In this document: positions 1 through 64,000 of the stretch, piece by piece
Layout of the letters: every line of letters starts with the position of its first letter
Position numbering within the stretch: the first letter of the stretch is position 1
The notes under the pieces: generated by a model
Seen by the model: only the letters and a program-made list of their open reading frames with translations
What the model was told of the DNA's origin: nothing
The model's database searches: none
Position numbers and translations under genes: made by a program
Source of the DNA: Clostridium beijerinckii
GTDB lineage: Bacteria; Bacillota; Clostridia; Clostridiales; Clostridiaceae
Direction of reading: 5' to 3'
Assembly (NCBI RefSeq): GCF_036699995.1
Contig: NZ_CP144906.1
Coordinates: 1,736,001 to 1,800,000 of the forward strand
Length of the DNA: 64,000 bases

Positions 1-463
1 CAGGATTATAGGGGCTTTAGTTGCAGAGTATTTGCAGCAGAGAGGTCATGGGGTTAATTTACTTAGAATTGATACAAGTAATAGCTATAGCTGTCAGGAT
101 TGCTATGAAAGGGCAAGTGAAGCTAATGAGATAGCTAAGACAACAAATGTTGAGTTGTATGCTGAGATTCATATTAATGCAGGGGGAGGGACTGGTCCAG
201 AAGTATTAGTATTTGGAAAATCAGAAGTAGCAAATAAATATGCTGCTAAAGTATGCAATGAATTATCAAGTATTCTGAATTTACCTAATAGAGGAGTAAA
301 AACAAGAAACTTAATTGTTCTTAATAAAACTATTATGCCTGCAATTTTAGTTGAGTGCTTATTTGCTGATAGTGATGATGCAGACAAATATAATCCAGAT
401 ATTATTGCAAGAGCTATTGGTAATGGATTAGCTGGAGTTGAGGATTCCAGTTGTTATGAATGA
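1..463 (+). CDS. N-acetylmuramoyl-L-alanine amidase (Amidase_3), 5' end missing
   Basis: The reading frame is open from base 2 to the TGA at 461-463, so the gene begins outside the window. Family knowledge: Amidase_3 enzymes are zinc hydrolases that cut the bond between N-acetylmuramic acid and the peptide stem. Visible motifs are RGHGVNLLRID, YAEIHINAGGG (a zinc-ligand His in the usual SxHxNA setting) and AILVECLFA (the catalytic Glu region). The first zinc ligand lies outside the window. The protein ends soon after the catalytic domain with no obvious wall-binding repeat, so it may be a minimal or truncated lysin. It could be a phage endolysin remnant or a housekeeping autolysin. Confident on family, not on role. 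Confidence 0.82.
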   Translation, partial: RIIGALVAEYLQQRGHGVNLLRIDTSNSYSCQDCYERASEANEIAKTTNVELYAEIHINAGGGTGPEVLVFGKSEVANKYAAKVCNELSSILNLPNRGVKTRNLIVLNKTIMPAILVECLFADSDDADKYNPDIIARAIGNGLAGVEDSSCYE

Positions 464-560
464 AAATATGGATGGAATAGGAATGATGTTGAGACAGTGG
501 TTCTGCTATATAAAAGGCAGTGGCATTGAAAATACTAGATTTGATATAATTTCAAATATG

Positions 561-612
561 TTCCCTTACACAGCAAAGAGTATAAATGGCTGTGTAGGGG
601 AATATTCTTTTA
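561..612 (+). terminator. intrinsic terminator after the amidase
   Basis: A 14-bp stem pairs TTCCCTTACACAGC (561-574) with GCTGTGTAGGGGAA (589-602), with one G-U pair and a 14-nt loop. The T-rich tail TATTCTTTTATT follows. It separates the amidase from the restriction operon. Confidence 0.7.
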
Positions 613-710
613 TTAATTGAATTAATGGGATATAATAATATCATGTTAAGAAAATTGTAAAAGAATAGTAATAAAATCAAGTAATAGGAATGCTGACAGG
701 AGGATATACA

Positions 711-2282
711 ATGGCTGATACAAAAAAAGAACAGGAACGTACAGAATTACATCGTACAATATGGAGTATTGCAAATGACCTACGAGGAAGTGTAGATGGA
801 TGGGACTTTAAACAATATGTACTTGGTATGCTATTTTATCGATATATATCAGAAAATATTACTAATTACATTAATAAAGGTGAACATGAGGCTGGAAATT
901 TAGAATTTGATTATGCAAAACTAGAGGATAGCGATGCAGAGCAGGCAAGAAAAGATTTAGTTGAAACAAAAGGATTTTTTATTCTTCCAAGTGAACTATT
1001 TGAAAATGTGCAAAAGGTTGCTGATAAAGATGAAAATCTAAATGAAACCTTAGAAAAAATCTTTAAAAATATTGAGACTTCAGCACAAGGTAGTGAAAGC
1101 GAATCGGATTTTAAAGGCTTGTTTGATGATATTGATGTTAATAGTAATAAATTAGGCGGCACAGTTGCAAAGAGAAACGAGAAACTTGTAAAACTGATGA
1201 ATGGTGTCAGCGAGATGAAATTGGGAGATTACAAGGATAATACCATTGATGCGTTTGGAGATGCTTATGAGTTTTTGATGGGTATGTATGCTTCCAATGC
1301 AGGAAAAAGCGGAGGCGAGTATTATACACCTCAAGAGGTTTCTGAGCTTTTAACACGTATCACTATTGTAGGCAAAACTGAGGTTAACAAGGTTTATGAT
1401 CCAGCTGTAGGGAGTGGATCGCTTCTTTTAAAGTTTGCAAAAATTCTAGGTAAAGATAATGTACGTCAAGGATTCTTTGGGCAGGAAATCAATATAACAA
1501 CATATAACCTTTGTCGTATAAATATGTTTTTGCATGATATTGATTATAATAAATTTGACATTGCTCACGGTGACACACTTACTGAAACTCAACAACATAG
1601 TGATAATGAACCTTTTGAAGCAATAGTATCAAATCCACCTTATTCTATTAAGTGGGAGGGGGATGCTAATCCACTCTTAATTAATGATCCGCGTTTTTCT
1701 CCTGCTGGAGTTCTTGCACCAAAGTCAAAGGCTGATTTAGCATTTATTATGCATTCCCTTTCTTGGCTTGCAACTAATGGAACTGCTGCAATTGTATGTT
1801 TCCCAGGAGTTATGTATCGTGGGGGTGCTGAGCAGAAAATTCGTAAATACTTGATTGATAATAATTATATCGATTGTATTATACAGCTTCCAGGTAATCT
1901 TTTTTACGGAACAAGTATAGCTACATGTATTATGGTGTTAAAGAAATCAAAGACAGAGAACAGCACATTATTCATTGACGCGTCAAAAGAATGTGTTAAG
2001 GTAACGAATAACAATAAGCTTACAGATGATAATATTAAAAATATTATAGATGCCTATACCGATCGAGTAGATATAGAATATTTTACAAAGGTTGTCCCTA
2101 ATGCTGATATTGAGAAACAAAGTTATAATCTTTCGGTTAGTACATATGTTGAGCAAGAGGATACAAGAGAAGTTATTGATATTAAAGTCCTCAATGAAGA
2201 AATCAAAGAAATTGTTGCCAAAGAGCAGGTTTTGCGTTATGAAATTGATAAGATTATCGCAGAAATTGAGGTGGATGAATGA
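711..2282 (+). CDS. hsdM: type I restriction-modification system, DNA methyltransferase subunit HsdM
   Basis: Encodes the N6-adenine methyltransferase subunit (523 aa). With HsdS it methylates the recognition site, and HsdR joins to cut unmodified DNA. The N-terminal HsdM_N helical domain is seen in ELHRTIWSIANDLRG. The AdoMet motif I is DPAVGSGSL (about residues 230-238) and the catalytic motif IV is NPPY (about 308-311). I chose ATG 711 because AGGAGG lies about 7 bases upstream; an upstream ATG at 690 has no such site. It overlaps hsdS by ATGA, implying translational coupling. First gene of the operon hsdM-hsdS-hsdR. Confidence 0.96.
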   Translation: MADTKKEQERTELHRTIWSIANDLRGSVDGWDFKQYVLGMLFYRYISENITNYINKGEHEAGNLEFDYAKLEDSDAEQARKDLVETKGFFILPSELFENVQKVADKDENLNETLEKIFKNIETSAQGSESESDFKGLFDDIDVNSNKLGGTVAKRNEKLVKLMNGVSEMKLGDYKDNTIDAFGDAYEFLMGMYASNAGKSGGEYYTPQEVSELLTRITIVGKTEVNKVYDPAVGSGSLLLKFAKILGKDNVRQGFFGQEINITTYNLCRINMFLHDIDYNKFDIAHGDTLTETQQHSDNEPFEAIVSNPPYSIKWEGDANPLLINDPRFSPAGVLAPKSKADLAFIMHSLSWLATNGTAAIVCFPGVMYRGGAEQKIRKYLIDNNYIDCIIQLPGNLFYGTSIATCIMVLKKSKTENSTLFIDASKECVKVTNNNKLTDDNIKNIIDAYTDRVDIEYFTKVVPNADIEKQSYNLSVSTYVEQEDTREVIDIKVLNEEIKEIVAKEQVLRYEIDKIIAEIEVDE

Positions 2283-3490
2283 GTAAATTGGAAAAACTGA
2301 TTAAGGAACTTTGCCCTGATGGAGTGGAGTATAAGGCATTTTGCGAGTTTGGCACGATGATTCGTGGTAATGGGTTGCAGAAAAAAGATTTTACAGAAGA
2401 AGGGATTGGATGTATTCACTATGGTCAAATTTATACCTATTATGGGACATTTACATCCGAAACAAAAACATTCGTTTCAGAAGAACTTGCTAATAAATTA
2501 AAAAAGGTAAATACAGGTGACTTAATAATTGCTATAACAAGTGAAAATATTGAAGATGTATGTAAATGTGTTGCCTGGCTTGGTGAAAATGAAATAGTAA
2601 CTGGCGGACACGCTGCTATTTTTAAACATAATCAAGATCCAAAATATCTTTCATATTGTTTTCAAACAGCAGATTTTTTTTCTCAAAAGCGAAAAATTGC
2701 AAATGGAACAAAAGTAATTGAAGTTTCACCTCAAAAATTAGAACAGATTTGTATACCACTTCCACCATTACCAGTACAGCGTGAAATTGTTCGTATACTG
2801 GATAATTTTAAGGAGCTTACAGCTGAGCTTACCGTAAAACTTACAGCAGAGCTTACAGCTAGAAAACAACAGTATGAGTATTATAGAGGTAAGCTCTTGA
2901 CCTTTGGTGATGAGGTTGAGTGGAAGATGTTGGGAGATATTGGTAAAGTATCAATGTGTAAACGAATTTTCAAGGAACAAACTCAATCAAATGGTGAAAT
3001 TCCTTTCTATAAAATTGGTACATTTGGTAAAGAACCAGATGCTTATATTTCACAAGAATTATTTGAGGAATATAAACAGAAATACTCATACCCTAAAAAA
3101 GGTGAAATTCTAATTTCGGCTTCTGGTACAATTGGGAGGACAGTGATTTTTGATGGGGCACCATCTTATTTTCAAGATTCCAATATAGTTTGGATTGCAA
3201 ATGATGAAAAACACGTATTAAATAAATTTTTATTTCATATTTATAAAATTATTAAATGGGCAGTTTCAGAAGGTGGGACAATTTCAAGGTTATATAATGA
3301 CAACATAAAAAAAACAATAATTCCTGTCCCATCTATTGAAGAACAACAGCGCATTGTTGCAATTCTTGATAGATTTGACTCGATATGTACTGATATTACA
3401 CAAGATTTACCTGCTGAAATTGAAGCACGTAAAAAACAATATGAATACTATCGTGATAAATTATTAACTTTTAAGGAGATTGAAAAATGA
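2279..3490 (+). CDS. hsdS: type I restriction-modification system, specificity subunit HsdS
   Basis: Encodes the 403-aa DNA-recognition subunit. Two target-recognition domains are visible (roughly residues 15-160 and 215-365), each followed by a conserved coiled-coil segment: ARKQQYEYYRGKLLTF in the middle and ARKKQYEYYRDKLLTF at the C-terminus. This is the usual circularly symmetric HsdS layout. The central linker starts with four 12-bp direct repeats (2813-2860) coding ELTA-ELTV-KLTA-ELTA, the same kind of TAEL repeat whose copy number sets spacer length in EcoR124-type (IC) enzymes. ATGA overlaps join it to hsdM upstream and hsdR downstream. Confidence 0.95.
   Translation: MSKLEKLIKELCPDGVEYKAFCEFGTMIRGNGLQKKDFTEEGIGCIHYGQIYTYYGTFTSETKTFVSEELANKLKKVNTGDLIIAITSENIEDVCKCVAWLGENEIVTGGHAAIFKHNQDPKYLSYCFQTADFFSQKRKIANGTKVIEVSPQKLEQICIPLPPLPVQREIVRILDNFKELTAELTVKLTAELTARKQQYEYYRGKLLTFGDEVEWKMLGDIGKVSMCKRIFKEQTQSNGEIPFYKIGTFGKEPDAYISQELFEEYKQKYSYPKKGEILISASGTIGRTVIFDGAPSYFQDSNIVWIANDEKHVLNKFLFHIYKIIKWAVSEGGTISRLYNDNIKKTIIPVPSIEEQQRIVAILDRFDSICTDITQDLPAEIEARKKQYEYYRDKLLTFKEIEK
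2813..2860 (+). repeat. four in-frame 12-bp TAEL-type repeats inside hsdS
   Basis: The units are GAGCTTACAGCT, GAGCTTACCGTA, AAACTTACAGCA and GAGCTTACAGCT, end to end and in frame (residues 179-194). The first and fourth are identical. Gain or loss of one unit keeps the frame and would change the linker between the two target-recognition domains by four residues. Confidence 0.9.
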
Positions 3491-6400
3491 GTAGCTTTAA
3501 CATAATAGCTGAAACAAATGAAGCTACGGTTGTAGCAAAGTATACTCCAGAAGAAAGAAAAAGTACTGATTATCAAAGCGAAGCTGAGCTTGAAAAAGAT
3601 TTTATTTACAGCTTAACACAGCAAGGTTATGAATATATAAATATTAAAAATGAAAAGGACTTGATTTCAAATCTTCGCAAACAATTGGAAAAACTAAATC
3701 AGTTCACCTTTTCTGATAAAGAGTGGAATCAGTTTTATTCTAAAATTATATCTAATGGTAATGAGAGTATTTTAGAGAAAACACGTAAAATTCAAGATGA
3801 TAATATGCAAATTCTAATTCGTGACAATGGATCAACCAAAAATATAAAGCTAATTGATAAAAAGAATATTCATAATAACTTTTTGCAGGTTTTAAACCAG
3901 TATGAGGAAAATGGAGGAAGCCATGAAACAAGGTATGATGTAACTATTTTAGTGAATGGTTTTCCGCTGGTGCATGTTGAACTAAAACGCAGAGGGGTGG
4001 CAATTAGGGAAGCGTTTAATCAAATAAAACGCTATCAAAGGGATAGTTTTTGGGCTGGCTCTGGGTTATATGAATATATTCAAATATTTGTGATATCAAA
4101 TGGAACACATACAAAATATTATTCTAATACTACAAGGAATCAACACATAAATGATTCAAAAGAGAAAGAATCCTATAAAAAGAAAAAGACCAGCAATAGT
4201 TTTGAGTTTACAAGCTATTGGGCAGATGCATACAACAAAACTATTCTTGATCTTGTAGACTTTACAAAAACATTTTTTGCAAAACATACAATTTTGAATA
4301 TTCTAACTCACTATTGTGTTTTTACATCAGAAGATTTATTACTTGTAATGCGTCCTTATCAAATTGTAGCAACTGAAAGAATAATAAATCGTATTGAGAT
4401 TGCAACAAACTATAAAAAGACAGGTACAGTAGAAGCTGGCGGTTATATATGGCATACAACAGGTTCAGGAAAAACCTTAACCAGTTTTAAAACTGCACAG
4501 CTTGCTACAAACCTTGATTATATTGATAAAGTGCTTTTTGTAGTTGATAGAAAAGACCTGGATTATCAGACAATGAAAGAATATGATCGTTTTCAAAAGG
4601 GGGCTGCAAACAGCAACACTTCAACTAAAATACTTAAAACACAACTAGAAGACTTAAATGCTAAGATTATAATTACAACAATTCAAAAGTTAGATGTATT
4701 TATTAGAAAAAATAAAACTCATGATATTTATAATAAGCATACAGTCATTATATTTGATGAATGTCACCGCTCTCAGTTTGGAGATATGCATATTCAAATT
4801 ATAAAAACATTTAAGAATTATCATTTATTTGGTTTTACAGGTACACCTATTTTCACAAAGAATTCTGGTAGTGGGAAGAATCCTAAACTTAAAACAACAC
4901 AGCAAGCCTTTGGAGATAAGCTACACACATATACTATTGTAGATGCAATAGGTGATGCAAATGTATTGCCATTTAGAATTGATTATATTAAAACAATGAA
5001 AGAATCAAATAATATAAATGATAAAAAAGTAAAAGCCATTGACAGAGAAAATGCAATGCTTGAACCAAAGCGTATTAGTGAGGTAACTGCTTATATTCTG
5101 GAACACTTTGAGCAAAAGACTTATAGAAACCAAAGCCGCTCTTATTATGACCATAAGATTATCACTAATGTAGATAAAATGGCAGCTTCAAAAAATAATA
5201 CAGTTGAAGAAAAAAAGCAAAACACTAAAGTAAATGGATTTAACTCTATTTTTGCGGTTGCCTCTATTCCTATGGCAATAAAATATTACAATGAATTTAG
5301 AAGACAAATGGATGAAAAGGGTAAAAAGCTTACTATTGCAACAATTTTTAGTTACAGTCCAAACGAAGAAGATCCTGAGGATGCTTTATTTGATGAAAAC
5401 TTTGAAACTGATGGTCTAGACCAGACATCAAGGGACTTTCTTGATTCTGCCATAAAAGACTACAATAATACTTTTAATGTAAACTATGATACGTCAGCTG
5501 ATAAGTTTCCTAATTACTATAAGGATGTTTCCCTCAGAATGAAAAACCGTGAAATAGATTTGCTAATTGTTGTAAATATGTTTTTGACAGGATTTGATGC
5601 AACAACTTTAAATACTTTATGGGTAGATAAAAACCTTAAACAACATGGACTTATCCAAGCCTTTTCTCGTACAAATAGAATATTAAATTCAGTAAAAACA
5701 TTTGGTAATATTGTGTGCTTTAGAAATCTTGATGATGAAGTAAATAGTGCCCTTGCCTTATTTGGGGACAAGGATGCCAGCGGTATTTTACTTTTAAAAA
5801 AATATGATGAATATATAAACGGATATGAGCATAAAGGTAAACATATTGAAGGATATGCAGAGCTTACTGAAAAACTTGAAAATCTTTATCCAATAGGTAC
5901 AGACATCGTTGGTGAAGAAGCTGAAAAAGAATTTATAAAGTTATTTGGTTCTATTTTACGTACAAGAAACATTCTTGTTTCTTTTGATGAATTTAAAAAT
6001 AATGAAATGCTAAACCAGAGAGATTTTCAGGATTATCAAAGTGTTTATATTGACCTTCATCAAAAATATTCAAAAAAGAAAGATAGCGAAAAGGAAAATA
6101 TAAATGGAGATATTGTTTTTGAAATTGAATTAGTTAAACAAGTAGAAGTAAATATCGATTATATCTTGATGCTTGTTTTAAAATATCATGATTCTAATTG
6201 TAAGGATAAAAGTATTCTTACAACCATTGATAAAGCTATAAATTCAAGTATTGAACTTCGTAGCAAAAAGAAACTTATAGAAGACTTTATAGAAGAAATT
6301 AATGCATCAACAAATGTGGACAAGGATTGGAAAGAATTTATAAAAAGACAAAAAGATCAGGATTTATCTGTTATCATGGCAGATGAAAAACTTAAACCAG

Positions 6401-6672
6401 AAGAAACTCAAAAATTTATTAATAATGCATTCCGTGATGGTATATTAAAAACCACAGGAACAGATATTGATAAAATTCTACCCCCTGTATCACGCTTTGG
6501 TGGTGGTAATAGAACAGAAAAAAAGCAAACTGTTATTGAAAAGCTACTAAAATTCTTCGAAAAGTATTTGGGACTTGTAAATCAAGAGATGATTTCTAAT
6601 CCTACCCTAACTTCAGAGTACCAAAATACGTTAGAAGTAGCTGAAACACAATCTCAATATGGGGAGGACTAA
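3487..6672 (+). CDS. hsdR: type I restriction enzyme, motor/endonuclease subunit HsdR
   Basis: A 1061-aa subunit that translocates DNA using ATP and cleaves it. The N-terminal PD-(D/E)xK nuclease is visible as D151 and E165-L-K167 (YDVTI...VHVELK). The superfamily 2 helicase motor follows: Walker A HTTGSGKT (323-330), motif II DECHR (424-428), motif III FTGTP (450-454) and motif VI QAFSRTNR (724-731). Length and motif style match the EcoR124/IC branch, in line with the TAEL repeats in hsdS. The ATG overlaps the hsdS stop as ATGA. Nothing suggests inactivation. Confidence 0.96.
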   Translation: MSSFNIIAETNEATVVAKYTPEERKSTDYQSEAELEKDFIYSLTQQGYEYINIKNEKDLISNLRKQLEKLNQFTFSDKEWNQFYSKIISNGNESILEKTRKIQDDNMQILIRDNGSTKNIKLIDKKNIHNNFLQVLNQYEENGGSHETRYDVTILVNGFPLVHVELKRRGVAIREAFNQIKRYQRDSFWAGSGLYEYIQIFVISNGTHTKYYSNTTRNQHINDSKEKESYKKKKTSNSFEFTSYWADAYNKTILDLVDFTKTFFAKHTILNILTHYCVFTSEDLLLVMRPYQIVATERIINRIEIATNYKKTGTVEAGGYIWHTTGSGKTLTSFKTAQLATNLDYIDKVLFVVDRKDLDYQTMKEYDRFQKGAANSNTSTKILKTQLEDLNAKIIITTIQKLDVFIRKNKTHDIYNKHTVIIFDECHRSQFGDMHIQIIKTFKNYHLFGFTGTPIFTKNSGSGKNPKLKTTQQAFGDKLHTYTIVDAIGDANVLPFRIDYIKTMKESNNINDKKVKAIDRENAMLEPKRISEVTAYILEHFEQKTYRNQSRSYYDHKIITNVDKMAASKNNTVEEKKQNTKVNGFNSIFAVASIPMAIKYYNEFRRQMDEKGKKLTIATIFSYSPNEEDPEDALFDENFETDGLDQTSRDFLDSAIKDYNNTFNVNYDTSADKFPNYYKDVSLRMKNREIDLLIVVNMFLTGFDATTLNTLWVDKNLKQHGLIQAFSRTNRILNSVKTFGNIVCFRNLDDEVNSALALFGDKDASGILLLKKYDEYINGYEHKGKHIEGYAELTEKLENLYPIGTDIVGEEAEKEFIKLFGSILRTRNILVSFDEFKNNEMLNQRDFQDYQSVYIDLHQKYSKKKDSEKENINGDIVFEIELVKQVEVNIDYILMLVLKYHDSNCKDKSILTTIDKAINSSIELRSKKKLIEDFIEEINASTNVDKDWKEFIKRQKDQDLSVIMADEKLKPEETQKFINNAFRDGILKTTGTDIDKILPPVSRFGGGNRTEKKQTVIEKLLKFFEKYLGLVNQEMISNPTLTSEYQNTLEVAETQSQYGED

Positions 6673-6678
6673 TTCAAA

Positions 6679-6818
6679 ATGTCAGATATTAAATTTGAAA
6701 TAAAAGAAACTTTAGAATTCTTTCAGAATCATCAAAAGGTAGGAAGAAAGAATTAAATTTAATTTTTTGGAAGGATAAAGATCCAAAATATGATTTGAGC
6801 GAGTGGGATATAGAATGA
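6679..6818 (+). pseudogene. ydbC/PC4-like transcription coactivator domain remnant, frameshifted and truncated
   Basis: The first frame reads MSDIKFEIKETLEFFQNHQK and stops at 24 codons. Shifting frame near 6715 gives SESSKGRKKELNLIFWKDKD and then PKYDLSEWDIE, ending at TGA 6816-6818. The two pieces together match the start of small YdbC-type proteins (MSDIKFEI...KELNL..W....PKYD...WD). One missing G near GAAACTTTAG explains the frame break. The usual C-terminal half is absent and the next gene starts at once. Single-base sequencing error is possible for the shift but not for the truncation. Confidence 0.75.
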
Positions 6819-7645
6819 AAAGTAAGAAGATAAAAACTTATAGGGAAAAATGGATGGAAGAGTATGAAAAAAGAATTATAGACCATAATGTGTCATATGA
6901 GAGTATAAAAAAATATATTAGTGAATATATGCCTAAAAAGCTATATAGATATAGGAAATTTGATGAATATTTAGAAAATAATTTGGCGGGGGAAATTTAT
7001 TTTTCTGATCCTAGTGAGTTTAATGATCCCTTTGATTCTGCAATTGAAATTGATTATATAGCTTATGCGTTAAATTATTTCACAAATATTAATCGTAGAG
7101 AACTAGAAAATCTATTAGAAAAAGAACCTCAACTGAAAAAAATATTAGATAATCATTACAATGAAACATATAGAAGTTTCAAAAATAATATTAGAATAGC
7201 TTGCTTCACTACAAGTCAAAAGAATACACTAATGTGGAGTCATTATGCGGAAAATCATAGTGGTTATTGTATAGAGTATGATACAAAAAATCCCTTGTTT
7301 AGAGATATGGTTTTGCCAGTAATATATAGAGGTGAAAGGTATGATTGCACACCGTGTTTGACTACACTATCTCGAAATATTTCAATAAATGCAATATTTT
7401 TTAAAGATGAAGTATGGAATTATGAGCATGAATGGAGAGCATTTGGGACTGCTGACTATTTTAAAGAGCATAAGAATCCGGTGCAATTTATAAATGCAAT
7501 ATCTGCGATTTATATTGGGGCAATCAGTAAGCAAAAGAAGTTTAAAGATGTAGAGCGATTGCAAAAGATTGCAAAGGAAAATGGGATTCCTGTATATGAA
7601 ATGAAAATGTTAAAGAATGAATACAAGTTAACTTTTGATAAATGA
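6815..7645 (+). CDS. DUF2971 domain-containing protein
   Basis: A 276-aa soluble protein. DUF2971 features are KLYRYRKFDEYLENNL, the IYFSDPSEFNDPFDS segment, IACFTTSQKNTLMWSHYAENHSG split by the usual turn, CIEYD and a late YEHEWRAFG. The family's biochemical role is not established; members recur near restriction systems and in mobile islands, as here, directly behind hsdR and a decayed ydbC. ATG 6815 overlaps the stop of the broken ydbC frame. A GTG at 6803 is an alternative start with no clear ribosome site. The stop overlaps the ATG of a 33-codon ORF as ATGA. Confidence 0.85.
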   Translation: MKSKKIKTYREKWMEEYEKRIIDHNVSYESIKKYISEYMPKKLYRYRKFDEYLENNLAGEIYFSDPSEFNDPFDSAIEIDYIAYALNYFTNINRRELENLLEKEPQLKKILDNHYNETYRSFKNNIRIACFTTSQKNTLMWSHYAENHSGYCIEYDTKNPLFRDMVLPVIYRGERYDCTPCLTTLSRNISINAIFFKDEVWNYEHEWRAFGTADYFKEHKNPVQFINAISAIYIGAISKQKKFKDVERLQKIAKENGIPVYEMKMLKNEYKLTFDK

Positions 7646-7743
7646 TTGAGCAAAGGATTAAATTAAATAGTTATGAAATTAATGAATTAAAAGAATTATT
7701 AAATAGTATGGAGATTTATTGTGTTAAATTAGCAAGTTCGTAA
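7642..7743 (+). CDS. possible 33-aa protein coupled to the DUF2971 gene
   Basis: ATG 7642 overlaps the DUF2971 stop codon as ATGA, the same coupling used inside the hsd operon. It starts MIEQRIKLNSYEINELKELL and ends KLASS. The sequence is charged and helix-prone, with no recognised domain. It may be a real small partner or the start of a decayed gene. Only the overlap supports it. Confidence 0.35.
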   Translation: MIEQRIKLNSYEINELKELLNSMEIYCVKLASS

Positions 7744-7782
7744 CACTCACAAAGGGGTCAGTGCATTGTAGAAACTTACCAG

Positions 7783-7825
7783 GTACAAGTTACAACTAAT
7801 ACAGAACTGGGCTTATGACTTATAT
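7783..7825 (+). repeat. 43-bp direct repeat, copy 1
   Basis: Starts GTACAAGTTACAACTAATAC and continues AGAACTGGGCTTATGACTTA. The best-conserved core, CTAATACAGAACT, is identical in copy 2 at 8514-8556, 731 bases downstream. Function unknown; possible remnant of a mobile-element end. Confidence 0.65.
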
Positions 7826-8104
7826 CGTATTAGTAAAATAGCAAGTCACTCGTAAACTCCTAACAACTGCATCAGAGGCCTAACATTTTACACGTAAAAT
7901 GAATAAGTACAATAGAAGTTCAAAGAATTACAAGTAAAAGGTTTGAATGAATAGAAGAATAACTTTAAGTTAATTTTACTAACTATAAAATTAATATTCA
8001 AAGTTCACATCATTCATATAATAGATAAATATAATTTAGAAATTAAGATATAAAAATGTTAAAGCAAAAGCATTGATATTACTTGGATTAGAGAAAGGAT
8101 GGTC

Positions 8105-8122
8105 GGCAAATTTTAATTTGCC
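8105..8122. repeat. 18-bp perfect inverted repeat
   Basis: GGCAAATT-TT-AATTTGCC, followed six bases later by another TTTTGCC. It could be a protein-binding site or a small hairpin; no gene starts nearby. Confidence 0.5.
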
Positions 8123-8277
8123 AACATTTTGCCAACCACCAGTAAGATATGATAAAATATTATAAATTACAATATGTAAAGATATGATGTTTTTAATCTG
8201 AGGTTTGAAGTGATTTCAATTACTAATGGATACAATAAAATATGTTAAGTTAAAATTTGGTATAATTCTTCAACACA

Positions 8278-8320
8278 CGCCTCACGTTGAAACTGTAATC
8301 CAACATGAGGCGTATTTTGT
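8278..8320 (+). terminator. terminator-like hairpin in the gene-poor segment
   Basis: CGCCTCACGTTG (8278-8289) pairs with CAACATGAGGCG (8301-8312) with one mismatch and an 11-nt loop, then TATTTTGT. It may mark the 3' end of an unrecognised transcript or of a lost gene. Confidence 0.5.
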
Positions 8321-8374
8321 AATATCTAGAATTATGTATTTTAATGATAGAAATATAATCTGCATATATTCTGT

Positions 8375-8409
8375 AAGGGAAATTTCCCTTAGCTTTCCCT
8401 TAAGGGAAA
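8375..8409. repeat. two adjacent palindromes built from AAGGGAAA
   Basis: AAGGGAAATTTCCCTT (8375-8390) and TTTCCCTTAAGGGAAA (8394-8409) are both perfect 16-bp palindromes separated by AGC. The same 8-mer is used in opposite order in each. This could be a tandem operator or a cruciform-forming site. Confidence 0.7.
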
Positions 8410-8513
8410 AAACAAAATAAAATACAGTAAATTATGATTAAATATAATAATGATCTAAATAGGCTAAACAGCAATATTTCAAAGTATTATAAGATACAAT
8501 AAAATATGATTTA

Positions 8514-8556
8514 GTACAAGCTGACTCTAATACAGAACTCGGCTTACGGTTTATCT
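8514..8556 (+). repeat. 43-bp direct repeat, copy 2
   Basis: Starts GTACAAGCTGACTCTAATAC and continues AGAACTCGGCTTACGGTTTA. It aligns without gaps to copy 1 at 7783-7825. Confidence 0.65.
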
Positions 8557-8989
8557 AGAACATTAAAATAAAATCAACAACCTAAAAGATTTGAAAAATG
8601 TTTTTTAGCTTAATAGTTTTCTTCATCTATTATTTTTATCAGAAATAATAATAAATTTTATGCAAATAGTAATCAAAAAATATTTAATTTTACGGCATAA
8701 GAAATTTGTTGATAAAGTTATCATCAATATATTTTAACAATTAATGTAAGATATAATTGCAATTATAGCTAATATTATTTAATGTCCAAAAGGAAAATAT
8801 TAAGATAAGATGGATTTATAACTAGAATATTACAAAACGCTATAAATGGCATGATTACAGGGTTTAGAGGATTAATTACTGGTAAATGTAGGATTTGTTG
8901 CAGAAGTGGGAAAAGAAGTGGGAAACGCATAAAAAAAGCTGTACTACAAGGTATTTAAACCAAGTAATACAGCAATCCACCAAAATAAA

Positions 8990-9076
8990 TGGTGCCGCTG
9001 GCCGGATTCGAACCGGCACGATATCACTACCAGAGGATTTTGAGTCCACCACGTCTGCCAATTCCATCACAGCGGC
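8990..9076 (-). tRNA. tRNA-Leu, anticodon CAA
   Basis: Read on the minus strand, the acceptor GCCGCTG pairs with CAGCGGC, followed by A and an encoded CCA. The D-arm (AATTGGCAGACG), anticodon loop CTCAAAA (anticodon CAA, decoding UUG), a long variable arm and the T-loop GTTCGAATC are all present. The 87-nt length and long variable arm fit tRNA-Leu. tRNA genes are common integration targets, and the neighbouring DNA on the 3' side is gene-poor and repeat-bearing. Confidence 0.96.
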
Positions 9077-9447
9077 ATGTAAACTGACAAAAATTATTCT
9101 ACCATGTCTTAAAGAATATTTCAATAGGTATTTTTAATTTATTTTTATTTTTGGAAAATTAATTTATAATATCCATATAAAAATACATAATGAAAGTATT
9201 AGACAAAATTTTATCTAATTAAAGCTAATATAAGATTTTTATTCATTTGTAGTTCAGATTTTCAAATAAAAGTAGATAAATGTGCATAAATTTTTAAATA
9301 AAGGTTGTGGGGAATCAAATCATTTGCTAGAATAGGAATAGGGAAAAGTGCCCCACTGGGTTATTTTATGCCCAACTACAATTTTAAACTTAGAAATAAG
9401 ATTTAATAATTTGTAATTATCTATTAATTAGGGAGGAGCAAAAATAT

Positions 9448-10140
9448 ATGATGTATTCAAAAGAAGTTGAAGAAATGTGTGTACTTGCTAAAGGTCCTAA
9501 TCACGGATCAGCGCCAATTCCTGTAGAAGGAAGATGGGTTCAATCTAAAGAAGTAACTGATATATCAGGATTAACTCACGGAATAGGTTGGTGTGCACCA
9601 CAACAAGGAGCTTGTAAATTAACATTAAACGTTAAGGATGGTATAATCCAAGAAGCGTTAGTTGAAACAATTGGATGTTCAGGAATGACTCATTCAGCTG
9701 CTATGGCTTCAGAAATATTACCAGGAAAGACTATATTAGAAGCATTAAACACAGACTTAGTTTGTGACGCTATAAACACAGCTATGAGAGAATTATTCTT
9801 ACAAATCGTTTATGGAAGAACTCAAACTGCATTCTCAGAAGGTGGACTACCTATCGGAGCAGGACTTGAAGATTTAGGAAAAGGTTTAAGATCTCAAGTT
9901 GGTACTATGTACGGAACTTTAGCTAAAGGACCAAGATACTTAGAAATGGCTGAAGGTTATGTTACTGAAGTTGCTGTAGACGAAGATAAAGAAATCATCG
10001 GATATAAGTTTGTTAACTTAGGAAAAATGATGGAAAGTATTGCTAAAGGAATGGATGCTAACGAAGCATTAGAAAAAGCTAAAGGTCAATACGGAAGAGT
10101 TGCTGACGCTGCTGAATTATTAGACCCAAGACATAAATAA
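9448..10140 (+). CDS. NifU-like iron-sulfur scaffold-type protein paired with a GGGtGRT protein
   Basis: A 230-aa protein with a NifU/IscU-like fold: GACKLTLNVKDGIIQEALVE then ETIGCSGMTHSAAMASEIL, the position of the second scaffold cysteine. The segment that usually carries the first Cys and the conserved Asp reads GWCAPQQGACK, and no clear third Cys follows, so it may not be a standard Fe-S scaffold. ATG 9448 follows GGGAGGAGC. The stop is 25 bases before the GGGtGRT gene, so the two form one unit. Codons rich in C-ending forms (AAC, TTC, ATC) suggest high expression. Exact role unknown. Confidence 0.85.
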   Translation: MMYSKEVEEMCVLAKGPNHGSAPIPVEGRWVQSKEVTDISGLTHGIGWCAPQQGACKLTLNVKDGIIQEALVETIGCSGMTHSAAMASEILPGKTILEALNTDLVCDAINTAMRELFLQIVYGRTQTAFSEGGLPIGAGLEDLGKGLRSQVGTMYGTLAKGPRYLEMAEGYVTEVAVDEDKEIIGYKFVNLGKMMESIAKGMDANEALEKAKGQYGRVADAAELLDPRHK

Positions 10141-10165
10141 TTATTTGTAAAGGAGGATTTTTAAA

Positions 10166-11167
10166 ATGGCATTATTTGAAAGTTATGAAAGAAGAATTAA
10201 CCAAATCACTCCAGTATTAGAAAAATACGGAATGAAAACTATGGAAGATGCTAAAGCAGTTTGTGCTGAAGTTGGAGTAGATCCATATACAATCGTTAAG
10301 GAAACTCAACCAATCGCATTCGAAAACGCTGGATGGGCATACGTTTTAGGTGCTGCTATAGCAATAAAGAAGGGTTGCACTAAGGCTGCTGATGCTGCTG
10401 AAGCAATCGGAGAAGGATTACAAGCATTCTGTATCCCAGGTTCTGTTGCAGATGACAGAAAAGTTGGTTTAGGACACGGAAACTTAGGAGCTATGCTTTT
10501 AAGAGAAGAAACTAAATGTTTCGCATTCTTAGCAGGACACGAAAGCTTTGCTGCTGCTGAAGGTGCTATTAAAATAGCTGAAAAAGCAAACAGAGTAAGA
10601 AAAGAACCATTAAGAGTTATCTTAAACGGTCTTGGAAAAGATGCTGCATTCATTATTTCAAGAATTAATGGATTCACATATGTTCAAACTCAATTTGACT
10701 ACTACACTGGAGAAGTTAAAGTAGTTAAAGAAAAAGCATACTCAAACGGAGAAAGAGCAAAAGTAAGATGTTACGGTGCTGACGACGTTAGAGAAGGTGT
10801 TGCAATCATGCATAAAGAAGGAGTTGACGTATCAATCACTGGTAACTCAACTAACCCAACAAGATTCCAACATCCAGTTGCAGGAACATACAAGAAAGAA
10901 TGTATCGAACAAGGTAAGAAATACTTCTCAGTAGCATCAGGTGGTGGTACAGGAAGAACTCTTCACCCAGATAACATGGCTGCAGGTCCAGCTTCTTATG
11001 GTATGACTGATACTATGGGAAGAATGCACTCAGATGCGCAATTCGCAGGATCTTCATCAGTTCCAGCTCACGTTGAAATGATGGGTCTTATCGGAGCAGG
11101 TAACAACCCAATGGTTGGTATGACTGTTGCTGTAGCTGTTGCTGTTCAAGAAGCTTTAGCTAAATAG
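10166..11167 (+). CDS. GGGtGRT family protein
   Basis: A 333-aa protein named for its motif, visible here as SVASGGGTGRTLHPDN. The family is known in clostridia and other anaerobes next to a NifU-like gene, as in this window; the biochemical function is not known to me. No signal peptide or membrane segment is seen. A strong AAGGAGG ribosome site precedes ATG 10166. Codon use is biased to C-ending codons like the upstream partner. A clear terminator follows. Confidence 0.9.
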   Translation: MALFESYERRINQITPVLEKYGMKTMEDAKAVCAEVGVDPYTIVKETQPIAFENAGWAYVLGAAIAIKKGCTKAADAAEAIGEGLQAFCIPGSVADDRKVGLGHGNLGAMLLREETKCFAFLAGHESFAAAEGAIKIAEKANRVRKEPLRVILNGLGKDAAFIISRINGFTYVQTQFDYYTGEVKVVKEKAYSNGERAKVRCYGADDVREGVAIMHKEGVDVSITGNSTNPTRFQHPVAGTYKKECIEQGKKYFSVASGGGTGRTLHPDNMAAGPASYGMTDTMGRMHSDAQFAGSSSVPAHVEMMGLIGAGNNPMVGMTVAVAVAVQEALAK

Positions 11168-11219
11168 TCTGAAAATCAAGGTTTTACTGGTTTAAGAGTG
11201 AATTAATTAGCTAATATAA

Positions 11220-11268
11220 ATACTCACACTATATTAATTTAATTATTAATGGGTGTGGGTATTTTTTT
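11220..11268 (+). terminator. terminator of the GGGtGRT operon
   Basis: ATACTCACAC (11220-11229) pairs with GTGTGGGTAT (11253-11262), allowing a G-U pair, with an inner ATTAAT/ATTAAT extension and a run of seven T. Confidence 0.85.
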
Positions 11269-11316
11269 ATACATGATTTTAGTACCCACGACTTTAGAAA
11301 GGGGTGCTATTTTTTT

Positions 11317-11875
11317 ATGATAAAAATGAATAGAAAATATATTGATAAAACTTTTGATGAATGCTTTCAACAATTTCTATTAGAGCATTGTACGTTGAAA
11401 AATATGAGTGAACATACTAAGAAATATTATATTGAGAACATGAAATACGGTTTTTATAAGTATTATGACAAAGATAAAAACATTAATTGTTCCAATAACA
11501 TTATCTTTAATTAATATTTAAAAAGAATATATTGAATATTTGCTAGTAGATTGTACTTATTTATTCTCAACAGTTCAAGGTGAAAAAATGAAAGAGAGAG
11601 GACTTACAAGAGCCATAGAAGACTACAACAAATCAAGAGAAATAGAACGTACATCAATTCATGCGTTTAGGCATTGGTATGCAAAAAAGGCAGTTATGAA
11701 CGGAATTAACATAGTTCAACTACAACATTTATTAGGGCATAGTAATTTAGAAATTTTGAAACATTACGTTGAAATGTTAACAGAAGATTTAAATTACGAA
11801 AATATTGCACAAAATCCTTTGGAATCTATTAAGTTGGAAAATTCTAAAGAGAAAAATATTAAGTTAAGAAAGTAG
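11317..11875 (+). pseudogene. tyrosine recombinase/integrase, internally deleted
   Basis: The N-terminal piece (11317-11514) resembles the SAM-like arm- and core-binding domain (FDECFQQFLLEHC...SEHTKKYYIENM) and stops. The C-terminal piece, in another frame (about 11522-11875), has the catalytic HAFRHWYAKK (His and Arg), LLGHSNLEI and the nucleophile region HYVEM. The middle of the protein, with the first catalytic Arg, is missing. An intact enzyme would be about 300-380 aa. The remnant shows that a site-specific element once sat here. Confidence 0.85.
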
Positions 11876-11883
11876 GTGTTGAT

Positions 11884-11970
11884 ATGCAAGTAAACATTAA
11901 TCATAATAAAACAACTAATGGATTTAATGAAAGAATAATTACATTAGACATATATGAATTGAAAGATTAA
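11884..11970 (+). CDS. possible 28-aa ORF after the integrase remnant
   Basis: ATG 11884 follows AGGTG at about 7 bases. The product starts MQVNINHNKTTNGFNERIIT and ends with IYELKD. No family is recognised. It may be a leftover of the element that carried the integrase. Confidence 0.25.
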   Translation: MQVNINHNKTTNGFNERIITLDIYELKD

Positions 11971-12024
11971 AAAAGATTATTAAAACTTTAAAAAACTAAA
12001 AAAATAGATAGATTATTACCATGT

Positions 12025-12300
12025 TATAGACTAAGTCCTTCATGAGGATATGGCATTAGAGCGGTTTAGGGTAACTTAATCGGAGGTAGTCAAAATATTG
12101 AAAGATATGATATGTAGTAGGGAGTTGACGCATATAAAAAGACTATACATAGAGTTTTCTATGTAAATTATGTTTGCAACGGTACGTGATTCGTATACAC
12201 GTCGAGGCTCTAAAGAGCGATATTGTAATTTCTTCAGTATTTTTTTGAGTTGCTGGAGAATTGCGTCTAACTCAGATAAAAAGCGTATAGTTACTTAGGT
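12025..12300 (+). ncRNA. candidate structured RNA with a predicted pseudoknot
   Basis: A more GC-rich stretch in AT-rich DNA. Hairpins: TACATAGA-GTTT-TCTATGTA (12146-12165), ACGTG/CACGT (12184-12202), GCTC/GAGC (12207-12218). TTCTTCAG (12230-12237) pairs with CTGGAGAA (12253-12260), and TGAGTT inside its loop (12246-12251) pairs with AACTCA (12269-12274), an H-type pseudoknot. No coding frame covers it. Strand is inferred from the neighbouring integrase. It could be an intron or IS-derived guide RNA relic or an independent RNA. Confidence 0.45.
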
Positions 12301-12347
12301 ATGAAGTCAAGCTTAACTTTAAAAGTATTCAGTAAATTACAAGTCCT

Positions 12348-12560
12348 TTAGAAAAACTTCGAAACTGAATAAAGTTGTTTTGAATTATGTACTTCATGAA
12401 TTTCCTTATTTTTATAATATGCAACAATATGTTTGTCCAAATTTTGTGATAGTATAATCATAAATTTATTACTTGGGGAGAAAAAACTTAACAACTTATT
12501 TAAAATAGATTTTCTTAGGAATATTCTATATTTTAATTGAAATAATTTAAAATTGTTCAC
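12348..12560 (-). CDS. possible 70-aa hypothetical protein
   Basis: GTG 12560 (minus strand) has GAGGT about 7 bases upstream. The product contains PSNKFMIILSQNLDKHIVA and ends SVSKFF. No family recognised; basic and aromatic composition. The region is otherwise non-coding, so this may be chance or a decayed gene. Confidence 0.25.
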   Translation of the reverse strand: MNNFKLFQLKYRIFLRKSILNKLLSFFSPSNKFMIILSQNLDKHIVAYYKNKEIHEVHNSKQLYSVSKFF

Positions 12561-12724
12561 AATAATACCTCTTTTTATTTAATTTGATTTAACCCGACTT
12601 TTACATTTTATAACATAAGAGGAAACTAATCAAAGAAAATCGTATTACAAATAATGATAATTTTTTACGATAATATTACAGGATAAAAATATAAATTAAA
12701 TAGATTTATATAATTTATTTAAAT

Positions 12725-12840
12725 GGAAAAGGATAACTTGTTTTACTAGCCAAGTTATCCTTTAAAAGATTATTATATTTTTTTAATAAGTAGAAGGACA
12801 AATATTTAATAAGAAATTATCTTACATTATTATTATAGCA
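12725..12840 (+). repeat. hairpin repeat family, copy A (degenerate)
   Basis: Stem AAAGGATAACTTG (12728-12740) with CAAGTTATCCTTT (12751-12763), 13 bp perfect. The loop lacks the GGGG of other copies. Downstream is AGTAGAAGGACAAATATTTAA, where the ATG of other copies is replaced, then the family tail CTTACATTATTATTATAG. Confidence 0.7.
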
Positions 12841-12929
12841 AATACATATTACAAAATTATGCTAAAAATGTTAATTAAATATAAACAATTTCTTAAATAA
12901 ATTTAAGGCTTGGTAAACAATTGAAGAAA

Positions 12930-13045
12930 AAAACAACCTGCTTAGGGGAGCAGGTTGAACTTATAAAGGTAAAATACATTTACCAATACGGGGATAAAAT
13001 AATAATGCTTTAATTATTTTACAATTACTATTATAAAATACAAAT
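12930..13045 (+). repeat. hairpin repeat family, copy B
   Basis: Stem CAACCTGCT (12934-12942), loop TAGGGG, stem AGCAGGTTG (12949-12957). A second hairpin GGTAAA-ATACA-TTTACC (12968-12984) follows. Then GGGG, 11 bases, and the mini-ORF ATG CTT TAA (13005-13013), followed by the shared tail TTTTACAATTACTATTATAA. Closest to copy F. Confidence 0.85.
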
Positions 13046-13104
13046 ATTAAATAATTCTTTATTACTTATTAAATTAATGTGAATAAATTAATAATACACT
13101 ACAA

Positions 13105-13195
13105 AAAAAGATGACTTACTTTAGGGGGATAAGTCATCTTTGATAGGAGTTTTATAATATGTTCTAGTCACTTTACAATAATATTATAGGATAAA
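13105..13195 (+). repeat. hairpin repeat family, copy C
   Basis: Stem AAAGATGACTTA (13107-13118) with TAAGTCATCTTT (13130-13141); loop CTTTAGGGGGA. GGAG then leads to ATG TTC TAG (13159-13167) and the tail CTTTACAATAATATTATAGG. No second hairpin. Confidence 0.8.
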
Positions 13196-13237
13196 ATTGT
13201 AAATTGTGTCAATATATAAATTCTATAATAAAAAATA

Positions 13238-13380
13238 AAAAGGATAATCTGCTAGGGTGCAACAAATTATCCTGAATACTGTGTTATATATATTTAATAG
13301 GGGTAAATATATATGAAAAAAAGTTTTATCAACCTTATGTCTTTATTATAAGTGGTATTTGTGACAGTATTATGTCAAGT
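13238..13380 (+). repeat. hairpin repeat family, copy D with a 12-codon ORF
   Basis: Stem AGGATAATCTG (13241-13251) with CAAATTATCCT (13263-13273), one mismatch; loop includes TAGGG. GGGG precedes ATG 13313, which opens MKKSFINLMSLL (stop at 13349-13351). The tail TTTGTGACAGTATTATGTCA has the TTG..ACA/TGTCAA inverted repeat also seen in copy E. Confidence 0.8.
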
Positions 13381-13437
13381 TAATAAACTTAATATAAACA
13401 TTTTATAAAGAAAAATCAAATAATACAAATATGTTTA

Positions 13438-13487
13438 TATGTTCCTAGGTAAATTTATTCATAGAAATATATTTACCTAGAAACATA
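13438..13487. repeat. 17-bp inverted repeat (hairpin)
   Basis: TATGTTCCTAGGTAAAT (13438-13454) pairs with ATTTACCTAGAAACATA (13471-13487) with one mismatch. There is no T-run, so it is not a normal terminator. It lies between the repeat cluster and the TfoX-like gene. The rest of 13490-13688 shows nothing else I can name. Confidence 0.65.
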
Positions 13488-13688
13488 GATACAAAGAAAA
13501 ATATATACATATATAAATATTTATAGGAAACATGCGGGTTAGAGGTGAAATTTAAAAATGGTTTTTAAATAATAGCTATCTTTTGAATTATTATTTATGC
13601 TAAAATTATACATAAAAGGTATATTTATAAATGGTTGTGATATAAGCAATAGAGATGTTATAAAATGAGCTTAACGGGAGGAAAGAAA

Positions 13689-14021
13689 ATGGCTTCGAAT
13701 ATAGAGTTTGTAGAATATGTATGCGAACAGATAAGTGGTGCAGGAAGAATAACGTATAGAAAAATGTTTGGAGATTACGGAATCTACTGTAATCAAAAAA
13801 TAATAGGATTAATATGTGATAATCAATTCTTTTTAAAGATAACAAAAGGAGGCAGAAATTTATTATGTGAAGTTATAGAAGCCCCTGCTTATGAAGGAGC
13901 AAAACCTTCCTTTTTAATTGAATCTTTAGATGATAGAGACTATTTAACTGAAGTTGTATCAGCAACCTATGAAGAATTGCCAATGCAAAAAGTTAAAAAG
14001 AAAATAAAAGGGAAAAAATAA
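13689..14021 (+). CDS. TfoX/Sxy N-terminal domain protein
   Basis: A 110-aa protein matching the TfoX/Sxy N-terminal domain: FVEYVCEQISGAG, ITYRKMFGDYGIYCN and KPSFLIESLDD. In proteobacteria TfoX is a competence regulator; the stand-alone N-domain in Firmicutes has no proven role. I chose ATG 13689 because GGGAGGAAAG precedes it; an ATG at 13665 lacks such a site. The lysine-rich C-terminus (KKKIKGKK) is typical. It is followed closely by an SRPBCC gene and a SnoaL-like gene, perhaps one transcript. Confidence 0.85.
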   Translation: MASNIEFVEYVCEQISGAGRITYRKMFGDYGIYCNQKIIGLICDNQFFLKITKGGRNLLCEVIEAPAYEGAKPSFLIESLDDRDYLTEVVSATYEELPMQKVKKKIKGKK

Positions 14022-14035
14022 TAGGGGTGAGGAGT

Positions 14036-14452
14036 TTGAAAAGGGCGAGAGTAGCAGAAATAACAGCAGAATTTAATTCTAATATAAAATCGGTTTGGGA
14101 TATAGTAACAAATAATAATGATTATAGTTGGCGAAGTGATATTAAAAAAATTGAAATTTATAATAATGGTAAAGAATTTATTGAATACACTCATAACGGG
14201 AATGCTACAAAGTTTATTATATCCAAAAAGGATGAATATAGTGAGTATGCTTTTAATATGGAAAATAAAATGTTTACTGGATTTTGGAAAGGTAGTTTTT
14301 CAGAAACAGAAAATGGTGGAACTAAAATAGTATTTAAAGAAAATGTCTTTATTAAAAATCCTATTATTAGGATTCTTTCATATTTTTTTATGGATTTAGG
14401 CAAAATACAAAATACTTATATTTCAGATTTAAGAAAGAAGCTGGGTGAGTAA
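14036..14452 (+). CDS. SRPBCC (START/Bet v1-like) family protein
   Basis: About 138 aa, beginning KRARVAEITAEF and VWDIVTNNNDYSWRSDI, the entry strand and helix of polyketide-cyclase/SRPBCC ligand-binding folds, with a conserved FWKGSFSETENGGTKI turn. Such proteins bind small hydrophobic ligands. I favour TTG 14036, which has GGGGTGA at a good distance; GTG 14027 in the same frame is possible. Its stop overlaps the next ATG as TAATG, so translation of the two is probably coupled. Confidence 0.78.
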   Translation: MKRARVAEITAEFNSNIKSVWDIVTNNNDYSWRSDIKKIEIYNNGKEFIEYTHNGNATKFIISKKDEYSEYAFNMENKMFTGFWKGSFSETENGGTKIVFKENVFIKNPIIRILSYFFMDLGKIQNTYISDLRKKLGE

Positions 14453-14826
14453 TGAATATTAGAGAACAAATAACTAAAAAATATTTTAAATCTTGGTTAG
14501 AGAATAATTGTTCAGTATTAAAAGATATTTTTGATTTAAATGTAACTTATAGCGAATGTTATGGTCCTGAATATCATGGAATAGATACAGTTACAACATG
14601 GTTTAAAGAATGGAACAAATGTGGAAAAGTATTGGTTTGGGATATAAAGCAGTTTATTCAACAGGGAAATATAACAGTAGTTGAGTGGTATTTTAAATGC
14701 AGATATGATGGAGAAATTGAAGAATTTGATGGAGTATCGCTTATTGAATTCAATGATAATAATTACATCGTAAGCTTAAAAGAATTCCAATCTAAAATTC
14801 CACATTATTATCCTTATAGTAATTAA
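14452..14826 (+). CDS. SnoaL-like / nuclear transport factor 2 family protein
   Basis: A 124-aa cone-shaped NTF2-like fold: ITKKYFKSWLENN, DLNVTYSECYGPEYHG and the late VVEWYFKCRYDGE strand. Members are small enzymes or ligand binders; no catalytic role can be assigned. It starts within the stop of the SRPBCC gene (TAATG). A strong hairpin terminator lies about 110 bases downstream. Confidence 0.8.
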   Translation: MNIREQITKKYFKSWLENNCSVLKDIFDLNVTYSECYGPEYHGIDTVTTWFKEWNKCGKVLVWDIKQFIQQGNITVVEWYFKCRYDGEIEEFDGVSLIEFNDNNYIVSLKEFQSKIPHYYPYSN

Positions 14827-14866
14827 ATTATGGTTTATATTGATAAGTTACATATAAGGAGAAGCT

Positions 14867-14929
14867 ATGAAAAGTTCTGAAGGGCAGCTTAAAAATAGAG
14901 TTGTATGCAACTATAGAGTAGATAAATGA
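14867..14929 (+). CDS. possible 20-aa ORF with a strong ribosome site
   Basis: AAGGAGAAGCT lies just before ATG 14867, and the frame reads MKSSEGQLKNRVVCNYRVDK. It is between the SnoaL-like gene and its terminator. The ribosome site is better than chance, but the protein has no known family; it may be the start of a truncated gene. Confidence 0.35.
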   Translation: MKSSEGQLKNRVVCNYRVDK

Positions 14930-14938
14930 ATATATATT

Positions 14939-15000
14939 AAGTTAAATAAAGATTAATTACTAGAATTATTGAAATTAATCTTTATTTAACTTATTTTTTA
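14939..15000 (+). terminator. terminator after the TfoX-SRPBCC-SnoaL group
   Basis: A perfect 19-bp stem, AAGTTAAATAAAGATTAAT (14939-14957) with its complement at 14974-14992, then ATTTTTTAT. Confidence 0.85.
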
Positions 15001-15007
15001 TAAGTTG

Positions 15008-15036
15008 TTGACACATTCTTCCTAAAATGCTATTCT
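15008..15036 (+). promoter_or_regulatory. sigma-A type promoter of the padR operon
   Basis: TTGACA (15008-15013), 17-base spacer, TATTCT (15031-15036), about 22 bases before the padR start. Confidence 0.8.
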
Positions 15037-15049
15037 AACCATAGAATAG
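15030..15049. promoter_or_regulatory. probable PadR operator
   Basis: CTATTCTA-ACCA-TAGAATAG is a perfect 8-4-8 palindrome covering the -10 element and transcription start. Placement before a PadR gene fits autorepression; binding by this protein is inferred. Confidence 0.7.
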
Positions 15050-15057
15050 GTGGTGGG

Positions 15058-15588
15058 ATGAATATGACACAAATTGAGGTGATACTTTTATCACTTTTAT
15101 ATGATAAAGATTATTATGGATACGAATTTGAAACTGTAATAGAACAAAGAAATATGAGAGGGTGGACGGATATTGGATTTTCGTCAATCTATAATTCTTT
15201 GAATAAACTTGAAAAGAAAGGCTATATTGGTTCCAGATATGAAAAAGAATATGGTTCGCCTAAGAGAAAAGTATATTTTATAAAAGAAGAAACCAAAGTA
15301 ATTATTAGGAATCAGATTATAAAAATGATAAGCGAATATAAGAATGACCCTAGTGAATTTGATATAGGTTTATTATTTTCTTATTTAGTGACCAAGGAAG
15401 AATTTAAAAAGGCTTTAATTAACCATAAGGAAAATTTAAAAGATAGAAAAGAATTCTTAAATAAAAGATATAATCAGCATCCTACAGCGAAGGAGAGACC
15501 AAATATAAAAGCATTGTTTGAAAGACCAATAGCATTTATAGATACTGAGATTTCTTGGATTGAAAACTTTATTGATGAAAATTTTTAG
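15058..15588 (+). CDS. PadR family transcriptional regulator
   Basis: A 176-aa winged-helix regulator: ILLSLLYDKDYYGYEFE at the N-terminus, SSIYNSLNKLEKKGYI (recognition helix and wing) and a C-terminal dimerising helical part. PadR proteins usually repress nearby detoxification or transport genes and release on ligand binding. It heads an operon with a glycosyltransferase and a carboxymuconolactone decarboxylase-like protein. GGTGG precedes ATG 15058; ATG 15064 in frame is equally possible. Confidence 0.92.
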   Translation: MNMTQIEVILLSLLYDKDYYGYEFETVIEQRNMRGWTDIGFSSIYNSLNKLEKKGYIGSRYEKEYGSPKRKVYFIKEETKVIIRNQIIKMISEYKNDPSEFDIGLLFSYLVTKEEFKKALINHKENLKDRKEFLNKRYNQHPTAKERPNIKALFERPIAFIDTEISWIENFIDENF

Positions 15589-15618
15589 GCAAAGCTCATT
15601 ATAATGGGGGTGGTTTAT

Positions 15619-16947
15619 ATGGGAAATAAAAAAGTTTTACAAATTGTTTTTTCAAGCGTAATTTCAGATGCTGGGGAAGTAACACGTGCAATAGAAATAG
15701 CAGATGGAATTAGACGTTTCTGTCCAGAAGATTATGAAGTAGATATAACTTTTTTATCTACAGGAAGTGTTTTTGAGGATAAAGTAATTTCAAATGGATT
15801 TAAGATTTACAAATGCTTGCCATCGCTTCCGGGGATAGGATTTCGTGAAGATTTTAAAACTAAAGGCAGTAATATAATAGGAGATGTAAAGCTTGCAGGT
15901 GAATTGCTAAAAGGGGAGATAGATGCTTTTAATGACTTAAAACCAGATGTAGTTATATATGGATTTAATCCTATAGCAGGTCTTGCTAGAAGAATGGCTG
16001 ACAAGCCAATACCAGGAATTTGTTATATGCCGATACCTATGCAAAAAGACGTATATCTTACTACGTTAATGAAAGATGCCCCTGACAATATTAAACCTCT
16101 GACATACCTTCCCTTAAATTTTCGAAAAAGTATTATGAAATTAATTCCTAAAGCAATAAAGCTAAAAGTACCAGCTTTTGTTCAAACTAATATTATCGAA
16201 GCACTTAAGGAATTTCAGTGGAATGGAACTCCAGTTAAAACAGTGTTCGATATGCTTGAAGCAGATTTGACAATAATAAATGATCTTGAAGAATTTAATA
16301 AAGAGCATAAACTTCCTGATAATTTTAAGGTTGTAGGACCATTATATGCATCAGCATCAAGTAATTCAAAAATAGATGACAATATTTTAAGAACTTTTAA
16401 TTCAGAGAACAAAAAAATTAAAATTTTCTGTACGCTTGGAAGTTCTGGAAAAAAGGAATATTTATTTGAAGCAATAAAAGCTCTCACTCAAGACATAGGA
16501 AAGGAATGGAGCGCTGTGATTTTGGCACCTAAAGCTGTATGTCCAATTAAGGAAGCAATCGAATGTGCGGGAAATAGCCCTAATGTTTACATTACAGATG
16601 AATTTGTGCCAGCACCTTTGGTAAATGGACTTGCAGATGTGGTCGTATCTCATGGTGGGCAAGGAACAGTCCAAACTGCTATTGCAAGTGGTACTCCTAT
16701 TGTTGGATTTGCAATGCAGCCAGAACAACAGATAAATCTTGATAATGTAGTAATGAAAGGTGCTGGAATACGAATACCAATTAACAGATGGAATGCACCA
16801 AAAATACAATTGGCTATAAGAAATATAATTAAAGACACCTCATATAAAGAAAATATAAATACATTAAAAAAATTGTTGGAATCCTCAGATGGTAAGAAAA
16901 ATTCAGCACTTGCTATATGGGATTATATACTTAATAAGTTAAATTAA
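15619..16947 (+). CDS. UGT/MGT-type glycosyltransferase (GT1-like)
   Basis: A 442-aa GT-B glycosyltransferase. The C-terminal nucleotide-sugar signature is clear: SHGGQGTVQTAIASGTP followed by QPEQQINLDNV (His at about residue 345). Family knowledge: GT1 enzymes glycosylate small hydrophobic acceptors, including antibiotics and lipids. ATG 15619 has GGGGGTGG upstream; ATG 15604 would overlap that site. Its place behind padR suggests an inducible detoxification or glycolipid role, but the acceptor cannot be read from sequence. Confidence 0.87.
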   Translation: MGNKKVLQIVFSSVISDAGEVTRAIEIADGIRRFCPEDYEVDITFLSTGSVFEDKVISNGFKIYKCLPSLPGIGFREDFKTKGSNIIGDVKLAGELLKGEIDAFNDLKPDVVIYGFNPIAGLARRMADKPIPGICYMPIPMQKDVYLTTLMKDAPDNIKPLTYLPLNFRKSIMKLIPKAIKLKVPAFVQTNIIEALKEFQWNGTPVKTVFDMLEADLTIINDLEEFNKEHKLPDNFKVVGPLYASASSNSKIDDNILRTFNSENKKIKIFCTLGSSGKKEYLFEAIKALTQDIGKEWSAVILAPKAVCPIKEAIECAGNSPNVYITDEFVPAPLVNGLADVVVSHGGQGTVQTAIASGTPIVGFAMQPEQQINLDNVVMKGAGIRIPINRWNAPKIQLAIRNIIKDTSYKENINTLKKLLESSDGKKNSALAIWDYILNKLN

Positions 16948-16971
16948 CAAAAATGATTGGAGGATAAGAGA

Positions 16972-17292
16972 ATGAGTGATATGTCATCAGTTAGTAATGC
17001 GTTTAAAACTTTTATGAAAGAGGCACCAGAGTATCAGGAGATATGGATGGAGACAGTTCAAAAATTAGATTCAGTGAGTAAACTTGATTCGAAAACAGAG
17101 GAACTTGCATATATTGCAGTTTTAGCGTCTTCAAGACTTGAAGGTGGTCTGCCTTTCCATGTTAAACATGCAAAATCTCTTGGAGCAACAAGGGAAGAAA
17201 TAATAAGTGCTGTTTTAATCGGATTACCAGCCGTAGGTAATATAGTAATTCAATCATTACCAATAGCAATTAATGCGTATGATAGTGAATAA
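16972..17292 (+). CDS. carboxymuconolactone decarboxylase (CMD/AhpD-like) family protein
   Basis: A 106-aa all-helical CMD-type protein: ELAYIAVLASSRLEGGLPFH, HVKHAKSLGATREEI and VLIGLPAVGN. The AhpD-type CxxC redox pair is not present; the equivalent stretch reads EGGLPFH, so a thiol peroxidase-partner role is unlikely. GGAGGA precedes ATG 16972. Last gene of the padR operon. Confidence 0.83.
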   Translation: MSDMSSVSNAFKTFMKEAPEYQEIWMETVQKLDSVSKLDSKTEELAYIAVLASSRLEGGLPFHVKHAKSLGATREEIISAVLIGLPAVGNIVIQSLPIAINAYDSE

Positions 17293-17605
17293 ATATGGAG
17301 AATTTATTTTAGTTTCAAGTATTATTTTTATAGAATAAAATAATATTATATTAAAATAATAATATTTATAAAATATTACAGGTAACTAGATAATTTTTTA
17401 ACGAATATTTTATGTAAATTTAGATTAATAATGATTTTAAACGACATATAATTACAGAATAATTGATGTATTTTGTTATAAAACATCAATATATAGATGA
17501 AAATGTATTACGAAAATACGTGAAATTATGTTGGAATATGGTAGAATATAAGTGGGTATAAAAATAGGGTATAAAAAATATGGTTTGTGAGAGATGGTAA
17601 TCACC

Positions 17606-17642
17606 AAAAAAGGCTGAGTAGTTAATACTTAAGCCTTTTTTT
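17606..17642 (+). terminator. intrinsic terminator
   Basis: AAAAAAGGCT (17606-17615) and AAGCCTTTTTTT pair across a short loop. It lies 310 bases after the CMD gene. Confidence 0.75.
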
Positions 17643-17797
17643 GATATTGAATTATATGATTGTCAAATATTTAACTTATTATATGAATATAGAGCGATTT
17701 TGATATAAAGAATTACAAAATTCGCTATGCTTAAAGTGTTACACAATTTTATTAGAATTATTAGTTTTATATGAATTAAATATATAATAAATAATAA

Positions 17798-17932
17798 AAA
17801 GGATAACTTGTATAAGGGAATCAAGTTATCCTGAATACTGATTTGTTGTATATTTATTTAATAGGAGAACAATTAATATGAATTGTTTATAATATTATAA
17901 TAAAGGATAATTGTGGCAATATTATGTCAATT
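17798..17932 (+). repeat. hairpin repeat family, copy E
   Basis: Perfect 11-bp stem AGGATAACTTG (17800-17810) / CAAGTTATCCT (17822-17832), loop TATAAGGGAAT. AGGAG precedes ATG AAT TGT TTA TAA (17878-17892). The tail TTGTGGCAATATTATGTCAA matches copy D. Confidence 0.82.
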
Positions 17933-18047
17933 AAAAAAAGATTTCTATTAAAATTATTAGAAGATTAAGTACTAGTATACTTTATTCAAATAAAATGAAA
18001 ATAGTGAATAAATTGCATAATTCAACAAAATATGCTATCATATATCT

Positions 18048-18302
18048 ATGTTATGTATAGAGAATAATTACTATGTAGATGAGGAGTGTGGGTATTTTAT
18101 GAATATAAACAATGAACTTAAGGAAGTTATAAATGATAAATTGAAGAGAAATTCTGAGGTTGAATTTATCGCAGGATTGAAAGATATAACTTTATCTGAT
18201 ATTGATTATATTGAGAAGTTATCTGCAGTTAAAAATTTAAAATCAAAATTAAATTATCAAATTGTGGATAATACATATATAAAAATTGATTGCTCGTTGT
18301 AA
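18048..18302 (+). CDS. hypothetical protein, 84 aa
   Basis: Contains ELKEVINDKLKRNSEVEFIA and LSDIDYIEKLSAVKNLKSKL, with no family I recognise. ATG 18099 is an alternative start giving 67 aa; neither start has an ideal ribosome site, though GAGGAG lies upstream of 18099 at a long distance. A strong terminator about 100 bases downstream supports a transcript. Confidence 0.5.
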   Translation: MLCIENNYYVDEECGYFMNINNELKEVINDKLKRNSEVEFIAGLKDITLSDIDYIEKLSAVKNLKSKLNYQIVDNTYIKIDCSL

Positions 18303-18405
18303 AAAATATAGAGTTAAGTATTTTAATTAATTTTATATAAAGAATTATATTTTTGTATATGAGTATTATAATAAAGGGACTTAATAACATAAGCGAATGA
18401 TTTTT

Positions 18406-18450
18406 ACCCCTATAGGATAGAAAATTAAATTTTATCCTATAGGGGTATTT
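18406..18450 (+). terminator. strong hairpin terminator
   Basis: Perfect 14-bp stem ACCCCTATAGGATA (18406-18419) with TATCCTATAGGGGT (18433-18446), then ATTTAG. The T-run is short. Confidence 0.7.
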
Positions 18451-18569
18451 AGCGTTAGTAGCTTTATTTATGCTCTCCTTGATTTTATCTATTTTGTTTA
18501 ATTAATTGCATAACCAAAAGCTGCGCGTGGAAGAATACATTTATTAGAAGGAAGTTAGGAGGTGAATTT

Positions 18570-18779
18570 ATGGAAAAGCAACATCTGGCACCAAATGAGA
18601 CAATGCAAGTTCATGAAATGCTAAACTTCAAAACTATCTGCATGACTACATCAAAAATGATGGAAGGTGTAGTTTTTGATCAAGATCTAAAGGCATTATT
18701 AGAGAAGGATGTGCAACAATCTATAGCAGCAATAAGTAACTTACAAAATTTATTAAAAAAAGCTCCTAAAATAAGATGA
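18570..18779 (+). CDS. small CotF-like spore coat protein (N-terminal type)
   Basis: A 69-aa helical protein starting with APNETMQVHEMLNFKTICMT. It matches the short member of CotF-family pairs and is a clear paralogue of the protein at 20386. TTAGGAGGTG precedes ATG 18570. It is first in a five-gene group: small CotF-like, long CotF-like, zinc alcohol dehydrogenase, small CotF-like, long CotF-like. This mirrors the Bacillus subtilis yraG-yraF-adhB-yraE-yraD layout, which supports a sporulation-linked role. Confidence 0.83.
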   Translation: MEKQHLAPNETMQVHEMLNFKTICMTTSKMMEGVVFDQDLKALLEKDVQQSIAAISNLQNLLKKAPKIR

Positions 18780-18834
18780 GCATTTTGTATATAAATTGTT
18801 TGTAAAAATGCTAGAAAACAAAGGAGGGAAAATT

Positions 18835-19197
18835 ATGATTAATGATTATTTAGAAATAAGAAATGCAGAGGGAATGCCTAAACTTGTGGATGCGAATATG
18901 TCTCTAGGTTTTTTATTAAATGCCAAAAGTGGTGTAAGAAATTGTGCAATTGCATTGACTGAGGCAACAACTCCAGAAGTTAGAACTGTTCTAAAGAATC
19001 AGTTAAATGATGCAATTCTTATGCATGAACAAATATCAAATCTTATGGTAGAAAAAGGTTGGTTTCATCCTACAAACCTAGAAAAGCAATTTCAAATGGA
19101 TATTGAATCATCTACAACAATATCTCAAATTGCTAGTTTGGATTTATTTCCTGGAGACACAAGTAGAAGTGGTATGTTTGCAACACTAGAAAAATAA
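18835..19197 (+). CDS. CotF family spore coat protein
   Basis: A 120-aa helical protein: LGFLLNAKSGVRNCAIALTE, EATTPEVRTVLKNQLNDAI and a GWFHPTNLEKQF tail, the CotF (ferritin-like helical) pattern. AGGAGG sits before ATG 18835; the frame is open further upstream to 18796 but without a better start. Paralogue of the protein at 20634. Likely packed in or under the spore coat, by family. Confidence 0.85.
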   Translation: MINDYLEIRNAEGMPKLVDANMSLGFLLNAKSGVRNCAIALTEATTPEVRTVLKNQLNDAILMHEQISNLMVEKGWFHPTNLEKQFQMDIESSTTISQIASLDLFPGDTSRSGMFATLEK

Positions 19198-19216
19198 AAA
19201 AGGAGGTAATTATTTA

Positions 19217-20353
19217 ATGAAGGCTGTAACATTTCAAGGAATAAAGAATGTAAAAGTTAAAGAAGTCAAAGATCCTAAAATTCAAAAGGCTGACGATATT
19301 ATCGTTAAGCTTACAAGTACAGCAATATGTGGTTCTGATTTGCACTTAATTCATGATATGGTTCCAAACTTACCACAAGATTATATCATAGGACATGAAC
19401 CAATGGGAATTGTTGAAGAGGTAGGACCAGAAGTTACGAAATTGAAAAAAGGTGATAGAGTAATAGTGCCTTTTAATGTAAGTTGTGGAGAGTGTTTTTA
19501 TTGTAAACATGATTTAACATGTATGTGCGATAATTCAAATCCTAATGGAGAAAATGGAGGGTTTTTTGGATATTCAGATACATTTGGAGGATATCCAGGA
19601 GGCCAGGCAGAGTATATGAGAGTGCCTTATGCTAATTTTACTCCTTTCAAAATTCCAGAAGATTGTGAAGTAGAGGATGAAAAATTATTATTGATGTCAG
19701 ATGCAATGGGAACTGCTTATTGGAGCGTAGAAAATGCTGGGGTTAAGAAAGGTAATACTGTTATTGTGTTAGGGTGTGGACCTGTAGGACTGCTAGCACA
19801 AAAGTTCTGCTGGATGCACGGTGCAGAGAGAGTAATAGCTGTTGACTATATCGATTATAGGTTAGAGCATGCAAGGAGACATAATAAAGTTGAAACTGTT
19901 AATTTCGAACAACATGAGAATACAGGGGAATATCTAAGAGAAATCACTCATGGTGGAGCGGATGTAGTAATAGACTGTGTTGGAATGGATGGAAAAATGA
20001 CACCAATGGAGTTTTTAGGATCAGGTTTAAAACTTCAAAGTGGATCATTAGGTGGATTTGTTATAGCTACTCAGGCAGTGAGAAAAGGTGGAATGATTCA
20101 AGTTACCGGAGTTTATGGAGGAAGATATAACGCATTTCCTTTAGGAGATATAATGAATCGTAATATTAATATAAGAACAGGTCAAGCTCCAGTTATTCCA
20201 TATATGCCAACACTTTATAAATTACTTGCTGAAGGAAAAGTAGATCCAAGTGATATTATTACTCACAGATTGCCCCTTGATCAAGCGCCATATGGATATG
20301 AAGTATTTGATACAAAAACTGACGGATGTATTAAAGTTGTTCTAAAGCCATAG
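19217..20353 (+). CDS. adhB: zinc-dependent alcohol dehydrogenase (AdhB/formaldehyde dehydrogenase-like)
   Basis: A 378-aa medium-chain dehydrogenase/reductase. Catalytic zinc ligands are in CGSDLH (Cys 38) and GHEPMG (His 60, Glu 61). The structural-zinc cysteines are in CGECFYCKHDLTCMC. The NAD-binding motif is GCGPVGLLAQ. It oxidises or reduces an alcohol/aldehyde; the substrate is not visible, though the closest types are glutathione-independent formaldehyde dehydrogenases. AAGGAGG precedes ATG 19217. It lies between two CotF-like pairs, as AdhB does in B. subtilis, so it may act during sporulation. Confidence 0.9.
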   Translation: MKAVTFQGIKNVKVKEVKDPKIQKADDIIVKLTSTAICGSDLHLIHDMVPNLPQDYIIGHEPMGIVEEVGPEVTKLKKGDRVIVPFNVSCGECFYCKHDLTCMCDNSNPNGENGGFFGYSDTFGGYPGGQAEYMRVPYANFTPFKIPEDCEVEDEKLLLMSDAMGTAYWSVENAGVKKGNTVIVLGCGPVGLLAQKFCWMHGAERVIAVDYIDYRLEHARRHNKVETVNFEQHENTGEYLREITHGGADVVIDCVGMDGKMTPMEFLGSGLKLQSGSLGGFVIATQAVRKGGMIQVTGVYGGRYNAFPLGDIMNRNINIRTGQAPVIPYMPTLYKLLAEGKVDPSDIITHRLPLDQAPYGYEVFDTKTDGCIKVVLKP

Positions 20354-20385
20354 GAAAAGTTTATTTATTAAGGAGGGTAAAAAAT

Positions 20386-20604
20386 ATGAATGATCAAAGT
20401 ATTGCACCAAATGAAACTATGCAGTTGCATGAAATACTAACATTCAAAAATACATGTTTAACTAAAGCTCTTACTATGTCACCATTAGTTTCGGATGAAG
20501 AATTAAAATCAATATTGCAACAAGAGGTATCTGTATCAGAAAAACATATTGAAGAGTTGAGAAGTCTTATGGAGAAATCTAATATTGCGTCTTCAGAAGA
20601 ATAA
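20386..20604 (+). CDS. small CotF-like spore coat protein, second copy
   Basis: A 72-aa protein beginning APNETMQLHEILTFKNTCLT, clearly paralogous to the protein at 18570. AAGGAGG precedes ATG 20386. Acidic C-terminal tail (SSEE). Part of the coat-dehydrogenase-coat group. Confidence 0.83.
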   Translation: MNDQSIAPNETMQLHEILTFKNTCLTKALTMSPLVSDEELKSILQQEVSVSEKHIEELRSLMEKSNIASSEE

Positions 20605-20633
20605 ATATTTAATTTTAGAAAGGAGAGGGAATT

Positions 20634-20939
20634 ATGAATGGATTAATAGAAAATCTTACAGGAATGAGTAAAATGACTGATCAAGTTATAGCTACTGACT
20701 TTCTAATTTCGGCCAAGAGCGGAGTACAAAATTATGCAGTTGCGATAACAGAATCAATTTCATTAGAAGTTAGAACTATATTAAAGAAGCAATTACAAGA
20801 TGCAATTCAAACTCATGAAAAAATATCAAATTACATGATGGAGAAAGGCTATTACAACGCTTATGACTTAGGCGAGCAGTATAAGGTAGATATGGAAACA
20901 ACAGATACAACGTTGGGTCTTACAAAGAATTTAAAGTGA
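20634..20939 (+). CDS. CotF family spore coat protein, second copy
   Basis: A 101-aa paralogue of the protein at 18835 sharing FLISAKSGVQNYAVAITE and LEVRTILKKQLQDAIQTHEK. AGGAGAGGG precedes ATG 20634, 30 bases after the previous stop. It is shorter at the C-terminus than its paralogue. Last gene of the group. Confidence 0.83.
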   Translation: MNGLIENLTGMSKMTDQVIATDFLISAKSGVQNYAVAITESISLEVRTILKKQLQDAIQTHEKISNYMMEKGYYNAYDLGEQYKVDMETTDTTLGLTKNLK

Positions 20940-20983
20940 TTTAGAGAACATATGTGACTCAATATAATAAAATATGATAGAAA

Positions 20984-21092
20984 AAAAGAATGACTTATTT
21001 AGGGGAATAAGCCATTCTAAAATACTATTTATAAGTATTTTTAAATTAGGGTTAATAATAATGCTTTAACTACTTTACAAATATTATTATAA
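20984..21092 (+). repeat. hairpin repeat family, copy F
   Basis: Stem AGAATGACTTATT (20987-20999), loop TAGGGG, stem AATAAGCCATTCT (21006-21018), one mismatch. A second hairpin AAAATACT/AGTATTTT follows. AGGG then leads to ATG CTT TAA (21061-21069) and CTACTTTACAAATATTATTA. It matches copy B in every part. Confidence 0.85.
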
Positions 21093-21199
21093 TAGATTTA
21101 TGTTACAGAAATGTTACAGAATGATAAATTTATTATAAATAATCAATAAAAAGTTGATTAAGAAAATTAAAATTTTAGTAATAAGGGGGAGTACAACTG

Positions 21200-21997
21200 A
21201 TGTATTCGCATGAGATTGACTATAAGGTAAAAGGTGACGATATACAATATGTAGAAATTGAACTTGATCCCACAGAAACTGTGATAGCAGAGGCTGGAGC
21301 AATGATGATGATGGACCCAAACATACAAATGGAAACTATATTTGGAGATGGATCAAAACAAAGTGGAAGCAGTTTTATGAATAAAATTTTTTCAGCAGGA
21401 AAAAGAGTGCTGACTGGTGAAAGTTTGTTTATGACTGCATTCACAAATTCGGGAGCATTAAAAGAAAAAGTTTATTTTGCGGCACCTTATCCAGGAAAAA
21501 TAATTCCTATGGACTTGAGTTTATTAGGAGGAAAATTAATATGTCAAAAAGATGCTTTTCTATGTGCAGCTAAAGGTGTATCTGTAGGAATAGATTTTAA
21601 GAAAAAGTTAAGTGTAGGTTTTTTTGGAGGTGAAGGGTTCATACTCGAAAAATTAGAAGGAGATGGCTTAGCTTTTATACATGCGTGTGGTGCAATAGTT
21701 GAAAGAAACTTATTGCCTGGAGAAACATTAAAAATAGATACTGGATGTTTAGTTGCTATGACTAAAGATGTACATTATGATATACAATTTGTAGGTGGAA
21801 TTAAGAATACGTTATTTGGTGGGGAAGGAGTATTCTTTGCAACTGTAACAGGACCAGGAAAGATATGGGTTCAAAGCTTGCCATTTAGCAGACTTGCAGA
21901 ACGTGTATTTGCAGCAGCTCCAACTTCGGGCGGAAAAAATAGAGAAGAAGGTAGTGTACTTGGAATGCTTGGAAATATTTTAGACGGAGATAATTAG
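21200..21997 (+). CDS. AIM24 / TIGR00266 family protein
   Basis: A 265-aa beta-rich protein: VEIELDPTETVIAEAGAMMM, GGEGFILEKLEGDGLAFIHA, ERNLLPGETLKIDTG and VTGPGKIWVQSLPF are hallmark TIGR00266 segments. The family has no proven biochemical function; the yeast member is mitochondrial Aim24. No signal peptide. AAGGGGGAG precedes ATG 21200. Hairpin repeat copy F lies 110 bases upstream and may be in its leader. A terminator follows. Confidence 0.9.
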   Translation: MYSHEIDYKVKGDDIQYVEIELDPTETVIAEAGAMMMMDPNIQMETIFGDGSKQSGSSFMNKIFSAGKRVLTGESLFMTAFTNSGALKEKVYFAAPYPGKIIPMDLSLLGGKLICQKDAFLCAAKGVSVGIDFKKKLSVGFFGGEGFILEKLEGDGLAFIHACGAIVERNLLPGETLKIDTGCLVAMTKDVHYDIQFVGGIKNTLFGGEGVFFATVTGPGKIWVQSLPFSRLAERVFAAAPTSGGKNREEGSVLGMLGNILDGDN

Positions 21998-22037
21998 AAG
22001 GAAAATTGATTTATATTGGTTTATATATGATGGTAGT

Positions 22038-22080
22038 AACATAGGTTATTTATGATTCAATAACTTATGTTATTTTTTTA
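22038..22080 (+). terminator. terminator of the AIM24 gene
   Basis: AACATAGGTTATT (22038-22050) pairs with AATAACTTATGTT (22059-22071) with one G-U pair, followed by ATTTTTTTA. Confidence 0.85.
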
Positions 22081-22210
22081 TTAAAACAATTAGAAGTTTG
22101 TCACAAATTAGGGTTAAAAACTATATCTTTATATATTATAATTAAGAAGGGATAAATTAGGTAAATAATAATAAGTTATATAATAAAGAAAATAAAAGGC
22201 ACTTTACAGT

Positions 22211-22225
22211 TGATAATCATTATCA
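22211..22225. promoter_or_regulatory. Fur box before the Nramp transporter
   Basis: TGATAATCATTATCA is a perfect 7-1-7 Fur-type box, 34 bases upstream of the start codon. It predicts repression under iron sufficiency. The related PerR and Zur boxes differ slightly, so Fur is the best fit. Confidence 0.85.
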
Positions 22226-22258
22226 TATAATAAGTAAAAGAAAGGAGTGGATCTATAT

Positions 22259-23503
22259 ATGAATGAGAAAAATAAAGATTTAACTAAAAATAAATTAATC
22301 GGAAAAGATCTATTAAAATATATTGGACCAGGAATTTTAGTTACAGTAGGTTTTATAGATCCAGGAAATTGGGTATCAAACATTGCAGCAGGATCTAATT
22401 ATGGCTATAAGTTGCTTTGGATTGTTACTCTATCAACAATAATGCTTATAATATTACAACATAATGCTGCTCACTTGGGTATAGTAACAGGATTATGTAT
22501 TTCGGAAGCAATTAATAAACATATAAATAAATTTTTAGGACGAGCAATTACAATAACAGCGATGTTAGCAGCAGTAAGTACTGCTATGGCAGAAATATTA
22601 GGAGCAGCAATAGCTTTGGACATGTTGTTTAATATTCCATTAAAATTAGGTGCATTAATTTCTGCGTTAGTAATTACATTTATGCTATTTTCCAATTCGT
22701 ATAAGAAAATAGAAAAAGTAATAATTGGATTTGTATCAATTATAGGAATATCATTTATATTTGAAACTTTCTTAGTTAATATAAATTGGGGAGAAGCAAT
22801 ACGTAGTGCAGTTGTACCTAGTATTCCAGTAAATTCCCTACCAATAATAATGAGTGTATTAGGGGCTGTAGTTATGCCACATAATTTATTTTTACATTCA
22901 GAAGTAATCCAGAGTAGAAAATGGAATTTAAAAGATAAATCCATATTAGAGAGGCAATTAAAGTATGAATTTATGGATACAATGTTATCTATGATAATTG
23001 GATTTATAATAAATAGTGCTATGATTTTAGTTGCAATAACATTTTATAATAATAATGTTCAGGTTACCGAACTTGAACAAGCTCAAACAATGTTAAAACC
23101 ATTGCTTGGAAATTCAGCTTCGATAATATTTGCTATAGCATTGCTTTTTGCTGGATTAGCATCATCAGTTACAGCTGGTATGGCTGGAGGATCAATATTC
23201 GCTGGTTTATTTGGAGAAGAATATGATATAAACAGTAAAAGCAGTAAGATAGGAGTATTAATAACTATATTGGTTGCACTAGTTATAATATTTTTTGTTA
23301 GCAATCCATTTGAGGGATTACTTTATTCCCAAATGCTATTAAGTATACAATTACCAGTAACAATTTTCACTCAAATATATTTAACATCATCAAAGAAAGT
23401 AATGGGAAAATATAAAAACACTACATTAGAAAAGATTGTTTTATGGAGTATTGCAGGAATAGTTACTATTTTAAATATTATGCTATTAGTAAGTTCGTTT
23501 TAA
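22259..23503 (+). CDS. Nramp family divalent metal transporter
   Basis: A 414-aa, about 11-helix membrane transporter. Metal-site motifs are both intact: DPGN (34-37) in helix 1 and MPHN in helix 6, followed by LFLHSEVIQSR. Nramp proteins import Mn2+ or Fe2+ with protons. I chose ATG 22259, 11 bases after AAAGGAG; a GTG at 22247 overlaps that site. The perfect Fur box just upstream points to iron rather than manganese as the main substrate (inference). Confidence 0.92.
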   Translation: MNEKNKDLTKNKLIGKDLLKYIGPGILVTVGFIDPGNWVSNIAAGSNYGYKLLWIVTLSTIMLIILQHNAAHLGIVTGLCISEAINKHINKFLGRAITITAMLAAVSTAMAEILGAAIALDMLFNIPLKLGALISALVITFMLFSNSYKKIEKVIIGFVSIIGISFIFETFLVNINWGEAIRSAVVPSIPVNSLPIIMSVLGAVVMPHNLFLHSEVIQSRKWNLKDKSILERQLKYEFMDTMLSMIIGFIINSAMILVAITFYNNNVQVTELEQAQTMLKPLLGNSASIIFAIALLFAGLASSVTAGMAGGSIFAGLFGEEYDINSKSSKIGVLITILVALVIIFFVSNPFEGLLYSQMLLSIQLPVTIFTQIYLTSSKKVMGKYKNTTLEKIVLWSIAGIVTILNIMLLVSSF

Positions 23504-23526
23504 AACAATTTAGAATTCATAGTTGT

Positions 23527-23556
23527 AAGGGGAGCAGTTATGCTCCCTTTTCCATT
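23527..23556 (+). terminator. terminator of the Nramp gene
   Basis: AAGGGGAGCA-GTTA-TGCTCCCTTTT: a 7-bp GC-rich core plus weaker outer pairs, then TTTTCC. Confidence 0.8.
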
Positions 23557-23704
23557 TTGGGGAAACTGCTCATTAAGGAAAAGGCTCGATAAAGTATAAT
23601 GAAAATAGTTTTATTTTTGTAGTAAATCGACTTGAAAAGTATGGTAAAATTAGAATTAAATAAGTATTGTAGAAATAATAATTTCTGAAAGGAACTGATA
23701 TTAA

Positions 23705-24688
23705 ATGAAAATTTTAGCATATAGTCATAGGCGTGATGAAACACAGTATTTTAAAGAATTTAGTAAAAAGTATAATGTTGAAGTTGTTCTATGTAATGAA
23801 GAACCAAATTTAGAAACAGCACCCCTTGCAAAAGGTTTTGATTGTATCAGTATAATTACAACAAATATAAACTCAGAATTAGTTGAAAAATTTCATGAGT
23901 TAGGTGTTAAATTTATATCAACAAGGACTATAGGGTATGATCATATAGATTTGAAAAAGGCTAAGGAACTTGGAGTTCGCGTAGGAAATGTAACGTATTC
24001 AACAAATAGTGTAGCAGATTATACTATAATGCTAATATTAATGGCAATTAGAAAAGTTAAACTTATAATGGAAAGAAGCAATGTGCAAGACTTTTCTTTA
24101 AGAGGTATTCAAGGTAAGGAATTACCTAACTTGACTATAGGTGTTGTAGGCACAGGAAAAATAGGGAGGACTGTTATCAGTCATTTAAGTGGTTTTGGTT
24201 GCAAAATATTAGCACATGATATATATAAAAATGATGAAGTGAAATCAAATGCTAAGTATGTAGACTTGGACAATCTATTTAAATATAGTGATATTATAAC
24301 ATTGCATATGCCGGCTACAGATGATAATTATCATATGATTAATAAGAAAGCTATTAAATTAATGAAAGATGGAGTCTTTATTATTAATACTGCCCGTGGA
24401 TCATTAATTAATACAAATGATTTGATACAAGGAATTGAAAGTAAGAAGATAGGTGGAGCTGCTTTAGATGTAACTGAACAGGAATCTAATATTTATTATA
24501 GTGATCTAAAGGGAGAAACTTTAAAAAATAGAAATTTAGCTATTCTAAAGTCTTTTCCTAATGTAATAATAACACCTCATGCAGCTTTTTACACAGATCA
24601 AGCAGTAAGTGATATGATTGAAAATTCAATAAGAAGCTGCATATTATTCTCAGAAAATAAAGAGAATCCATGGGAGATAAATATATAG
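23705..24688 (+). CDS. D-2-hydroxyacid dehydrogenase (D-lactate dehydrogenase-like)
   Basis: A 327-aa NAD-dependent enzyme of the D-isomer hydroxyacid family. Visible are STRTIGYDHID (catalytic Arg), GVVGTGKIGRTV (NAD-binding glycine motif), NTARGSLI, LDVTEQESN (Glu) and ITPHAAFYTDQA (catalytic His). The YDHID and HAAFYTDQAV types are close to D-lactate dehydrogenase and VanH. Pyruvate is a likely substrate, but 2-ketoisocaproate or others cannot be excluded. AAAGGAACTG precedes ATG 23705. Monocistronic. Confidence 0.88.
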   Translation: MKILAYSHRRDETQYFKEFSKKYNVEVVLCNEEPNLETAPLAKGFDCISIITTNINSELVEKFHELGVKFISTRTIGYDHIDLKKAKELGVRVGNVTYSTNSVADYTIMLILMAIRKVKLIMERSNVQDFSLRGIQGKELPNLTIGVVGTGKIGRTVISHLSGFGCKILAHDIYKNDEVKSNAKYVDLDNLFKYSDIITLHMPATDDNYHMINKKAIKLMKDGVFIINTARGSLINTNDLIQGIESKKIGGAALDVTEQESNIYYSDLKGETLKNRNLAILKSFPNVIITPHAAFYTDQAVSDMIENSIRSCILFSENKENPWEINI

Positions 24689-24780
24689 CATTATAAATAT
24701 AAGTTACAATACATAAATCGCTCTTTCTTGCTAAAACTATTAATATTTCAGATTAATAAAATAGTAAGGAGAGATGAAAT

Positions 24781-25395
24781 ATGTTTGATAAAATTCAATT
24801 ACCATATGCATTTGATGCATTAGAACCATATATAGATGCAGAAACAGTTGAAACACACTATAGCAAGCATCTTCAAAAATATGTAGATAACTTAAATTCC
24901 CTTATAAAAGGCTATGAGCAGTATACAGAAGGTAAATCCTTAGATCAATTGTTAGCAAGTGTGAACGAATTGCCAGAAGAAATTAGGCAAGGAGTGATAG
25001 ATCAAGGTGGAGGAGTATCAAATCATAATTTATATTTTGCACTTCTTTCACCAACTCCAAAGAAAGCCCCAGAAGGAAAGCTATTAGAAGAAATATATAA
25101 TACATTTGGAGATTTAGACACTCTAAAAACTGAAGTGAGCAATGCTGCTATAGGCCAATTTGGATCTGGTTATGGTTTTTTGGTTAAAGACAAAGAAGGA
25201 AAATTATCAGTAAGGAATACGCTAAATCAGAATTCACCTGCAATGAATGGATTTGTTCCAATTTTAACTATAGATGTATGGGAACATGCTTATTATTTAA
25301 AGTATAAAAATCTAAGAGCAGACTATGTAAAAAATATATGGAACTTAATAGATTGGGAAAAAGTTGAAGGCTTATATTTAAATTATACGATTTAA
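24781..25395 (+). CDS. sodA: superoxide dismutase (Fe/Mn type)
   Basis: A 204-aa enzyme that disproportionates superoxide. Metal ligands are all present: His 26 (THYSKHLQKY), the NHNLYF His, and DVWEHAYY with Asp and His. His 30 and Tyr 34 of the gateway are kept. In an anaerobe it points to oxygen tolerance. GGAG precedes ATG 24781. It follows the dehydrogenase by about 90 bases and is followed by a hairpin. Fe versus Mn cannot be told from sequence alone. Confidence 0.93.
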   Translation: MFDKIQLPYAFDALEPYIDAETVETHYSKHLQKYVDNLNSLIKGYEQYTEGKSLDQLLASVNELPEEIRQGVIDQGGGVSNHNLYFALLSPTPKKAPEGKLLEEIYNTFGDLDTLKTEVSNAAIGQFGSGYGFLVKDKEGKLSVRNTLNQNSPAMNGFVPILTIDVWEHAYYLKYKNLRADYVKNIWNLIDWEKVEGLYLNYTI

Positions 25396-25415
25396 ATACT
25401 TTTAATGATAAAAAG

Positions 25416-25450
25416 TAAGACTAGAGAGTTGAATTATTTCTCTAGCCTTA
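25416..25450 (+). terminator. hairpin at the sod / minus-strand gene junction
   Basis: TAAGACTAGAG and CTCTAGCCTTA pair with one mismatch near 25416-25450. The T-run is weak. It separates converging genes. Confidence 0.55.
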
Positions 25451-25488
25451 TTGTACATTTTAAGAAACAGATGAAGTTTATTTTCTAG

Positions 25489-26589
25489 CTAATACAATGA
25501 ATCATTATAAAAATAAGGTTTCCAATTGTTATAAATCTTTTCACTCCTTATGCAGTAGGTAATGTCATTCAAGTTTGAAAGATAATCTAAAAGGTCAAGC
25601 TTGCTGCTAAAGGAATCAGAGAAAGCTTTAAGAGCATCGGGAATTGATTTAGCAGATAAATTAAAAGTTTCAAGTGGATCAGAATCATTGTCACTGTTTC
25701 TGTTTAAAGATATAATTTTATAAGCATCGTTACTTGCTTCTTCTACTAATTCGTTTATATCTCTTTTTAAATTTATATCATATTCGCTTGGATAAGCTAT
25801 TTCTAAGTTAATTCTATAACAAATATTTCTAGCTTTTACGCAAGGCATTTCACTAGTAATTTCGTTATCATCCAAATAACCTACTGTTTTAGTTACAACA
25901 TCTTCTTTGATATTAGGTATATCGATTGATGCTAAAGTTTTAGTGTAAACATCTCTGGTACCATTTACGGAATATTCTTTTTCATTATTTAGCAATGTTG
26001 TTGTATCATTTCTATTTAAATCTAGGCAATCATTGCATTTTTCTTCTGATTCAGAATCAGATCTATAGCATATGAAAGAATCTATTCTTCTTAAATCTAA
26101 TCCGAAATAGACCCAATTTCTACGGAACCATCTAAAACCAGATACTGTACGTCTGTTAACACTTAATAAGAAAGTCCAATAGTTATTTCCATTCTCTTCC
26201 CAGATATATGTGTATTTATAAAGACAAAATCTTATAGAGTTAGAACTAACAGCTTTAGCATTTACACCACCGCTAACTCCGACTTTTTGAACTCCAGAAT
26301 CATTTTTTCTTGGGACATAATTAGGTGGTGGAGATTTAGGTGCTCCAGGAGGATTGAATACACCACCGCCAGGGTAATTAAAATTTGGAGAATCATCATA
26401 GTCAAAATTAGGCGGATTAAAATTAAAGTTAGGTGGATAGTTTCCTATAGGTAGAAAACCTCCACTATTGGGTGTAAAAGGTGCACGTTTTTTTTCAGCA
26501 GATTCATCTAAAATTGGTGAAAATTCAAAGTTATGAAAGTCTTGAAAGTTCATAGTATCGTCACTAATGAACTCATTATCAATTAACAT
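25489..26589 (-). CDS. hypothetical protein with Pro/Asn/Gly-rich N-terminus, coat- or surface-like
   Basis: A 366-aa protein. Residues about 35-100 are low-complexity, rich in Pro, Asn, Phe, Tyr and Gly (GGFLPIGNYPPNFNFNPPNF). A conserved-looking aromatic block follows (FCLYKYTYIWEENGNNYW, SGFRWFRRNWVYFGLDLRRI), then an acidic C-terminal part with several Cys. No signal peptide or membrane segment. Composition recalls spore coat or exosporium proteins, but I do not recognise the family. GAGGAG precedes ATG 26589. Confidence 0.7.
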   Translation of the reverse strand: MLIDNEFISDDTMNFQDFHNFEFSPILDESAEKKRAPFTPNSGGFLPIGNYPPNFNFNPPNFDYDDSPNFNYPGGGVFNPPGAPKSPPPNYVPRKNDSGVQKVGVSGGVNAKAVSSNSIRFCLYKYTYIWEENGNNYWTFLLSVNRRTVSGFRWFRRNWVYFGLDLRRIDSFICYRSDSESEEKCNDCLDLNRNDTTTLLNNEKEYSVNGTRDVYTKTLASIDIPNIKEDVVTKTVGYLDDNEITSEMPCVKARNICYRINLEIAYPSEYDINLKRDINELVEEASNDAYKIISLNRNSDNDSDPLETFNLSAKSIPDALKAFSDSFSSKLDLLDYLSNLNDITYCIRSEKIYNNWKPYFYNDSLY

Positions 26590-26697
26590 TTATATTTTAC
26601 TCCTCAGAAATTAGTTATAAATAATATATTCATAAGAGTTTCAGATTGTTATAATTTACGTTAATATAATGTTTATATTTTTATATAATTTAATATG

Positions 26698-27414
26698 CTA
26701 ATAGCTAATTTCAAAATCAATATAAGACGTATTAGGTAATTTTTCATCTACAATTTCATAGGCCAAGTTTATCCAATTTTCACATGTATTGAGGATTATC
26801 CCGTCGTTAGTTACAACATGATCCAATTTATTTAGAATGACATCTGCATTTGGAATAAGAATAACTTCTATATCAAAATTGTATTTATGCAGAATTTCTA
26901 ATATTCTTGATTTCAATCTTCCTGTATTAGAAACAGGAGAGTCAAGATAAAAGATAGCCTTACGTATCTTCATTTCATCTAATTTTTTACCAATCAAATC
27001 TATTGCTGTATCCGTTTTATCGATTAACTTATATGTTCCACGAAGTCCAGCTAAATCGCGGAGAGTTCCGTCCATACATTTAATTAGTGTTGAGTTAGAC
27101 AAAGCTACTTCAAGAGTAATAATTATATTAAGACCATCAATATGTAGCGTGCTATTTTCGTATTTATCTAATATTTTACGCTTCTGCCTGCTAATAATAT
27201 CTTCGTAAGAAGATATGCTTCTTTTTAAAGCTAATCTTTGCCTAGCAGAAAATAGAAAATGATTTCCTACAAATTCAACACTTTTATCTATACTATACCC
27301 TTGATTTATTAAGTAATAGATATCCTTTTGAGCTTTTTTTAATGATTTTAGGTTTTCTTCATTAAATTCAATTTCGTCAGATGGAACAAAGCCTCTTTTA
27401 ACTATTTGTGTCAT
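26698..27414 (-). CDS. DUF434 domain-containing protein
   Basis: A 238-aa protein: RGFVPSDEIEFNEENLKSLK at the N-terminus, LSARQRLALKRSISS-like helical region (here FSARQRLALKRSISS), HIDGLNIIITLEVALS and LRDLAGLRGTYKLIDKTD, then a Toprim/PIN-like YLDSPVSNTGRLKSRI. These are hallmarks of DUF434 with its C-terminal partner domain. The role is unknown; nuclease-like folds are possible. CGGAGGTAT precedes ATG 27414. Confidence 0.85.
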   Translation of the reverse strand: MTQIVKRGFVPSDEIEFNEENLKSLKKAQKDIYYLINQGYSIDKSVEFVGNHFLFSARQRLALKRSISSYEDIISRQKRKILDKYENSTLHIDGLNIIITLEVALSNSTLIKCMDGTLRDLAGLRGTYKLIDKTDTAIDLIGKKLDEMKIRKAIFYLDSPVSNTGRLKSRILEILHKYNFDIEVILIPNADVILNKLDHVVTNDGIILNTCENWINLAYEIVDEKLPNTSYIDFEISY

Positions 27415-27573
27415 ATAAATATACCTCCGAAAGTACTATTTATATCTATATAATTGTTAAGATTTCTATAAATATATCTTGAATTATAACATATTTATGT
27501 AAAAATAATACAAGTAAATTATACGTGATATAATGAAATAATTACTTTTAGGGAGAGTATAGTAGATGGGAGT

Positions 27574-27643
27574 TAAAAAATATAGCTACAGAAATTCTGC
27601 TGATAGGAATTATTCCTAGATCAGAAATCTGTAGCTATATTAT
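27574..27643 (-). terminator. long hairpin terminator downstream of ilvD
   Basis: AATATAGCTACAG (27579-27591) pairs with CTGTAGCTATATT (27629-27641), with further inner pairing. Read on the minus strand it ends in TATATTTTTTAACT. It lies 240 bases past ilvD, so it may also belong to a small unseen transcript. Confidence 0.65.
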
Positions 27644-27705
27644 CATTAAATAAAGTGGAAACAACCTGCTGCTTGGAATCTTCAGCGATATTTTCATAGA
27701 TTTTC

Positions 27706-27847
27706 GGAACAAAATATTTATGATTTCGGTAAGTTACCACATAAATTTAGTTTTAGATTTATACTATGAAATATATCCCAACTAGAAACTGGAACAAAAG
27801 TATGTTATTCATTTCGGCGAGTTATATGCATAAGTTCAGGTTTTAGT
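27706..27847. repeat. two imperfect tandem repeats of about 55 bp
   Basis: Unit 1 (27706-27757) and unit 2 (27791-27847) share GGAACAAAA, ATTTCGG, AGTTA, CATAA and TTTTAG in the same order, about 85 bases apart. Function unknown. Confidence 0.55.
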
Positions 27848-27885
27848 TGGGTTATCTATAAGTATATAATTAACAATTAGTTTAA

Positions 27886-29556
27886 TTAAAATCTAGGAAT
27901 GTCTAAGATAGCGCCTCTATTTCCTGATGTAACAAGAGCAGCGTATCTTGCTAGATAACCTGTAGTTATTTTTGGGTTTCTTGGTTTCCAATTTGCTTTT
28001 CTTCTTGCTAATTCTTCATCGCTAACTAAGAAGTTAATAGTGTTAGCATTAATATCAATTTGGATGATATCTCCATCCTCAACTAATGCTATGTTACCAC
28101 CTACTGCTGCCTCTGGAGAAACGTGTCCGATTGAAGCACCTCTGCTAGCGCCACTAAAACGTCCATCTGTTATAAGAGCAACGGAGCTTCCGAGACCTCT
28201 TCCTGCAATTGCAGAAGTTGGATTAAGCATTTCTCTCATACCAGGGCCTCCTTTAGGTCCTTCGTATCGTATAACAACAACATCTCCTTCAACAATTTTT
28301 CCTGTATTTATGGCTTCAAGTGCATCTTCTTCGCAATCAAATACTTTAGCTGGACCTTCATGCTTTAACATTTCTGGTACAACAGCTGAACGCTTAACGA
28401 CACATGAATCAGGCGCTAGATTTCCTTTAAGAACTGCGATTCCACCAGTTTGACTATATGGATTTTCGACTGGTCTAATAACTTCAGGATTTTTATTTAT
28501 ACATCCTTCAATGTTTTCGCCAACAGTTTTTCCTGTACATGTTATAAGGTTAGTTTTTAATAAACCAAGTTTATTTATTTCATTCATAACAGCGTAAATT
28601 CCACCAGCGTCATTTAAATCTTCAATATAAGTGTGTCCTGCAGGGGCAAGATGACAAAGATTCGGTGTCTTTGCACTAATTTCATTAGCTATATCAACAT
28701 TTAAATCAAAGCCAACTTCATGTGCAATTGCAGGCAAATGCAACATACTATTGGTGCTACATCCAAGAGCCATGTCCATAGTCATAGCATTCATAAATGC
28801 ATCTTCTGTCATAATATCTCTTGGTCTTATGTTCTTTTCAAGTAATTCCATGATTTTCATACCAGCATGCTTTGCGAGTTTTATTCTTTCTGAATAAACT
28901 GCAGGGATTGTACCATTTCCTTGAAGCCCCATACCAAGTACTTCTGTTAAGCAGTTCATACTATTTGCAGTATACATTCCTGAACAAGAACCACAAGTAG
29001 GGCATACGTTATTTTCATATTCATCTAATTTTTCAGCTGTAATTTTTCCAGCATTGTAAGCTCCAACAGCTTCAAACATACTTGATAAGCTTGTCTTGCA
29101 TCCGTCAACTTTTCCAGCAAGCATTGGTCCGCCACTTACAAAAATTGTAGGAATATTAACTCTTGCCGCAGCCATTAGAAGGCCAGGAACATTTTTATCA
29201 CAATTAGGAACCATCACTAATGCATCAAAGGCATGAGCCATTGCCATAGCTTCAGTAGAATCTGCAATTAGATCTCTTGTAACTAATGAATATTTCATTC
29301 CTTCGTGTCCCATAGCAATACCATCACAAACAGCAATTGCAGGAAAGACAATTGGAGTACCTCCAGCCATTGAAACTCCCATTTTTACAGCTTCAACTAT
29401 TTTGTCCAAATTCATATGGCCAGGAACGATATCATTTTGTGAGCTTACGATACCTATAAGAGGCCTTTCCGTTTCTTCTTTTGTTAGACCTAAGGCACTA
29501 AGTAATGAACGTTGAGGTGCACTTTTTGAGCCTTTTGTTATTACATCACTTCTCAT
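27886..29556 (-). CDS. ilvD: dihydroxy-acid dehydratase
   Basis: A 556-aa Fe-S dehydratase for the third step of valine, leucine and isoleucine synthesis. The cluster cysteines lie in [11 protein letters not shown] and [18 protein letters not shown], and [23 protein letters not shown] sequence appears as [12 protein letters not shown]. The length is normal for IlvD. No other ilv gene is near. The shared operator with the next regulator (29697-30383) suggests control by that FadR-type protein; a sugar-acid dehydratase is a less likely alternative. GGAGAATATGCT precedes ATG 29556. Confidence 0.93.
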
Positions 29557-29617
29557 AGCATATTCTCCTTACATATATTTATAATTATCGCGTTGTATGT
29601 TCTAATTATAAGTTGTA

Positions 29618-29631
29618 TGATGTCTGTTGTC
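29618..29631. promoter_or_regulatory. operator-like motif upstream of ilvD
   Basis: TGATGTCTGTTGTC, 62 bases upstream of the ilvD start. It matches 13 of 14 bases of a motif at the same distance and orientation upstream of the gntR-type gene. Confidence 0.65.
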
Positions 29632-29655
29632 AATTGCAAGATAAGATTAAAATAA

Positions 29656-29693
29656 AAAGTGCTATTTCTATAAATATAAAGAATTAGCACTTT
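29656..29693 (-). terminator. terminator of the FadR-type regulator gene
   Basis: AAAGTGCTA (29656-29664) pairs with TAGCACTTT (29685-29693); on the minus strand it ends CACTTTTTATTTTA. Confidence 0.8.
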
Positions 29694-29696
29694 ATC

Positions 29697-30383
29697 TTAT
29701 TCATTTGGTATACCTAAATCTTTCATTGCTCTAATAATATGAATTTTCATGGCAGTTTTTGCGCCTTCAGCATCTCTAGCCTCCAGAAATTCCATTATCA
29801 TGCGATGATCATTTAAAGTATTTTGAAGAATTGATTTATTTTCATCGGATAAAATAACACCATTATCAATTGCTTTATATAATATAGGCATCAGCTTATT
29901 CATAAATTCATTATGAGTGGCTTTTGCAATAGATTTATGGAATGATCTTTCTACCTCGGTTCGATCTTCATTATTTAAGATCATTTCTTCTTCGAGTCTT
30001 CCGTAATATAATATTCTTTCTAATTCTTTATCAGTAGCGCGTTTAGCAGCATAGTAGGCAGTCTCGGGTTCAAAAATTAATCTCATTTCATATAAATCTT
30101 TAACATCTAATTTTTGAGTAGAAAGATTCTCTAATCCCATGCTTTCAGTAATGTTTTTTATTTCTGATACAAATGTGCCTTTGCCTCGCCTAATTTCTAA
30201 AATATTGTGAGCAACTAAAATACGGATGGCCTCTCTTAGAGTAGTTCTACTTACTTTTAATTCAGTAGAAAGCTCATTTTCATTTGGTAGTTTATCACCA
30301 ATATTAAATTTTTTATCTATAGTAATCATCGCTAGTATATCATCAGCAACACTTTCTGATAAGCTTTTTTCTTTTCGTGGCAT
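29697..30383 (-). CDS. GntR family regulator, FadR/FCD subfamily
   Basis: A 228-aa regulator with an N-terminal winged helix (NELSTELKVSRTTLREAIRI and IRRGKGTFV) and a C-terminal FCD ligand-binding domain (LYEMRLIFEPETAYYAAKRA; His residues FHKSIAKATHN and DHRMIMEFLEARD). FCD proteins sense organic acids, often through a bound metal. I chose ATG 30383, 7 bases after AGGAGG; the frame also has TTG 30389. Its own upstream region and that of ilvD carry the same motif at the same spacing, which suggests control of both. Confidence 0.9.
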   Translation of the reverse strand: MPRKEKSLSESVADDILAMITIDKKFNIGDKLPNENELSTELKVSRTTLREAIRILVAHNILEIRRGKGTFVSEIKNITESMGLENLSTQKLDVKDLYEMRLIFEPETAYYAAKRATDKELERILYYGRLEEEMILNNEDRTEVERSFHKSIAKATHNEFMNKLMPILYKAIDNGVILSDENKSILQNTLNDHRMIMEFLEARDAEGAKTAMKIHIIRAMKDLGIPNE

Positions 30384-30444
30384 AAACAAACCTCCTTTTA
30401 GGTTATGTTTATATAATATAATAAAAAAATCTAGCTTTCAAGGG

Positions 30445-30458
30445 TGATGTCTGATGTC
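30445..30458. promoter_or_regulatory. operator-like motif upstream of the FadR-type gene
   Basis: TGATGTCTGATGTC, 62 bases upstream of the start codon, differing at one base from the motif before ilvD. Points to autoregulation. Confidence 0.65.
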
Positions 30459-30492
30459 TTATGATTAAAGATTCCTATAAATACAAAATAAA

Positions 30493-30517
30493 GCTCGTTG
30501 GAGCGATTCCAACGAGC
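30493..30517 (-). terminator. terminator of the DUF1540 gene
   Basis: GCTCGTTGGA-GCGAT-TCCAACGAGC, a perfect 10-bp stem. On the minus strand it is followed by TTTATTTTG. Confidence 0.75.
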
Positions 30518-30529
30518 ACATAAATAAAA

Positions 30530-30706
30530 TTAGATTTGGTTTTCAGCGATAAATGTAGCACAGTCTGTTTCTTGAGTATCGCTAGCATTTCTAGGTTGCA
30601 CTTCTATTTGTTGTGCGCAACAGTGATCACCTGACATATAATATTGACATGTATTAACAACACATTTGATTCCTTGGTTTGGTGAGTCCATTTTTTCTGG
30701 TTTCAT
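30530..30706 (-). CDS. DUF1540 domain-containing small protein
   Basis: A 58-aa cysteine-rich protein: GIKCVVNTCQYYMSGDHCCA, then IEVQPRNASDTQETDCATF. The Cys spacing (C-x5-C, CC, one late C) is that of DUF1540, a presumed metal-binding family often expressed in sporulating clostridia. ATTAGGAGGTAAC precedes ATG 30706 on the minus strand. Its function is unknown. Confidence 0.88.
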   Translation of the reverse strand: MKPEKMDSPNQGIKCVVNTCQYYMSGDHCCAQQIEVQPRNASDTQETDCATFIAENQI

Positions 30707-30934
30707 AGCTGTTACCTCCTAATAATATTATTTTAATTAACAATAATATTATTAGTTAATGGAACTTTTTTATACGAAAAAATATAAGTTATATTTTTCA
30801 AAAAATGACTAAAGATATTTTATTTATTACTTTAAAAAATGTATTTGTTATCTTTTCATGCCACTAATTGTTCATTGATACGATTACATAGTTATAGTAA
30901 TATATAATTAACAAATAGATTAGGAGGGGTACAT

Positions 30935-31015
30935 ATGACATTTGTAATAATAACAGTATTTGTAATTTATTCAATGGTACGTAAACCAAGTACCGCATCC
31001 AATAAAGAAAAATAG
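30935..31015 (+). CDS. 26-aa small membrane peptide
   Basis: ATTAGGAGGGG lies 8 bases before ATG 30935. The peptide is TFVIITVFVIYSMVRKP plus a short polar tail (STASNKEK): one hydrophobic helix and a positive end, as in many bacterial small membrane proteins. A terminator follows about 60 bases later, giving a tidy monocistron. No homologue recognised. Confidence 0.6.
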   Translation: MTFVIITVFVIYSMVRKPSTASNKEK

Positions 31016-31075
31016 ATTTTTATATAATCAAAATTGTAAAGTTTAATAAAAAATAAATATATAATTTAATAGTAG

Positions 31076-31105
31076 AAAGAGTAGTTTAAACGCTGCTCTT
31101 TTTTT
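31076..31105 (+). terminator. terminator after the 26-aa peptide gene
   Basis: AAAGAGTAG pairs with CTGCTCTTT (one G-U) across an 8-nt loop, followed by a run of T. Confidence 0.8.
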
Positions 31106-31195
31106 AGTGTTAAGGAATAAAGTGTGTGATTAATAATTTTACAATGAAGAAATTCTATAATATACATATATAATGGCTAAATAAATGCTATGAAT

Positions 31196-32134
31196 TTAAG
31201 TTAGTAATAGCATATAAATAGGAATGACAATTAAGCTAAGAATAGTTGTTATGATTGTATTTACCGTAGCATACTCATAATCTGCATTATATCGTTTAGA
31301 TACTATTGCTGTATTAGTCATGACAGGCATTGCGGCTTGAATAACAAATACTTCTTTCATAAGTAAGGGAGTATTTGCAAAATTACATAATAACAAAATT
31401 AATATTGGAGAAATGATAAACCTTCCTAAAATTATTGCCAGCATGTCCCAACTAAATCTAAATTCTTTGAAATTAACAGAGTGAATTGTTATCCCTATAA
31501 ACAACATAGCTAATGGTGTTGTTAAATTGCCGAAATATTTGCAAGTATCTAGAACAAACTTTGGAAGATGAATATCTAGTAATATAAGTAAAACAGCAAA
31601 AGTAAAGCTTAATAAAGGAGGTGACATGATACGTTTTATTGTATCAAAGGAAAATATATTGGCATTGGTAGAGTCGCCATCACGACTAATTTCATATACA
31701 CCGAGAGTCCAGAAAAAAGTAGTATTTGCTATGTAGTATAATAACACGTTCGGGATACTTTTTTCACCAAATAAAGCCATATTCACCGGAAGACCAATAA
31801 ATATAGAATTAGATACAAAAAACATTGATCTAAAGGTACCAATTCGTTTCTTTTCCACTTTAATAGCTTTAGAAACAATTACGGCAATTATATAACCAAT
31901 AGCCATGGAGGTAAATGGCGCGAATAATCCACCACCAAGACTCAATAGTTTCTCTTTATCAAAGCTTTCTGTAAATTGTGAAATCATGAGGCAGGGGATA
32001 GCAAGATTGCACACTAATCTTGAAAAAAGCTTTGAAGTTTTTTCATCAAACCAGCCTTTATGAGATAAAAAGAATCCAGTAGAAATCATGAGAACTATAC
32101 TGAATACACTTCCTAATGCATTAAAAATAACCAT
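31196..32134 (-). CDS. AEC family (auxin efflux carrier-type) transporter
   Basis: A 312-aa membrane protein with about ten helices in two inverted halves, typical of the AEC/MdcF/MleP group, which move malate, malonate or other organic acids. Visible marks: SRLVCNLAIPCLMIS in the first half, SNSIFIGLPVNMALFG, and AAMPVMTNTAIVSKRYNAD near the C-terminus. ATG 32134 has AAAGGAG upstream; an upstream in-frame start would overlap the regulator gene. It follows a GntR gene in the same direction, which probably controls it. Confidence 0.87.
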   Translation of the reverse strand: MVIFNALGSVFSIVLMISTGFFLSHKGWFDEKTSKLFSRLVCNLAIPCLMISQFTESFDKEKLLSLGGGLFAPFTSMAIGYIIAVIVSKAIKVEKKRIGTFRSMFFVSNSIFIGLPVNMALFGEKSIPNVLLYYIANTTFFWTLGVYEISRDGDSTNANIFSFDTIKRIMSPPLLSFTFAVLLILLDIHLPKFVLDTCKYFGNLTTPLAMLFIGITIHSVNFKEFRFSWDMLAIILGRFIISPILILLLCNFANTPLLMKEVFVIQAAMPVMTNTAIVSKRYNADYEYATVNTIITTILSLIVIPIYMLLLT

Positions 32135-32199
32135 TATAAATTCTCCTTTAATATATTTTTTAACTAATTGAATTAAAGAATAATGGATTACACTTTGAC

Positions 32200-32880
32200 T
32201 TATATAATGCAATCCTTTGATAAAATGTTTTTCAAATGTTTTAAATCATTGTCTATGTGGTTGTACATAGCTTTATATGCTTTTTCTTCATCTCTCTTTT
32301 TAATATAATGAAATATCTCAAGATGATGATTGAAAATATCCATATTACGCTCAGGTTCATAAACATCTATAGATCTATAAAAATAAGTGAGAGAACTCAA
32401 ATCTTTACTCAATTTTTTTAGATGATTATTTTGGCTGAAATCTAAGATTAAATCATGAAATTTAGTATTTAGTTCAATAATACTTTTAGTAAGTGTATCA
32501 TCAAAGCTTTCTATGTTTTTTTGAATTTTTACTAATATCTTTTCAATTTCATCTAATTCTTTATTAGATGCTTTAAGAGCAGTTAATTTTGCAGCTTGAG
32601 ATTCTAAAGCTTGGCGACATTCATAAATATTTTCGATGTCTTCTTTGGTTGGCTTATAAATTGTAATTTTTGATTTATCTCCAATAACAAGTAGTCCATC
32701 TTTTTCTAAAGAACGTATGGCTTCTCTTACTGGACTTCTGCTTATTTGAAATTCGCTAGCAAGTTTGGATTCATAAATCCTATCTCCAGGCTTTAGAATG
32801 CCATTAAATATCATAGATTTTATAGAATTATAAGCTTGATCATAGTAAGAAGGCGCTTTTTCAATTTTATATTTTTCCAT
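32200..32880 (-). CDS. GntR family regulator, FCD subfamily
   Basis: A 226-aa protein with the winged helix LASEFQISRSPVREAIRSLE and a helical FCD domain (IYECRQALESQAAKLTALKA; KFHDLILDFSQNNHL; NHHLEIFHYI). The FCD His residues that bind metal or acid ligand are in place. It lies upstream of and in line with the AEC transporter and is its likely regulator. TAGGAGGATAAAGTA precedes ATG 32880. A palindrome 52 bases upstream is the likely operator. Confidence 0.9.
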   Translation of the reverse strand: MEKYKIEKAPSYYDQAYNSIKSMIFNGILKPGDRIYESKLASEFQISRSPVREAIRSLEKDGLLVIGDKSKITIYKPTKEDIENIYECRQALESQAAKLTALKASNKELDEIEKILVKIQKNIESFDDTLTKSIIELNTKFHDLILDFSQNNHLKKLSKDLSSLTYFYRSIDVYEPERNMDIFNHHLEIFHYIKKRDEEKAYKAMYNHIDNDLKHLKNILSKDCII

Positions 32881-32931
32881 TACTTTATCCTCCTACATAT
32901 TGTGTTAAAACGATTAATTAATTTCAATATT

Positions 32932-32944
32932 TATACAATGTATA
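32932..32944. promoter_or_regulatory. probable GntR operator
   Basis: TATACAATGTATA is a perfect 6-1-6 palindrome about 52 bases upstream of the gntR start, the size and form of many FCD-regulator sites. Confidence 0.6.
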
Positions 32945-33024
32945 CTGTCGACAAATTAATTTTAGTATAATCTATAAATACCAAATAATCAATATAATTG
33001 AAATCAAATTGTACAAATAAATAA

Positions 33025-33062
33025 AAAACCTGGTGAATTAAATTTTAATAATCTACCAGGTC
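33025..33062 (-). terminator. terminator of the 61-aa protein gene
   Basis: ACCTGGT and ACCAGGT pair; on the minus strand the stem ends in GGTTTTTTATT. Confidence 0.75.
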
Positions 33063-33087
33063 AGATAATTATATTAGCCTATTTTAT

Positions 33088-33273
33088 TTATCTTCTTCTA
33101 TGGTGTTTTTTATGTTCAACTAGATCGATAGCGCCAAGAACCATGTGAGCTGCGCCAAACCCAACAACTCCAGCAGCGATAACTGGTGCCATTTCTACTG
33201 CCACCATAGCTGCACCTACACCTGTTACAACTGTACCTAATGCAGTTGGTATTGCTCCTTCTCGAATTCTCAT
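33088..33273 (-). CDS. small Gly/Ala/Val-rich hydrophobic protein
   Basis: A 61-aa protein: MRIREGAIPTALGTVVTGVG, a long hydrophobic central part and a basic end, HKKHHRRR. Two short membrane-active helices are possible. AAAGGAGGA lies 7 bases before ATG 33273; the in-frame ATG 33279 is too close to that site. No function assigned; the shape resembles small membrane or bacteriocin-like peptides common in clostridia. Confidence 0.72.
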   Translation of the reverse strand: MRIREGAIPTALGTVVTGVGAAMVAVEMAPVIAAGVVGFGAAHMVLGAIDLVEHKKHHRRR

Positions 33274-33423
33274 ATTCATTCCTCCTTTAAACTAATAGAG
33301 TATAGTAATACTAACATTTTTTTATTTAAGATTTATTATTTGCATTAATAATTTTCCATCTAAAAATATTTTTATACTAAATAATGATTTATAAAAAATA
33401 TTAAATTATCTGATTTATAAATT

Positions 33424-33576
33424 TTATTTATCTTCAGTTTGCTTATCATATGCTATGAGGCATACTGGAGGATTATGGTGTTCATTTATTTTATTTTCCA
33501 TTTGTCTTATGAAATATATATCTTCTGTAGATAAATCACTGAATTCATTATCAAATTTACTGCTATCATTACTCAT
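33424..33576 (-). CDS. small hypothetical protein, 50 aa
   Basis: AAAGGAGTGATAAT precedes ATG 33576 on the minus strand. The product begins MSNDSSKFDNEFSDLSTEDI and continues YFIRQMENKINEHHNPPVCL, a soluble, acidic sequence. No family recognised. Good ribosome site and isolated position support it. Confidence 0.6.
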   Translation of the reverse strand: MSNDSSKFDNEFSDLSTEDIYFIRQMENKINEHHNPPVCLIAYDKQTEDK

Positions 33577-33736
33577 ATTATCACTCCTTTCATAAGTATA
33601 GTATGGATAGGTAGAAAGATTTTAATCTGAAAATAATAAAGTAATAAGCTTTTTATTATATGTTTTATATCGGTGTATATATTTTTTCAGCGTGGCAAAG
33701 ATAATTTTAATAAATCATAAAAGGAGTGTTGTTTAT

Positions 33737-35779
33737 ATGTTATCTACAATAAAAGCCAACAATTTAATAAATGAAAAATCTCCTTATTTATTGCAACATG
33801 CTAATAATCCAATAAATTGGTATTCATGGAGTGAGGAAGCATTTGCAAAAGCTAAAGAGGAAGATAAGCCTATTTTTTTATCAATTGGGTATTCAACTTG
33901 TCACTGGTGTCATGTAATGGCTCATGAATCATTTGAAGATGAAGAAATTGCAGAAATTATGAATGATAGTTTTATTGCAATTAAAGTGGACAGAGAGGAA
34001 AGACCAGATATTGATAGTGTATATATGACAGTTTGCCAAGCCTTAACCGGCCATGGAGGTTGGCCGCTTACAGTGATAATGACTCCAGATCAAAAACCAT
34101 TTTTTGCAGGTACTTATTTTCCTAAAAAGGCTAAATATAATATGCCAGGACTTATGGATATTTTAAATTCAATAAATAAGCAATGGAAGGATAATAAGGA
34201 TAAGCTTATATCATCTGGTGATAGTATTTTATCAGAACTTGGCAGCTATTTTGATGGTGAAAGAAGCAAAATGAAGTTGACATCTAAAACATTAAAAAAT
34301 GGATATAATCAAATTTCACATGCTTTTGAGGAAAAGTATGGAGGATTTGGCGATGCACCTAAATTTCCGACGCCTCATATTATAATGTTTTTGCTTAGGT
34401 ATTATAAATCCCATAAAGAAATTAAAGCTTTAGAAATGGCTGAAAAAACTTTGATTTCTATGTATAGAGGTGGAATATTTGATCATATAGGTTTTGGCTT
34501 TTCAAGATATTCTACGGATAGTAAGTGGTTGGTACCACATTTTGAAAAGATGCTTTATGATAATGCTTTGCTTGTCATTGTATATTTAGAGGGATACGAG
34601 GTTACAAGAAATGAGATTTACAAAGAGGTTGCAACAAAAGTGCTAGAATATGTATTTAGAGAACTTACTAGTAAAGATGGTGGATTTTACTGTGCTGAGG
34701 ATGCAGATAGTGAAGGTGAAGAGGGAAAATATTATGTGTTTGAACCTTTAGAAATTTTAAGTGTTTTAGGAGAAGAAGATGGTACATATTTTAATGATTA
34801 TTTTGACATAACTTCTGATGGGAACTTTGAGGGCAAGAGCATTCCAAATTTAATAAAAAATAAAAACTTTCATAAGTCAGATGATAGGATAAAGTTACTT
34901 AGTGAACAAATACTTCAATATAGAAGTGACAGAACGGAACTACATAAAGATGATAAAATCCTAACTTCATGGAATGGACTTATGATAGCTGCACTTGGAA
35001 AAGCCTATAAAGTTCTTGAGGATGAAAGATACTTTGAATATGCTAAAAAGGCAGTAGAATTTATTTTTAATAACTTGATTGATGAAAATGGAAGACTTCT
35101 CGCAAGGTATAGAGATGAGGATTCACGTCATAAAGCTTATTTGGATGACTATGCTTTTCTTTGTTTTGGACTTATAGAGCTTTATGAAAGTAGCTATGAT
35201 ATTGAGTTTTTAAATAAGGCGATTGAAATAAATAAGGATATGATTAACTTATTTTGGGATAATGAAAAAGATGGATTTTTCCTTTATGGTGAGGATAGTG
35301 AAAAATTAATTGCTAGACCTAAGGAACTTTTTGATGGCGCTATGCCTTCAGGAAATTCTGTTGCAGCTTATAATTTAATAAAGCTTGCAAGACTTACTGG
35401 AGATTTAACTCTTGAAGAAATGGCAGAGAAACAATTTAATTTTATTTGTGGCTCAGTATTTAATGAAGAAATAAATCATTCATTTTTTTTAATGGCGGCA
35501 TCATTTGCTTTAAATGAATCACAAGAATTAGTATGTGTTACTAATGATAAAGGTGAAGAAGAAAAAATTAAGGATTTATTAAGTGAAAGATCTCTTTTCA
35601 ATTTAACAACAATAATTAAGAATGATGAAAATAGAAATAAAATAGAGAAGCTAGCACCATTTCTTAAGGAATATGATCTTATAAATGAAAAATCTACATA
35701 TTATTTATGTAAAGGAAAATCGTGTATGGCTCCAGTAAATGATATTGATGAATTGAGAAAAATGTTATCTAAATTATAA
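33737..35779 (+). CDS. thioredoxin domain-containing protein, YyaL/DUF255 type
   Basis: A 680-aa two-domain protein. The N-terminal thioredoxin-like DUF255 part contains [16 protein letters not shown] (Cys 55 and Cys 58) and [13 protein letters not shown]. The C-terminal part is an alpha/alpha-barrel like N-acylglucosamine 2-epimerases ([34 protein letters not shown]). This is the universal YyaL/spermatogenesis-associated 20 architecture; the reaction is unproven. ATG 33737 follows AAAGGAG; earlier in-frame codons lack one. Confidence 0.92.
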
Positions 35780-35818
35780 GGAGATGAATAATTAATCTAA
35801 AATTAAGATTTATTTAAG

Positions 35819-35846
35819 TTGTTATAAGACCGAGTTTTAGTATAAT
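35819..35846 (+). promoter_or_regulatory. probable promoter of the ABC transporter pair
   Basis: TTGTTA (35819-35824), 16-base spacer, TATAAT (35841-35846), 24 bases before the ATP-binding gene. Confidence 0.45.
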
Positions 35847-35869
35847 AATTCCAAGGAGAGGATAAATTT

Positions 35870-36595
35870 ATGATAAATATATGCAATATAACAAAAAGTT
35901 ATAATGGAAATTATAATGCGGTAAGCAATTTAAATTTGGAAATCAAGGATGGAGAAATATATGGATTATTAGGACCTAATGGGGCGGGAAAGACAACAAC
36001 TATTAAAATGATAACTGGAATAATAGCGCCTACATCGGGAAAGATTGAAATTAATGGAATTGATATTAGTAAAGAGCCAGTTAGAGCAAAAGAGCAATTT
36101 GGTTATGTCCCAGATAGCCCGGATATGTTTTTAAGATTAAGTGGAATGGAATATTTAAATTTCATGGCTGATGTTTATGGGGTTTCAAAGGAAGAAAGAT
36201 TATCAAGGATAAGAGAAATATCAAAAAGGTTTGAAATGGAGTTGGCATTAGGAGATAAGATACATTCATATTCTCATGGTATGAGACAAAAGGTAGTTCT
36301 TATGGGAGTTTTGATTCATAAGCCAAAAGTTTGGATTTTAGATGAACCGATGACAGGTTTAGATCCAAAATCAGCATTTACATTAAAAGAAATGATGAGA
36401 GAACATGCTGATGAAGGAAATACCGTGATTTTTTCTACACATGTGTTGGAAGTTGCAGAGAAAGTCTGTGATAAAGTCGCGATTATTAATAAAGGGCAAT
36501 TAATATTTAATGGAACACTAAGCAATATGAGAAAAGAGTTTAAAGAAAATGAATCCTTAGAAGAGATGTTTTTGGAGATGATTCAAGATGAATAG
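35870..36595 (+). CDS. ABC transporter ATP-binding protein
   Basis: A 241-aa nucleotide-binding subunit: Walker A GPNGAGKTT, Q-loop region FGYVPDSPDMF, signature YSHGMRQK and Walker B VWILDEPMTGLDP, with the switch His in FSTHV. The type is that of ABC-2 exporters. CAAGGAGAGG precedes ATG 35870. It overlaps the permease gene by 8 bases, so the two form one exporter. Substrate unknown. Confidence 0.93.
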   Translation: MINICNITKSYNGNYNAVSNLNLEIKDGEIYGLLGPNGAGKTTTIKMITGIIAPTSGKIEINGIDISKEPVRAKEQFGYVPDSPDMFLRLSGMEYLNFMADVYGVSKEERLSRIREISKRFEMELALGDKIHSYSHGMRQKVVLMGVLIHKPKVWILDEPMTGLDPKSAFTLKEMMREHADEGNTVIFSTHVLEVAEKVCDKVAIINKGQLIFNGTLSNMRKEFKENESLEEMFLEMIQDE

Positions 36596-38225
36596 GCTTA
36601 AGATAATAACAAAATATTTTATAAGAAATGCATTTGAGGAAATGTTTGCTAGTAGTAAGAAAATGAAACCTGTGTTCGCAGTAATGCTAATGATATTTAT
36701 TGTAGTAATGCTATCTATGCCTTTTACTGTAATAATAAGTGAAGGCTACGGACCACTTCATGCTATGAGACAGGAAGGAATATTATTATCAATAATACTG
36801 TCAATTGGGGAGAGTGTTTCTTTTATCTTTGGAATGTATACAATAATAAATATCTTATACTTTTCAAATGATATTGAAGTTATATTACCACTTCCTTTTA
36901 AAAGCAGTGAAATAGTATTTGGAAAGTTTATGGCAGTGTTAATTAATATGTATGTGTATACATCAATGTTAATTTTGCCACTTATAGTCTATGGATTTGT
37001 GTCAAAGGCAAGCTTCTTATATTACTTATATGGAATTATAGTGTTATTAATAACTCCTATTGTACCGATGGTATTGGCATCATTAATATGCATGATTCTT
37101 ATGAGGTTTACTAGCTTATCTAAGCATAAAGATGCATTTAGAGTATTTACAGGGTGTGCATCACTAATTTTGATAGTAGGATTCAATCTTTTTACATCAA
37201 GTTCTGGAAGAAGTACAAATTCACAGCAAATGATTCAAAGATTTTCAGATGGAAATAACAGCGCGATAAGTACACTAAATGATATTTTCATAACAAGTAG
37301 ATTTTCTTCAAATGGGCTATTATATAATAATGACATTAGAGGCTTGCTTAATATACTTATGTCTTTATGCCTAAGTTTAATAATTTTCATAATATATTAT
37401 TATATAGGAGGAAAGTTATATTTAAAGGGAGTAATAGGTATTTCTGAAACTTATAGCAAGAGGGAAAATATTTTAGAAAACGGTAAGGCAAATAAAATAA
37501 TAAAAGAAAATTCAAAATTAAAAGCATTAATTATAAAAGATGTTAAAATCTTATTCAGAACTCCTCAATTCTTTATTAATTGCATAGCGATGATGTTTTA
37601 CATGCCGGCAGTAATGGGTGTTGCATTTTTTTCCGGTGGTAAACTATCAGAGTATAGGTATTTATTAAATAGTAGTCCCAAATGGAATGCGATTACCATA
37701 GCAATTGCATTTGTAGGTGGAACGGTATGTATAATGTCAGGTGGAGCAGGTGCAAGTGCACTTTCAAGAGAGGGGAAAGATTTTATTGTATCGAAGTATA
37801 TTCCTGTGGAATATAAAACTCAGCTATACTCTAAGATTCTTTCGTCATTATTTATAAATGAATTTGGAATGGTTATAGTTGTCTTAGGACTTTTGCTAGT
37901 AAATGTAAGTCCTATTATAATATTACTAGGAACAATATCTTCTTTCGGATCAATACTTATGATAACTTTATTAGGATTATATATAGACTTTAGATCACCA
38001 AAATTGGAATGGGAAAATGAAAAAGCAATGTTTAAAAATAATTATATACCTCTGTTAATTATGCTTATTATATTTATATTAGGAGCTGGTTTAGTAGCTG
38101 CTGCCATAATTCTGAGGAATTATGTGATTATATTTGGAATTTGCATTATTATTTCACTTGTTGGAAGTGGTCTTTTATATAAAGGTTTATTAAAGAATGC
38201 TTTTAAAATATATAATGAAAAATAG
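36588..38225 (+). CDS. ABC transporter permease (ABC-2-like exporter)
   Basis: A 545-aa membrane subunit with about 12 hydrophobic segments. It resembles large permeases that pair with a single ATPase in Firmicutes (putative ABC exporter family). Marks: ILPLPFKSSEIVFGKFMAVL in the first half and SREGKDFIVSKYIPVEYKTQ between helices. The start lies inside the ATPase gene. Substrate unknown; lipid, peptide or antibiotic export are options. Confidence 0.85.
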   Translation: MNRLKIITKYFIRNAFEEMFASSKKMKPVFAVMLMIFIVVMLSMPFTVIISEGYGPLHAMRQEGILLSIILSIGESVSFIFGMYTIINILYFSNDIEVILPLPFKSSEIVFGKFMAVLINMYVYTSMLILPLIVYGFVSKASFLYYLYGIIVLLITPIVPMVLASLICMILMRFTSLSKHKDAFRVFTGCASLILIVGFNLFTSSSGRSTNSQQMIQRFSDGNNSAISTLNDIFITSRFSSNGLLYNNDIRGLLNILMSLCLSLIIFIIYYYIGGKLYLKGVIGISETYSKRENILENGKANKIIKENSKLKALIIKDVKILFRTPQFFINCIAMMFYMPAVMGVAFFSGGKLSEYRYLLNSSPKWNAITIAIAFVGGTVCIMSGGAGASALSREGKDFIVSKYIPVEYKTQLYSKILSSLFINEFGMVIVVLGLLLVNVSPIIILLGTISSFGSILMITLLGLYIDFRSPKLEWENEKAMFKNNYIPLLIMLIIFILGAGLVAAAIILRNYVIIFGICIIISLVGSGLLYKGLLKNAFKIYNEK

Positions 38226-38240
38226 ACAGAATAAGATACA

Positions 38241-38287
38241 AATGCATTACAAAAATTCGCTTTTTGATTTTGTAATGCATTTTTTAT
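38241..38287 (+). terminator. terminator of the ABC exporter operon
   Basis: AATGCATTACAAAA (38241-38254) pairs with TTTTGTAATGCATT (38268-38281), followed by TTTTTATT. Confidence 0.88.
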
Positions 38288-38412
38288 TAAAGTAAATTGG
38301 TAATTGAGAAATAAAATGAATGTATGAGAAACAAATTATAATAAAACTGCTGATGTTACAAATAGTAATATTAAACAATAGACTTATAACGACATTTTGA
38401 ATTAAAGTTAAT

Positions 38413-38441
38413 TTGACACTAACTTAGTGTAATGGTATAAT
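38413..38441 (+). promoter_or_regulatory. consensus promoter upstream of thiS, with an internal palindrome
   Basis: TTGACA (38413-38418), exactly 17 bases, TATAAT (38436-38441): a full consensus match. The spacer contains ACACTAACTTAGTGT (38416-38430), a perfect 7-1-7 palindrome that looks like an operator. The binding protein is unknown. Confidence 0.8.
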
Positions 38442-38456
38442 GGTTTACAGAGTGTG

Positions 38457-38512
38457 AAGGTCACACGAAGGGGTACACCACCTTGGGTGTATTTTTTCGT
38501 GTGGCCTTTTTT
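38457..38512 (+). terminator. leader terminator or attenuator before thiS
   Basis: AAGGTCACACGAA (38457-38469) pairs with TTCGTGTGGCCTT (38496-38508), one G-U. Inside it TACACC-ACCTTG-GGTGTA forms an upper stem. CCTTTTTT ends it. It lies right after the promoter and 30 bases before thiS. I see no TPP-riboswitch (CUGAGA) sequence, so it may end a small RNA or attenuate thiSGH. Confidence 0.7.
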
Positions 38513-38542
38513 AGTTATATTAAATATTTAAGAGGTGATTAA

Positions 38543-38740
38543 ATGGTAAAAGTGAATGGAAAAGAGGCAGATAATGCAATTGGATTATCGTTAGAGGACT
38601 TTCTTATCAGTGAAGGATATTTAATAGATAAGATTGTAGTTGAGCTAAATGGTGAAATAATGCCAAAATCTCAATATAAGCAGACAAATATTAAAGATGG
38701 TGATTCTTTAGAAGTAATTAGCTTTGTTGGAGGAGGCTGA
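38543..38740 (+). CDS. thiS: sulfur carrier protein ThiS
   Basis: A 65-aa ubiquitin-like carrier ending in the required Gly-Gly (ISFVGGG). It holds the thiocarboxylate that ThiG uses to make the thiazole of thiamine. MVKVNGKEA at the start and KDGDSLEVISFVGGG at the end are typical. AAGAGGTG precedes ATG 38543. It is followed by thiG after about 200 bases and thiH. The adenylating partner ThiF is not in the window. Confidence 0.93.
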   Translation: MVKVNGKEADNAIGLSLEDFLISEGYLIDKIVVELNGEIMPKSQYKQTNIKDGDSLEVISFVGGG

Positions 38741-38943
38741 TGTATTAATAAATTTAGAAATATTACTAATGTATATTATCAAAAATAATAATAATAATTT
38801 TCTGCAAGATCTAGATTAGAAAGGACAAGCTTTTAAATTAAGTTATTTATTTAATAATTTGGTTATACATATTAATTTATTTTAATAATCGAATTTTATA
38901 TACTTCTAGTTCTTGCTGAAAAATGTTAAAGGAGAGTATTGGA

Positions 38944-39714
38944 ATGAAAAAAGATGTATTAACACTTGGGGGACACGAATTCTCATCACGATTCATACTA
39001 GGTTCTGGAAAATATAATTTGAATTTAATTAAGGCTGCAGTTGAGAATGCAGGCGCACAGATGATTACTTTGGCATTAAGACGCGCTAATACAAGCGGAG
39101 GTGAAAATATTTTGGATTTTATTCCAGAAGGTGTTACATTGCTTCCAAATACATCTGGGGCAAGGAATGCAGAAGAAGCAGTTAGAATTGCAAGACTTGC
39201 AAGGGCTATGAATTGTGGTGACTTTGTAAAAGTTGAAATAATTCATGATTCAAAATATTTGCTTCCAGATAATTATGAGACTATTAAAGCAACTGAAATT
39301 CTTGCTAAAGAAGGCTTTATAGTAATGCCATATATGCATGCAGATTTAAATGTGGCTCGTGATCTAGTTAATGCTGGAGCAGCATGTATTATGCCTCTTG
39401 CATCACCGATTGGATCTAATAAAGGTTTAGCTACAAAAGAATTTATAAAAATATTAGTAGATGAAATAGATCTTCCAATTATTGTGGATGCAGGTATTGG
39501 GCGACCATCTCAAGCTTGTGAAGCTATGGAAATGGGAGTAGCAGCAGTTATGGCTAATACTGCAATTGCGACAGCTGGTGATATTCCAGCTATGGCAGGA
39601 GCATTTAAACAAGCAATTGAAGCAGGACGTGCAGCATATCTTTCAGGACTAGGTAGAGTTCTAGATAAAGGTGCTTCTGCGTCTTCACCATTAACTGGAT
39701 TTTTAGAAGATTAG
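38944..39714 (+). CDS. thiG: thiazole synthase ThiG
   Basis: A 256-aa TIM-barrel enzyme that builds the thiazole phosphate from deoxyxylulose phosphate, ThiS thiocarboxylate and dehydroglycine. Signatures: [53 protein letters not shown] and [18 protein letters not shown]; the Schiff-base Lys lies in FVKVEII. AAAGGAG precedes ATG 38944; the frame opens at 38923 but that start has no site. Coupled closely to thiH (10 bases). Confidence 0.96.
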
Positions 39715-39724
39715 GAGGCAGACA

Positions 39725-40885
39725 ATGAGCGAAGAACGTATAAATCACATGGAATATATGACTGGGATGGAAGTATTAGAATCGGATATAATGGATAAAG
39801 TAATTAATCATATGGAAGCTTATGACTATGATAAGTATACAGAAACAGATGTTAGAATAGCTTTGAACAATGATTATCGTACCATAGAAGATTTTGCAGC
39901 ATTATTATCACCAGCAGCTATGCCGTTTTTAGAGGAAATGGCTCAATTAGCTAAAGAGGAAACAAGAAAGCATTTTGGTAACTCAGTTTACATGTTTACA
40001 CCACTATATCTAGCAAATTATTGTGAGAACTATTGCATTTATTGTGGATTTAACTGTCATAATAAAATACGCAGAGCGAAGTTAAATTTCGATGAAATAG
40101 AGAAAGAAATGCAGGCAATAGCTAAAACAGGTTTGGAGGAAGTGCTTCTGCTTACTGGTGAAAGCAGAAAGATGTCAGATGTAAAATATATTGGAGAGGC
40201 TTGTAAGATAGCACGCAAGTATTTTAAGATGGTAGGATTAGAAGTATATCCTATGAATTCTGATGAATATGAATATCTTCAAGAATGCGGTGCAGATTTT
40301 GTAACTGTATTCCAGGAAACTTATAATTCAGATAAATATGAAACACTTCATCTTGAAGGGCATAAGCGCATATTTCCATATAGACTTAATGCGCAGGAAA
40401 GAGCTCTAAAAGGTGGGATGCGTGGTGTCGGATTTGCAGCATTACTTGGTCTAGATGACTTTAGAAAAGATGCTTTTGCGACAGGGGTACATGCATACCT
40501 TCTTCAAAGAAAGTACCCACATGCAGAGATAGCATTTTCATGTCCAAGGCTAAGACCAATTATTAATAATGATAAAATTAATCCAAAGGATGTGCATGAG
40601 AAACAACTTTTGCAAGTTATTACAGCATACCGTCTTTTTATGCCTTTTGCTAATATTACAATTTCAACAAGAGAATGCGAAAGATTTCGTAATAATGTAA
40701 TTGGCTTAGCAGCTACTAAGATTTCAGCAGGTGTAAGTACAGGAATAGGAAGCCATGCGGAAGATGCAGAAGACAGGGGAGATAATCAATTTGAAATTGC
40801 AGATAACAGATCTGTAGATGAAGTGTATGAGGCAATTAAGTCTAAAGGCTTACAGCCTGTAATGAATGATTATGTATATTTATAA
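39725..40885 (+). CDS. thiH: 2-iminoacetate synthase ThiH
   Basis: A 386-aa radical SAM enzyme that cleaves tyrosine to dehydroglycine for ThiG. The 4Fe-4S motif CENYCIYC is at Cys 100, 104 and 107. The long YDKYTETDV N-terminal extension and CPRLRPI segment are typical. AGGAGG precedes ATG 39725. Anaerobes use ThiH rather than oxygen-dependent ThiO, in line with the organism. Last gene of the thi group. Confidence 0.96.
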   Translation: MSEERINHMEYMTGMEVLESDIMDKVINHMEAYDYDKYTETDVRIALNNDYRTIEDFAALLSPAAMPFLEEMAQLAKEETRKHFGNSVYMFTPLYLANYCENYCIYCGFNCHNKIRRAKLNFDEIEKEMQAIAKTGLEEVLLLTGESRKMSDVKYIGEACKIARKYFKMVGLEVYPMNSDEYEYLQECGADFVTVFQETYNSDKYETLHLEGHKRIFPYRLNAQERALKGGMRGVGFAALLGLDDFRKDAFATGVHAYLLQRKYPHAEIAFSCPRLRPIINNDKINPKDVHEKQLLQVITAYRLFMPFANITISTRECERFRNNVIGLAATKISAGVSTGIGSHAEDAEDRGDNQFEIADNRSVDEVYEAIKSKGLQPVMNDYVYL

Positions 40886-40967
40886 AATTAATAAGATGTT
40901 TATATCTTTAGATGAAGACAAAGATAAATAAGTTATAATCTCGATATATCTTAATATTGAAATAATT

Positions 40968-41000
40968 AGTAGGAATCTTTAATTGATTCCTACTTTTTTT
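40968..41000. terminator. terminator between thiH and tetR
   Basis: AGTAGGAATC pairs with GATTCCTACT across a 7-nt loop, then TTTTTT. It ends the thi operon; the minus-strand tetR gene runs toward it too. Confidence 0.88.
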
Positions 41001-41058
41001 AGATAAATTATTATACTAATTACAGTTTGACTTATACATAAGAATAATAAAATAAATA

Positions 41059-41709
41059 TTATTTATTTTTCGCTTGAAGACCCAATATAATTACTTCAAG
41101 ATATCCTGCAAAACGCGAAACAAAATCAGGAGGGGCTTCGAGCAGTGAAACAGTTTGAAATTCTTGACGTTGGTTTTTAGAGGATACTGCCGGAGAATAT
41201 AAACTAGAGGCATAATAAATCTGATATTCATTAAAAAGTTTAAGCTCATCGTCTGTCAGGTTAGGAATAAATTTTTTAGTAATCAAACTTAATTTACCAA
41301 AGCTATTAGCAAGATCTTGTTTCAATATCTCCAGTGATTTTGTTGTCACATTACTTCTTAATACTGAAACTAAAATTGAGAACAGCTTTAAAAAACGCTG
41401 ATTTTCATACATTTGTTCTGACCATAACAGACAAAAGGTTTTAAGTTCTAATTGATCATAATCTTTAAGTTTATCATATGTTTTTTTTACCCACTTTTCT
41501 AAATCTGAACTTAATATCCATAGGAAAATTTCTTCCTTGGTGGAAACGTATTTATATAAATTTGCTCTTGAAAAATTTAACTCATTAGCAATTGAAGCAA
41601 GTGTGATTTTTTCTAAGGGCTCTCTTTCGTATAGCTTTAATGTAGCCTCTATGATTTGTTCACGCCTAATGCTTTTTTGTTCTTCGTTTCGAGCGCGTTG
41701 AAATTCCAT
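41059..41709 (-). CDS. TetR family transcriptional regulator
   Basis: A 216-aa regulator with the TetR helix-turn-helix near the N-terminus (IIEATLKLYEREPLEKITLA and RANLYKYVSTKEEIF). The C-terminal ligand domain is unassigned. It is divergent from an MFS drug exporter, and the shared region holds two matching operators. AAGGAGGTAAAGAA precedes ATG 41709. It probably represses the exporter and itself. Confidence 0.92.
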   Translation of the reverse strand: MEFQRARNEEQKSIRREQIIEATLKLYEREPLEKITLASIANELNFSRANLYKYVSTKEEIFLWILSSDLEKWVKKTYDKLKDYDQLELKTFCLLWSEQMYENQRFLKLFSILVSVLRSNVTTKSLEILKQDLANSFGKLSLITKKFIPNLTDDELKLFNEYQIYYASSLYSPAVSSKNQRQEFQTVSLLEAPPDFVSRFAGYLEVIILGLQAKNK

Positions 41710-41792
41710 TTCTTTACCTCCTTACTAATTGACAATTACATAATAGCAAATGAATCATAAACTTACAAGTTACTAATGTTACTCAAAATTCA

Positions 41793-41821
41793 TTGACAAG
41801 TTACGCAGTGTAACTTATACT
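41793..41821 (+). promoter_or_regulatory. promoter of the MFS exporter gene
   Basis: TTGACA (41793-41798), 17-base spacer, TATACT (41816-41821). The spacer is occupied by operator O1. Confidence 0.75.
41798..41816. promoter_or_regulatory. TetR operator O1
   Basis: AAGTTAC-GCAGT-GTAACTT is a perfect 7-5-7 palindrome lying exactly between the -35 and -10 elements of the exporter promoter. Confidence 0.8.
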
Positions 41822-41826
41822 TAAAT

Positions 41827-41845
41827 AAGTTTCATGGTGTAACTT
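41827..41845. promoter_or_regulatory. TetR operator O2
   Basis: AAGTTTC-ATGGT-GTAACTT, a copy of O1 with one arm mismatch, 29 bases downstream. A further half-like AAGTTACTAATGTTACT lies near 41768. Confidence 0.72.
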
Positions 41846-41994
41846 ACATTTTCGAAATCGTAGATATGATAAAAAGTCATAAATTAATGCGAAGAGACGT
41901 ATAAGGAAGTTGAAGTAACTTAGATACAGGAGTATGTAAATGTTTTAGCTTATTTAATGCCTAGTAATATGTTAAATAATGAGGTGAGCAAAGA

Positions 41995-43518
41995 ATGAAA
42001 GATAGTAGTAATGAACAGGCAAATCCATGGTTAGCAATGATAGTTATCATAATTGGTACATTTATGTCGGTACTAAGTAGTAGTATAATTAATGTTGCAT
42101 TAACTAAAATGATGTCTGTATTTGGAGTAGGATTGGATGATGTGAAGTGGGTGATGACAGCTTATACATTAGCACTTGGAGCAATTATTCCTTTAACAGG
42201 ATATCTTCAAGATATTTTTGGTGCTAAAAAAGTATACATAGTTGCATTGGCAATTTTTACGATGGGGTCCGCGCTATGCGGATTTGCATGGAGCAATTCT
42301 AGTATGATAGCATTTCGTGTATTTCAAGCTATTGGAGGAGGGATGATGCAGCCTGTTGGGATGAGTATAATATATTCTGTATTTCCAAGAAAAAAGATAG
42401 GACTTGCACTTGGGGTTTATGGAATAGCAGCTATGGCAGCACCTGCCATAGGACCAACTCTTGGTGGACTGATTATAGAAAAAATGGATTGGAGGCTAAT
42501 TTTTACTGTAAATATCCCAATAGGAATAATAGGAGTATTGTTGGGTATGATTATTTTAAAAGGCCAACCGATGAAACCATTTAAGGCATTTGATATAGTA
42601 GGATTTTTATCATCTACAGTAGGTTTAGTAAGTTTGTTATATGTACTTGGAAAGGGATCCTCAATTGATTGGGGTGATATGATAAATCCAATGTTAGTAG
42701 CGTTGGGGAGTTTAAGTCTCATATTATTTGTGATTAATGAGCTTACACATCCAGACCCACTATTAGATCTGAGAGTTCTCAAACTATTTGATTTTAGTAT
42801 GAGCTTAGTTATAATAACTGTATTAACTATAGGATTAATGGGAGGGTCATATGTATTGCCTTTATTTCTGCAGAATGTAAGGGGATATACCGCTATGCAG
42901 GCGGGACTTATTATGTTTCCATCAGCACTAGTTATGGGGGCATTAATGCCATTAAGCGGAACGCTTTATGATAAATTCGGAGCTAAACCTGTAGTTATAC
43001 CAGGTCTTATTATATTAGCACTAGCTACATTTAAGCTGTCAACAGCTATAAATATGAATTCTAGCAAAGAATCAATAATATTTATTAACTGTATAAGATC
43101 TATTGGATTGGGAATAGCCATGATGCCTATTAGCACTGCCGGTATGAATGTAGTAAAAGGCGAAATGATTCCGAGAGCATCAGCATTGAATAGCACTATA
43201 AGACAGGTGGCAAGTTCTCTTGCTGTAACTATAATGACAGTAATAATACAATCGAAAACAAGCTATAATTATTCAAAACTTGCAGAGCAAATAAATATTT
43301 ATAATAAAACAGCAGTAGGAACTATAAATTCACTAACAAAATCATATATGTATGAAGGTTTTCCGCAAGAAACTTCTAAAGTTATGGCACTATCTCAATT
43401 GGCAAAAATTATTCAAGGACAAGCATCTGTAGATGCTATGGCATATTCTATTTCGGTAACTGGAGCTATAGCTGTTGTTGCTATATTTTTAACATTATTT
43501 ATGAGAACTAGAAGATAA
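41995..43518 (+). CDS. MFS transporter, DHA2 family (EmrB/QacA-type drug exporter)
   Basis: A 507-aa protein with about 14 membrane helices. DHA2 marks: FMSVLSSSIINVALTKM in helix 1, WVMTAYTLALGAIIPLTGYL in helix 2, and the helix-5 motif GIAAMAAPAIGPTLGG. It likely pumps toxic organic compounds out with protons. It is controlled by the divergent TetR gene through operators in its promoter. GAGGTGAGC precedes ATG 41995. Confidence 0.9.
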   Translation: MKDSSNEQANPWLAMIVIIIGTFMSVLSSSIINVALTKMMSVFGVGLDDVKWVMTAYTLALGAIIPLTGYLQDIFGAKKVYIVALAIFTMGSALCGFAWSNSSMIAFRVFQAIGGGMMQPVGMSIIYSVFPRKKIGLALGVYGIAAMAAPAIGPTLGGLIIEKMDWRLIFTVNIPIGIIGVLLGMIILKGQPMKPFKAFDIVGFLSSTVGLVSLLYVLGKGSSIDWGDMINPMLVALGSLSLILFVINELTHPDPLLDLRVLKLFDFSMSLVIITVLTIGLMGGSYVLPLFLQNVRGYTAMQAGLIMFPSALVMGALMPLSGTLYDKFGAKPVVIPGLIILALATFKLSTAINMNSSKESIIFINCIRSIGLGIAMMPISTAGMNVVKGEMIPRASALNSTIRQVASSLAVTIMTVIIQSKTSYNYSKLAEQINIYNKTAVGTINSLTKSYMYEGFPQETSKVMALSQLAKIIQGQASVDAMAYSISVTGAIAVVAIFLTLFMRTRR

Positions 43519-43678
43519 TATAAAAAATTAAATCATGATAGAGGAATGTGTTATTTAATAATAGATATATATAAATTAAAAAGATATTAATATAAAAATA
43601 ATATAAAATTTTACTAATGAATTTAATAGATAAATAAGAAAATACTTATAAATTAAATTGAGTAAAGGGGATAGAATA

Positions 43679-44143
43679 ATGAAAGTAAAGGATTTTATGA
43701 TTACTGATGTAATTTCCGCAAGTAAAGAAAATACTATTAAAGATGTAATGAAGATATTAGTCACAAATAAAATAGGCGGAGTACCAATAGTAGATAACAA
43801 GGGAATACTTTCGGGTATTGTAAGTGATGGGGATATAATAAGAAGCATAAATCCTAAGGAAGGAAAAATGTATGATTTTATTTCATATGTATTTTATCTT
43901 AAAAGGGAAGAATTAGAAGAAGAGATTGGACTGATAAAGGATACTAATATCATGACTATTGCAAAATGTAAAGATATTTGCTGTGTTCTTCCAGAAGATA
44001 CTATGGAAAAGGTTTTGTCTATTTTCTCAAAACATAACTTTAAAAAGATACCTGTTATAGATAAAGATAGAAGAGTAGTTGGGGTTATTAGTAGAGGCGA
44101 TGTAATTAGATATATACAGAAAAAGATTATAGATAAGTTGTAG
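43679..44143 (+). CDS. CBS domain pair protein
   Basis: A 154-aa protein made of two CBS motifs: DVISASKENTIKDVMKIL...GGVPIVDNKG and LPEDTMEKVLSIFSKHNFKK...VIDKDRRVVGVISRGDV. CBS pairs bind adenosine nucleotides and act as energy sensors. No effector domain is fused. AAAGGGGA precedes ATG 43679; in-frame codons upstream lack a site. Confidence 0.9.
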   Translation: MKVKDFMITDVISASKENTIKDVMKILVTNKIGGVPIVDNKGILSGIVSDGDIIRSINPKEGKMYDFISYVFYLKREELEEEIGLIKDTNIMTIAKCKDICCVLPEDTMEKVLSIFSKHNFKKIPVIDKDRRVVGVISRGDVIRYIQKKIIDKL

Positions 44144-44235
44144 ATAATAGAAAAAGAACTTATCTAATATAATTATATATTAAGATAAGTATAAATAAAT
44201 ATAACAATTGATCTAGAATAATAGGATATAGAAAT

Positions 44236-44289
44236 AAAAAGGTGATTGTTCATTTAGAAAATAATTTCTAAATGAACAGTCACCTTTTT
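44236..44289. terminator. bidirectional terminator between converging genes
   Basis: A 25-bp stem, AAAAAGGTGATTGTTCATTT plus AGAAA, pairs with its complement at 44265-44289 (one G-U), loop ATAA. It ends in TTTTT on both strands, serving the CBS gene and the symporter gene. Confidence 0.92.
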
Positions 44290-44298
44290 GTTGTAGAA

Positions 44299-45570
44299 TT
44301 AAGCCGCTTTTTTTATGGATTCTACATATTCTTTACCCTTTATAGAATTATACTTTCCTTCCCATTTTGATACAACAACAACTGCTAGAGAATTACCTAA
44401 TACATTCACAACAGTTCTAGCCATGTCAAGTATACGATCTATTCCAGCTATAAAAGCTAGGCCTTCGGCTGGAATTCCAACAGAACCAAGAGTGGCTAGT
44501 AAAACTACAAAAGATACTCCTGGCACACCTGCTATACCTTTTGAAGTAAGCATCAATACAAGCATTAAATTAATTTGAGCTGGTATTGATAAATTAATAC
44601 CATATAATTGTGCAATAAATATTGCAGCAATAGCTTGGTAAAGAGTAGAACCATCTAGATTAAAAGAATAACCTGTTGGTACTACAAAGGTTGCAATAGC
44701 TTTAGGACATCCGAATTTCTCCATTTTCTCCATGATTTTAGGTAAAACTGTTTCTGAGCTTGCTGTGCTATAAGCAAGTATAAGTTCGTCTTTTAAAATT
44801 CTTATGATTGAAAAGATACTTGTCCCAACTAATTTTGCAATTAGTCCAAATATTAGTAGTATAAATAAAATCATTGAACCATAAGTTGTAACTATTAGTT
44901 TTCCAAGTGGAATTAAAGATGAAAGTCCAAACTTAGAAACTGTCACACCAATTAAAGCAAATACTCCAAAAGGAGCTGTCTTCATTATTTGATTTGTTAC
45001 CCAAAACATTGCATCAGCCGTTCCTTGAGCAAACTGTATAACAGGTTTCCCTTTTTCACCAATTGCAGCAACTCCTAGACCGAACATAACAGAAAAGAAA
45101 ATGACTGAAAGCATATCTCCCCTTGTAAGTGAATCAAAAATATTAGTGGGAACAATATTTATAAATGTATCAGCAAAGCTATGATGCGATACATTTTCTG
45201 CAGTGCTTACATAAGCATCGATGCTAGATTTAGCAAGCTCTTGCATATTTATTCCTGTACCTGGATGAAATACATTAGCTATTAAAAGTCCTAATACAAT
45301 AGCAATAGTTGTTACTACTTCAAAATAAAGAAGAGTTTTTCCTCCAAGTCTTCCAACCTGCTTAATATCTCCTGCTCCAGCAATACCAACTATAAGAGAT
45401 GAAAAGACGATTGGAACTACAATCATTTTGATTAGACGAATAAAAATATCTCCAATAGGCTTTAAATATGCCTCAACAGCTGGATTTCCATAAAAAAATC
45501 CACCTACTATAATTCCAAGTATAAGTCCTGCAAGAATTTGTAATGCTAGACCAAATTTAATTTTCTTCAT
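44299..45570 (-). CDS. dicarboxylate/amino acid:cation symporter (DAACS family, GltP/GltT-like)
   Basis: A 423-aa transporter of glutamate, aspartate or C4-dicarboxylates. Family marks: the serine-rich loop AYSTASSETVLPKIMEKME, the helix-7 region PTGYSFNLDGSTLYQAIA and the late FIAGIDRILDMARTVVNVLGN with the substrate-binding Asp, Arg and Asn. GAAGGAGAATTTACT precedes ATG 45570. Monocistronic. Exact substrate cannot be read. Confidence 0.93.
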   Translation of the reverse strand: MKKIKFGLALQILAGLILGIIVGGFFYGNPAVEAYLKPIGDIFIRLIKMIVVPIVFSSLIVGIAGAGDIKQVGRLGGKTLLYFEVVTTIAIVLGLLIANVFHPGTGINMQELAKSSIDAYVSTAENVSHHSFADTFINIVPTNIFDSLTRGDMLSVIFFSVMFGLGVAAIGEKGKPVIQFAQGTADAMFWVTNQIMKTAPFGVFALIGVTVSKFGLSSLIPLGKLIVTTYGSMILFILLIFGLIAKLVGTSIFSIIRILKDELILAYSTASSETVLPKIMEKMEKFGCPKAIATFVVPTGYSFNLDGSTLYQAIAAIFIAQLYGINLSIPAQINLMLVLMLTSKGIAGVPGVSFVVLLATLGSVGIPAEGLAFIAGIDRILDMARTVVNVLGNSLAVVVVSKWEGKYNSIKGKEYVESIKKAA

Positions 45571-45953
45571 AGTAAATTCTCCTTCCTTAGTTTAAAATTT
45601 GAATAAAAATAATATTAAATATGACACTATTATCATTTCGAGTTGCAAATTATTATGATAACTTAGCAACATTTTGAATTATAACATAAAAAATGAATTT
45701 TGTCTCTAGGAAAAATTCATTTTTAAAAATAAAGAATATATCTTTTTCTTGTTGTTCAATTAATTGAAAATATTACTAGTTATTAATTATATTTTTAATA
45801 AACTTAATATGGGGCATTTACGAAAAATTAGCTTTTAATAATAACAGAAAAGCGCGAAGATAAATGGGTTAGGATAGAAACTTGAACATATTAATTAATA
45901 TAATAAATTTATATTTAAAAAATTAGATACTGATTTTCAAAAGAGTTAGCAAA
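45571..45953. other. intergenic region upstream of the symporter
   Basis: Apart from a hairpin at 45689-45724 I see no gene or recognised regulatory sequence here. Confidence 0.6.
45689..45724. terminator. AT-rich hairpin upstream of the symporter
   Basis: AAAAATGAATTTT (45689-45701) pairs with AAAATTCATTTTT (45712-45724). It may end an antisense or upstream transcript, including one from the DUF5658 gene. Confidence 0.5.
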
Positions 45954-46313
45954 TCAAAATATGAAAATAAACATAGGTAATAATGCAAACCAGATAATAT
46001 GAAATGTGTTTATTAGACCGTAGAATATGATGATTCCATTAATAAAGTAGTTACAGTACTTTAGTTGTTTATTCGTTGCATCTTTCATTCTAAAATATAT
46101 GAATACGAGAAGAACTGCAGGAGCTAATATTTTTAATAAAAAACTTATAGTTGGACTTTTTACTACTTCTAACATGAAAATATTTGCTTCTACGTAAAAA
46201 CCAGTATTTAAGAGTAAAATAGTAAATATTATGTCTGTTACATTCAGAATATATAGAGCTAAAAATTTTATTTTTATATTTTTAAGAGAATAGTTTCTTA
46301 TAAAAGTAATCAT
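45954..46313 (-). CDS. DUF5658 family membrane protein
   Basis: A 119-aa protein with about three to four hydrophobic helices: LALYILNVTDIIFTILLLNTG, a central FLLKILAPAVLLVFIYFRM and IIIFYGLINTFHIIWF. The conserved LNxxDxxFT pattern and length match DUF5658. Role unknown. GGAGGTGTTTTA precedes ATG 46313. Confidence 0.82.
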   Translation of the reverse strand: MITFIRNYSLKNIKIKFLALYILNVTDIIFTILLLNTGFYVEANIFMLEVVKSPTISFLLKILAPAVLLVFIYFRMKDATNKQLKYCNYFINGIIIFYGLINTFHIIWFALLPMFIFIF

Positions 46314-46620
46314 TAAAACACCTCCATTTAGTGATTATTACCACAATGAAGATATAGTATAAGTTTTATTAATTACAGGTAGATGTATATTTTTTATTAG
46401 AACGTATATTTTAAAATGTATTATTATAGACATGTTCTTATTTTCTAATTAGATTTTATGTTACTATATTTTTATAGCTAGGATTTAAAATATCAAAAAA
46501 TTAAAAGAGCTGTGGAGAAGATACAAGTAAGGGTTATACTAAGAGAATTTTACGGAAAGAGCAAGGTATAATTACAGAAAAAGAAAAAATAATATAATAT
46601 AAAGAGAGGAGTTCAAGTAA
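46314..46620. other. intergenic region, divergent between DUF5658 and DUF488 genes
   Basis: About 300 AT-rich bases that should hold both promoters; I see no clear consensus pair or RNA structure. Confidence 0.5.
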
Positions 46621-47235
46621 ATGGACATATACACAATAGGACATTCTAACTATCCTGTAGAGAAATTAATAGACATGCTAAAGACTTATAATATTGATAC
46701 TGTTGTAGATATAAGAGGAACTCCGTATTCGAAATATAATGTTCAATATAATAAGGAAACAATAGCTGAAACTTTAAAAAAAGAAGGATTTATATACATA
46801 TATATGGCTAAAGAACTTGCGGCTCAAAGGCAAGATAAAAAGTCTTATAATAAGGAAGGATATTCTGATTTTGAAAAGGTAATTATAGAAGAAGATTTTT
46901 TAATAGGAATTGAGAGATTAAAAACAGGATGTCAGAAAGGTTATAATATTGCACTTCTTGGAGCTATGCAGGATCCTATAAGGTGTCATAGGAGTATATT
47001 AGTTGGAAGATCATTAAGGGAAAACGGATTTAATGTTAAGCACATTTTGGATGACTATACTTTGGCGTCTCAAGAAAAAATAGAAGAGAAACTTTTAAGT
47101 AAATACTTCAGCAATAGGAATCAGATTACTATAGATAGCTTACTTGGTAATGAAATTAGCGAGGTTGAAATGATTAAGGAAGGTTATCGACTAGCAAATA
47201 AAGAAATTGGATATAGAGTGGAGCATTTAGAATAA
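46621..47235 (+). CDS. DUF488 domain-containing protein
   Basis: A 204-aa protein: MDIYTIGHSNYPVEKLIDML, VVDIRGTPYSKYN, FIYIYMAKELAAQRQ and the PIRCHRSILVGRSLREN motif with its conserved Cys-His-Arg. DUF488 has a rhodanese/phosphatase-like look but no established reaction. AGAGAGGAG precedes ATG 46621. Followed about 60 bases later by an L,D-transpeptidase gene. Confidence 0.87.
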   Translation: MDIYTIGHSNYPVEKLIDMLKTYNIDTVVDIRGTPYSKYNVQYNKETIAETLKKEGFIYIYMAKELAAQRQDKKSYNKEGYSDFEKVIIEEDFLIGIERLKTGCQKGYNIALLGAMQDPIRCHRSILVGRSLRENGFNVKHILDDYTLASQEKIEEKLLSKYFSNRNQITIDSLLGNEISEVEMIKEGYRLANKEIGYRVEHLE

Positions 47236-47298
47236 TAGAAATCAAAATTAATGCATAATACATATATTAATATGTATTACTAAATTAGGATTTTAATT

Positions 47299-47796
47299 AT
47301 GAAAAAAATTTTATCTAAAGTATTAAGAGGCATTAGGATTAAAAAAAATGGCATTAGAGCAGATGTGTCGGGTGACCGTATTAGCTCTGCAGATTATGTA
47401 AACTCTAAGAATTATTCTAGTGAAACCAACTACTTGATTTGGGTGGATACTGGAAGCTTTAAAGTGAATATTTTTAAAGGAAGTACAAATAAGTGGAACC
47501 TAATTCATAGTTATTTGTGCACTTTGGGAAAAGCCTCAACACCCACACCTAAAGGAACTTATAAAGTTGGAATAAAGGGACTGTATTTTGGCGTAAATAA
47601 GGGATACAAGTGTTGGTATTATACACAGTTTAAAGGAAATTATTTATTTCATTCGATAATCTATAATTTGAATGGATCAGTTAGGGATGGAAGGTTAGGT
47701 ATGAAGCTATCAGATGGGTGCATAAGGTTAGCCAAAGAAAATGCTAAGTGGATTTATGACAATATACCTAGGGGAACTAAAGTAGTTATAAATTAA
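47299..47796 (+). CDS. L,D-transpeptidase (YkuD domain) without signal peptide
   Basis: A 165-aa protein. The YkuD domain runs from YLIWVDTGSFKVNIFKG to the end. The catalytic motif is complete: His in FHSIIYN and SDGCIRL with the nucleophile Cys. These enzymes form 3-3 peptide cross-links in the cell wall. The N-terminus (MKKILSKVLRGIRIKKNG) is basic with no hydrophobic core; an in-frame stop 16 bases upstream rules out a longer form, so export is unclear. The ribosome site is weak (AGG). Confidence 0.85.
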   Translation: MKKILSKVLRGIRIKKNGIRADVSGDRISSADYVNSKNYSSETNYLIWVDTGSFKVNIFKGSTNKWNLIHSYLCTLGKASTPTPKGTYKVGIKGLYFGVNKGYKCWYYTQFKGNYLFHSIIYNLNGSVRDGRLGMKLSDGCIRLAKENAKWIYDNIPRGTKVVIN

Positions 47797-47958
47797 CTTT
47801 CATTTATATATTTGGATAGATGAATACTTTAAAAGTTAAAAGAATAATTATATAAAATTACATTTAGTAATTAAACGTAAAAGAAAATATATTGCATTAA
47901 ATCTAGTATATGGATTTTATTATAAAAAATACAATTATTCAGAAAATTCAAAAAACTA

Positions 47959-47987
47959 TTGCAATTAATAATAAAATGAGATATAAT
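47959..47987 (+). promoter_or_regulatory. promoter of the 48-kb structured RNA
   Basis: TTGCAA (47959-47964), 17-base spacer, TATAAT (47982-47987). Transcription should start near 47994, 20 bases before the RNA's closing stem. Confidence 0.7.
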
Positions 47988-47993
47988 TAAATC

Positions 47994-48202
47994 AAGATAA
48001 AGGTTTAATTTATCTTAGTGTACTGACACTTCAATCCGGCAGAAGAGTATATCTCAAGAGATACACAGTTGGTGACGGGCAACGGAAAAATCCCGGAAGC
48101 AATGTACGACAGACGGTCGTACCCAGTTGGCGGACAACGTTAAAATCAGTAACTAAGAAAGAGCAAGTGAAGTTAGTAAGATTCACTTGCTCTTTGTCTT
48201 TT
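47994..48202 (+). ncRNA. unassigned structured RNA, about 205 nt, with its own promoter and terminator
   Basis: A GC-richer stretch. The domain is closed by CTTAGT (48014-48019) with ACTAAG (48152-48157) and ACTGA (48022-48026) with TCAGT (48146-48150). Inside are TATCTC-AA-GAGATA, a CGGG/CCCG stem, GTACGAC-AGACG-GTCGTAC (48104-48122) and two GTTG...CAAC hairpins. A terminator follows directly. I compared it by eye with common riboswitches (TPP, SAM, c-di-GMP, FMN, cobalamin, glycine), tmRNA, SRP RNA and 6S RNA and saw no match; a raiA-type or other clostridial RNA is possible. Confidence 0.75.
48158..48202 (+). terminator. terminator of the structured RNA
   Basis: AAAGAGCAAGTGAA (48158-48171) pairs with TTCACTTGCTCTTT (48182-48195), then GTCTTTT. 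It lies 220 bases before the radical SAM gene. Confidence 0.88.
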
Positions 48203-48421
48203 ATAAAGATAATAATTGATTATTATAATTAAAATGTTTAATATAAGTTGATTCATATATCCATCTAAATTTTATATTAGATTTAGGTGGAATTTTTATT
48301 GTAAAATAATTTTAAGAAAGTAGTGATTTTCTTGCAAAGGTGGGGATTAAAATATATACTAGTTTGAGAAATAAAATATACTTTATTTTTATCTAAATGT
48401 ATTGATTGGAGTAATAATTAA

Positions 48422-49291
48422 ATGAAGAAATTTAAAAAGATTTATATAGAGATAACAAATGTGTGTAATTTAAGTTGTAATTTTTGTCCTAAAACAAATA
48501 GGGAACTTAAGTTTATGGATAAGAAAAGTTTTCAACATATCGTAAATAGTGTGAAATCACATACTGATTATGTATATTTTCATCTAATGGGAGAACCATT
48601 TTTAAATGAAAATATAAAGAGTTTTTTGGATATAAGTAATGAAAATTCATTAAAGGTTAATATAACTACTAATGGAACTTTAATAAGTGAAGTTAAGGAT
48701 GTATTACTTAGTTCAAATGCTTTAAGGCAAGTTAATATTTCCCTTCATAGCTTTGAAGCGAATGAGGGACAGGTTGACTTTAGTAAATATATAGATAATA
48801 TAATTGAATTTGTTAAAGAAGCCAGTGAAAAAACTAATATAATTACTGCGTTAAGGTTGTGGAATTTAGATACAAAGTATACTGCTAGTAATAGCATGAA
48901 TATTGATATTTTTGAATTTCTTGAACAAAGTTTTGATATAAAATCCAGTTTGAGAGAAAGTTTGAAGGAAAAAAATAGTTTTAAATTAAAAAATAATGTA
49001 TATCTTAGTATGGGAGAGAAATTTAAGTGGCCATCATTGCAAGTTGAGGAGTTAGGAGAAAGAGTCTTCTGCTATGGACTTAGAGATCAAGTGGGAATAT
49101 TAGTAGATGGAACAGTAGTGCCTTGTTGTTTAGATAGTGATGGCAGCATAGCACTTGGTAATATCTTTGATAATACATTAGAAGAAATTTTAAGTTCAAA
49201 AAGAGCTAAAGACATATATAATGGTTTTTCCGGAAGAAAGGCAGTAGAAGAATTATGTAAGAAATGTGGCTTTATAAATAGAGTAAGATAG
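48422..49291 (+). CDS. radical SAM/SPASM domain-containing protein
   Basis: A 289-aa enzyme. The radical SAM cluster motif is CNLSCNFC (Cys 15, 19, 22). A SPASM-type C-terminal part binds a second cluster: VDGTVVPCCLDSDGSIALGN and LCKKCGF. SPASM enzymes often modify peptides, but no precursor gene is evident beside it; the substrate is unknown. GGAG precedes ATG 48422. It is 16 bases from the next membrane protein gene and probably co-transcribed. Confidence 0.87.
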   Translation: MKKFKKIYIEITNVCNLSCNFCPKTNRELKFMDKKSFQHIVNSVKSHTDYVYFHLMGEPFLNENIKSFLDISNENSLKVNITTNGTLISEVKDVLLSSNALRQVNISLHSFEANEGQVDFSKYIDNIIEFVKEASEKTNIITALRLWNLDTKYTASNSMNIDIFEFLEQSFDIKSSLRESLKEKNSFKLKNNVYLSMGEKFKWPSLQVEELGERVFCYGLRDQVGILVDGTVVPCCLDSDGSIALGNIFDNTLEEILSSKRAKDIYNGFSGRKAVEELCKKCGFINRVR

Positions 49292-49307
49292 TGGGGGCGT
49301 TGTTAAA

Positions 49308-50042
49308 ATGGAAACAGCAATTAAGTCAGTGGGTATTTTTTTATTGATATATTTTTCGTATTACTATGTATTAAGATTTATACAATCGGTTTTTCAAGGA
49401 GCACTGAGTAGTATAAATGCAGGAGTGGCTAAATTTATATATGCGTTAAGTACACCAGCTCATGAACTTGCACATTTATTGGTTGCAATTTTATGCCTTG
49501 CTAAAATAGAACAAGTACAACTTTTGCCAAAAGGAAACAGACCAGGATTTATAAGGTCAAGGGTTGGAAGCAGTATGCCATTTTTAATTAGCATTAAGGA
49601 ATTTCTTATAGCTATAGCACCTGTCATAATAAATATACCATTATTCATATTTATAGAGAGTAAATTCGTATTAAAAGATAAAGTTGCTGATATATCTAGG
49701 ATACTAGATCCGAGAATAATATTGAGTAAAGAAGGTATAATAACTATATTTTTATTTTTAGTGCTAATAAGTGGAATAGCACCAAGTCATGAAGATTTTA
49801 AGGGAATGATAAAAGGACTTATAATTCTTAGTGCAGTTATATTCGGATTATCATTTTTAACTTCAATGTTTTTAGATATGAAGTGGATGAATGCAAAGCC
49901 AATATTAACAGTACTATTATATTATATTGAATTAATAATATTCGTGTTGATAATAAATGCTATTATACATTATAGGAATTGTTTCAAAATAACATGGATT
50001 ATACTAATAAGTGCCATAAAACATGCTTTTAGAAAAAGTTGA
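49308..50042 (+). CDS. membrane protein with a HELAH zinc-protease-like motif
   Basis: A 244-aa protein with about five to six hydrophobic helices. A single STPAHELAHLLVAILCLAK segment places HExxH inside or beside a helix, as in site-2 or M50-type intramembrane proteases. I see no convincing second metal-ligand motif (NxxPxxxxDG), so protease activity is uncertain. It follows the radical SAM gene by 16 bases with a GGGGGCG-type site. Family not recognised. Confidence 0.6.
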   Translation: METAIKSVGIFLLIYFSYYYVLRFIQSVFQGALSSINAGVAKFIYALSTPAHELAHLLVAILCLAKIEQVQLLPKGNRPGFIRSRVGSSMPFLISIKEFLIAIAPVIINIPLFIFIESKFVLKDKVADISRILDPRIILSKEGIITIFLFLVLISGIAPSHEDFKGMIKGLIILSAVIFGLSFLTSMFLDMKWMNAKPILTVLLYYIELIIFVLIINAIIHYRNCFKITWIILISAIKHAFRKS

Positions 50043-50161
50043 TAGATAATCGCTCCTAAATAGTAAATCCTTTATAAAGATTCTTAATTTATACATTTGG
50101 AAGAATATTTTTGTATAAATATAGAAATAATGGCTATACTCCTTGATAAGGAGTGATTATT

Positions 50162-50731
50162 ATGGTAAATAAAAAGAAATTATTCATAGGTATGACATTA
50201 GCATTAGCACTTATATTTTCTATAACATATTATTTTTCGGAAAAGTATATAAGTAACAAAAATGCTAAAAATAATCCTGTATCATCAAGTGAAATAAATA
50301 ATAAATTAAATGATAATATAAAAATTTATTTATATGCAGGTGAAAAGAAAGAAAAAGAATTAACATTGTCAGAGTTAAAGAAAGAGTTAAATATAGATAA
50401 GAATTTAACAGAAACGGAATTATCAAAGGCATTAAAAGATAAGGGATATGTTTTAGAAGTAGAATCTAATGGAGAAATGACTTATAAAAGAGATGCTTCT
50501 AAAGCTGTAAAACCTAATAAATATTATATTGGAGAAAAAGATGGCTTTTTAGCTATATATAAAACTGATGATAATGGAACTTTATCAATTGAAAACAGCG
50601 AAGATGTGTATACTAATAGCAAAAAAGTAGATAAATTAAGTGAGATAGATAAAGACAAAATTAAGAATTTTGAGCTTGAATATAATTCAAAAGACGATGC
50701 AGAAGAAAGCTTGTCAGAATTTTTATCATAA
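50162..50731 (+). CDS. BofC C-terminal domain-like membrane-anchored protein
   Basis: A 189-aa protein with one N-terminal membrane anchor (KLFIGMTLALALIFSITYYF) and an extracytoplasmic part. The C-terminal third (YYIGEKDGFLAIYKTDDNGT, then a T-rich turn and acidic helix) looks like the BofC C-terminal domain. It sits directly upstream of ruvA, as bofC does in B. subtilis, where BofC restrains the SigK checkpoint protease. The middle part is not BofC-like and no SpoIVFB partner is here, so the role is inferred. AAGGAG precedes ATG 50162. Confidence 0.6.
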   Translation: MVNKKKLFIGMTLALALIFSITYYFSEKYISNKNAKNNPVSSSEINNKLNDNIKIYLYAGEKKEKELTLSELKKELNIDKNLTETELSKALKDKGYVLEVESNGEMTYKRDASKAVKPNKYYIGEKDGFLAIYKTDDNGTLSIENSEDVYTNSKKVDKLSEIDKDKIKNFELEYNSKDDAEESLSEFLS

Positions 50732-50760
50732 TGGAAATTCTGATAGGTAAATTTTAATTG

Positions 50761-50803
50761 ATAAAAGGCATGTTAGTAATTTAATACTTACATGCCTTTT
50801 ATT
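50761..50803 (+). terminator. terminator before ruvA
   Basis: ATAAAAGGCATGT (50761-50773) pairs with ACATGCCTTTTAT (50790-50802), closing the BofC-like gene. Confidence 0.85.
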
Positions 50804-50936
50804 AATTAAAAAATACATTGTTGAAAGATTTGGCTGAAAATGATAAAGTATAAGTTAGGTTTTAATAATGTAGAAATTAGTTTTTTAGCTAAATTTTAAA
50901 TATAGTTATAGATATAGAAAAGTTGGTGTGAAATAG

Positions 50937-51533
50937 ATGTACGAATATATAAAAGGTAAATATATTGGAATAAATAAAGATTATGTAATAGTAGAGAATA
51001 GCGGTATAGGCTACAAGATATTTACATCAGGTGCTACAATGTCCTCTATGCCAAAGAATGGAGAGGAGATTATGCTTTACCTTGAGCAAATAGTAAGGGA
51101 AGATTTTATTGGATTATATGGATTTGATTCAAAGGAAGAGCTAGAGATGTTTAAGCTTCTTTTAACAGTAAGTGGAGTTGGACCAAAAGCAGCATTATCT
51201 TTATTATCTATAAGCAGAGTTAATAATTTAAAATATGCAATAATGATTGGCGATGAGAAACACATCTGTAGAGGTGTGGGAATAGGGAAAAAAACAGCAG
51301 CTAGAATTATTTTAGAGATCAAAGATAAACTAAAGCCAGATGAATTATTGGATAGTAGTGTGGAAATTCATACTAAGGATAATGAGAATGTTATGGCATT
51401 ATCAGAAGCTTTAAGCGCGTTAATTGCGCTAGGGTATAGCGAGAAGGAAGCAGAATCAGTACTTAAAAAGATAGATAAGAATGACAGTGTAGAAAATATC
51501 ATTAAAAATGCATTAAAGGCGTTAATGGGATAA
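50937..51533 (+). CDS. ruvA: Holliday junction branch migration protein RuvA
   Basis: A 198-aa DNA-junction-binding subunit. The OB-fold start MYEYIKGKYIGINKDYVIVE, the helix-hairpin-helix LLTVSGVGPKAALSLLS and GVGIGKKTAARIILEIKDK, and the C-terminal RuvB-binding domain (ALIALGYSEKEAE) are all present. Works with RuvB, encoded next. Ribosome site is modest (GTTGGTG). Start of the conserved ruvAB-queA-tgt-sec block. Confidence 0.97.
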   Translation: MYEYIKGKYIGINKDYVIVENSGIGYKIFTSGATMSSMPKNGEEIMLYLEQIVREDFIGLYGFDSKEELEMFKLLLTVSGVGPKAALSLLSISRVNNLKYAIMIGDEKHICRGVGIGKKTAARIILEIKDKLKPDELLDSSVEIHTKDNENVMALSEALSALIALGYSEKEAESVLKKIDKNDSVENIIKNALKALMG

Positions 51534-51598
51534 AACTTCTAAGACATAAGTAGCAAAAAATTATACATATATGACTCATAAGAAAAGGGGGAGGTTTT

Positions 51599-52642
51599 TT
51601 GGAAAGAATAGTTAATCCATCTGAGATGCAAGAAGACTTTAATTCTGAACTTAGTTTAAGACCTCAAAAAATAAATGAATATATAGGACAAGATAAAGTA
51701 AAAGAGCGATTAGATATTTTTATTAAAGCTGCAAAAAATAGAAAAGAAGCATTAGATCATACACTTTTATATGGACCACCTGGACTTGGAAAAACTACTT
51801 TAGCTAATATTATAGCAAAAGAAATGGGTGGGGATTTAAAAATTACTTCTGGACCAGCAATAGAAAGAGCAGGAGATTTAGCAGCGATATTAACAACACT
51901 AAAAGATTATGATGTTTTATTTATAGATGAAATACATAGGTTAAATAGAAATGTTGAGGAAATATTATATCCTGCTATGGAGGATTATGCTTTAGATATA
52001 GTTATAGGAAAAGGTGCTACAGCGAAATCTATAAGAATTGATCTTCCCAAATTTACACTAATTGGAGCAACAACAAGGATTGGAATGCTTACATCTCCAC
52101 TTAGAGATAGATTTGGTGTGCTTTGTGCCATGGAATATTATACAGATGAAGAACTTAAAGAGATAGTAAGTAGAAGCGCTTTAGTTTTTGGGTGTACAAT
52201 TACTGAAGAAGGAGCTTTGGAAATTGCTAAGAGATCTAGAGGAACACCTAGAATTGCCAATAGGCTATTAAAAAGAGTTAGGGATTATTCAGAAGTAAAA
52301 TCTAATAAGCTAGTATCATTAAAAGAGGCTAGAGAGGCTTTAGAATTATTGGAAGTTGATAATCAGGGATTTGATAAAGTTGATAATAAAATACTTGAAG
52401 CTATTATTGATAATTTTAACGGGGGACCTGTTGGAATTGAAACACTTTCCTATTTTATAGGTGAGGAATTGGGAACTATAGAAGACGTATATGAACCATA
52501 CTTGCTTCAAAAAGGCTTTATAATAAGAACACCAAGAGGAAGAATAGCTAGTGATAAGGCCTATGAACATCTTGGAAGAGTAAATACTTCAAAAAACAAA
52601 AGTAATAATGGGAAAGTACAAGGTAGCTTTTTTGATAAATAG
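51599..52642 (+). CDS. ruvB: Holliday junction branch migration helicase RuvB
   Basis: A 347-aa AAA+ motor that drives Holliday junctions with RuvA. Walker [10 protein letters not shown], Walker B FIDEIHRL, sensor GATTRIG and the arginine finger region SPLRDRFG are clear, with a winged-helix C-terminus. The start is TTG 51599, decided by the strong AAGGGGGAGG just upstream; no ATG in frame precedes [10 protein letters not shown]. Follows ruvA after 65 bases. Confidence 0.97.
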
Positions 52643-52774
52643 AGATTAAGTAGTGATTTATTAATAAGCACTTTAAAATTGAGTTCTGAACAACTGATAT
52701 AGTTTCTCAAAAGTTTAACTTCGTTAGAAGTGTCAATAATAAGAATAAGCTGTTAGTTAGGAGAAGATAAATAA

Positions 52775-53800
52775 ATGAACGTAAAAGATTTTGATTTTTA
52801 CTTACCAGAAGAGTTGATAGCTCAACATCCGTTGGAACAAAGAGATTCATCAAGACTTATGGTTTTAGATAAGAAAACTGGTGAAATTAAGCATAAGAGA
52901 TTTCATGATATTATAGAATACTTAAATGAAGGAGATACTTTAGTATTAAATAATACGAGAGTAATGCCAGCAAGATTGATTGGAGAAAAGGAAGGTACGG
53001 GCGGAAAAATTGAGTTCCTTCTACTTAAAAGAATTGAAAAGGATAAATGGGAGTGTCTAGCAAAGCCAGGTAAATCCGCAAAGGTTGGTAGAAAATTTAC
53101 ATTTGGAGAAGGTAAGTTAAAAGCAGAAGTAGTTGAAGTGAAGGAAAATGGAAATAGAATAGTTGAATTTTTCTATGATGGAATATTCGAGGAAGTTCTA
53201 GATTCGCTTGGGGAGATGCCTTTGCCACCATATATTCATGAGAGATTAGAAGATAGGGAAAGGTATCAAACAGTGTATTCTAAAGAAAATGGTTCTGCTG
53301 CAGCACCTACTGCGGGATTACATTTTACAAAAGAGTTGCTGCAAGAAATAAAGAATAAAGGAATTAACATAGTATATTTAACATTACATGTTGGACTTGG
53401 AACTTTTAGACCTGTAAAAGTTGAATCTCTAGAGGAGCATGAAATGCATTCAGAGTTTTATATGCTTTCAAAAGAAAGTGCAGATATAATAAACGAAACT
53501 AAAAAAAGAGGAAATGCGGTTATATCTGTTGGAACAACTTCAACAAGGACATTAGAAACTATTGGCGATGAAAATGGATTTGTTAAGGAACAAAGTGGAT
53601 GGACTAATATATTTATTTATCCTGGATATAAATTTAAAGTAGTGGATAAGTTAATTACAAACTTCCATTTACCAGAATCTACTTTGATAATGCTTGTTTC
53701 AACTTTAGCAGGAAGAGAAAATGTTATGAATGCATATGAAGAAGCAGTAAATGAAAAATATAGATTTTTCTCATTTGGAGATGCTATGTTTATTAAATAA
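52775..53800 (+). CDS. queA: tRNA preQ1(34) S-adenosylmethionine ribosyltransferase-isomerase
   Basis: A 341-aa enzyme that transfers the ribosyl group of SAM to preQ1 in tRNA, giving epoxyqueuosine. Typical segments are [47 protein letters not shown] and [18 protein letters not shown] precedes ATG 52775. Placed directly before tgt, the enzyme for the previous step. Confidence 0.97.
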
Positions 53801-53987
53801 AAGTTTTGATTACATTGATGAGGTGACATAGTCAAGTGTTTCAATATAAAATGGGATGAATTAGAAAATAGATATTGATTTTATAATTCAGCTAACAACT
53901 AAATGGAAGTTAGTTTCTTTAAAGAATCTCAGAGTTGCTCAGTAAACAAAGGTAGCTGAGTTTCGTAAAAATATAATTAAGAGGTGA

Positions 53988-55130
<1,143 letters not shown>

Positions 55131-55293
55131 TTGAAAATGATTATTTATGAATTTGGATAGGATGTAGATCTTTACACAATTTCTAAATGAACATGAGTAA
55201 CAAAAGTAGGTTTATATTGACATTAAAGTAAATAAAATGTAAACTACATATCATGAATAGAAAAAAATATAATAAACACATTGGAGGAAGAGT

Positions 55294-55572
55294 ATGGATA
55301 ATATGTTAGCGTTACTTACGAGCGTAGTGCCTTATTTACTTGTATTTGTGATATTTTTTTTCCTTCTTATATTACCTGAAAAGAAGAGAAAAAAGAAATA
55401 TCAAGGTATGATTGATGAATTAAAAGTAAATGATGAAATTGTGACAAGAGGTGGAATCATAGGTAAGATTACACATATAGATGAAAAATCAGTTACAATT
55501 GAAAGTGGTCCTGCAAAAACTAGGATTAAATTAGAGAAGAGTGGAATATCTCATAAAATAAAGATGGATTAA
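55294..55572 (+). CDS. yajC: preprotein translocase subunit YajC
   Basis: A 92-aa protein with one N-terminal membrane helix (LLVFVIFFFLLILPEKKRKK) and the cytoplasmic YajC domain, GMIDELKVNDEIVTRGGIIG. It joins SecD and SecF at the translocon. TTGGAGGAAGAG precedes ATG 55294. Standard place between tgt and secDF. Confidence 0.95.
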   Translation: MDNMLALLTSVVPYLLVFVIFFFLLILPEKKRKKKYQGMIDELKVNDEIVTRGGIIGKITHIDEKSVTIESGPAKTRIKLEKSGISHKIKMD

Positions 55573-55623
55573 TCATAATGCCCTTTAATATTTCATAAAA
55601 TGAAGTGTTGGGGGGTGTTTTTG

Positions 55624-55992
55624 ATGGAAAATAGTAAATATTTTAGATCAGTAGTAAAAGGTACTATTGGAACTTTGATTTTAAGCTTCATAGGAGTCAC
55701 AATTCTATCTTTATTGATGACTAAACTAGTATTTAGTAAAGGTATTTTTAACATGATATATGTAATAATATCTTTATGCAGTTTAAGTTTAGGAGCAATG
55801 ATAGGAGCAAAGAAAAATGAATCAAAGGGATGGCTTGTAGGCTTTGGAGTAGCACTATCATATTATTTAGTATTGTTTATACTATCTAGTAGCTTTAATG
55901 GAGAATTAGCATTTAAGCTTTTTGACTTCATTAAATTGATTATAGCACTAGTTGTAGGTACTCTTGCTGGGATGCTAGGGATAAATTTATAA
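55624..55992 (+). CDS. TIGR04086 family membrane protein (YrzE-like)
   Basis: A 122-aa protein with four hydrophobic helices: VVKGTIGTLILSFIGVTILS, a second, SLGAMIGAKKNESKGWLVGF and a final Gly-rich LVVGTLAGMLGINL. It matches TIGR04086/YrzE, found between yajC and secDF in Firmicutes, as here. Role unknown. GGGGGGTG precedes ATG 55624. Confidence 0.87.
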   Translation: MENSKYFRSVVKGTIGTLILSFIGVTILSLLMTKLVFSKGIFNMIYVIISLCSLSLGAMIGAKKNESKGWLVGFGVALSYYLVLFILSSSFNGELAFKLFDFIKLIIALVVGTLAGMLGINL

Positions 55993-56364
55993 GATACTTC
56001 AGCTTTTTAATGACTAACGTTACAAAGATTAAAAGAAGTTATACATATGTGAAATCATTTTTATTTAAATGAAGGTTAAACAGTATTTTATTGTTATATC
56101 ATACATTAATAAAAAACTTTATTAAGAAATTATAGTGTGCTATAATGAACAATGTGCAACATAAGAATGTAATAATATTTAAAATTAAGAAGTAATAAGT
56201 TCTTTAAAATTCAGCTTAAAGACTTTAATTTCTTAATTTTAAATATTAAAGTATTTTACATAATAAAGGAAACTGTTAATGAAATTGTAATCCAAAATTT
56301 TCAGTAAGGAATATATAGTAAATACTAACCTAATGAAAGACATAATATGCAGAGGGGGATTAAG
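55993..56364. other. intergenic region before secD
   Basis: About 370 AT-rich bases holding one long inverted repeat (56177-56244). No gene is visible. I looked for the SCIFF precursor gene that many clostridia carry in this block and did not find it here or between tgt and yajC. Confidence 0.6.
56177..56244. repeat. 15-bp perfect AT-rich inverted repeat
   Basis: ATTTAAAATTAAGAA (56177-56191) pairs with TTCTTAATTTTAAAT (56230-56244) across a 38-nt loop. It may end the yajC-TIGR04086 transcript, although there is no T-run. Confidence 0.5.
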
Positions 56365-57630
56365 ATGAAAAGAAAAAGCAAAAGTTCAGCATTGTTGATA
56401 TTAATTATTGCTGTAATTGGACTGTTAGCTTTTGCAGGATTTAAAGGATTTGTTCTAGGAGGATGGGAATTTAAATCATTTGATAAAGTAATAACTAGAG
56501 GACTAGATTTACAAGGCGGAGTTTCTGTTCTTATGGAAATTCAAAAAGATGATGTAACTGCAGAAGAATTACAAAGTGCTAAGGAACATTTATCTTTAAG
56601 AGTAAATAAACTTGGTGTTGCAGAAACAATTGTAGCAACAGAAGGTCCAAAGAGAATAAGAGTAGATGTACCGGGATTAACTAATTCTAAGGAAATAGTA
56701 GATAGTTTGGTTAAGTCTGGTAATTTGAGTTTTAAAGGGCCAGATGGAACTGAAATTTTAACAGGTTCAGATGTAAAAAAAGCAACTGCACAAATGAATC
56801 AACAAAATGGTGGATATGAAGTTGGTTTAGAATTAAATGATGAAGGTGCACAAAAGTTTGCAGATGCAACAGGAAAATATATTGGGCAAAATATTTCAAT
56901 CTACCTTGATGACGAAGAAATATCAACTGCGCGAGTAAATTCGCAAATTTCAGGTGGAAAAGCAAGTATTGAAACACATGATACATTACAAAAGAATAAA
57001 GAATTAGCTGGAATGATTAATGCAGGTGCACTTCCACTTCCAGTTAAAGAAGTTTCAGTTAGCAATGTTGGAGCGGAACTAGGAGCTACAGCATTTCCAA
57101 ACTCTGTTAAGGCAGGAATTATAGGAGTTGGATTAGTATTTTTATTCATGCTATTCCATTATAGAATTCAAGGATTAATGGCTAATATTGCTTTGACTTT
57201 GTATATAACACTTACACTTTTTGCTTTTATAGAAGTAGGTGTTACATTGACTCTTCCTGGTATAGCAGCATTCTTACTTACAATTGGTGTGGCTGTTGAT
57301 GCTAATATACTAACGTTTGAAAGAACTAAAGAGGAGTTAAAGAAAGGTTATACTGTTAAGGCGGCAGTGAAAAAAGGATCAGAGCATGCATTATCTTCAA
57401 TAGTAGATTCTAACATGACAACTTTACTTGCATCACTAATTCTATATTTTATAGGATCTGGAGCGGTAAAAGGTTTTGCAATTACACTTATGATAGGTAT
57501 AGTTATAAGTTTATTTACAGGTCTAGTAGTAACCAAAGTACTTGTTAATTTAGCTGTTGAAAGTGGAATTATAAATAAACCATCACATTTTGGTGTTACT
57601 TTGAAAAAGGGGGATGAAAAACATGCTTAG
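56365..57630 (+). CDS. secD: protein translocase subunit SecD
   Basis: A 421-aa membrane protein of the Sec export motor. Marks: TRGLDLQGGVSVLMEI, the periplasmic P1 domain, and the C-terminal helices with GVAVDANILTFERTKEELKK, the conserved proton-path region. AGAGGGGG precedes ATG 56365. Its end overlaps the start of secF. Uses the proton gradient to pull exported proteins outward (family knowledge). Confidence 0.96.
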   Translation: MKRKSKSSALLILIIAVIGLLAFAGFKGFVLGGWEFKSFDKVITRGLDLQGGVSVLMEIQKDDVTAEELQSAKEHLSLRVNKLGVAETIVATEGPKRIRVDVPGLTNSKEIVDSLVKSGNLSFKGPDGTEILTGSDVKKATAQMNQQNGGYEVGLELNDEGAQKFADATGKYIGQNISIYLDDEEISTARVNSQISGGKASIETHDTLQKNKELAGMINAGALPLPVKEVSVSNVGAELGATAFPNSVKAGIIGVGLVFLFMLFHYRIQGLMANIALTLYITLTLFAFIEVGVTLTLPGIAAFLLTIGVAVDANILTFERTKEELKKGYTVKAAVKKGSEHALSSIVDSNMTTLLASLILYFIGSGAVKGFAITLMIGIVISLFTGLVVTKVLVNLAVESGIINKPSHFGVTLKKGDEKHA

Positions 57631-58498
57631 AATAATGGAAAAGACAAAATTATGGTTTTCAATATCCCTAATAATTATTATAATCGGAATGGGATTCTTA
57701 TGTGTTAGAGGACTAAACTTTGGTATAGATTTTAAAGGTGGTTCTGAAATAGTACTTCAACTAGATGAAAGTATAAATAAAGAAGAGGTTGATACAATCA
57801 TTCGAAGTTATGCACCAGATGCTTCAACGAATACAGTTAATAATAATCAATATGAAATAAAATCAGCAGATCTTGATAGTGATAAGTTAGGATCAATTGT
57901 CTCAGATTTAGAATCTAAATATAAACTGGATGATAAAGTACTAGTTTCACAGAATGAAATAGGATCATCAGTAGGTAGAGAGTTAACTCAAAATTCTATA
58001 TATGCATTACTTGCGGCTTTTGCAGTAATGTTAGTATATATAGCTATTAGATTTGAATTCAAATTTGGAGTAGCGGCTATAGCAGCTACAATTCATGATA
58101 TATTAGTAACTATTTCTGTTTATTCAATATTTTATATTCCAGTAAATACACCTTTTATAGCAGCGATATTAACTATAGTAGGATATTCTATGTGTGATAC
58201 GATAGTTATTTTTGATAGAATTAGAGAAAATACAAAGATAATGAGAAGGGCTAAATCAATTGAAGTAGCAGATGTGAGTTTGACTGAAACTATAGCAAGA
58301 TCATTATATACTTCTTCGGCAACAGTTGTTACTATAATAGCGATGAACTTTTTAGTACCATCTGTTCAAGCATTTACGATTCCTTTAATTGTAGGTATCA
58401 TAAGTGGAGCATATTCATCGATATGTATAGCATCACCAATTTGGGTATACTTAAAAGATAGAGTTAGAAGCCAAAAGAAAAAATTACAAAAAGCTTAA
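57623..58498 (+). CDS. secF: protein translocase subunit SecF
   Basis: A 291-aa partner of SecD. Marks: GLNFGIDFKGGSEIVLQL, VGRELTQNSIYALLAAFAVM and SMCDTIVIFDRIRENTK. GGGGG lies 10 bases before ATG 57623; ATG 57614 is too close to that site. Overlaps secD by 8 bases. Followed by a terminator. Confidence 0.96.
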   Translation: MLRIMEKTKLWFSISLIIIIIGMGFLCVRGLNFGIDFKGGSEIVLQLDESINKEEVDTIIRSYAPDASTNTVNNNQYEIKSADLDSDKLGSIVSDLESKYKLDDKVLVSQNEIGSSVGRELTQNSIYALLAAFAVMLVYIAIRFEFKFGVAAIAATIHDILVTISVYSIFYIPVNTPFIAAILTIVGYSMCDTIVIFDRIRENTKIMRRAKSIEVADVSLTETIARSLYTSSATVVTIIAMNFLVPSVQAFTIPLIVGIISGAYSSICIASPIWVYLKDRVRSQKKKLQKA

Positions 58499-58510
58499 TT
58501 ACTGGAAATG

Positions 58511-58541
58511 AAAAAAACCTCCAGCACAATGGGGGTTTTTT
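58511..58541 (+). terminator. terminator of the secDF operon
   Basis: AAAAAACCTCC pairs with GGGGGTTTTTT (one G-U) across AGCACAAT. Confidence 0.88.
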
Positions 58542-58622
58542 CATTTGTTAACAAAATAATTGTAAAATTTATTATAATCATTTATAATAAAGGTGTTTTC
58601 TAATTTTATGGAGGAATAAACC

Positions 58623-59498
58623 ATGCGTAAATTCTGGGAAAGTATATATTGTCCAAATTATATTAGCGGATATAACCCATTTATACTTAAGGGTATGAAC
58701 AAAGCAATAGAGAGATTAGCTTTGGCGGTAAATAATAGGCAAAAAATAGTTGTTTATGGTACATATAATGTCGATGGGATTTGTGCAGTTTCATCGTTAA
58801 TTCTTGTTTTAAGATATTTGAATGCTGATGTAGAATATTTAATATACGATAGGCAAGAAACTGATGCTAGAATAAATTCGGTAGATATAAAAAATAACGT
58901 AGATTTTTTAGGTGCTGAACTATTAATAACTTTAGGTGTTGGATTAAAATCTAAAGAAGAAGTTGAGCTATGCAAAAAACTAGGTATTGATTTAATTATT
59001 CTTGAAAATGAAGAAAGTGACCTTGTTAATGACTATATTTACATAAATCCTAACCAAAAGGGTTGCCAATACAGATATAAGAACTTATCGACAAGTGGAC
59101 TTACTTTTAAGCTTATGCAAGCTATTGCTATATATTATAATATGAAAAGTATAAATAAATATTTAGATTTAATACTTATAGGTATTCAGTGGGCAAAGGT
59201 ACCATCAAAAGGAGAAAATGGAGTACTAATTAAAGAAGGAAATAAGTTCCTGATGAATACTAATAATAATGGATTAAGATCAATAATAGAATTTAACAGT
59301 TTGGAAGAGTTTAATAATGATGGTATAAATAATATAATAGAATTTATAATTCCACCTATAGGCGCGGTAGGGGTTATGGATAATGCTAGAATTGTTTTAG
59401 AGCTCTTAACTACAAATGATAAAGATAGAGCTGATCAAATTGTTAAATATTTATATAGACTTAAAACAAATAATTCCATAAGGTATATGGAAAGTTAA
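58623..59498 (+). CDS. degenerate RecJ-like DHH family protein
   Basis: A 291-aa protein with the DHH phosphoesterase fold, in the place where recJ sits between secF and apt. Compared with RecJ, motif I (GDYDVDG) reads GTYNVDG (46-52), motif II (VDNGI) reads LGVGL (104-108) and the DHH motif reads ENE (128-130). All main metal-binding Asp/His residues except Asp 51 are lost. INPNQKGCQYRYKNLSTSGL still matches the region after DHH. The length is half that of full RecJ (about 570 aa or more). Probably an inactive paralogue. GGAGG precedes ATG 58623. Confidence 0.8.
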   Translation: MRKFWESIYCPNYISGYNPFILKGMNKAIERLALAVNNRQKIVVYGTYNVDGICAVSSLILVLRYLNADVEYLIYDRQETDARINSVDIKNNVDFLGAELLITLGVGLKSKEEVELCKKLGIDLIILENEESDLVNDYIYINPNQKGCQYRYKNLSTSGLTFKLMQAIAIYYNMKSINKYLDLILIGIQWAKVPSKGENGVLIKEGNKFLMNTNNNGLRSIIEFNSLEEFNNDGINNIIEFIIPPIGAVGVMDNARIVLELLTTNDKDRADQIVKYLYRLKTNNSIRYMES

Positions 59499-59588
59499 TC
59501 AAATAGTAAAGCAATGTTTATTAATTATTAGTTGTTTAATATTAAATCATAAATGATATGTTAAATTAAATGCTATGGAGGAGTTAAA

Positions 59589-60107
59589 ATGGATTTAAAA
59601 GAAAAAATAAGGGTAATCGAAAATTTTCCTAAAGAAGGGATTAGTTTTAAGGACATAACAACATTAATTGCTGATGGAGAAGCTTTAAGGGAAACTATTA
59701 ATAGAATAGTTAAACATCTAGAGGATAAAAAAATTGATTTAATTGTTGGGCCTGAAGCAAGAGGATTTATTTTTGGAGTTCCTGTGGCATATGCTTTAGG
59801 AGTAGGATTTATTCCAGTAAGAAAGCCAGGAAAATTACCAGGAGAAACTATATCAGTTAATTATGGATTGGAATATGGAGAAGATCAGCTTCAACTTCAT
59901 AAAGATGCAATCAAACCAGGTCAAAGAGTTGCTGTTGTAGATGACTTATTAGCAACAGGGGGTACTGTAGAAGGTGTTGCTAAATTAATAGAACAAGCAG
60001 GTGGAATAGTTGCTTCACTTGATTTTGTAATAGAACTAACAGAATTAAAAGGAAAAGATAAATTAGAAGGATATGATGTACTATCATTAGTTAAATATGA
60101 CATCTAA
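59589..60107 (+). CDS. apt: adenine phosphoribosyltransferase
   Basis: A 172-aa enzyme making AMP from adenine and PRPP. Marks: [48 protein letters not shown] and the PRPP-binding [21 protein letters not shown] precedes ATG 59589. Directly upstream of relA, as in many Firmicutes. Confidence 0.97.
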
Positions 60108-60226
60108 GTTGTGATTTTAGATATTTTAAGAGTTGTTTCTGGGCATTATAATTGGTAAGGATTCCATTTCTTTTAAATGTATTGTTGAAAATAATTCTAA
60201 AATAATATATAATTATTAAAAAGTTA

Positions 60227-60246
60227 GGCTGGTTATTAAACCAGCC
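60227..60246 (+). terminator. hairpin between apt and relA
   Basis: GGCTGGTT-ATTA-AACCAGCC, perfect 8-bp stem, then TTTG. Weak T-run, so it may slow rather than stop transcription into relA. Confidence 0.55.
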
Positions 60247-60451
60247 TTTGAATTTAGGTATATTCAAAAAAGCGGAGCGGAATTCAGGATACTTTATTAA
60301 TTTGATTGTATTTTATGCTGATAAATCGACTAACACTAAGAATCAGTATTTACTAAATTATCTGCCTAAAAATTATACTGTAATTTCTGATCTGTTATTT
60401 TGTTTTAGATACTTACTTCAAATGAATTAATATAGAAGGAGCGTAATCCTT

Positions 60452-62668
60452 ATGATTGATAAATTACTGGAAAAGATTGATAAGAATTGTAATAATGTTG
60501 ATGTTGAAATGGTAAAGAAAGCATATGATTTTGCTGAAAAAGCTCATAAGGACCAAAAAAGGGAATCGGGTGAACCGTATATTATTCATCCGATAGCAGT
60601 AGCTGAAATTCTAGCTGAGTTAGGTATGGATACTAATACTATTGTAGCTGGATTATTGCATGATGTAATTGAAGATACGGAATTTTCTTATGATGAAACA
60701 GTCAGCCTTTTTAATGCAGAAATCGCTAACCTCGTAGAAGGTGTTACGAAGCTTACTAAGCTTGGAGAAATGGAATATAAAACTAAAGAAGAGCAACAAG
60801 CTGATAATGTGAGAAAAATGTTGCTTGCTATGGCAAAGGATATAAGAGTAATAATTATTAAATTGGCAGATAGATTACATAATATGAGAACTCTCAAATT
60901 TATGCCAGCAAAAAAGCAAAAAAATAAAGCAAAAGAGACATTGGATATTTACGCGCCTTTAGCGCATAGGCTGGGGATGTCTAAAATCAAATGGGAATTA
61001 GAGGATTTATGTTTTAGATATTTACATGAAAAAGAATATTATGAATTAGTAGATAGTATTGCCGAAAAGAGAGTAGAAAGAGAAACTTACATAAACGACA
61101 TAGTAAATGATTTAAAACAAAAACTTGGAAATTCTGGAATTGAATCGGATATTGATGGAAGACCAAAGCATTTTTATAGTATCTACAAAAAGATGGTTAG
61201 TAAGAATAAAAGCATAGAGCAAATTTTTGATTTAACGGCTATTAGAGTTTTGGTGCATTCTGTTAAGGATTGTTATGGTGTCCTTGGAATAGTGCACACT
61301 ATCTACAGGCCAATTCCAGGAAGGTTTAAAGATTATATAGCAATGCCTAAACCAAACATGTATCAATCATTGCATACTACTGTAATTGGACCACAAGGCA
61401 AAACTTTTGAAATTCAAATTAGAACTTTTGAAATGCATAAAACAGCAGAATATGGAATTGCAGCTCACTGGAAATACAAAGAGGGAGATAACGCCAAAGG
61501 AGAGCAAGATAAGCAAAAAGATTTTGAAAAGAAGCTAGTATGGCTTAGAGATATGTTGGAATGGCAGAAAGAAACATCAGATGCTGAGGAGTTTATTGAA
61601 GGCTTTAAGATAGATCTGTTTTCAGATGAAGTATTTGTATTTACTCCAAAAGGTGTTGTAATAAATTTATGCAGCAATGCTACGCCTATAGATTTTGCAT
61701 ATAGAATACATACTGATGTAGGAAATAAGTGCGTAGGTGCTAAGGTTAATGGTAAAATAGTTCCTTTAGATTATACTCTCAAGACAGGAGAAATTGTAGA
61801 GATTTTAACTTCGCCTAATGCTAAGGGACCTAATATGGATTGGTTAAACATTGCAAAAAGTAATCAATCTAAGAGCAAAATAAAGCTTTGGTTTAAAAAG
61901 GCTAAAAGAGAAGAAAATATGCTAAAGGGCAAGGAACTTCTTGAAAAGGAATTAAAGAAACAGTGTGTTAACTATGCTGACGTTGCTAAAGGGGATTTTT
62001 ATGAAAAATTAGTTAAGCGATATAATATTCATTCTATGGATGATTTATATGCTTTAATTGGTATAGGAGGATTCTCTGTATCTACTCTTATTGCAAGATT
62101 GAAGGAAGACAATGGGATAGGTGTAGATAAGGTAAACAAGGAAAAAGAAAATAAGGAAATTTTAAATAAGAATATCGAGGAACAAATTGCAAAAACAGCA
62201 AGAAAACCAGAACCTAATGGATATGGAATAACAGTAAAAGGTGAAAGTAATCTTATGGTCAGGTTTGCTAAGTGTTGTAGCCCAGTTCCTGGAGATGAAA
62301 TTTTAGGATATATAACTAAAGGTAGAGGAGTATCAGTCCATAGGAGTGATTGCAGTAATTTGCAAAACCTTATAGATACAGACAAAGATAGAGTAGTAGA
62401 AGTTAATTGGGGGTCAGCACAAGGTACATCTTATTTTGCGGAAATTCAGGTCGTAGCGGATGATAGAGATGGATTGTTAGCAGATATAATGAGTGTTATA
62501 ACAGAGCTTAAACTACAGTTAAGTGCTGTAAATGCGAATTTAGCAAAGCAAGGATCGGCGCTAATTAACGTAAAAATAAAAATTACATCTGTCGATAGTC
62601 TAAAGGATTTAATGAAGAGACTTAAGAGATTAAAAGGTGTAACAGATGTATATAGAGTAAATAGTTAG
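60452..62668 (+). CDS. relA: bifunctional (p)ppGpp synthetase/hydrolase RelA/SpoT
   Basis: A 738-aa stringent-response enzyme. In order: HD hydrolase domain (YIIHPIAVAEILAELGMDTN; LLHDVIEDTEFSY), synthetase domain (GRPKHFYSIYKKM; RVLVHSVKDCYGVLGIVH), TGS domain (VFVFTPKGVVINL) and C-terminal ACT domain (FAEIQVVADDRDGLLADI). Both hydrolase and synthetase motifs look intact. GAAGGAGCG precedes ATG 60452. Standard neighbours apt and dtd. Confidence 0.97.
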   Translation: MIDKLLEKIDKNCNNVDVEMVKKAYDFAEKAHKDQKRESGEPYIIHPIAVAEILAELGMDTNTIVAGLLHDVIEDTEFSYDETVSLFNAEIANLVEGVTKLTKLGEMEYKTKEEQQADNVRKMLLAMAKDIRVIIIKLADRLHNMRTLKFMPAKKQKNKAKETLDIYAPLAHRLGMSKIKWELEDLCFRYLHEKEYYELVDSIAEKRVERETYINDIVNDLKQKLGNSGIESDIDGRPKHFYSIYKKMVSKNKSIEQIFDLTAIRVLVHSVKDCYGVLGIVHTIYRPIPGRFKDYIAMPKPNMYQSLHTTVIGPQGKTFEIQIRTFEMHKTAEYGIAAHWKYKEGDNAKGEQDKQKDFEKKLVWLRDMLEWQKETSDAEEFIEGFKIDLFSDEVFVFTPKGVVINLCSNATPIDFAYRIHTDVGNKCVGAKVNGKIVPLDYTLKTGEIVEILTSPNAKGPNMDWLNIAKSNQSKSKIKLWFKKAKREENMLKGKELLEKELKKQCVNYADVAKGDFYEKLVKRYNIHSMDDLYALIGIGGFSVSTLIARLKEDNGIGVDKVNKEKENKEILNKNIEEQIAKTARKPEPNGYGITVKGESNLMVRFAKCCSPVPGDEILGYITKGRGVSVHRSDCSNLQNLIDTDKDRVVEVNWGSAQGTSYFAEIQVVADDRDGLLADIMSVITELKLQLSAVNANLAKQGSALINVKIKITSVDSLKDLMKRLKRLKGVTDVYRVNS

Positions 62669-62697
62669 AATCTTATATATCAGAAAGGTGAGATAAC

Positions 62698-63147
62698 ATG
62701 AGAGCAGTTGTACAAAGAGTGAGCTCATCTAGCGTTTGTGTTGATGGAGATATAATTGGTGAAATAGGTGTAGGCTTTAATGTATTAATAGGAATATCTA
62801 AGGATGATACTTTTGAAGACCTAAAATATATAAAAGATAAGATTATCAATTTGAGAGTGTTTCATGATGAAAATGATAAAATGAATTTGTCACTATTGGA
62901 TATTAAAGGTGAGATACTTGTGATATCTCAGTTTACATTGTATGGTGATTGTAGAAAAGGAAGAAGGCCCAATTTTATGGACGCACAAGGTGGAGAAGAG
63001 GCTAAAAAGCTATATGAAGAATTCTTAGATCTTCTTAAGACATCAAACTTAAAAGTTGAATGTGGAGAATTTGGAGCAGACATGAAGGTTAAAATTAATA
63101 ATGATGGGCCTGTTACCATATTATTAGATAGTAAGAGAAATTTTTAG
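62698..63147 (+). CDS. dtd: D-aminoacyl-tRNA deacylase
   Basis: A 149-aa proofreading enzyme that removes D-amino acids from tRNA. Marks: MRAVVQRVSSSSVCVDGDII, ILVISQFTLYGDCRKGRRP (SQFTL active site) and DGPVTILLDS (the GP cis-proline motif). AAAGGTGAG precedes ATG 62698. Follows relA by 30 bases. Confidence 0.97.
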   Translation: MRAVVQRVSSSSVCVDGDIIGEIGVGFNVLIGISKDDTFEDLKYIKDKIINLRVFHDENDKMNLSLLDIKGEILVISQFTLYGDCRKGRRPNFMDAQGGEEAKKLYEEFLDLLKTSNLKVECGEFGADMKVKINNDGPVTILLDSKRNF

Positions 63148-63159
63148 GAGGAATTCAGA

Positions 63160-63756
63160 TTGATTATAAAAACATTAATAGCGGGAATGTATGAAGAAAA
63201 TTGTTATTTGATAATGGATGAAGGCACCAAGGAACTTGCAATTATAGATCCAGGTGGGCAACCGAATTTGATAGAAAAAGAGATTAGTAAGTTGGATGGA
63301 AAGCCTAAATTTATTCTTTTGACACATGGACATATGGATCATGTGGGAGGAGTTATTGAATTAATGAATAAACTCAATATTCCTTTTTATATAAATGAAA
63401 ATGAAGAACAATATATGAAAAATGACGAGTTTGTATTTGGATCACTGCCAAAAGCTTCAAAATATTTAAAAGAAGGAGATACAGTATCTTTAGGTAATAA
63501 TATAATAAAAGTTATAGAGACAGCTGGGCATACAGCAGGTGGTATATGCTTCCTAGTAAATGATGAACTGTTTACAGGAGATACTCTTTTCCAAGGATCT
63601 ATTGGAAGAAGTGATTTTCCAGGAGGGAATGGAGCACAGCTTATAAAAAATATAAAGGAAAAGTTATTGCCTTTGGGAGATAGTGTTAAAGTTTATCCTG
63701 GACACGGTCCAGCATCTACAATAGGGTATGAAAAAAGGAATAATCCATTCTTATAA
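63160..63756 (+). CDS. MBL-fold metallo-hydrolase (glyoxalase II-like)
   Basis: A 198-aa metallo-beta-lactamase-fold hydrolase. The metal-site motif THGHMDHVGG, the later GHTAGGI His, the bridging Asp in FTGDTLF and the final YPGHGP His are all present. The substrate is unknown; glutathione-independent thioester or lactoyl hydrolysis is typical. The start is TTG 63160, with AGGAGG 8 bases upstream. 13 bases after dtd. Confidence 0.9.
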   Translation: MIIKTLIAGMYEENCYLIMDEGTKELAIIDPGGQPNLIEKEISKLDGKPKFILLTHGHMDHVGGVIELMNKLNIPFYINENEEQYMKNDEFVFGSLPKASKYLKEGDTVSLGNNIIKVIETAGHTAGGICFLVNDELFTGDTLFQGSIGRSDFPGGNGAQLIKNIKEKLLPLGDSVKVYPGHGPASTIGYEKRNNPFL

Positions 63757-63760
63757 AAAT

Positions 63761-63788
63761 AAAAATGTGCATTAATTTGCACATTTTT
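63761..63788 (+). terminator. hairpin between the MBL gene and hemZ
   Basis: AAAAATGTGC pairs with GCACATTTTT across 8 bases. It lies 14 bases before the next start codon, so it may attenuate rather than fully end transcription. Confidence 0.75.
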
Positions 63789-63801
63789 AAGGGGAGAAAC
63801 G

Positions 63802-64000
63802 ATGGAAGTTAAAGTTAGTTTAAATGATTTTAAATTTAGATACGAAGTATACCAATTATTTAATGTATATTACTCAATGAGAGAAATTAAATTTGTGAGT
63901 GCAGAAGATGCAGATTATATGGTTTATATTGATGAAAAAACCTTAAGGTTTGAATATAATAATTATTATGTAGAAGAATCTTTAGGAGAAGATATTAAAA
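63802..64000 (+). CDS. hemZ: coproporphyrinogen dehydrogenase HemZ, 3' end missing
   Basis: The frame from ATG 63802 runs open to the window edge (66 codons): MEVKVSLNDFKFRYEVYQLF, then NVYYSMREIKFVSAEDADYM. This fits the N-terminal extension of clostridial HemZ, a radical SAM protein of the coproporphyrinogen dehydrogenase group, which usually follows the MBL gene in this block. The radical SAM motif itself lies beyond the window. GGGGAGAAAC precedes the start. Confidence 0.65.
   Translation, partial: MEVKVSLNDFKFRYEVYQLFNVYYSMREIKFVSAEDADYMVYIDEKTLRFEYNNYYVEESLGEDIK

Follow-up and report, generated by a model that had tools for sequence, protein, structure and literature searches.

The closest described systems are the csRNAs of the CiaRH system in Streptococcus, LhrC1-5 of Listeria and RsaE/RoxS. 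In the csRNA reports (PMC3091779; PMC4507080; PMC8186281), each streptococcal genome has two to six csRNA genes, in which a direct-repeat response-regulator box, the CiaR box TTTAAG-N5-TTTAAG, precedes the promoter; the RNA starts about 7 nt after the −10 element, ends in a terminator and is complementary to the Shine–Dalgarno (SD) sequence and AUG. CiaR is described there as controlling coding genes too. The sections on LhrC1-5 (PMC4132741) place the LisR element upstream of −53. RsaE/RoxS (PMC4409812) is under SrrA/ResD response-regulator control and pairs through C-rich regions with ribosome binding sites, and roxS has a conserved ResD-like site near −65.

Here we describe a family found in a 64,000-nucleotide stretch of the Clostridium beijerinckii genome (the window; contig NZ_CP144906.1, positions 1,736,001 to 1,800,000). 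It resembles the csRNAs in the features of gene layout and complementarity listed above. The box, however, is TTGWCAY-N4-HTGWCAYA; the genome holds at least 16 copies, more than the six that a first, sequence-only reading of the window had counted; and strict box sites headed only sRNAs in the genomes examined. With RsaE/RoxS the Clostridium RNAs share C-rich regions that would pair with ribosome binding sites and, as proposed here, control by a response regulator. Unlike LhrC1-5 and RsaE/RoxS, the Clostridium RNAs have seeds that vary between copies, and unlike RsaE/RoxS they form a multicopy family with no Rfam match at threshold. Rfam 15 at gathering thresholds matched only a tRNA in the window, and the comparison that the earlier reading had proposed (for example with Clostridiales-1) returned no family. 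The best hit below threshold was RefA9 (27.4 bits against 49, on the plus strand of copy C), and the LhrC model RF00616 gave 22.8 bits for copy B and 7.5 for copy E, with gathering at 110. A description of the family was not found in the literature searched. A 2011 mBio study reportedly surveyed clostridial sRNAs, and the core RNA may have been predicted before.

The window has six elements (copies A to F), and they look, from their sequence, like copies of a small regulatory RNA family on the minus strand. All six hairpins lie where the sequence-only reading had placed them, with stems that pair and differ in sequence between copies, and copies A to D fall within about 660 bp, adjoining an integrase relic (PF00589 Phage_integrase match, 11540–11875). 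The plus-strand orientation assigned to them was wrong. The strand had been misread: the A-run 5′ of each hairpin is a U-run 3′ of the hairpin on the minus strand, where the order is that of an sRNA gene: start region, RNA of 75–110 nt, intrinsic terminator. On the minus strand the AGGG loop is a C-rich terminator loop, and the shared tail is the −10 and start region. Folding of seven RNAs (the six window copies and an orthologue on the metG side) gave z-scores of −3.4 to −7.1, and shuffles folded equally well in 0 of 200 cases for six of them and 2 of 200 for copy C. A terminator scan called copies B, D and F on the minus strand; its loop limit was 8, and the loops of copies A, C and E are longer. 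Over 9.5 kb, with both strands counted, the scan found 6 sites, against 2.4 expected from shuffles, and the three sites other than B, D and F are unrelated to the elements.

All coordinates that follow are on the minus strand. Copy A (12725–12825) is a degenerate sRNA-like element with a terminator-like hairpin (12728–12763), no C-rich loop and no box. Copy B (12926–13022) is of the core type, with a terminator hairpin at 12934–12957 (loop CCCCTA), a seed at 12990–13007 that is the complement of GGGG...AATAATG, read earlier as an SD plus ATG, and no recognisable direct-repeat box. Both lack a consensus promoter as well as a box and may be decaying. Copy C (13102–13176) has a hairpin at about 13107–13141 with a C-rich loop and an anti-GGAG, anti-AUG seed at 13146–13161; it too is without the box, and is preceded by TTGACA-18-TATAAT (13183–13212, 12/12 consensus positions). 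The box is present in the remaining three copies. Copy D (13230–13337), which defines the D type, has its box and −10 at 13345–13378 (TTGACATAATACTGTCACA, TATAAT; score 25.6), a terminator hairpin at 13241–13273 and a seed at 13300–13327 complementary to GGGG...ATGAAAAAAAG, opposite the start of the 12-codon ORF noted earlier. In copy E (17789–17890) the box and −10 lie at 17897–17930 (score 25.7), the terminator hairpin at about 17800–17832 and an anti-GGAG, anti-AUG seed at 17864–17880. Copy F (20980–21078), again of the core type, has the box CTGTAAC-N4-CTGTAAC with its −10 at 21086–21119 (score 19.4), a terminator hairpin with a C-rich loop at 20987–21018 and an anti-GGG, anti-AUG seed at 21048–21063.

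Further copies had been predicted by the sequence-only reading and were found in the same genome and in related clostridia. We had supposed that all copies of the genome lie on one strand, and dropped this once plus-strand copies turned up. The 25-nt 5′ core of the metG-side orthologue is kept in 32 of 36 genomes of the genus (29 exactly) and in none of 23 genomes of other genera, with no control hits. In all 8 loci inspected, this core orthologue lies next to a methionyl-tRNA synthetase gene. A covariance model had hits in 16 of the 146 genomes of the family, of which 13 belong to the genus and 3 to a sister genus, with copy numbers that differ from genome to genome. Double changes occur at 14 of 14 pairs of the terminator stem, and the helix scores 0.597 for covariation against 0.176 in shuffled and at most 0.128 in slid alignments; the alignment was fitted to an RNA model (R1/R2) and kept four doubtful rows (L078:4498-4594:+, L031:1335-1417, L002:1770-1838 and L138:860-952). 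In the 5′ helix of that model only 1 of 7 pairs shows a double change, and we do not claim that helix. The covariation of the terminator stem bears out the suggestion of a single family shaped at the RNA level.

The direct-repeat box stands at a fixed distance from the −10; aligned promoters read TTGACAC-N4-NTGACATA, and in 54 of 56 core promoters the box kept one position to within 1 base. With an RNA model built without the promoter, 15 of 17 loci carried a box above a score of 14, at 40–41 nt, four of the 17 being core copies like those behind the box position weight matrix (PWM). In six genomes a −10-like hexamer and a terminator lie downstream of every strict box site (26 of 26), the csRNA trait of an intergenic promoter and then an intrinsic terminator. 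CCC was found in the seed at 23 of the 26 sites and within the chosen terminator loop at 16, a trait shared with the several UCCC-type motifs of LhrC, terminator loop included; CAU accompanied the seed CCC at only 14. When one mismatch was allowed, two of eight box sites preceded protein genes and two others scored too low for the PWM cut. Allowing two mismatches gave no more box sites than the control (144 vs 177). On sequence evidence, the anatomy, strand, conservation, covariation and box linkage of the family are established. By analogy, the box is most likely served by one response regulator, which we call OmpR-type from the direct-repeat layout.

The plus-strand SD plus ATG noted earlier is the complement of a seed CAU-N6-10-CCCC/CUCC. 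Among 69 related representatives, 58 seeds have a C-run, and in 48 of these CAT precedes it by 5–11 nt, as in the csRNA trait of SD and AUG complementarity; of 682 start regions in the genome, 80% have the same spacing of 6–10 nt between SD and AUG. The elements had been linked correctly to translation. Most copies carry a seed complementary to the place where ribosomes land on messages, and many also to the start codon, which suggests a block on protein synthesis. Pairing of the D-type and E seeds with start regions beat five shuffled seeds each and internal ATGs. For the core seed and the seeds of L133, L138 and copy C, pairing with start regions did not exceed that of shuffled versions in which the C-run was kept. 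Near-perfect complements of the core seed numbered 21 in its own genome, against 20 for reversed-pattern controls; at least four of the 21 are the family's own loci, and no gene recurred among 24 loci read. Candidate target start regions belong to a DUF5105 lipoprotein (Pfam match) and to flotillin-like and SPFH-like proteins, the latter two named by eye.

We consider it probable that these are sibling trans-acting sRNAs that are encoded on the minus strand, are activated by one regulator and repress translation initiation in the manner of streptococcal csRNAs and Listeria LhrC; transcription, regulator, repression and targets are what we infer here. A typical gene has the direct-repeat box, a −10 about 10 bp downstream and a predicted start 6–7 nt beyond it. 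The predicted RNA opens with a 5′ seed bearing an anti-SD C-run, often with an anti-AUG CAU 6–10 nt upstream, and continues through an optional middle hairpin to an intrinsic terminator whose loop often holds a second C-rich motif. A single DNA-binding regulator would activate all copies with the box in concert, D, E and F of the window among them; copy C has a consensus sigma-70 promoter instead. The seed, and perhaps the terminator loop too, would pair with target mRNAs at their SD and AUG and keep ribosomes from loading; differing seeds would widen the target set, and the D type may favour messages starting AUG-AAA-AAA (MKK), many encoding exported proteins. More tentatively, a regulator dedicated to the family in the genus and one sister genus might have strong direct sites almost solely at sRNAs, at least 16 siblings mirroring the start types (core, GGAG, MKK) and fired together to damp classes of mRNA, including those for exported proteins; we hold this broader version to be possible but doubtful.

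Other readings were weighed against this one. Tiny leader peptides or toxin-like mini-ORFs on the plus strand, for which the hairpin would be a regulatory element in the 5′ region, would account for the SD-like G-run and ATG of the five copies B to F and for the 12-codon frame common to 8 of 96 copies, mostly MKKSFIN-like. Neither length nor frame is kept, however: only two codons are present in 71 of 96 box-bearing copies with a CAT seed, the D-type copies divide 7:7 between two spacer lengths 1 nt apart, which shifts the frame, and their stop codon derives from the minus-strand −10 box. With promoter-like and terminator signals matching the minus strand, we regard such peptides as very unlikely. 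Mobile elements of MITE or transposon-end type, with no role in regulation, could explain the tandem copies by the integrase relic and the variable copy number; they are very unlikely, because every unit comes with a start region and a terminator, and in the 8 loci inspected the core orthologue is syntenic by a methionyl-tRNA synthetase gene. The order of box, −10 and terminator is moreover fixed, and the stem covaries around a conserved loop.

Two further explanations were considered. The likeness of the box to the E. coli Pho box, in sequence and geometry, raised the possibility that a PhoB-like box places the same sRNAs in the Pho (phosphate-starvation) regulon, and a Na/Pi-cotransporter-like gene adjoins the orthologue in 2 of 8 loci (the family search confirms L074 only). 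We rejected this candidate as quite improbable: in none of 30 pstS loci did the 1,560-nt stretch, which included the first 60 nt of the pstS match, score above 4.2 with the box PWM (shuffle 99th percentile 6.1), against 19–41 for core sRNA promoters. The RNAs might instead be sponges for a protein or another RNA (for example of CsrA type with a GGA loop on the plus strand, or C-rich on the minus strand) and not mRNA repressors, which would suit two C-rich single-stranded motifs per RNA, the many copies and the unexceptional pairing of the core seed. Since the minus-strand motif is CCCC rather than GGA, and many seeds keep the SD–AUG spacing between C-run and CAT, we find this unlikely.

If translational repression by sibling sRNAs is correct, the genus Clostridium, with its solvent producers and gut species, would have a conserved multicopy sRNA regulon for which there is no Rfam family. 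It would add another Gram-positive example in which promoters of the response-regulator type drive C-rich anti-SD RNAs, and the varied seeds on a constant promoter–terminator frame would illustrate how duplication may evolve sRNA target ranges.

When the six hairpins were checked in the sequence of the window, all of them (copies A–F) were present at the positions proposed by the sequence-only reading. The plus-strand Shine–Dalgarno (SD) motif and ATG described there proved to be the complement of a minus-strand seed, the 5′ part carrying the C-run. On the minus strand, each element runs from a start region through a 5′ C-rich motif and, in some copies, a middle hairpin, to a hairpin followed by a U-run. 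A scan of 9.5 kb called six terminator-like sites, where 2.4 were expected: those of copies B, D and F, on this strand, and three unrelated ones. The minus-strand sigma-70 promoter of copy C scores 12/12, and the fold z-scores of seven RNAs (A–F and the core orthologue beside metG) range from −3.4 to −7.1. Copy A has no C-rich loop and looks like a decayed copy. An integrase-like gene in two pieces (11317–11875) adjoins the tandem copies; Phage_integrase matches its second piece, and Pfam gave nothing for the first. At 9448–11167, a protein matching NifU_N below threshold is followed by a GGGtGRT-family protein; a DUF3231-like protein (match below cut-off) lies at 20386–20604, and a Coat F domain protein adjoins copy F at 20634–20939.

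The stem covariation claimed earlier held up, with both sides changed in 14 of 14 terminator-helix pairs. With both helices counted, pairing holds in 93.1% of the 1026 cells (50 distinct rows), and in 71.3% for shuffles. Covariation scores 0.597, compared with 0.176 in shuffles and at most 0.128 in slid controls; fitting the alignment to the model flatters this size. The stem letters vary, and many copies retain a CCC-type loop.

Copy B, used as a DNA query of its own genome, led to four places: B, F and two beyond the window. Together, DNA, covariance-model and box searches and a systematic sample gave at least 16 copies in this genome; the count of six thus stands for the window and not for the family. 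The ten besides A–F lie near 72.3, 1518.8, 1890.1, 2376.2, 2532.8, 2720.2, 3790.8, 3860.0, 4126.9 and 4128.5 kb. Two more degenerate copies may be present. Possible degenerate extras near intact copies, at loci L138 (860–952, minus) and L002 (1770–1838, minus), suggest local duplication and decay.

With up to three mismatches allowed, the 25-nt 5′ core turned up in 32 of the 36 genus genomes searched (exactly in 29; missing from G006, G009, G012 and G034). The 23 genomes from other genera gave no match, nor did the reversed control. A scan of named genomes returned 52 stretches, nearly all labelled Clostridium, the species including C. beijerinckii, C. puniceum, C. chromiireducens, C. tertium and C. 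paraputrificum. The stretch around copy F is identical in genome G033, and its RNA is identical in a locus of C. beijerinckii HUN142 (L058), which places the window in that neighbourhood. The covariance model was built on 54 aligned matches, contains no promoter and was run with stricter filters. Among the matches listed, 16 of 146 genomes of the taxonomic family matched, 13 of the genus and three of one sister genus. In all eight loci examined, the core orthologue has a convergent methionyl-tRNA synthetase gene some 100 nt away, the family of that gene being confirmed for L074 only. The orthologue's other neighbour differs between loci (Na/Pi cotransporter, CRP-like regulator, TatD-like and others).

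Alignment of 56 distinct core upstream regions revealed a direct-repeat box, TTGACAC-N4-NTGACATA, followed by about 10 letters, TANNAT and 6–7 nt to +1; its position agrees to within one base in 54 of them. Among 17 promoter-free covariance-model matches examined, four of which are core copies of the kind used to build the box matrix, 16 had a box scoring above 14, 15 of them at 40–41 nt. Searched in six large genomes, a strict box pattern matched 26 sites, and its reversed control matched one. A correctly placed −10-like hexamer and a terminator follow each of the 26; the seed has CCC in 23, and the terminator loop picked by the script has CCC in 16. A slightly stricter pattern gave 12 sites in 25 genomes: 11 in the genus, heading family-type RNAs (two non-core), and one in another family without the sRNA layout. 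In the genome of the window, all four exact sites are RNAs of this layout. The eight one-mismatch sites comprise three such RNAs, one overlap with an exact site, two sites preceding genes and two under the matrix cut of 14; two-mismatch sites show no excess over control (144 vs 177). Three sites scored above 17 in a 1.18 Mb systematic sample; two belong to new sRNAs and the third to a short orphan gene. Within the window, the matrix scan found the box at copies D, E and F and none at A, B or C.

Box-like sites in this genome also precede genes for a lipoprotein-like protein (L134, near 642.3 kb, score 22.6), a PTS EIIA-man protein (L141, near 3726.4 kb, score 19.4) and a 94-aa orphan (L258, near 3667.4 kb); these sites may be coincidental, or the regulon may include a few coding genes. 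In genome G011, a box and terminator enclose an RNA of different body (L122, about 1501–1630, plus), with repeated TTAAACGAC and no C-run seed. At L073 (about 657, plus) and L163, there is a second box some 270 nt upstream of the region that holds the core promoter, and this box is followed by a possible extra RNA bearing a CTCCCCC stretch.

In sequence, the seed resembles a mirrored translation start site. We took 69 representatives from 121 distinct box sites scoring above 14; these are loosely clustered, still related and include a few gene or chance sites. A C-run occurs in 58, with CAT 5–11 nt upstream in 48 and no CAT in ten. The CAT-to-C-run spacing is 6–10 in 48 of 50 CAT occurrences counted, and of the genome's 682 ATG start regions that carry a G-rich motif, 80% show the same spacing. 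CAT plus C-run occurs in 14 of the 26 strict sites, a less redundant set; 14 CAT-bearing seeds were hand-picked to display diversity. Seeds were paired with 986 start regions, counting those below −18 kcal/mol, with five shuffled seeds each as controls. Three D-type seeds reached 68, 96 and 152 start regions, against 12–65 for shuffled seeds and 5–11 for internal ATGs, and the copy E seed reached 49 (shuffled, 9–27). The seeds of the core (26 vs 17–31), L133 (40 vs 14–47), L138 (5 vs 1–6) and copy C (10 vs 4–15) did no better than shuffled ones over these regions.

Among the top 60 start regions of the D-type seeds, signal-peptide-like N-termini are over-represented (P = 0.0017, 0.0002 and 0.043, uncorrected), and so are MKK starts; those of the other five seeds lack both enrichments. 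The D-type bias follows from CUUUUUUUCAU in the seed. Of 59 genus genomes, 10 hold matches to the D-type motif pattern, 18 in all. The box stands at 51–52 nt in 14 of these matches, from six genomes, with scores of 6.2 to 25.6; the remaining four come one each from four other genomes and lack it. In D-type terminator hairpins (L280, L284, L297, L304 and others), a CATTCATATTCCCC-like stretch is kept across the arm and loop and may be a second anti-start motif.

The anatomy, strand, conservation and box linkage of the family are shown by sequence. A putative OmpR-type regulator would bind the direct repeat and recruit polymerase to the −10, and the sRNAs would then occlude the SD and AUG of messages. 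The csRNAs and LhrC act in such a way (PMC3091779, PMC8186281, PMC4507080, PMC4132741); the box test places the family outside the csRNAs and the Rfam test outside LhrC. Reading the promoter box as a Pho box was disfavoured by a test on 30 pstS loci. The strongest conservation is that of the 25-nt core, which generic start-site pairing does not explain; a single conserved target or a handful of them may lie behind it, or else a partner that binds the RNA.
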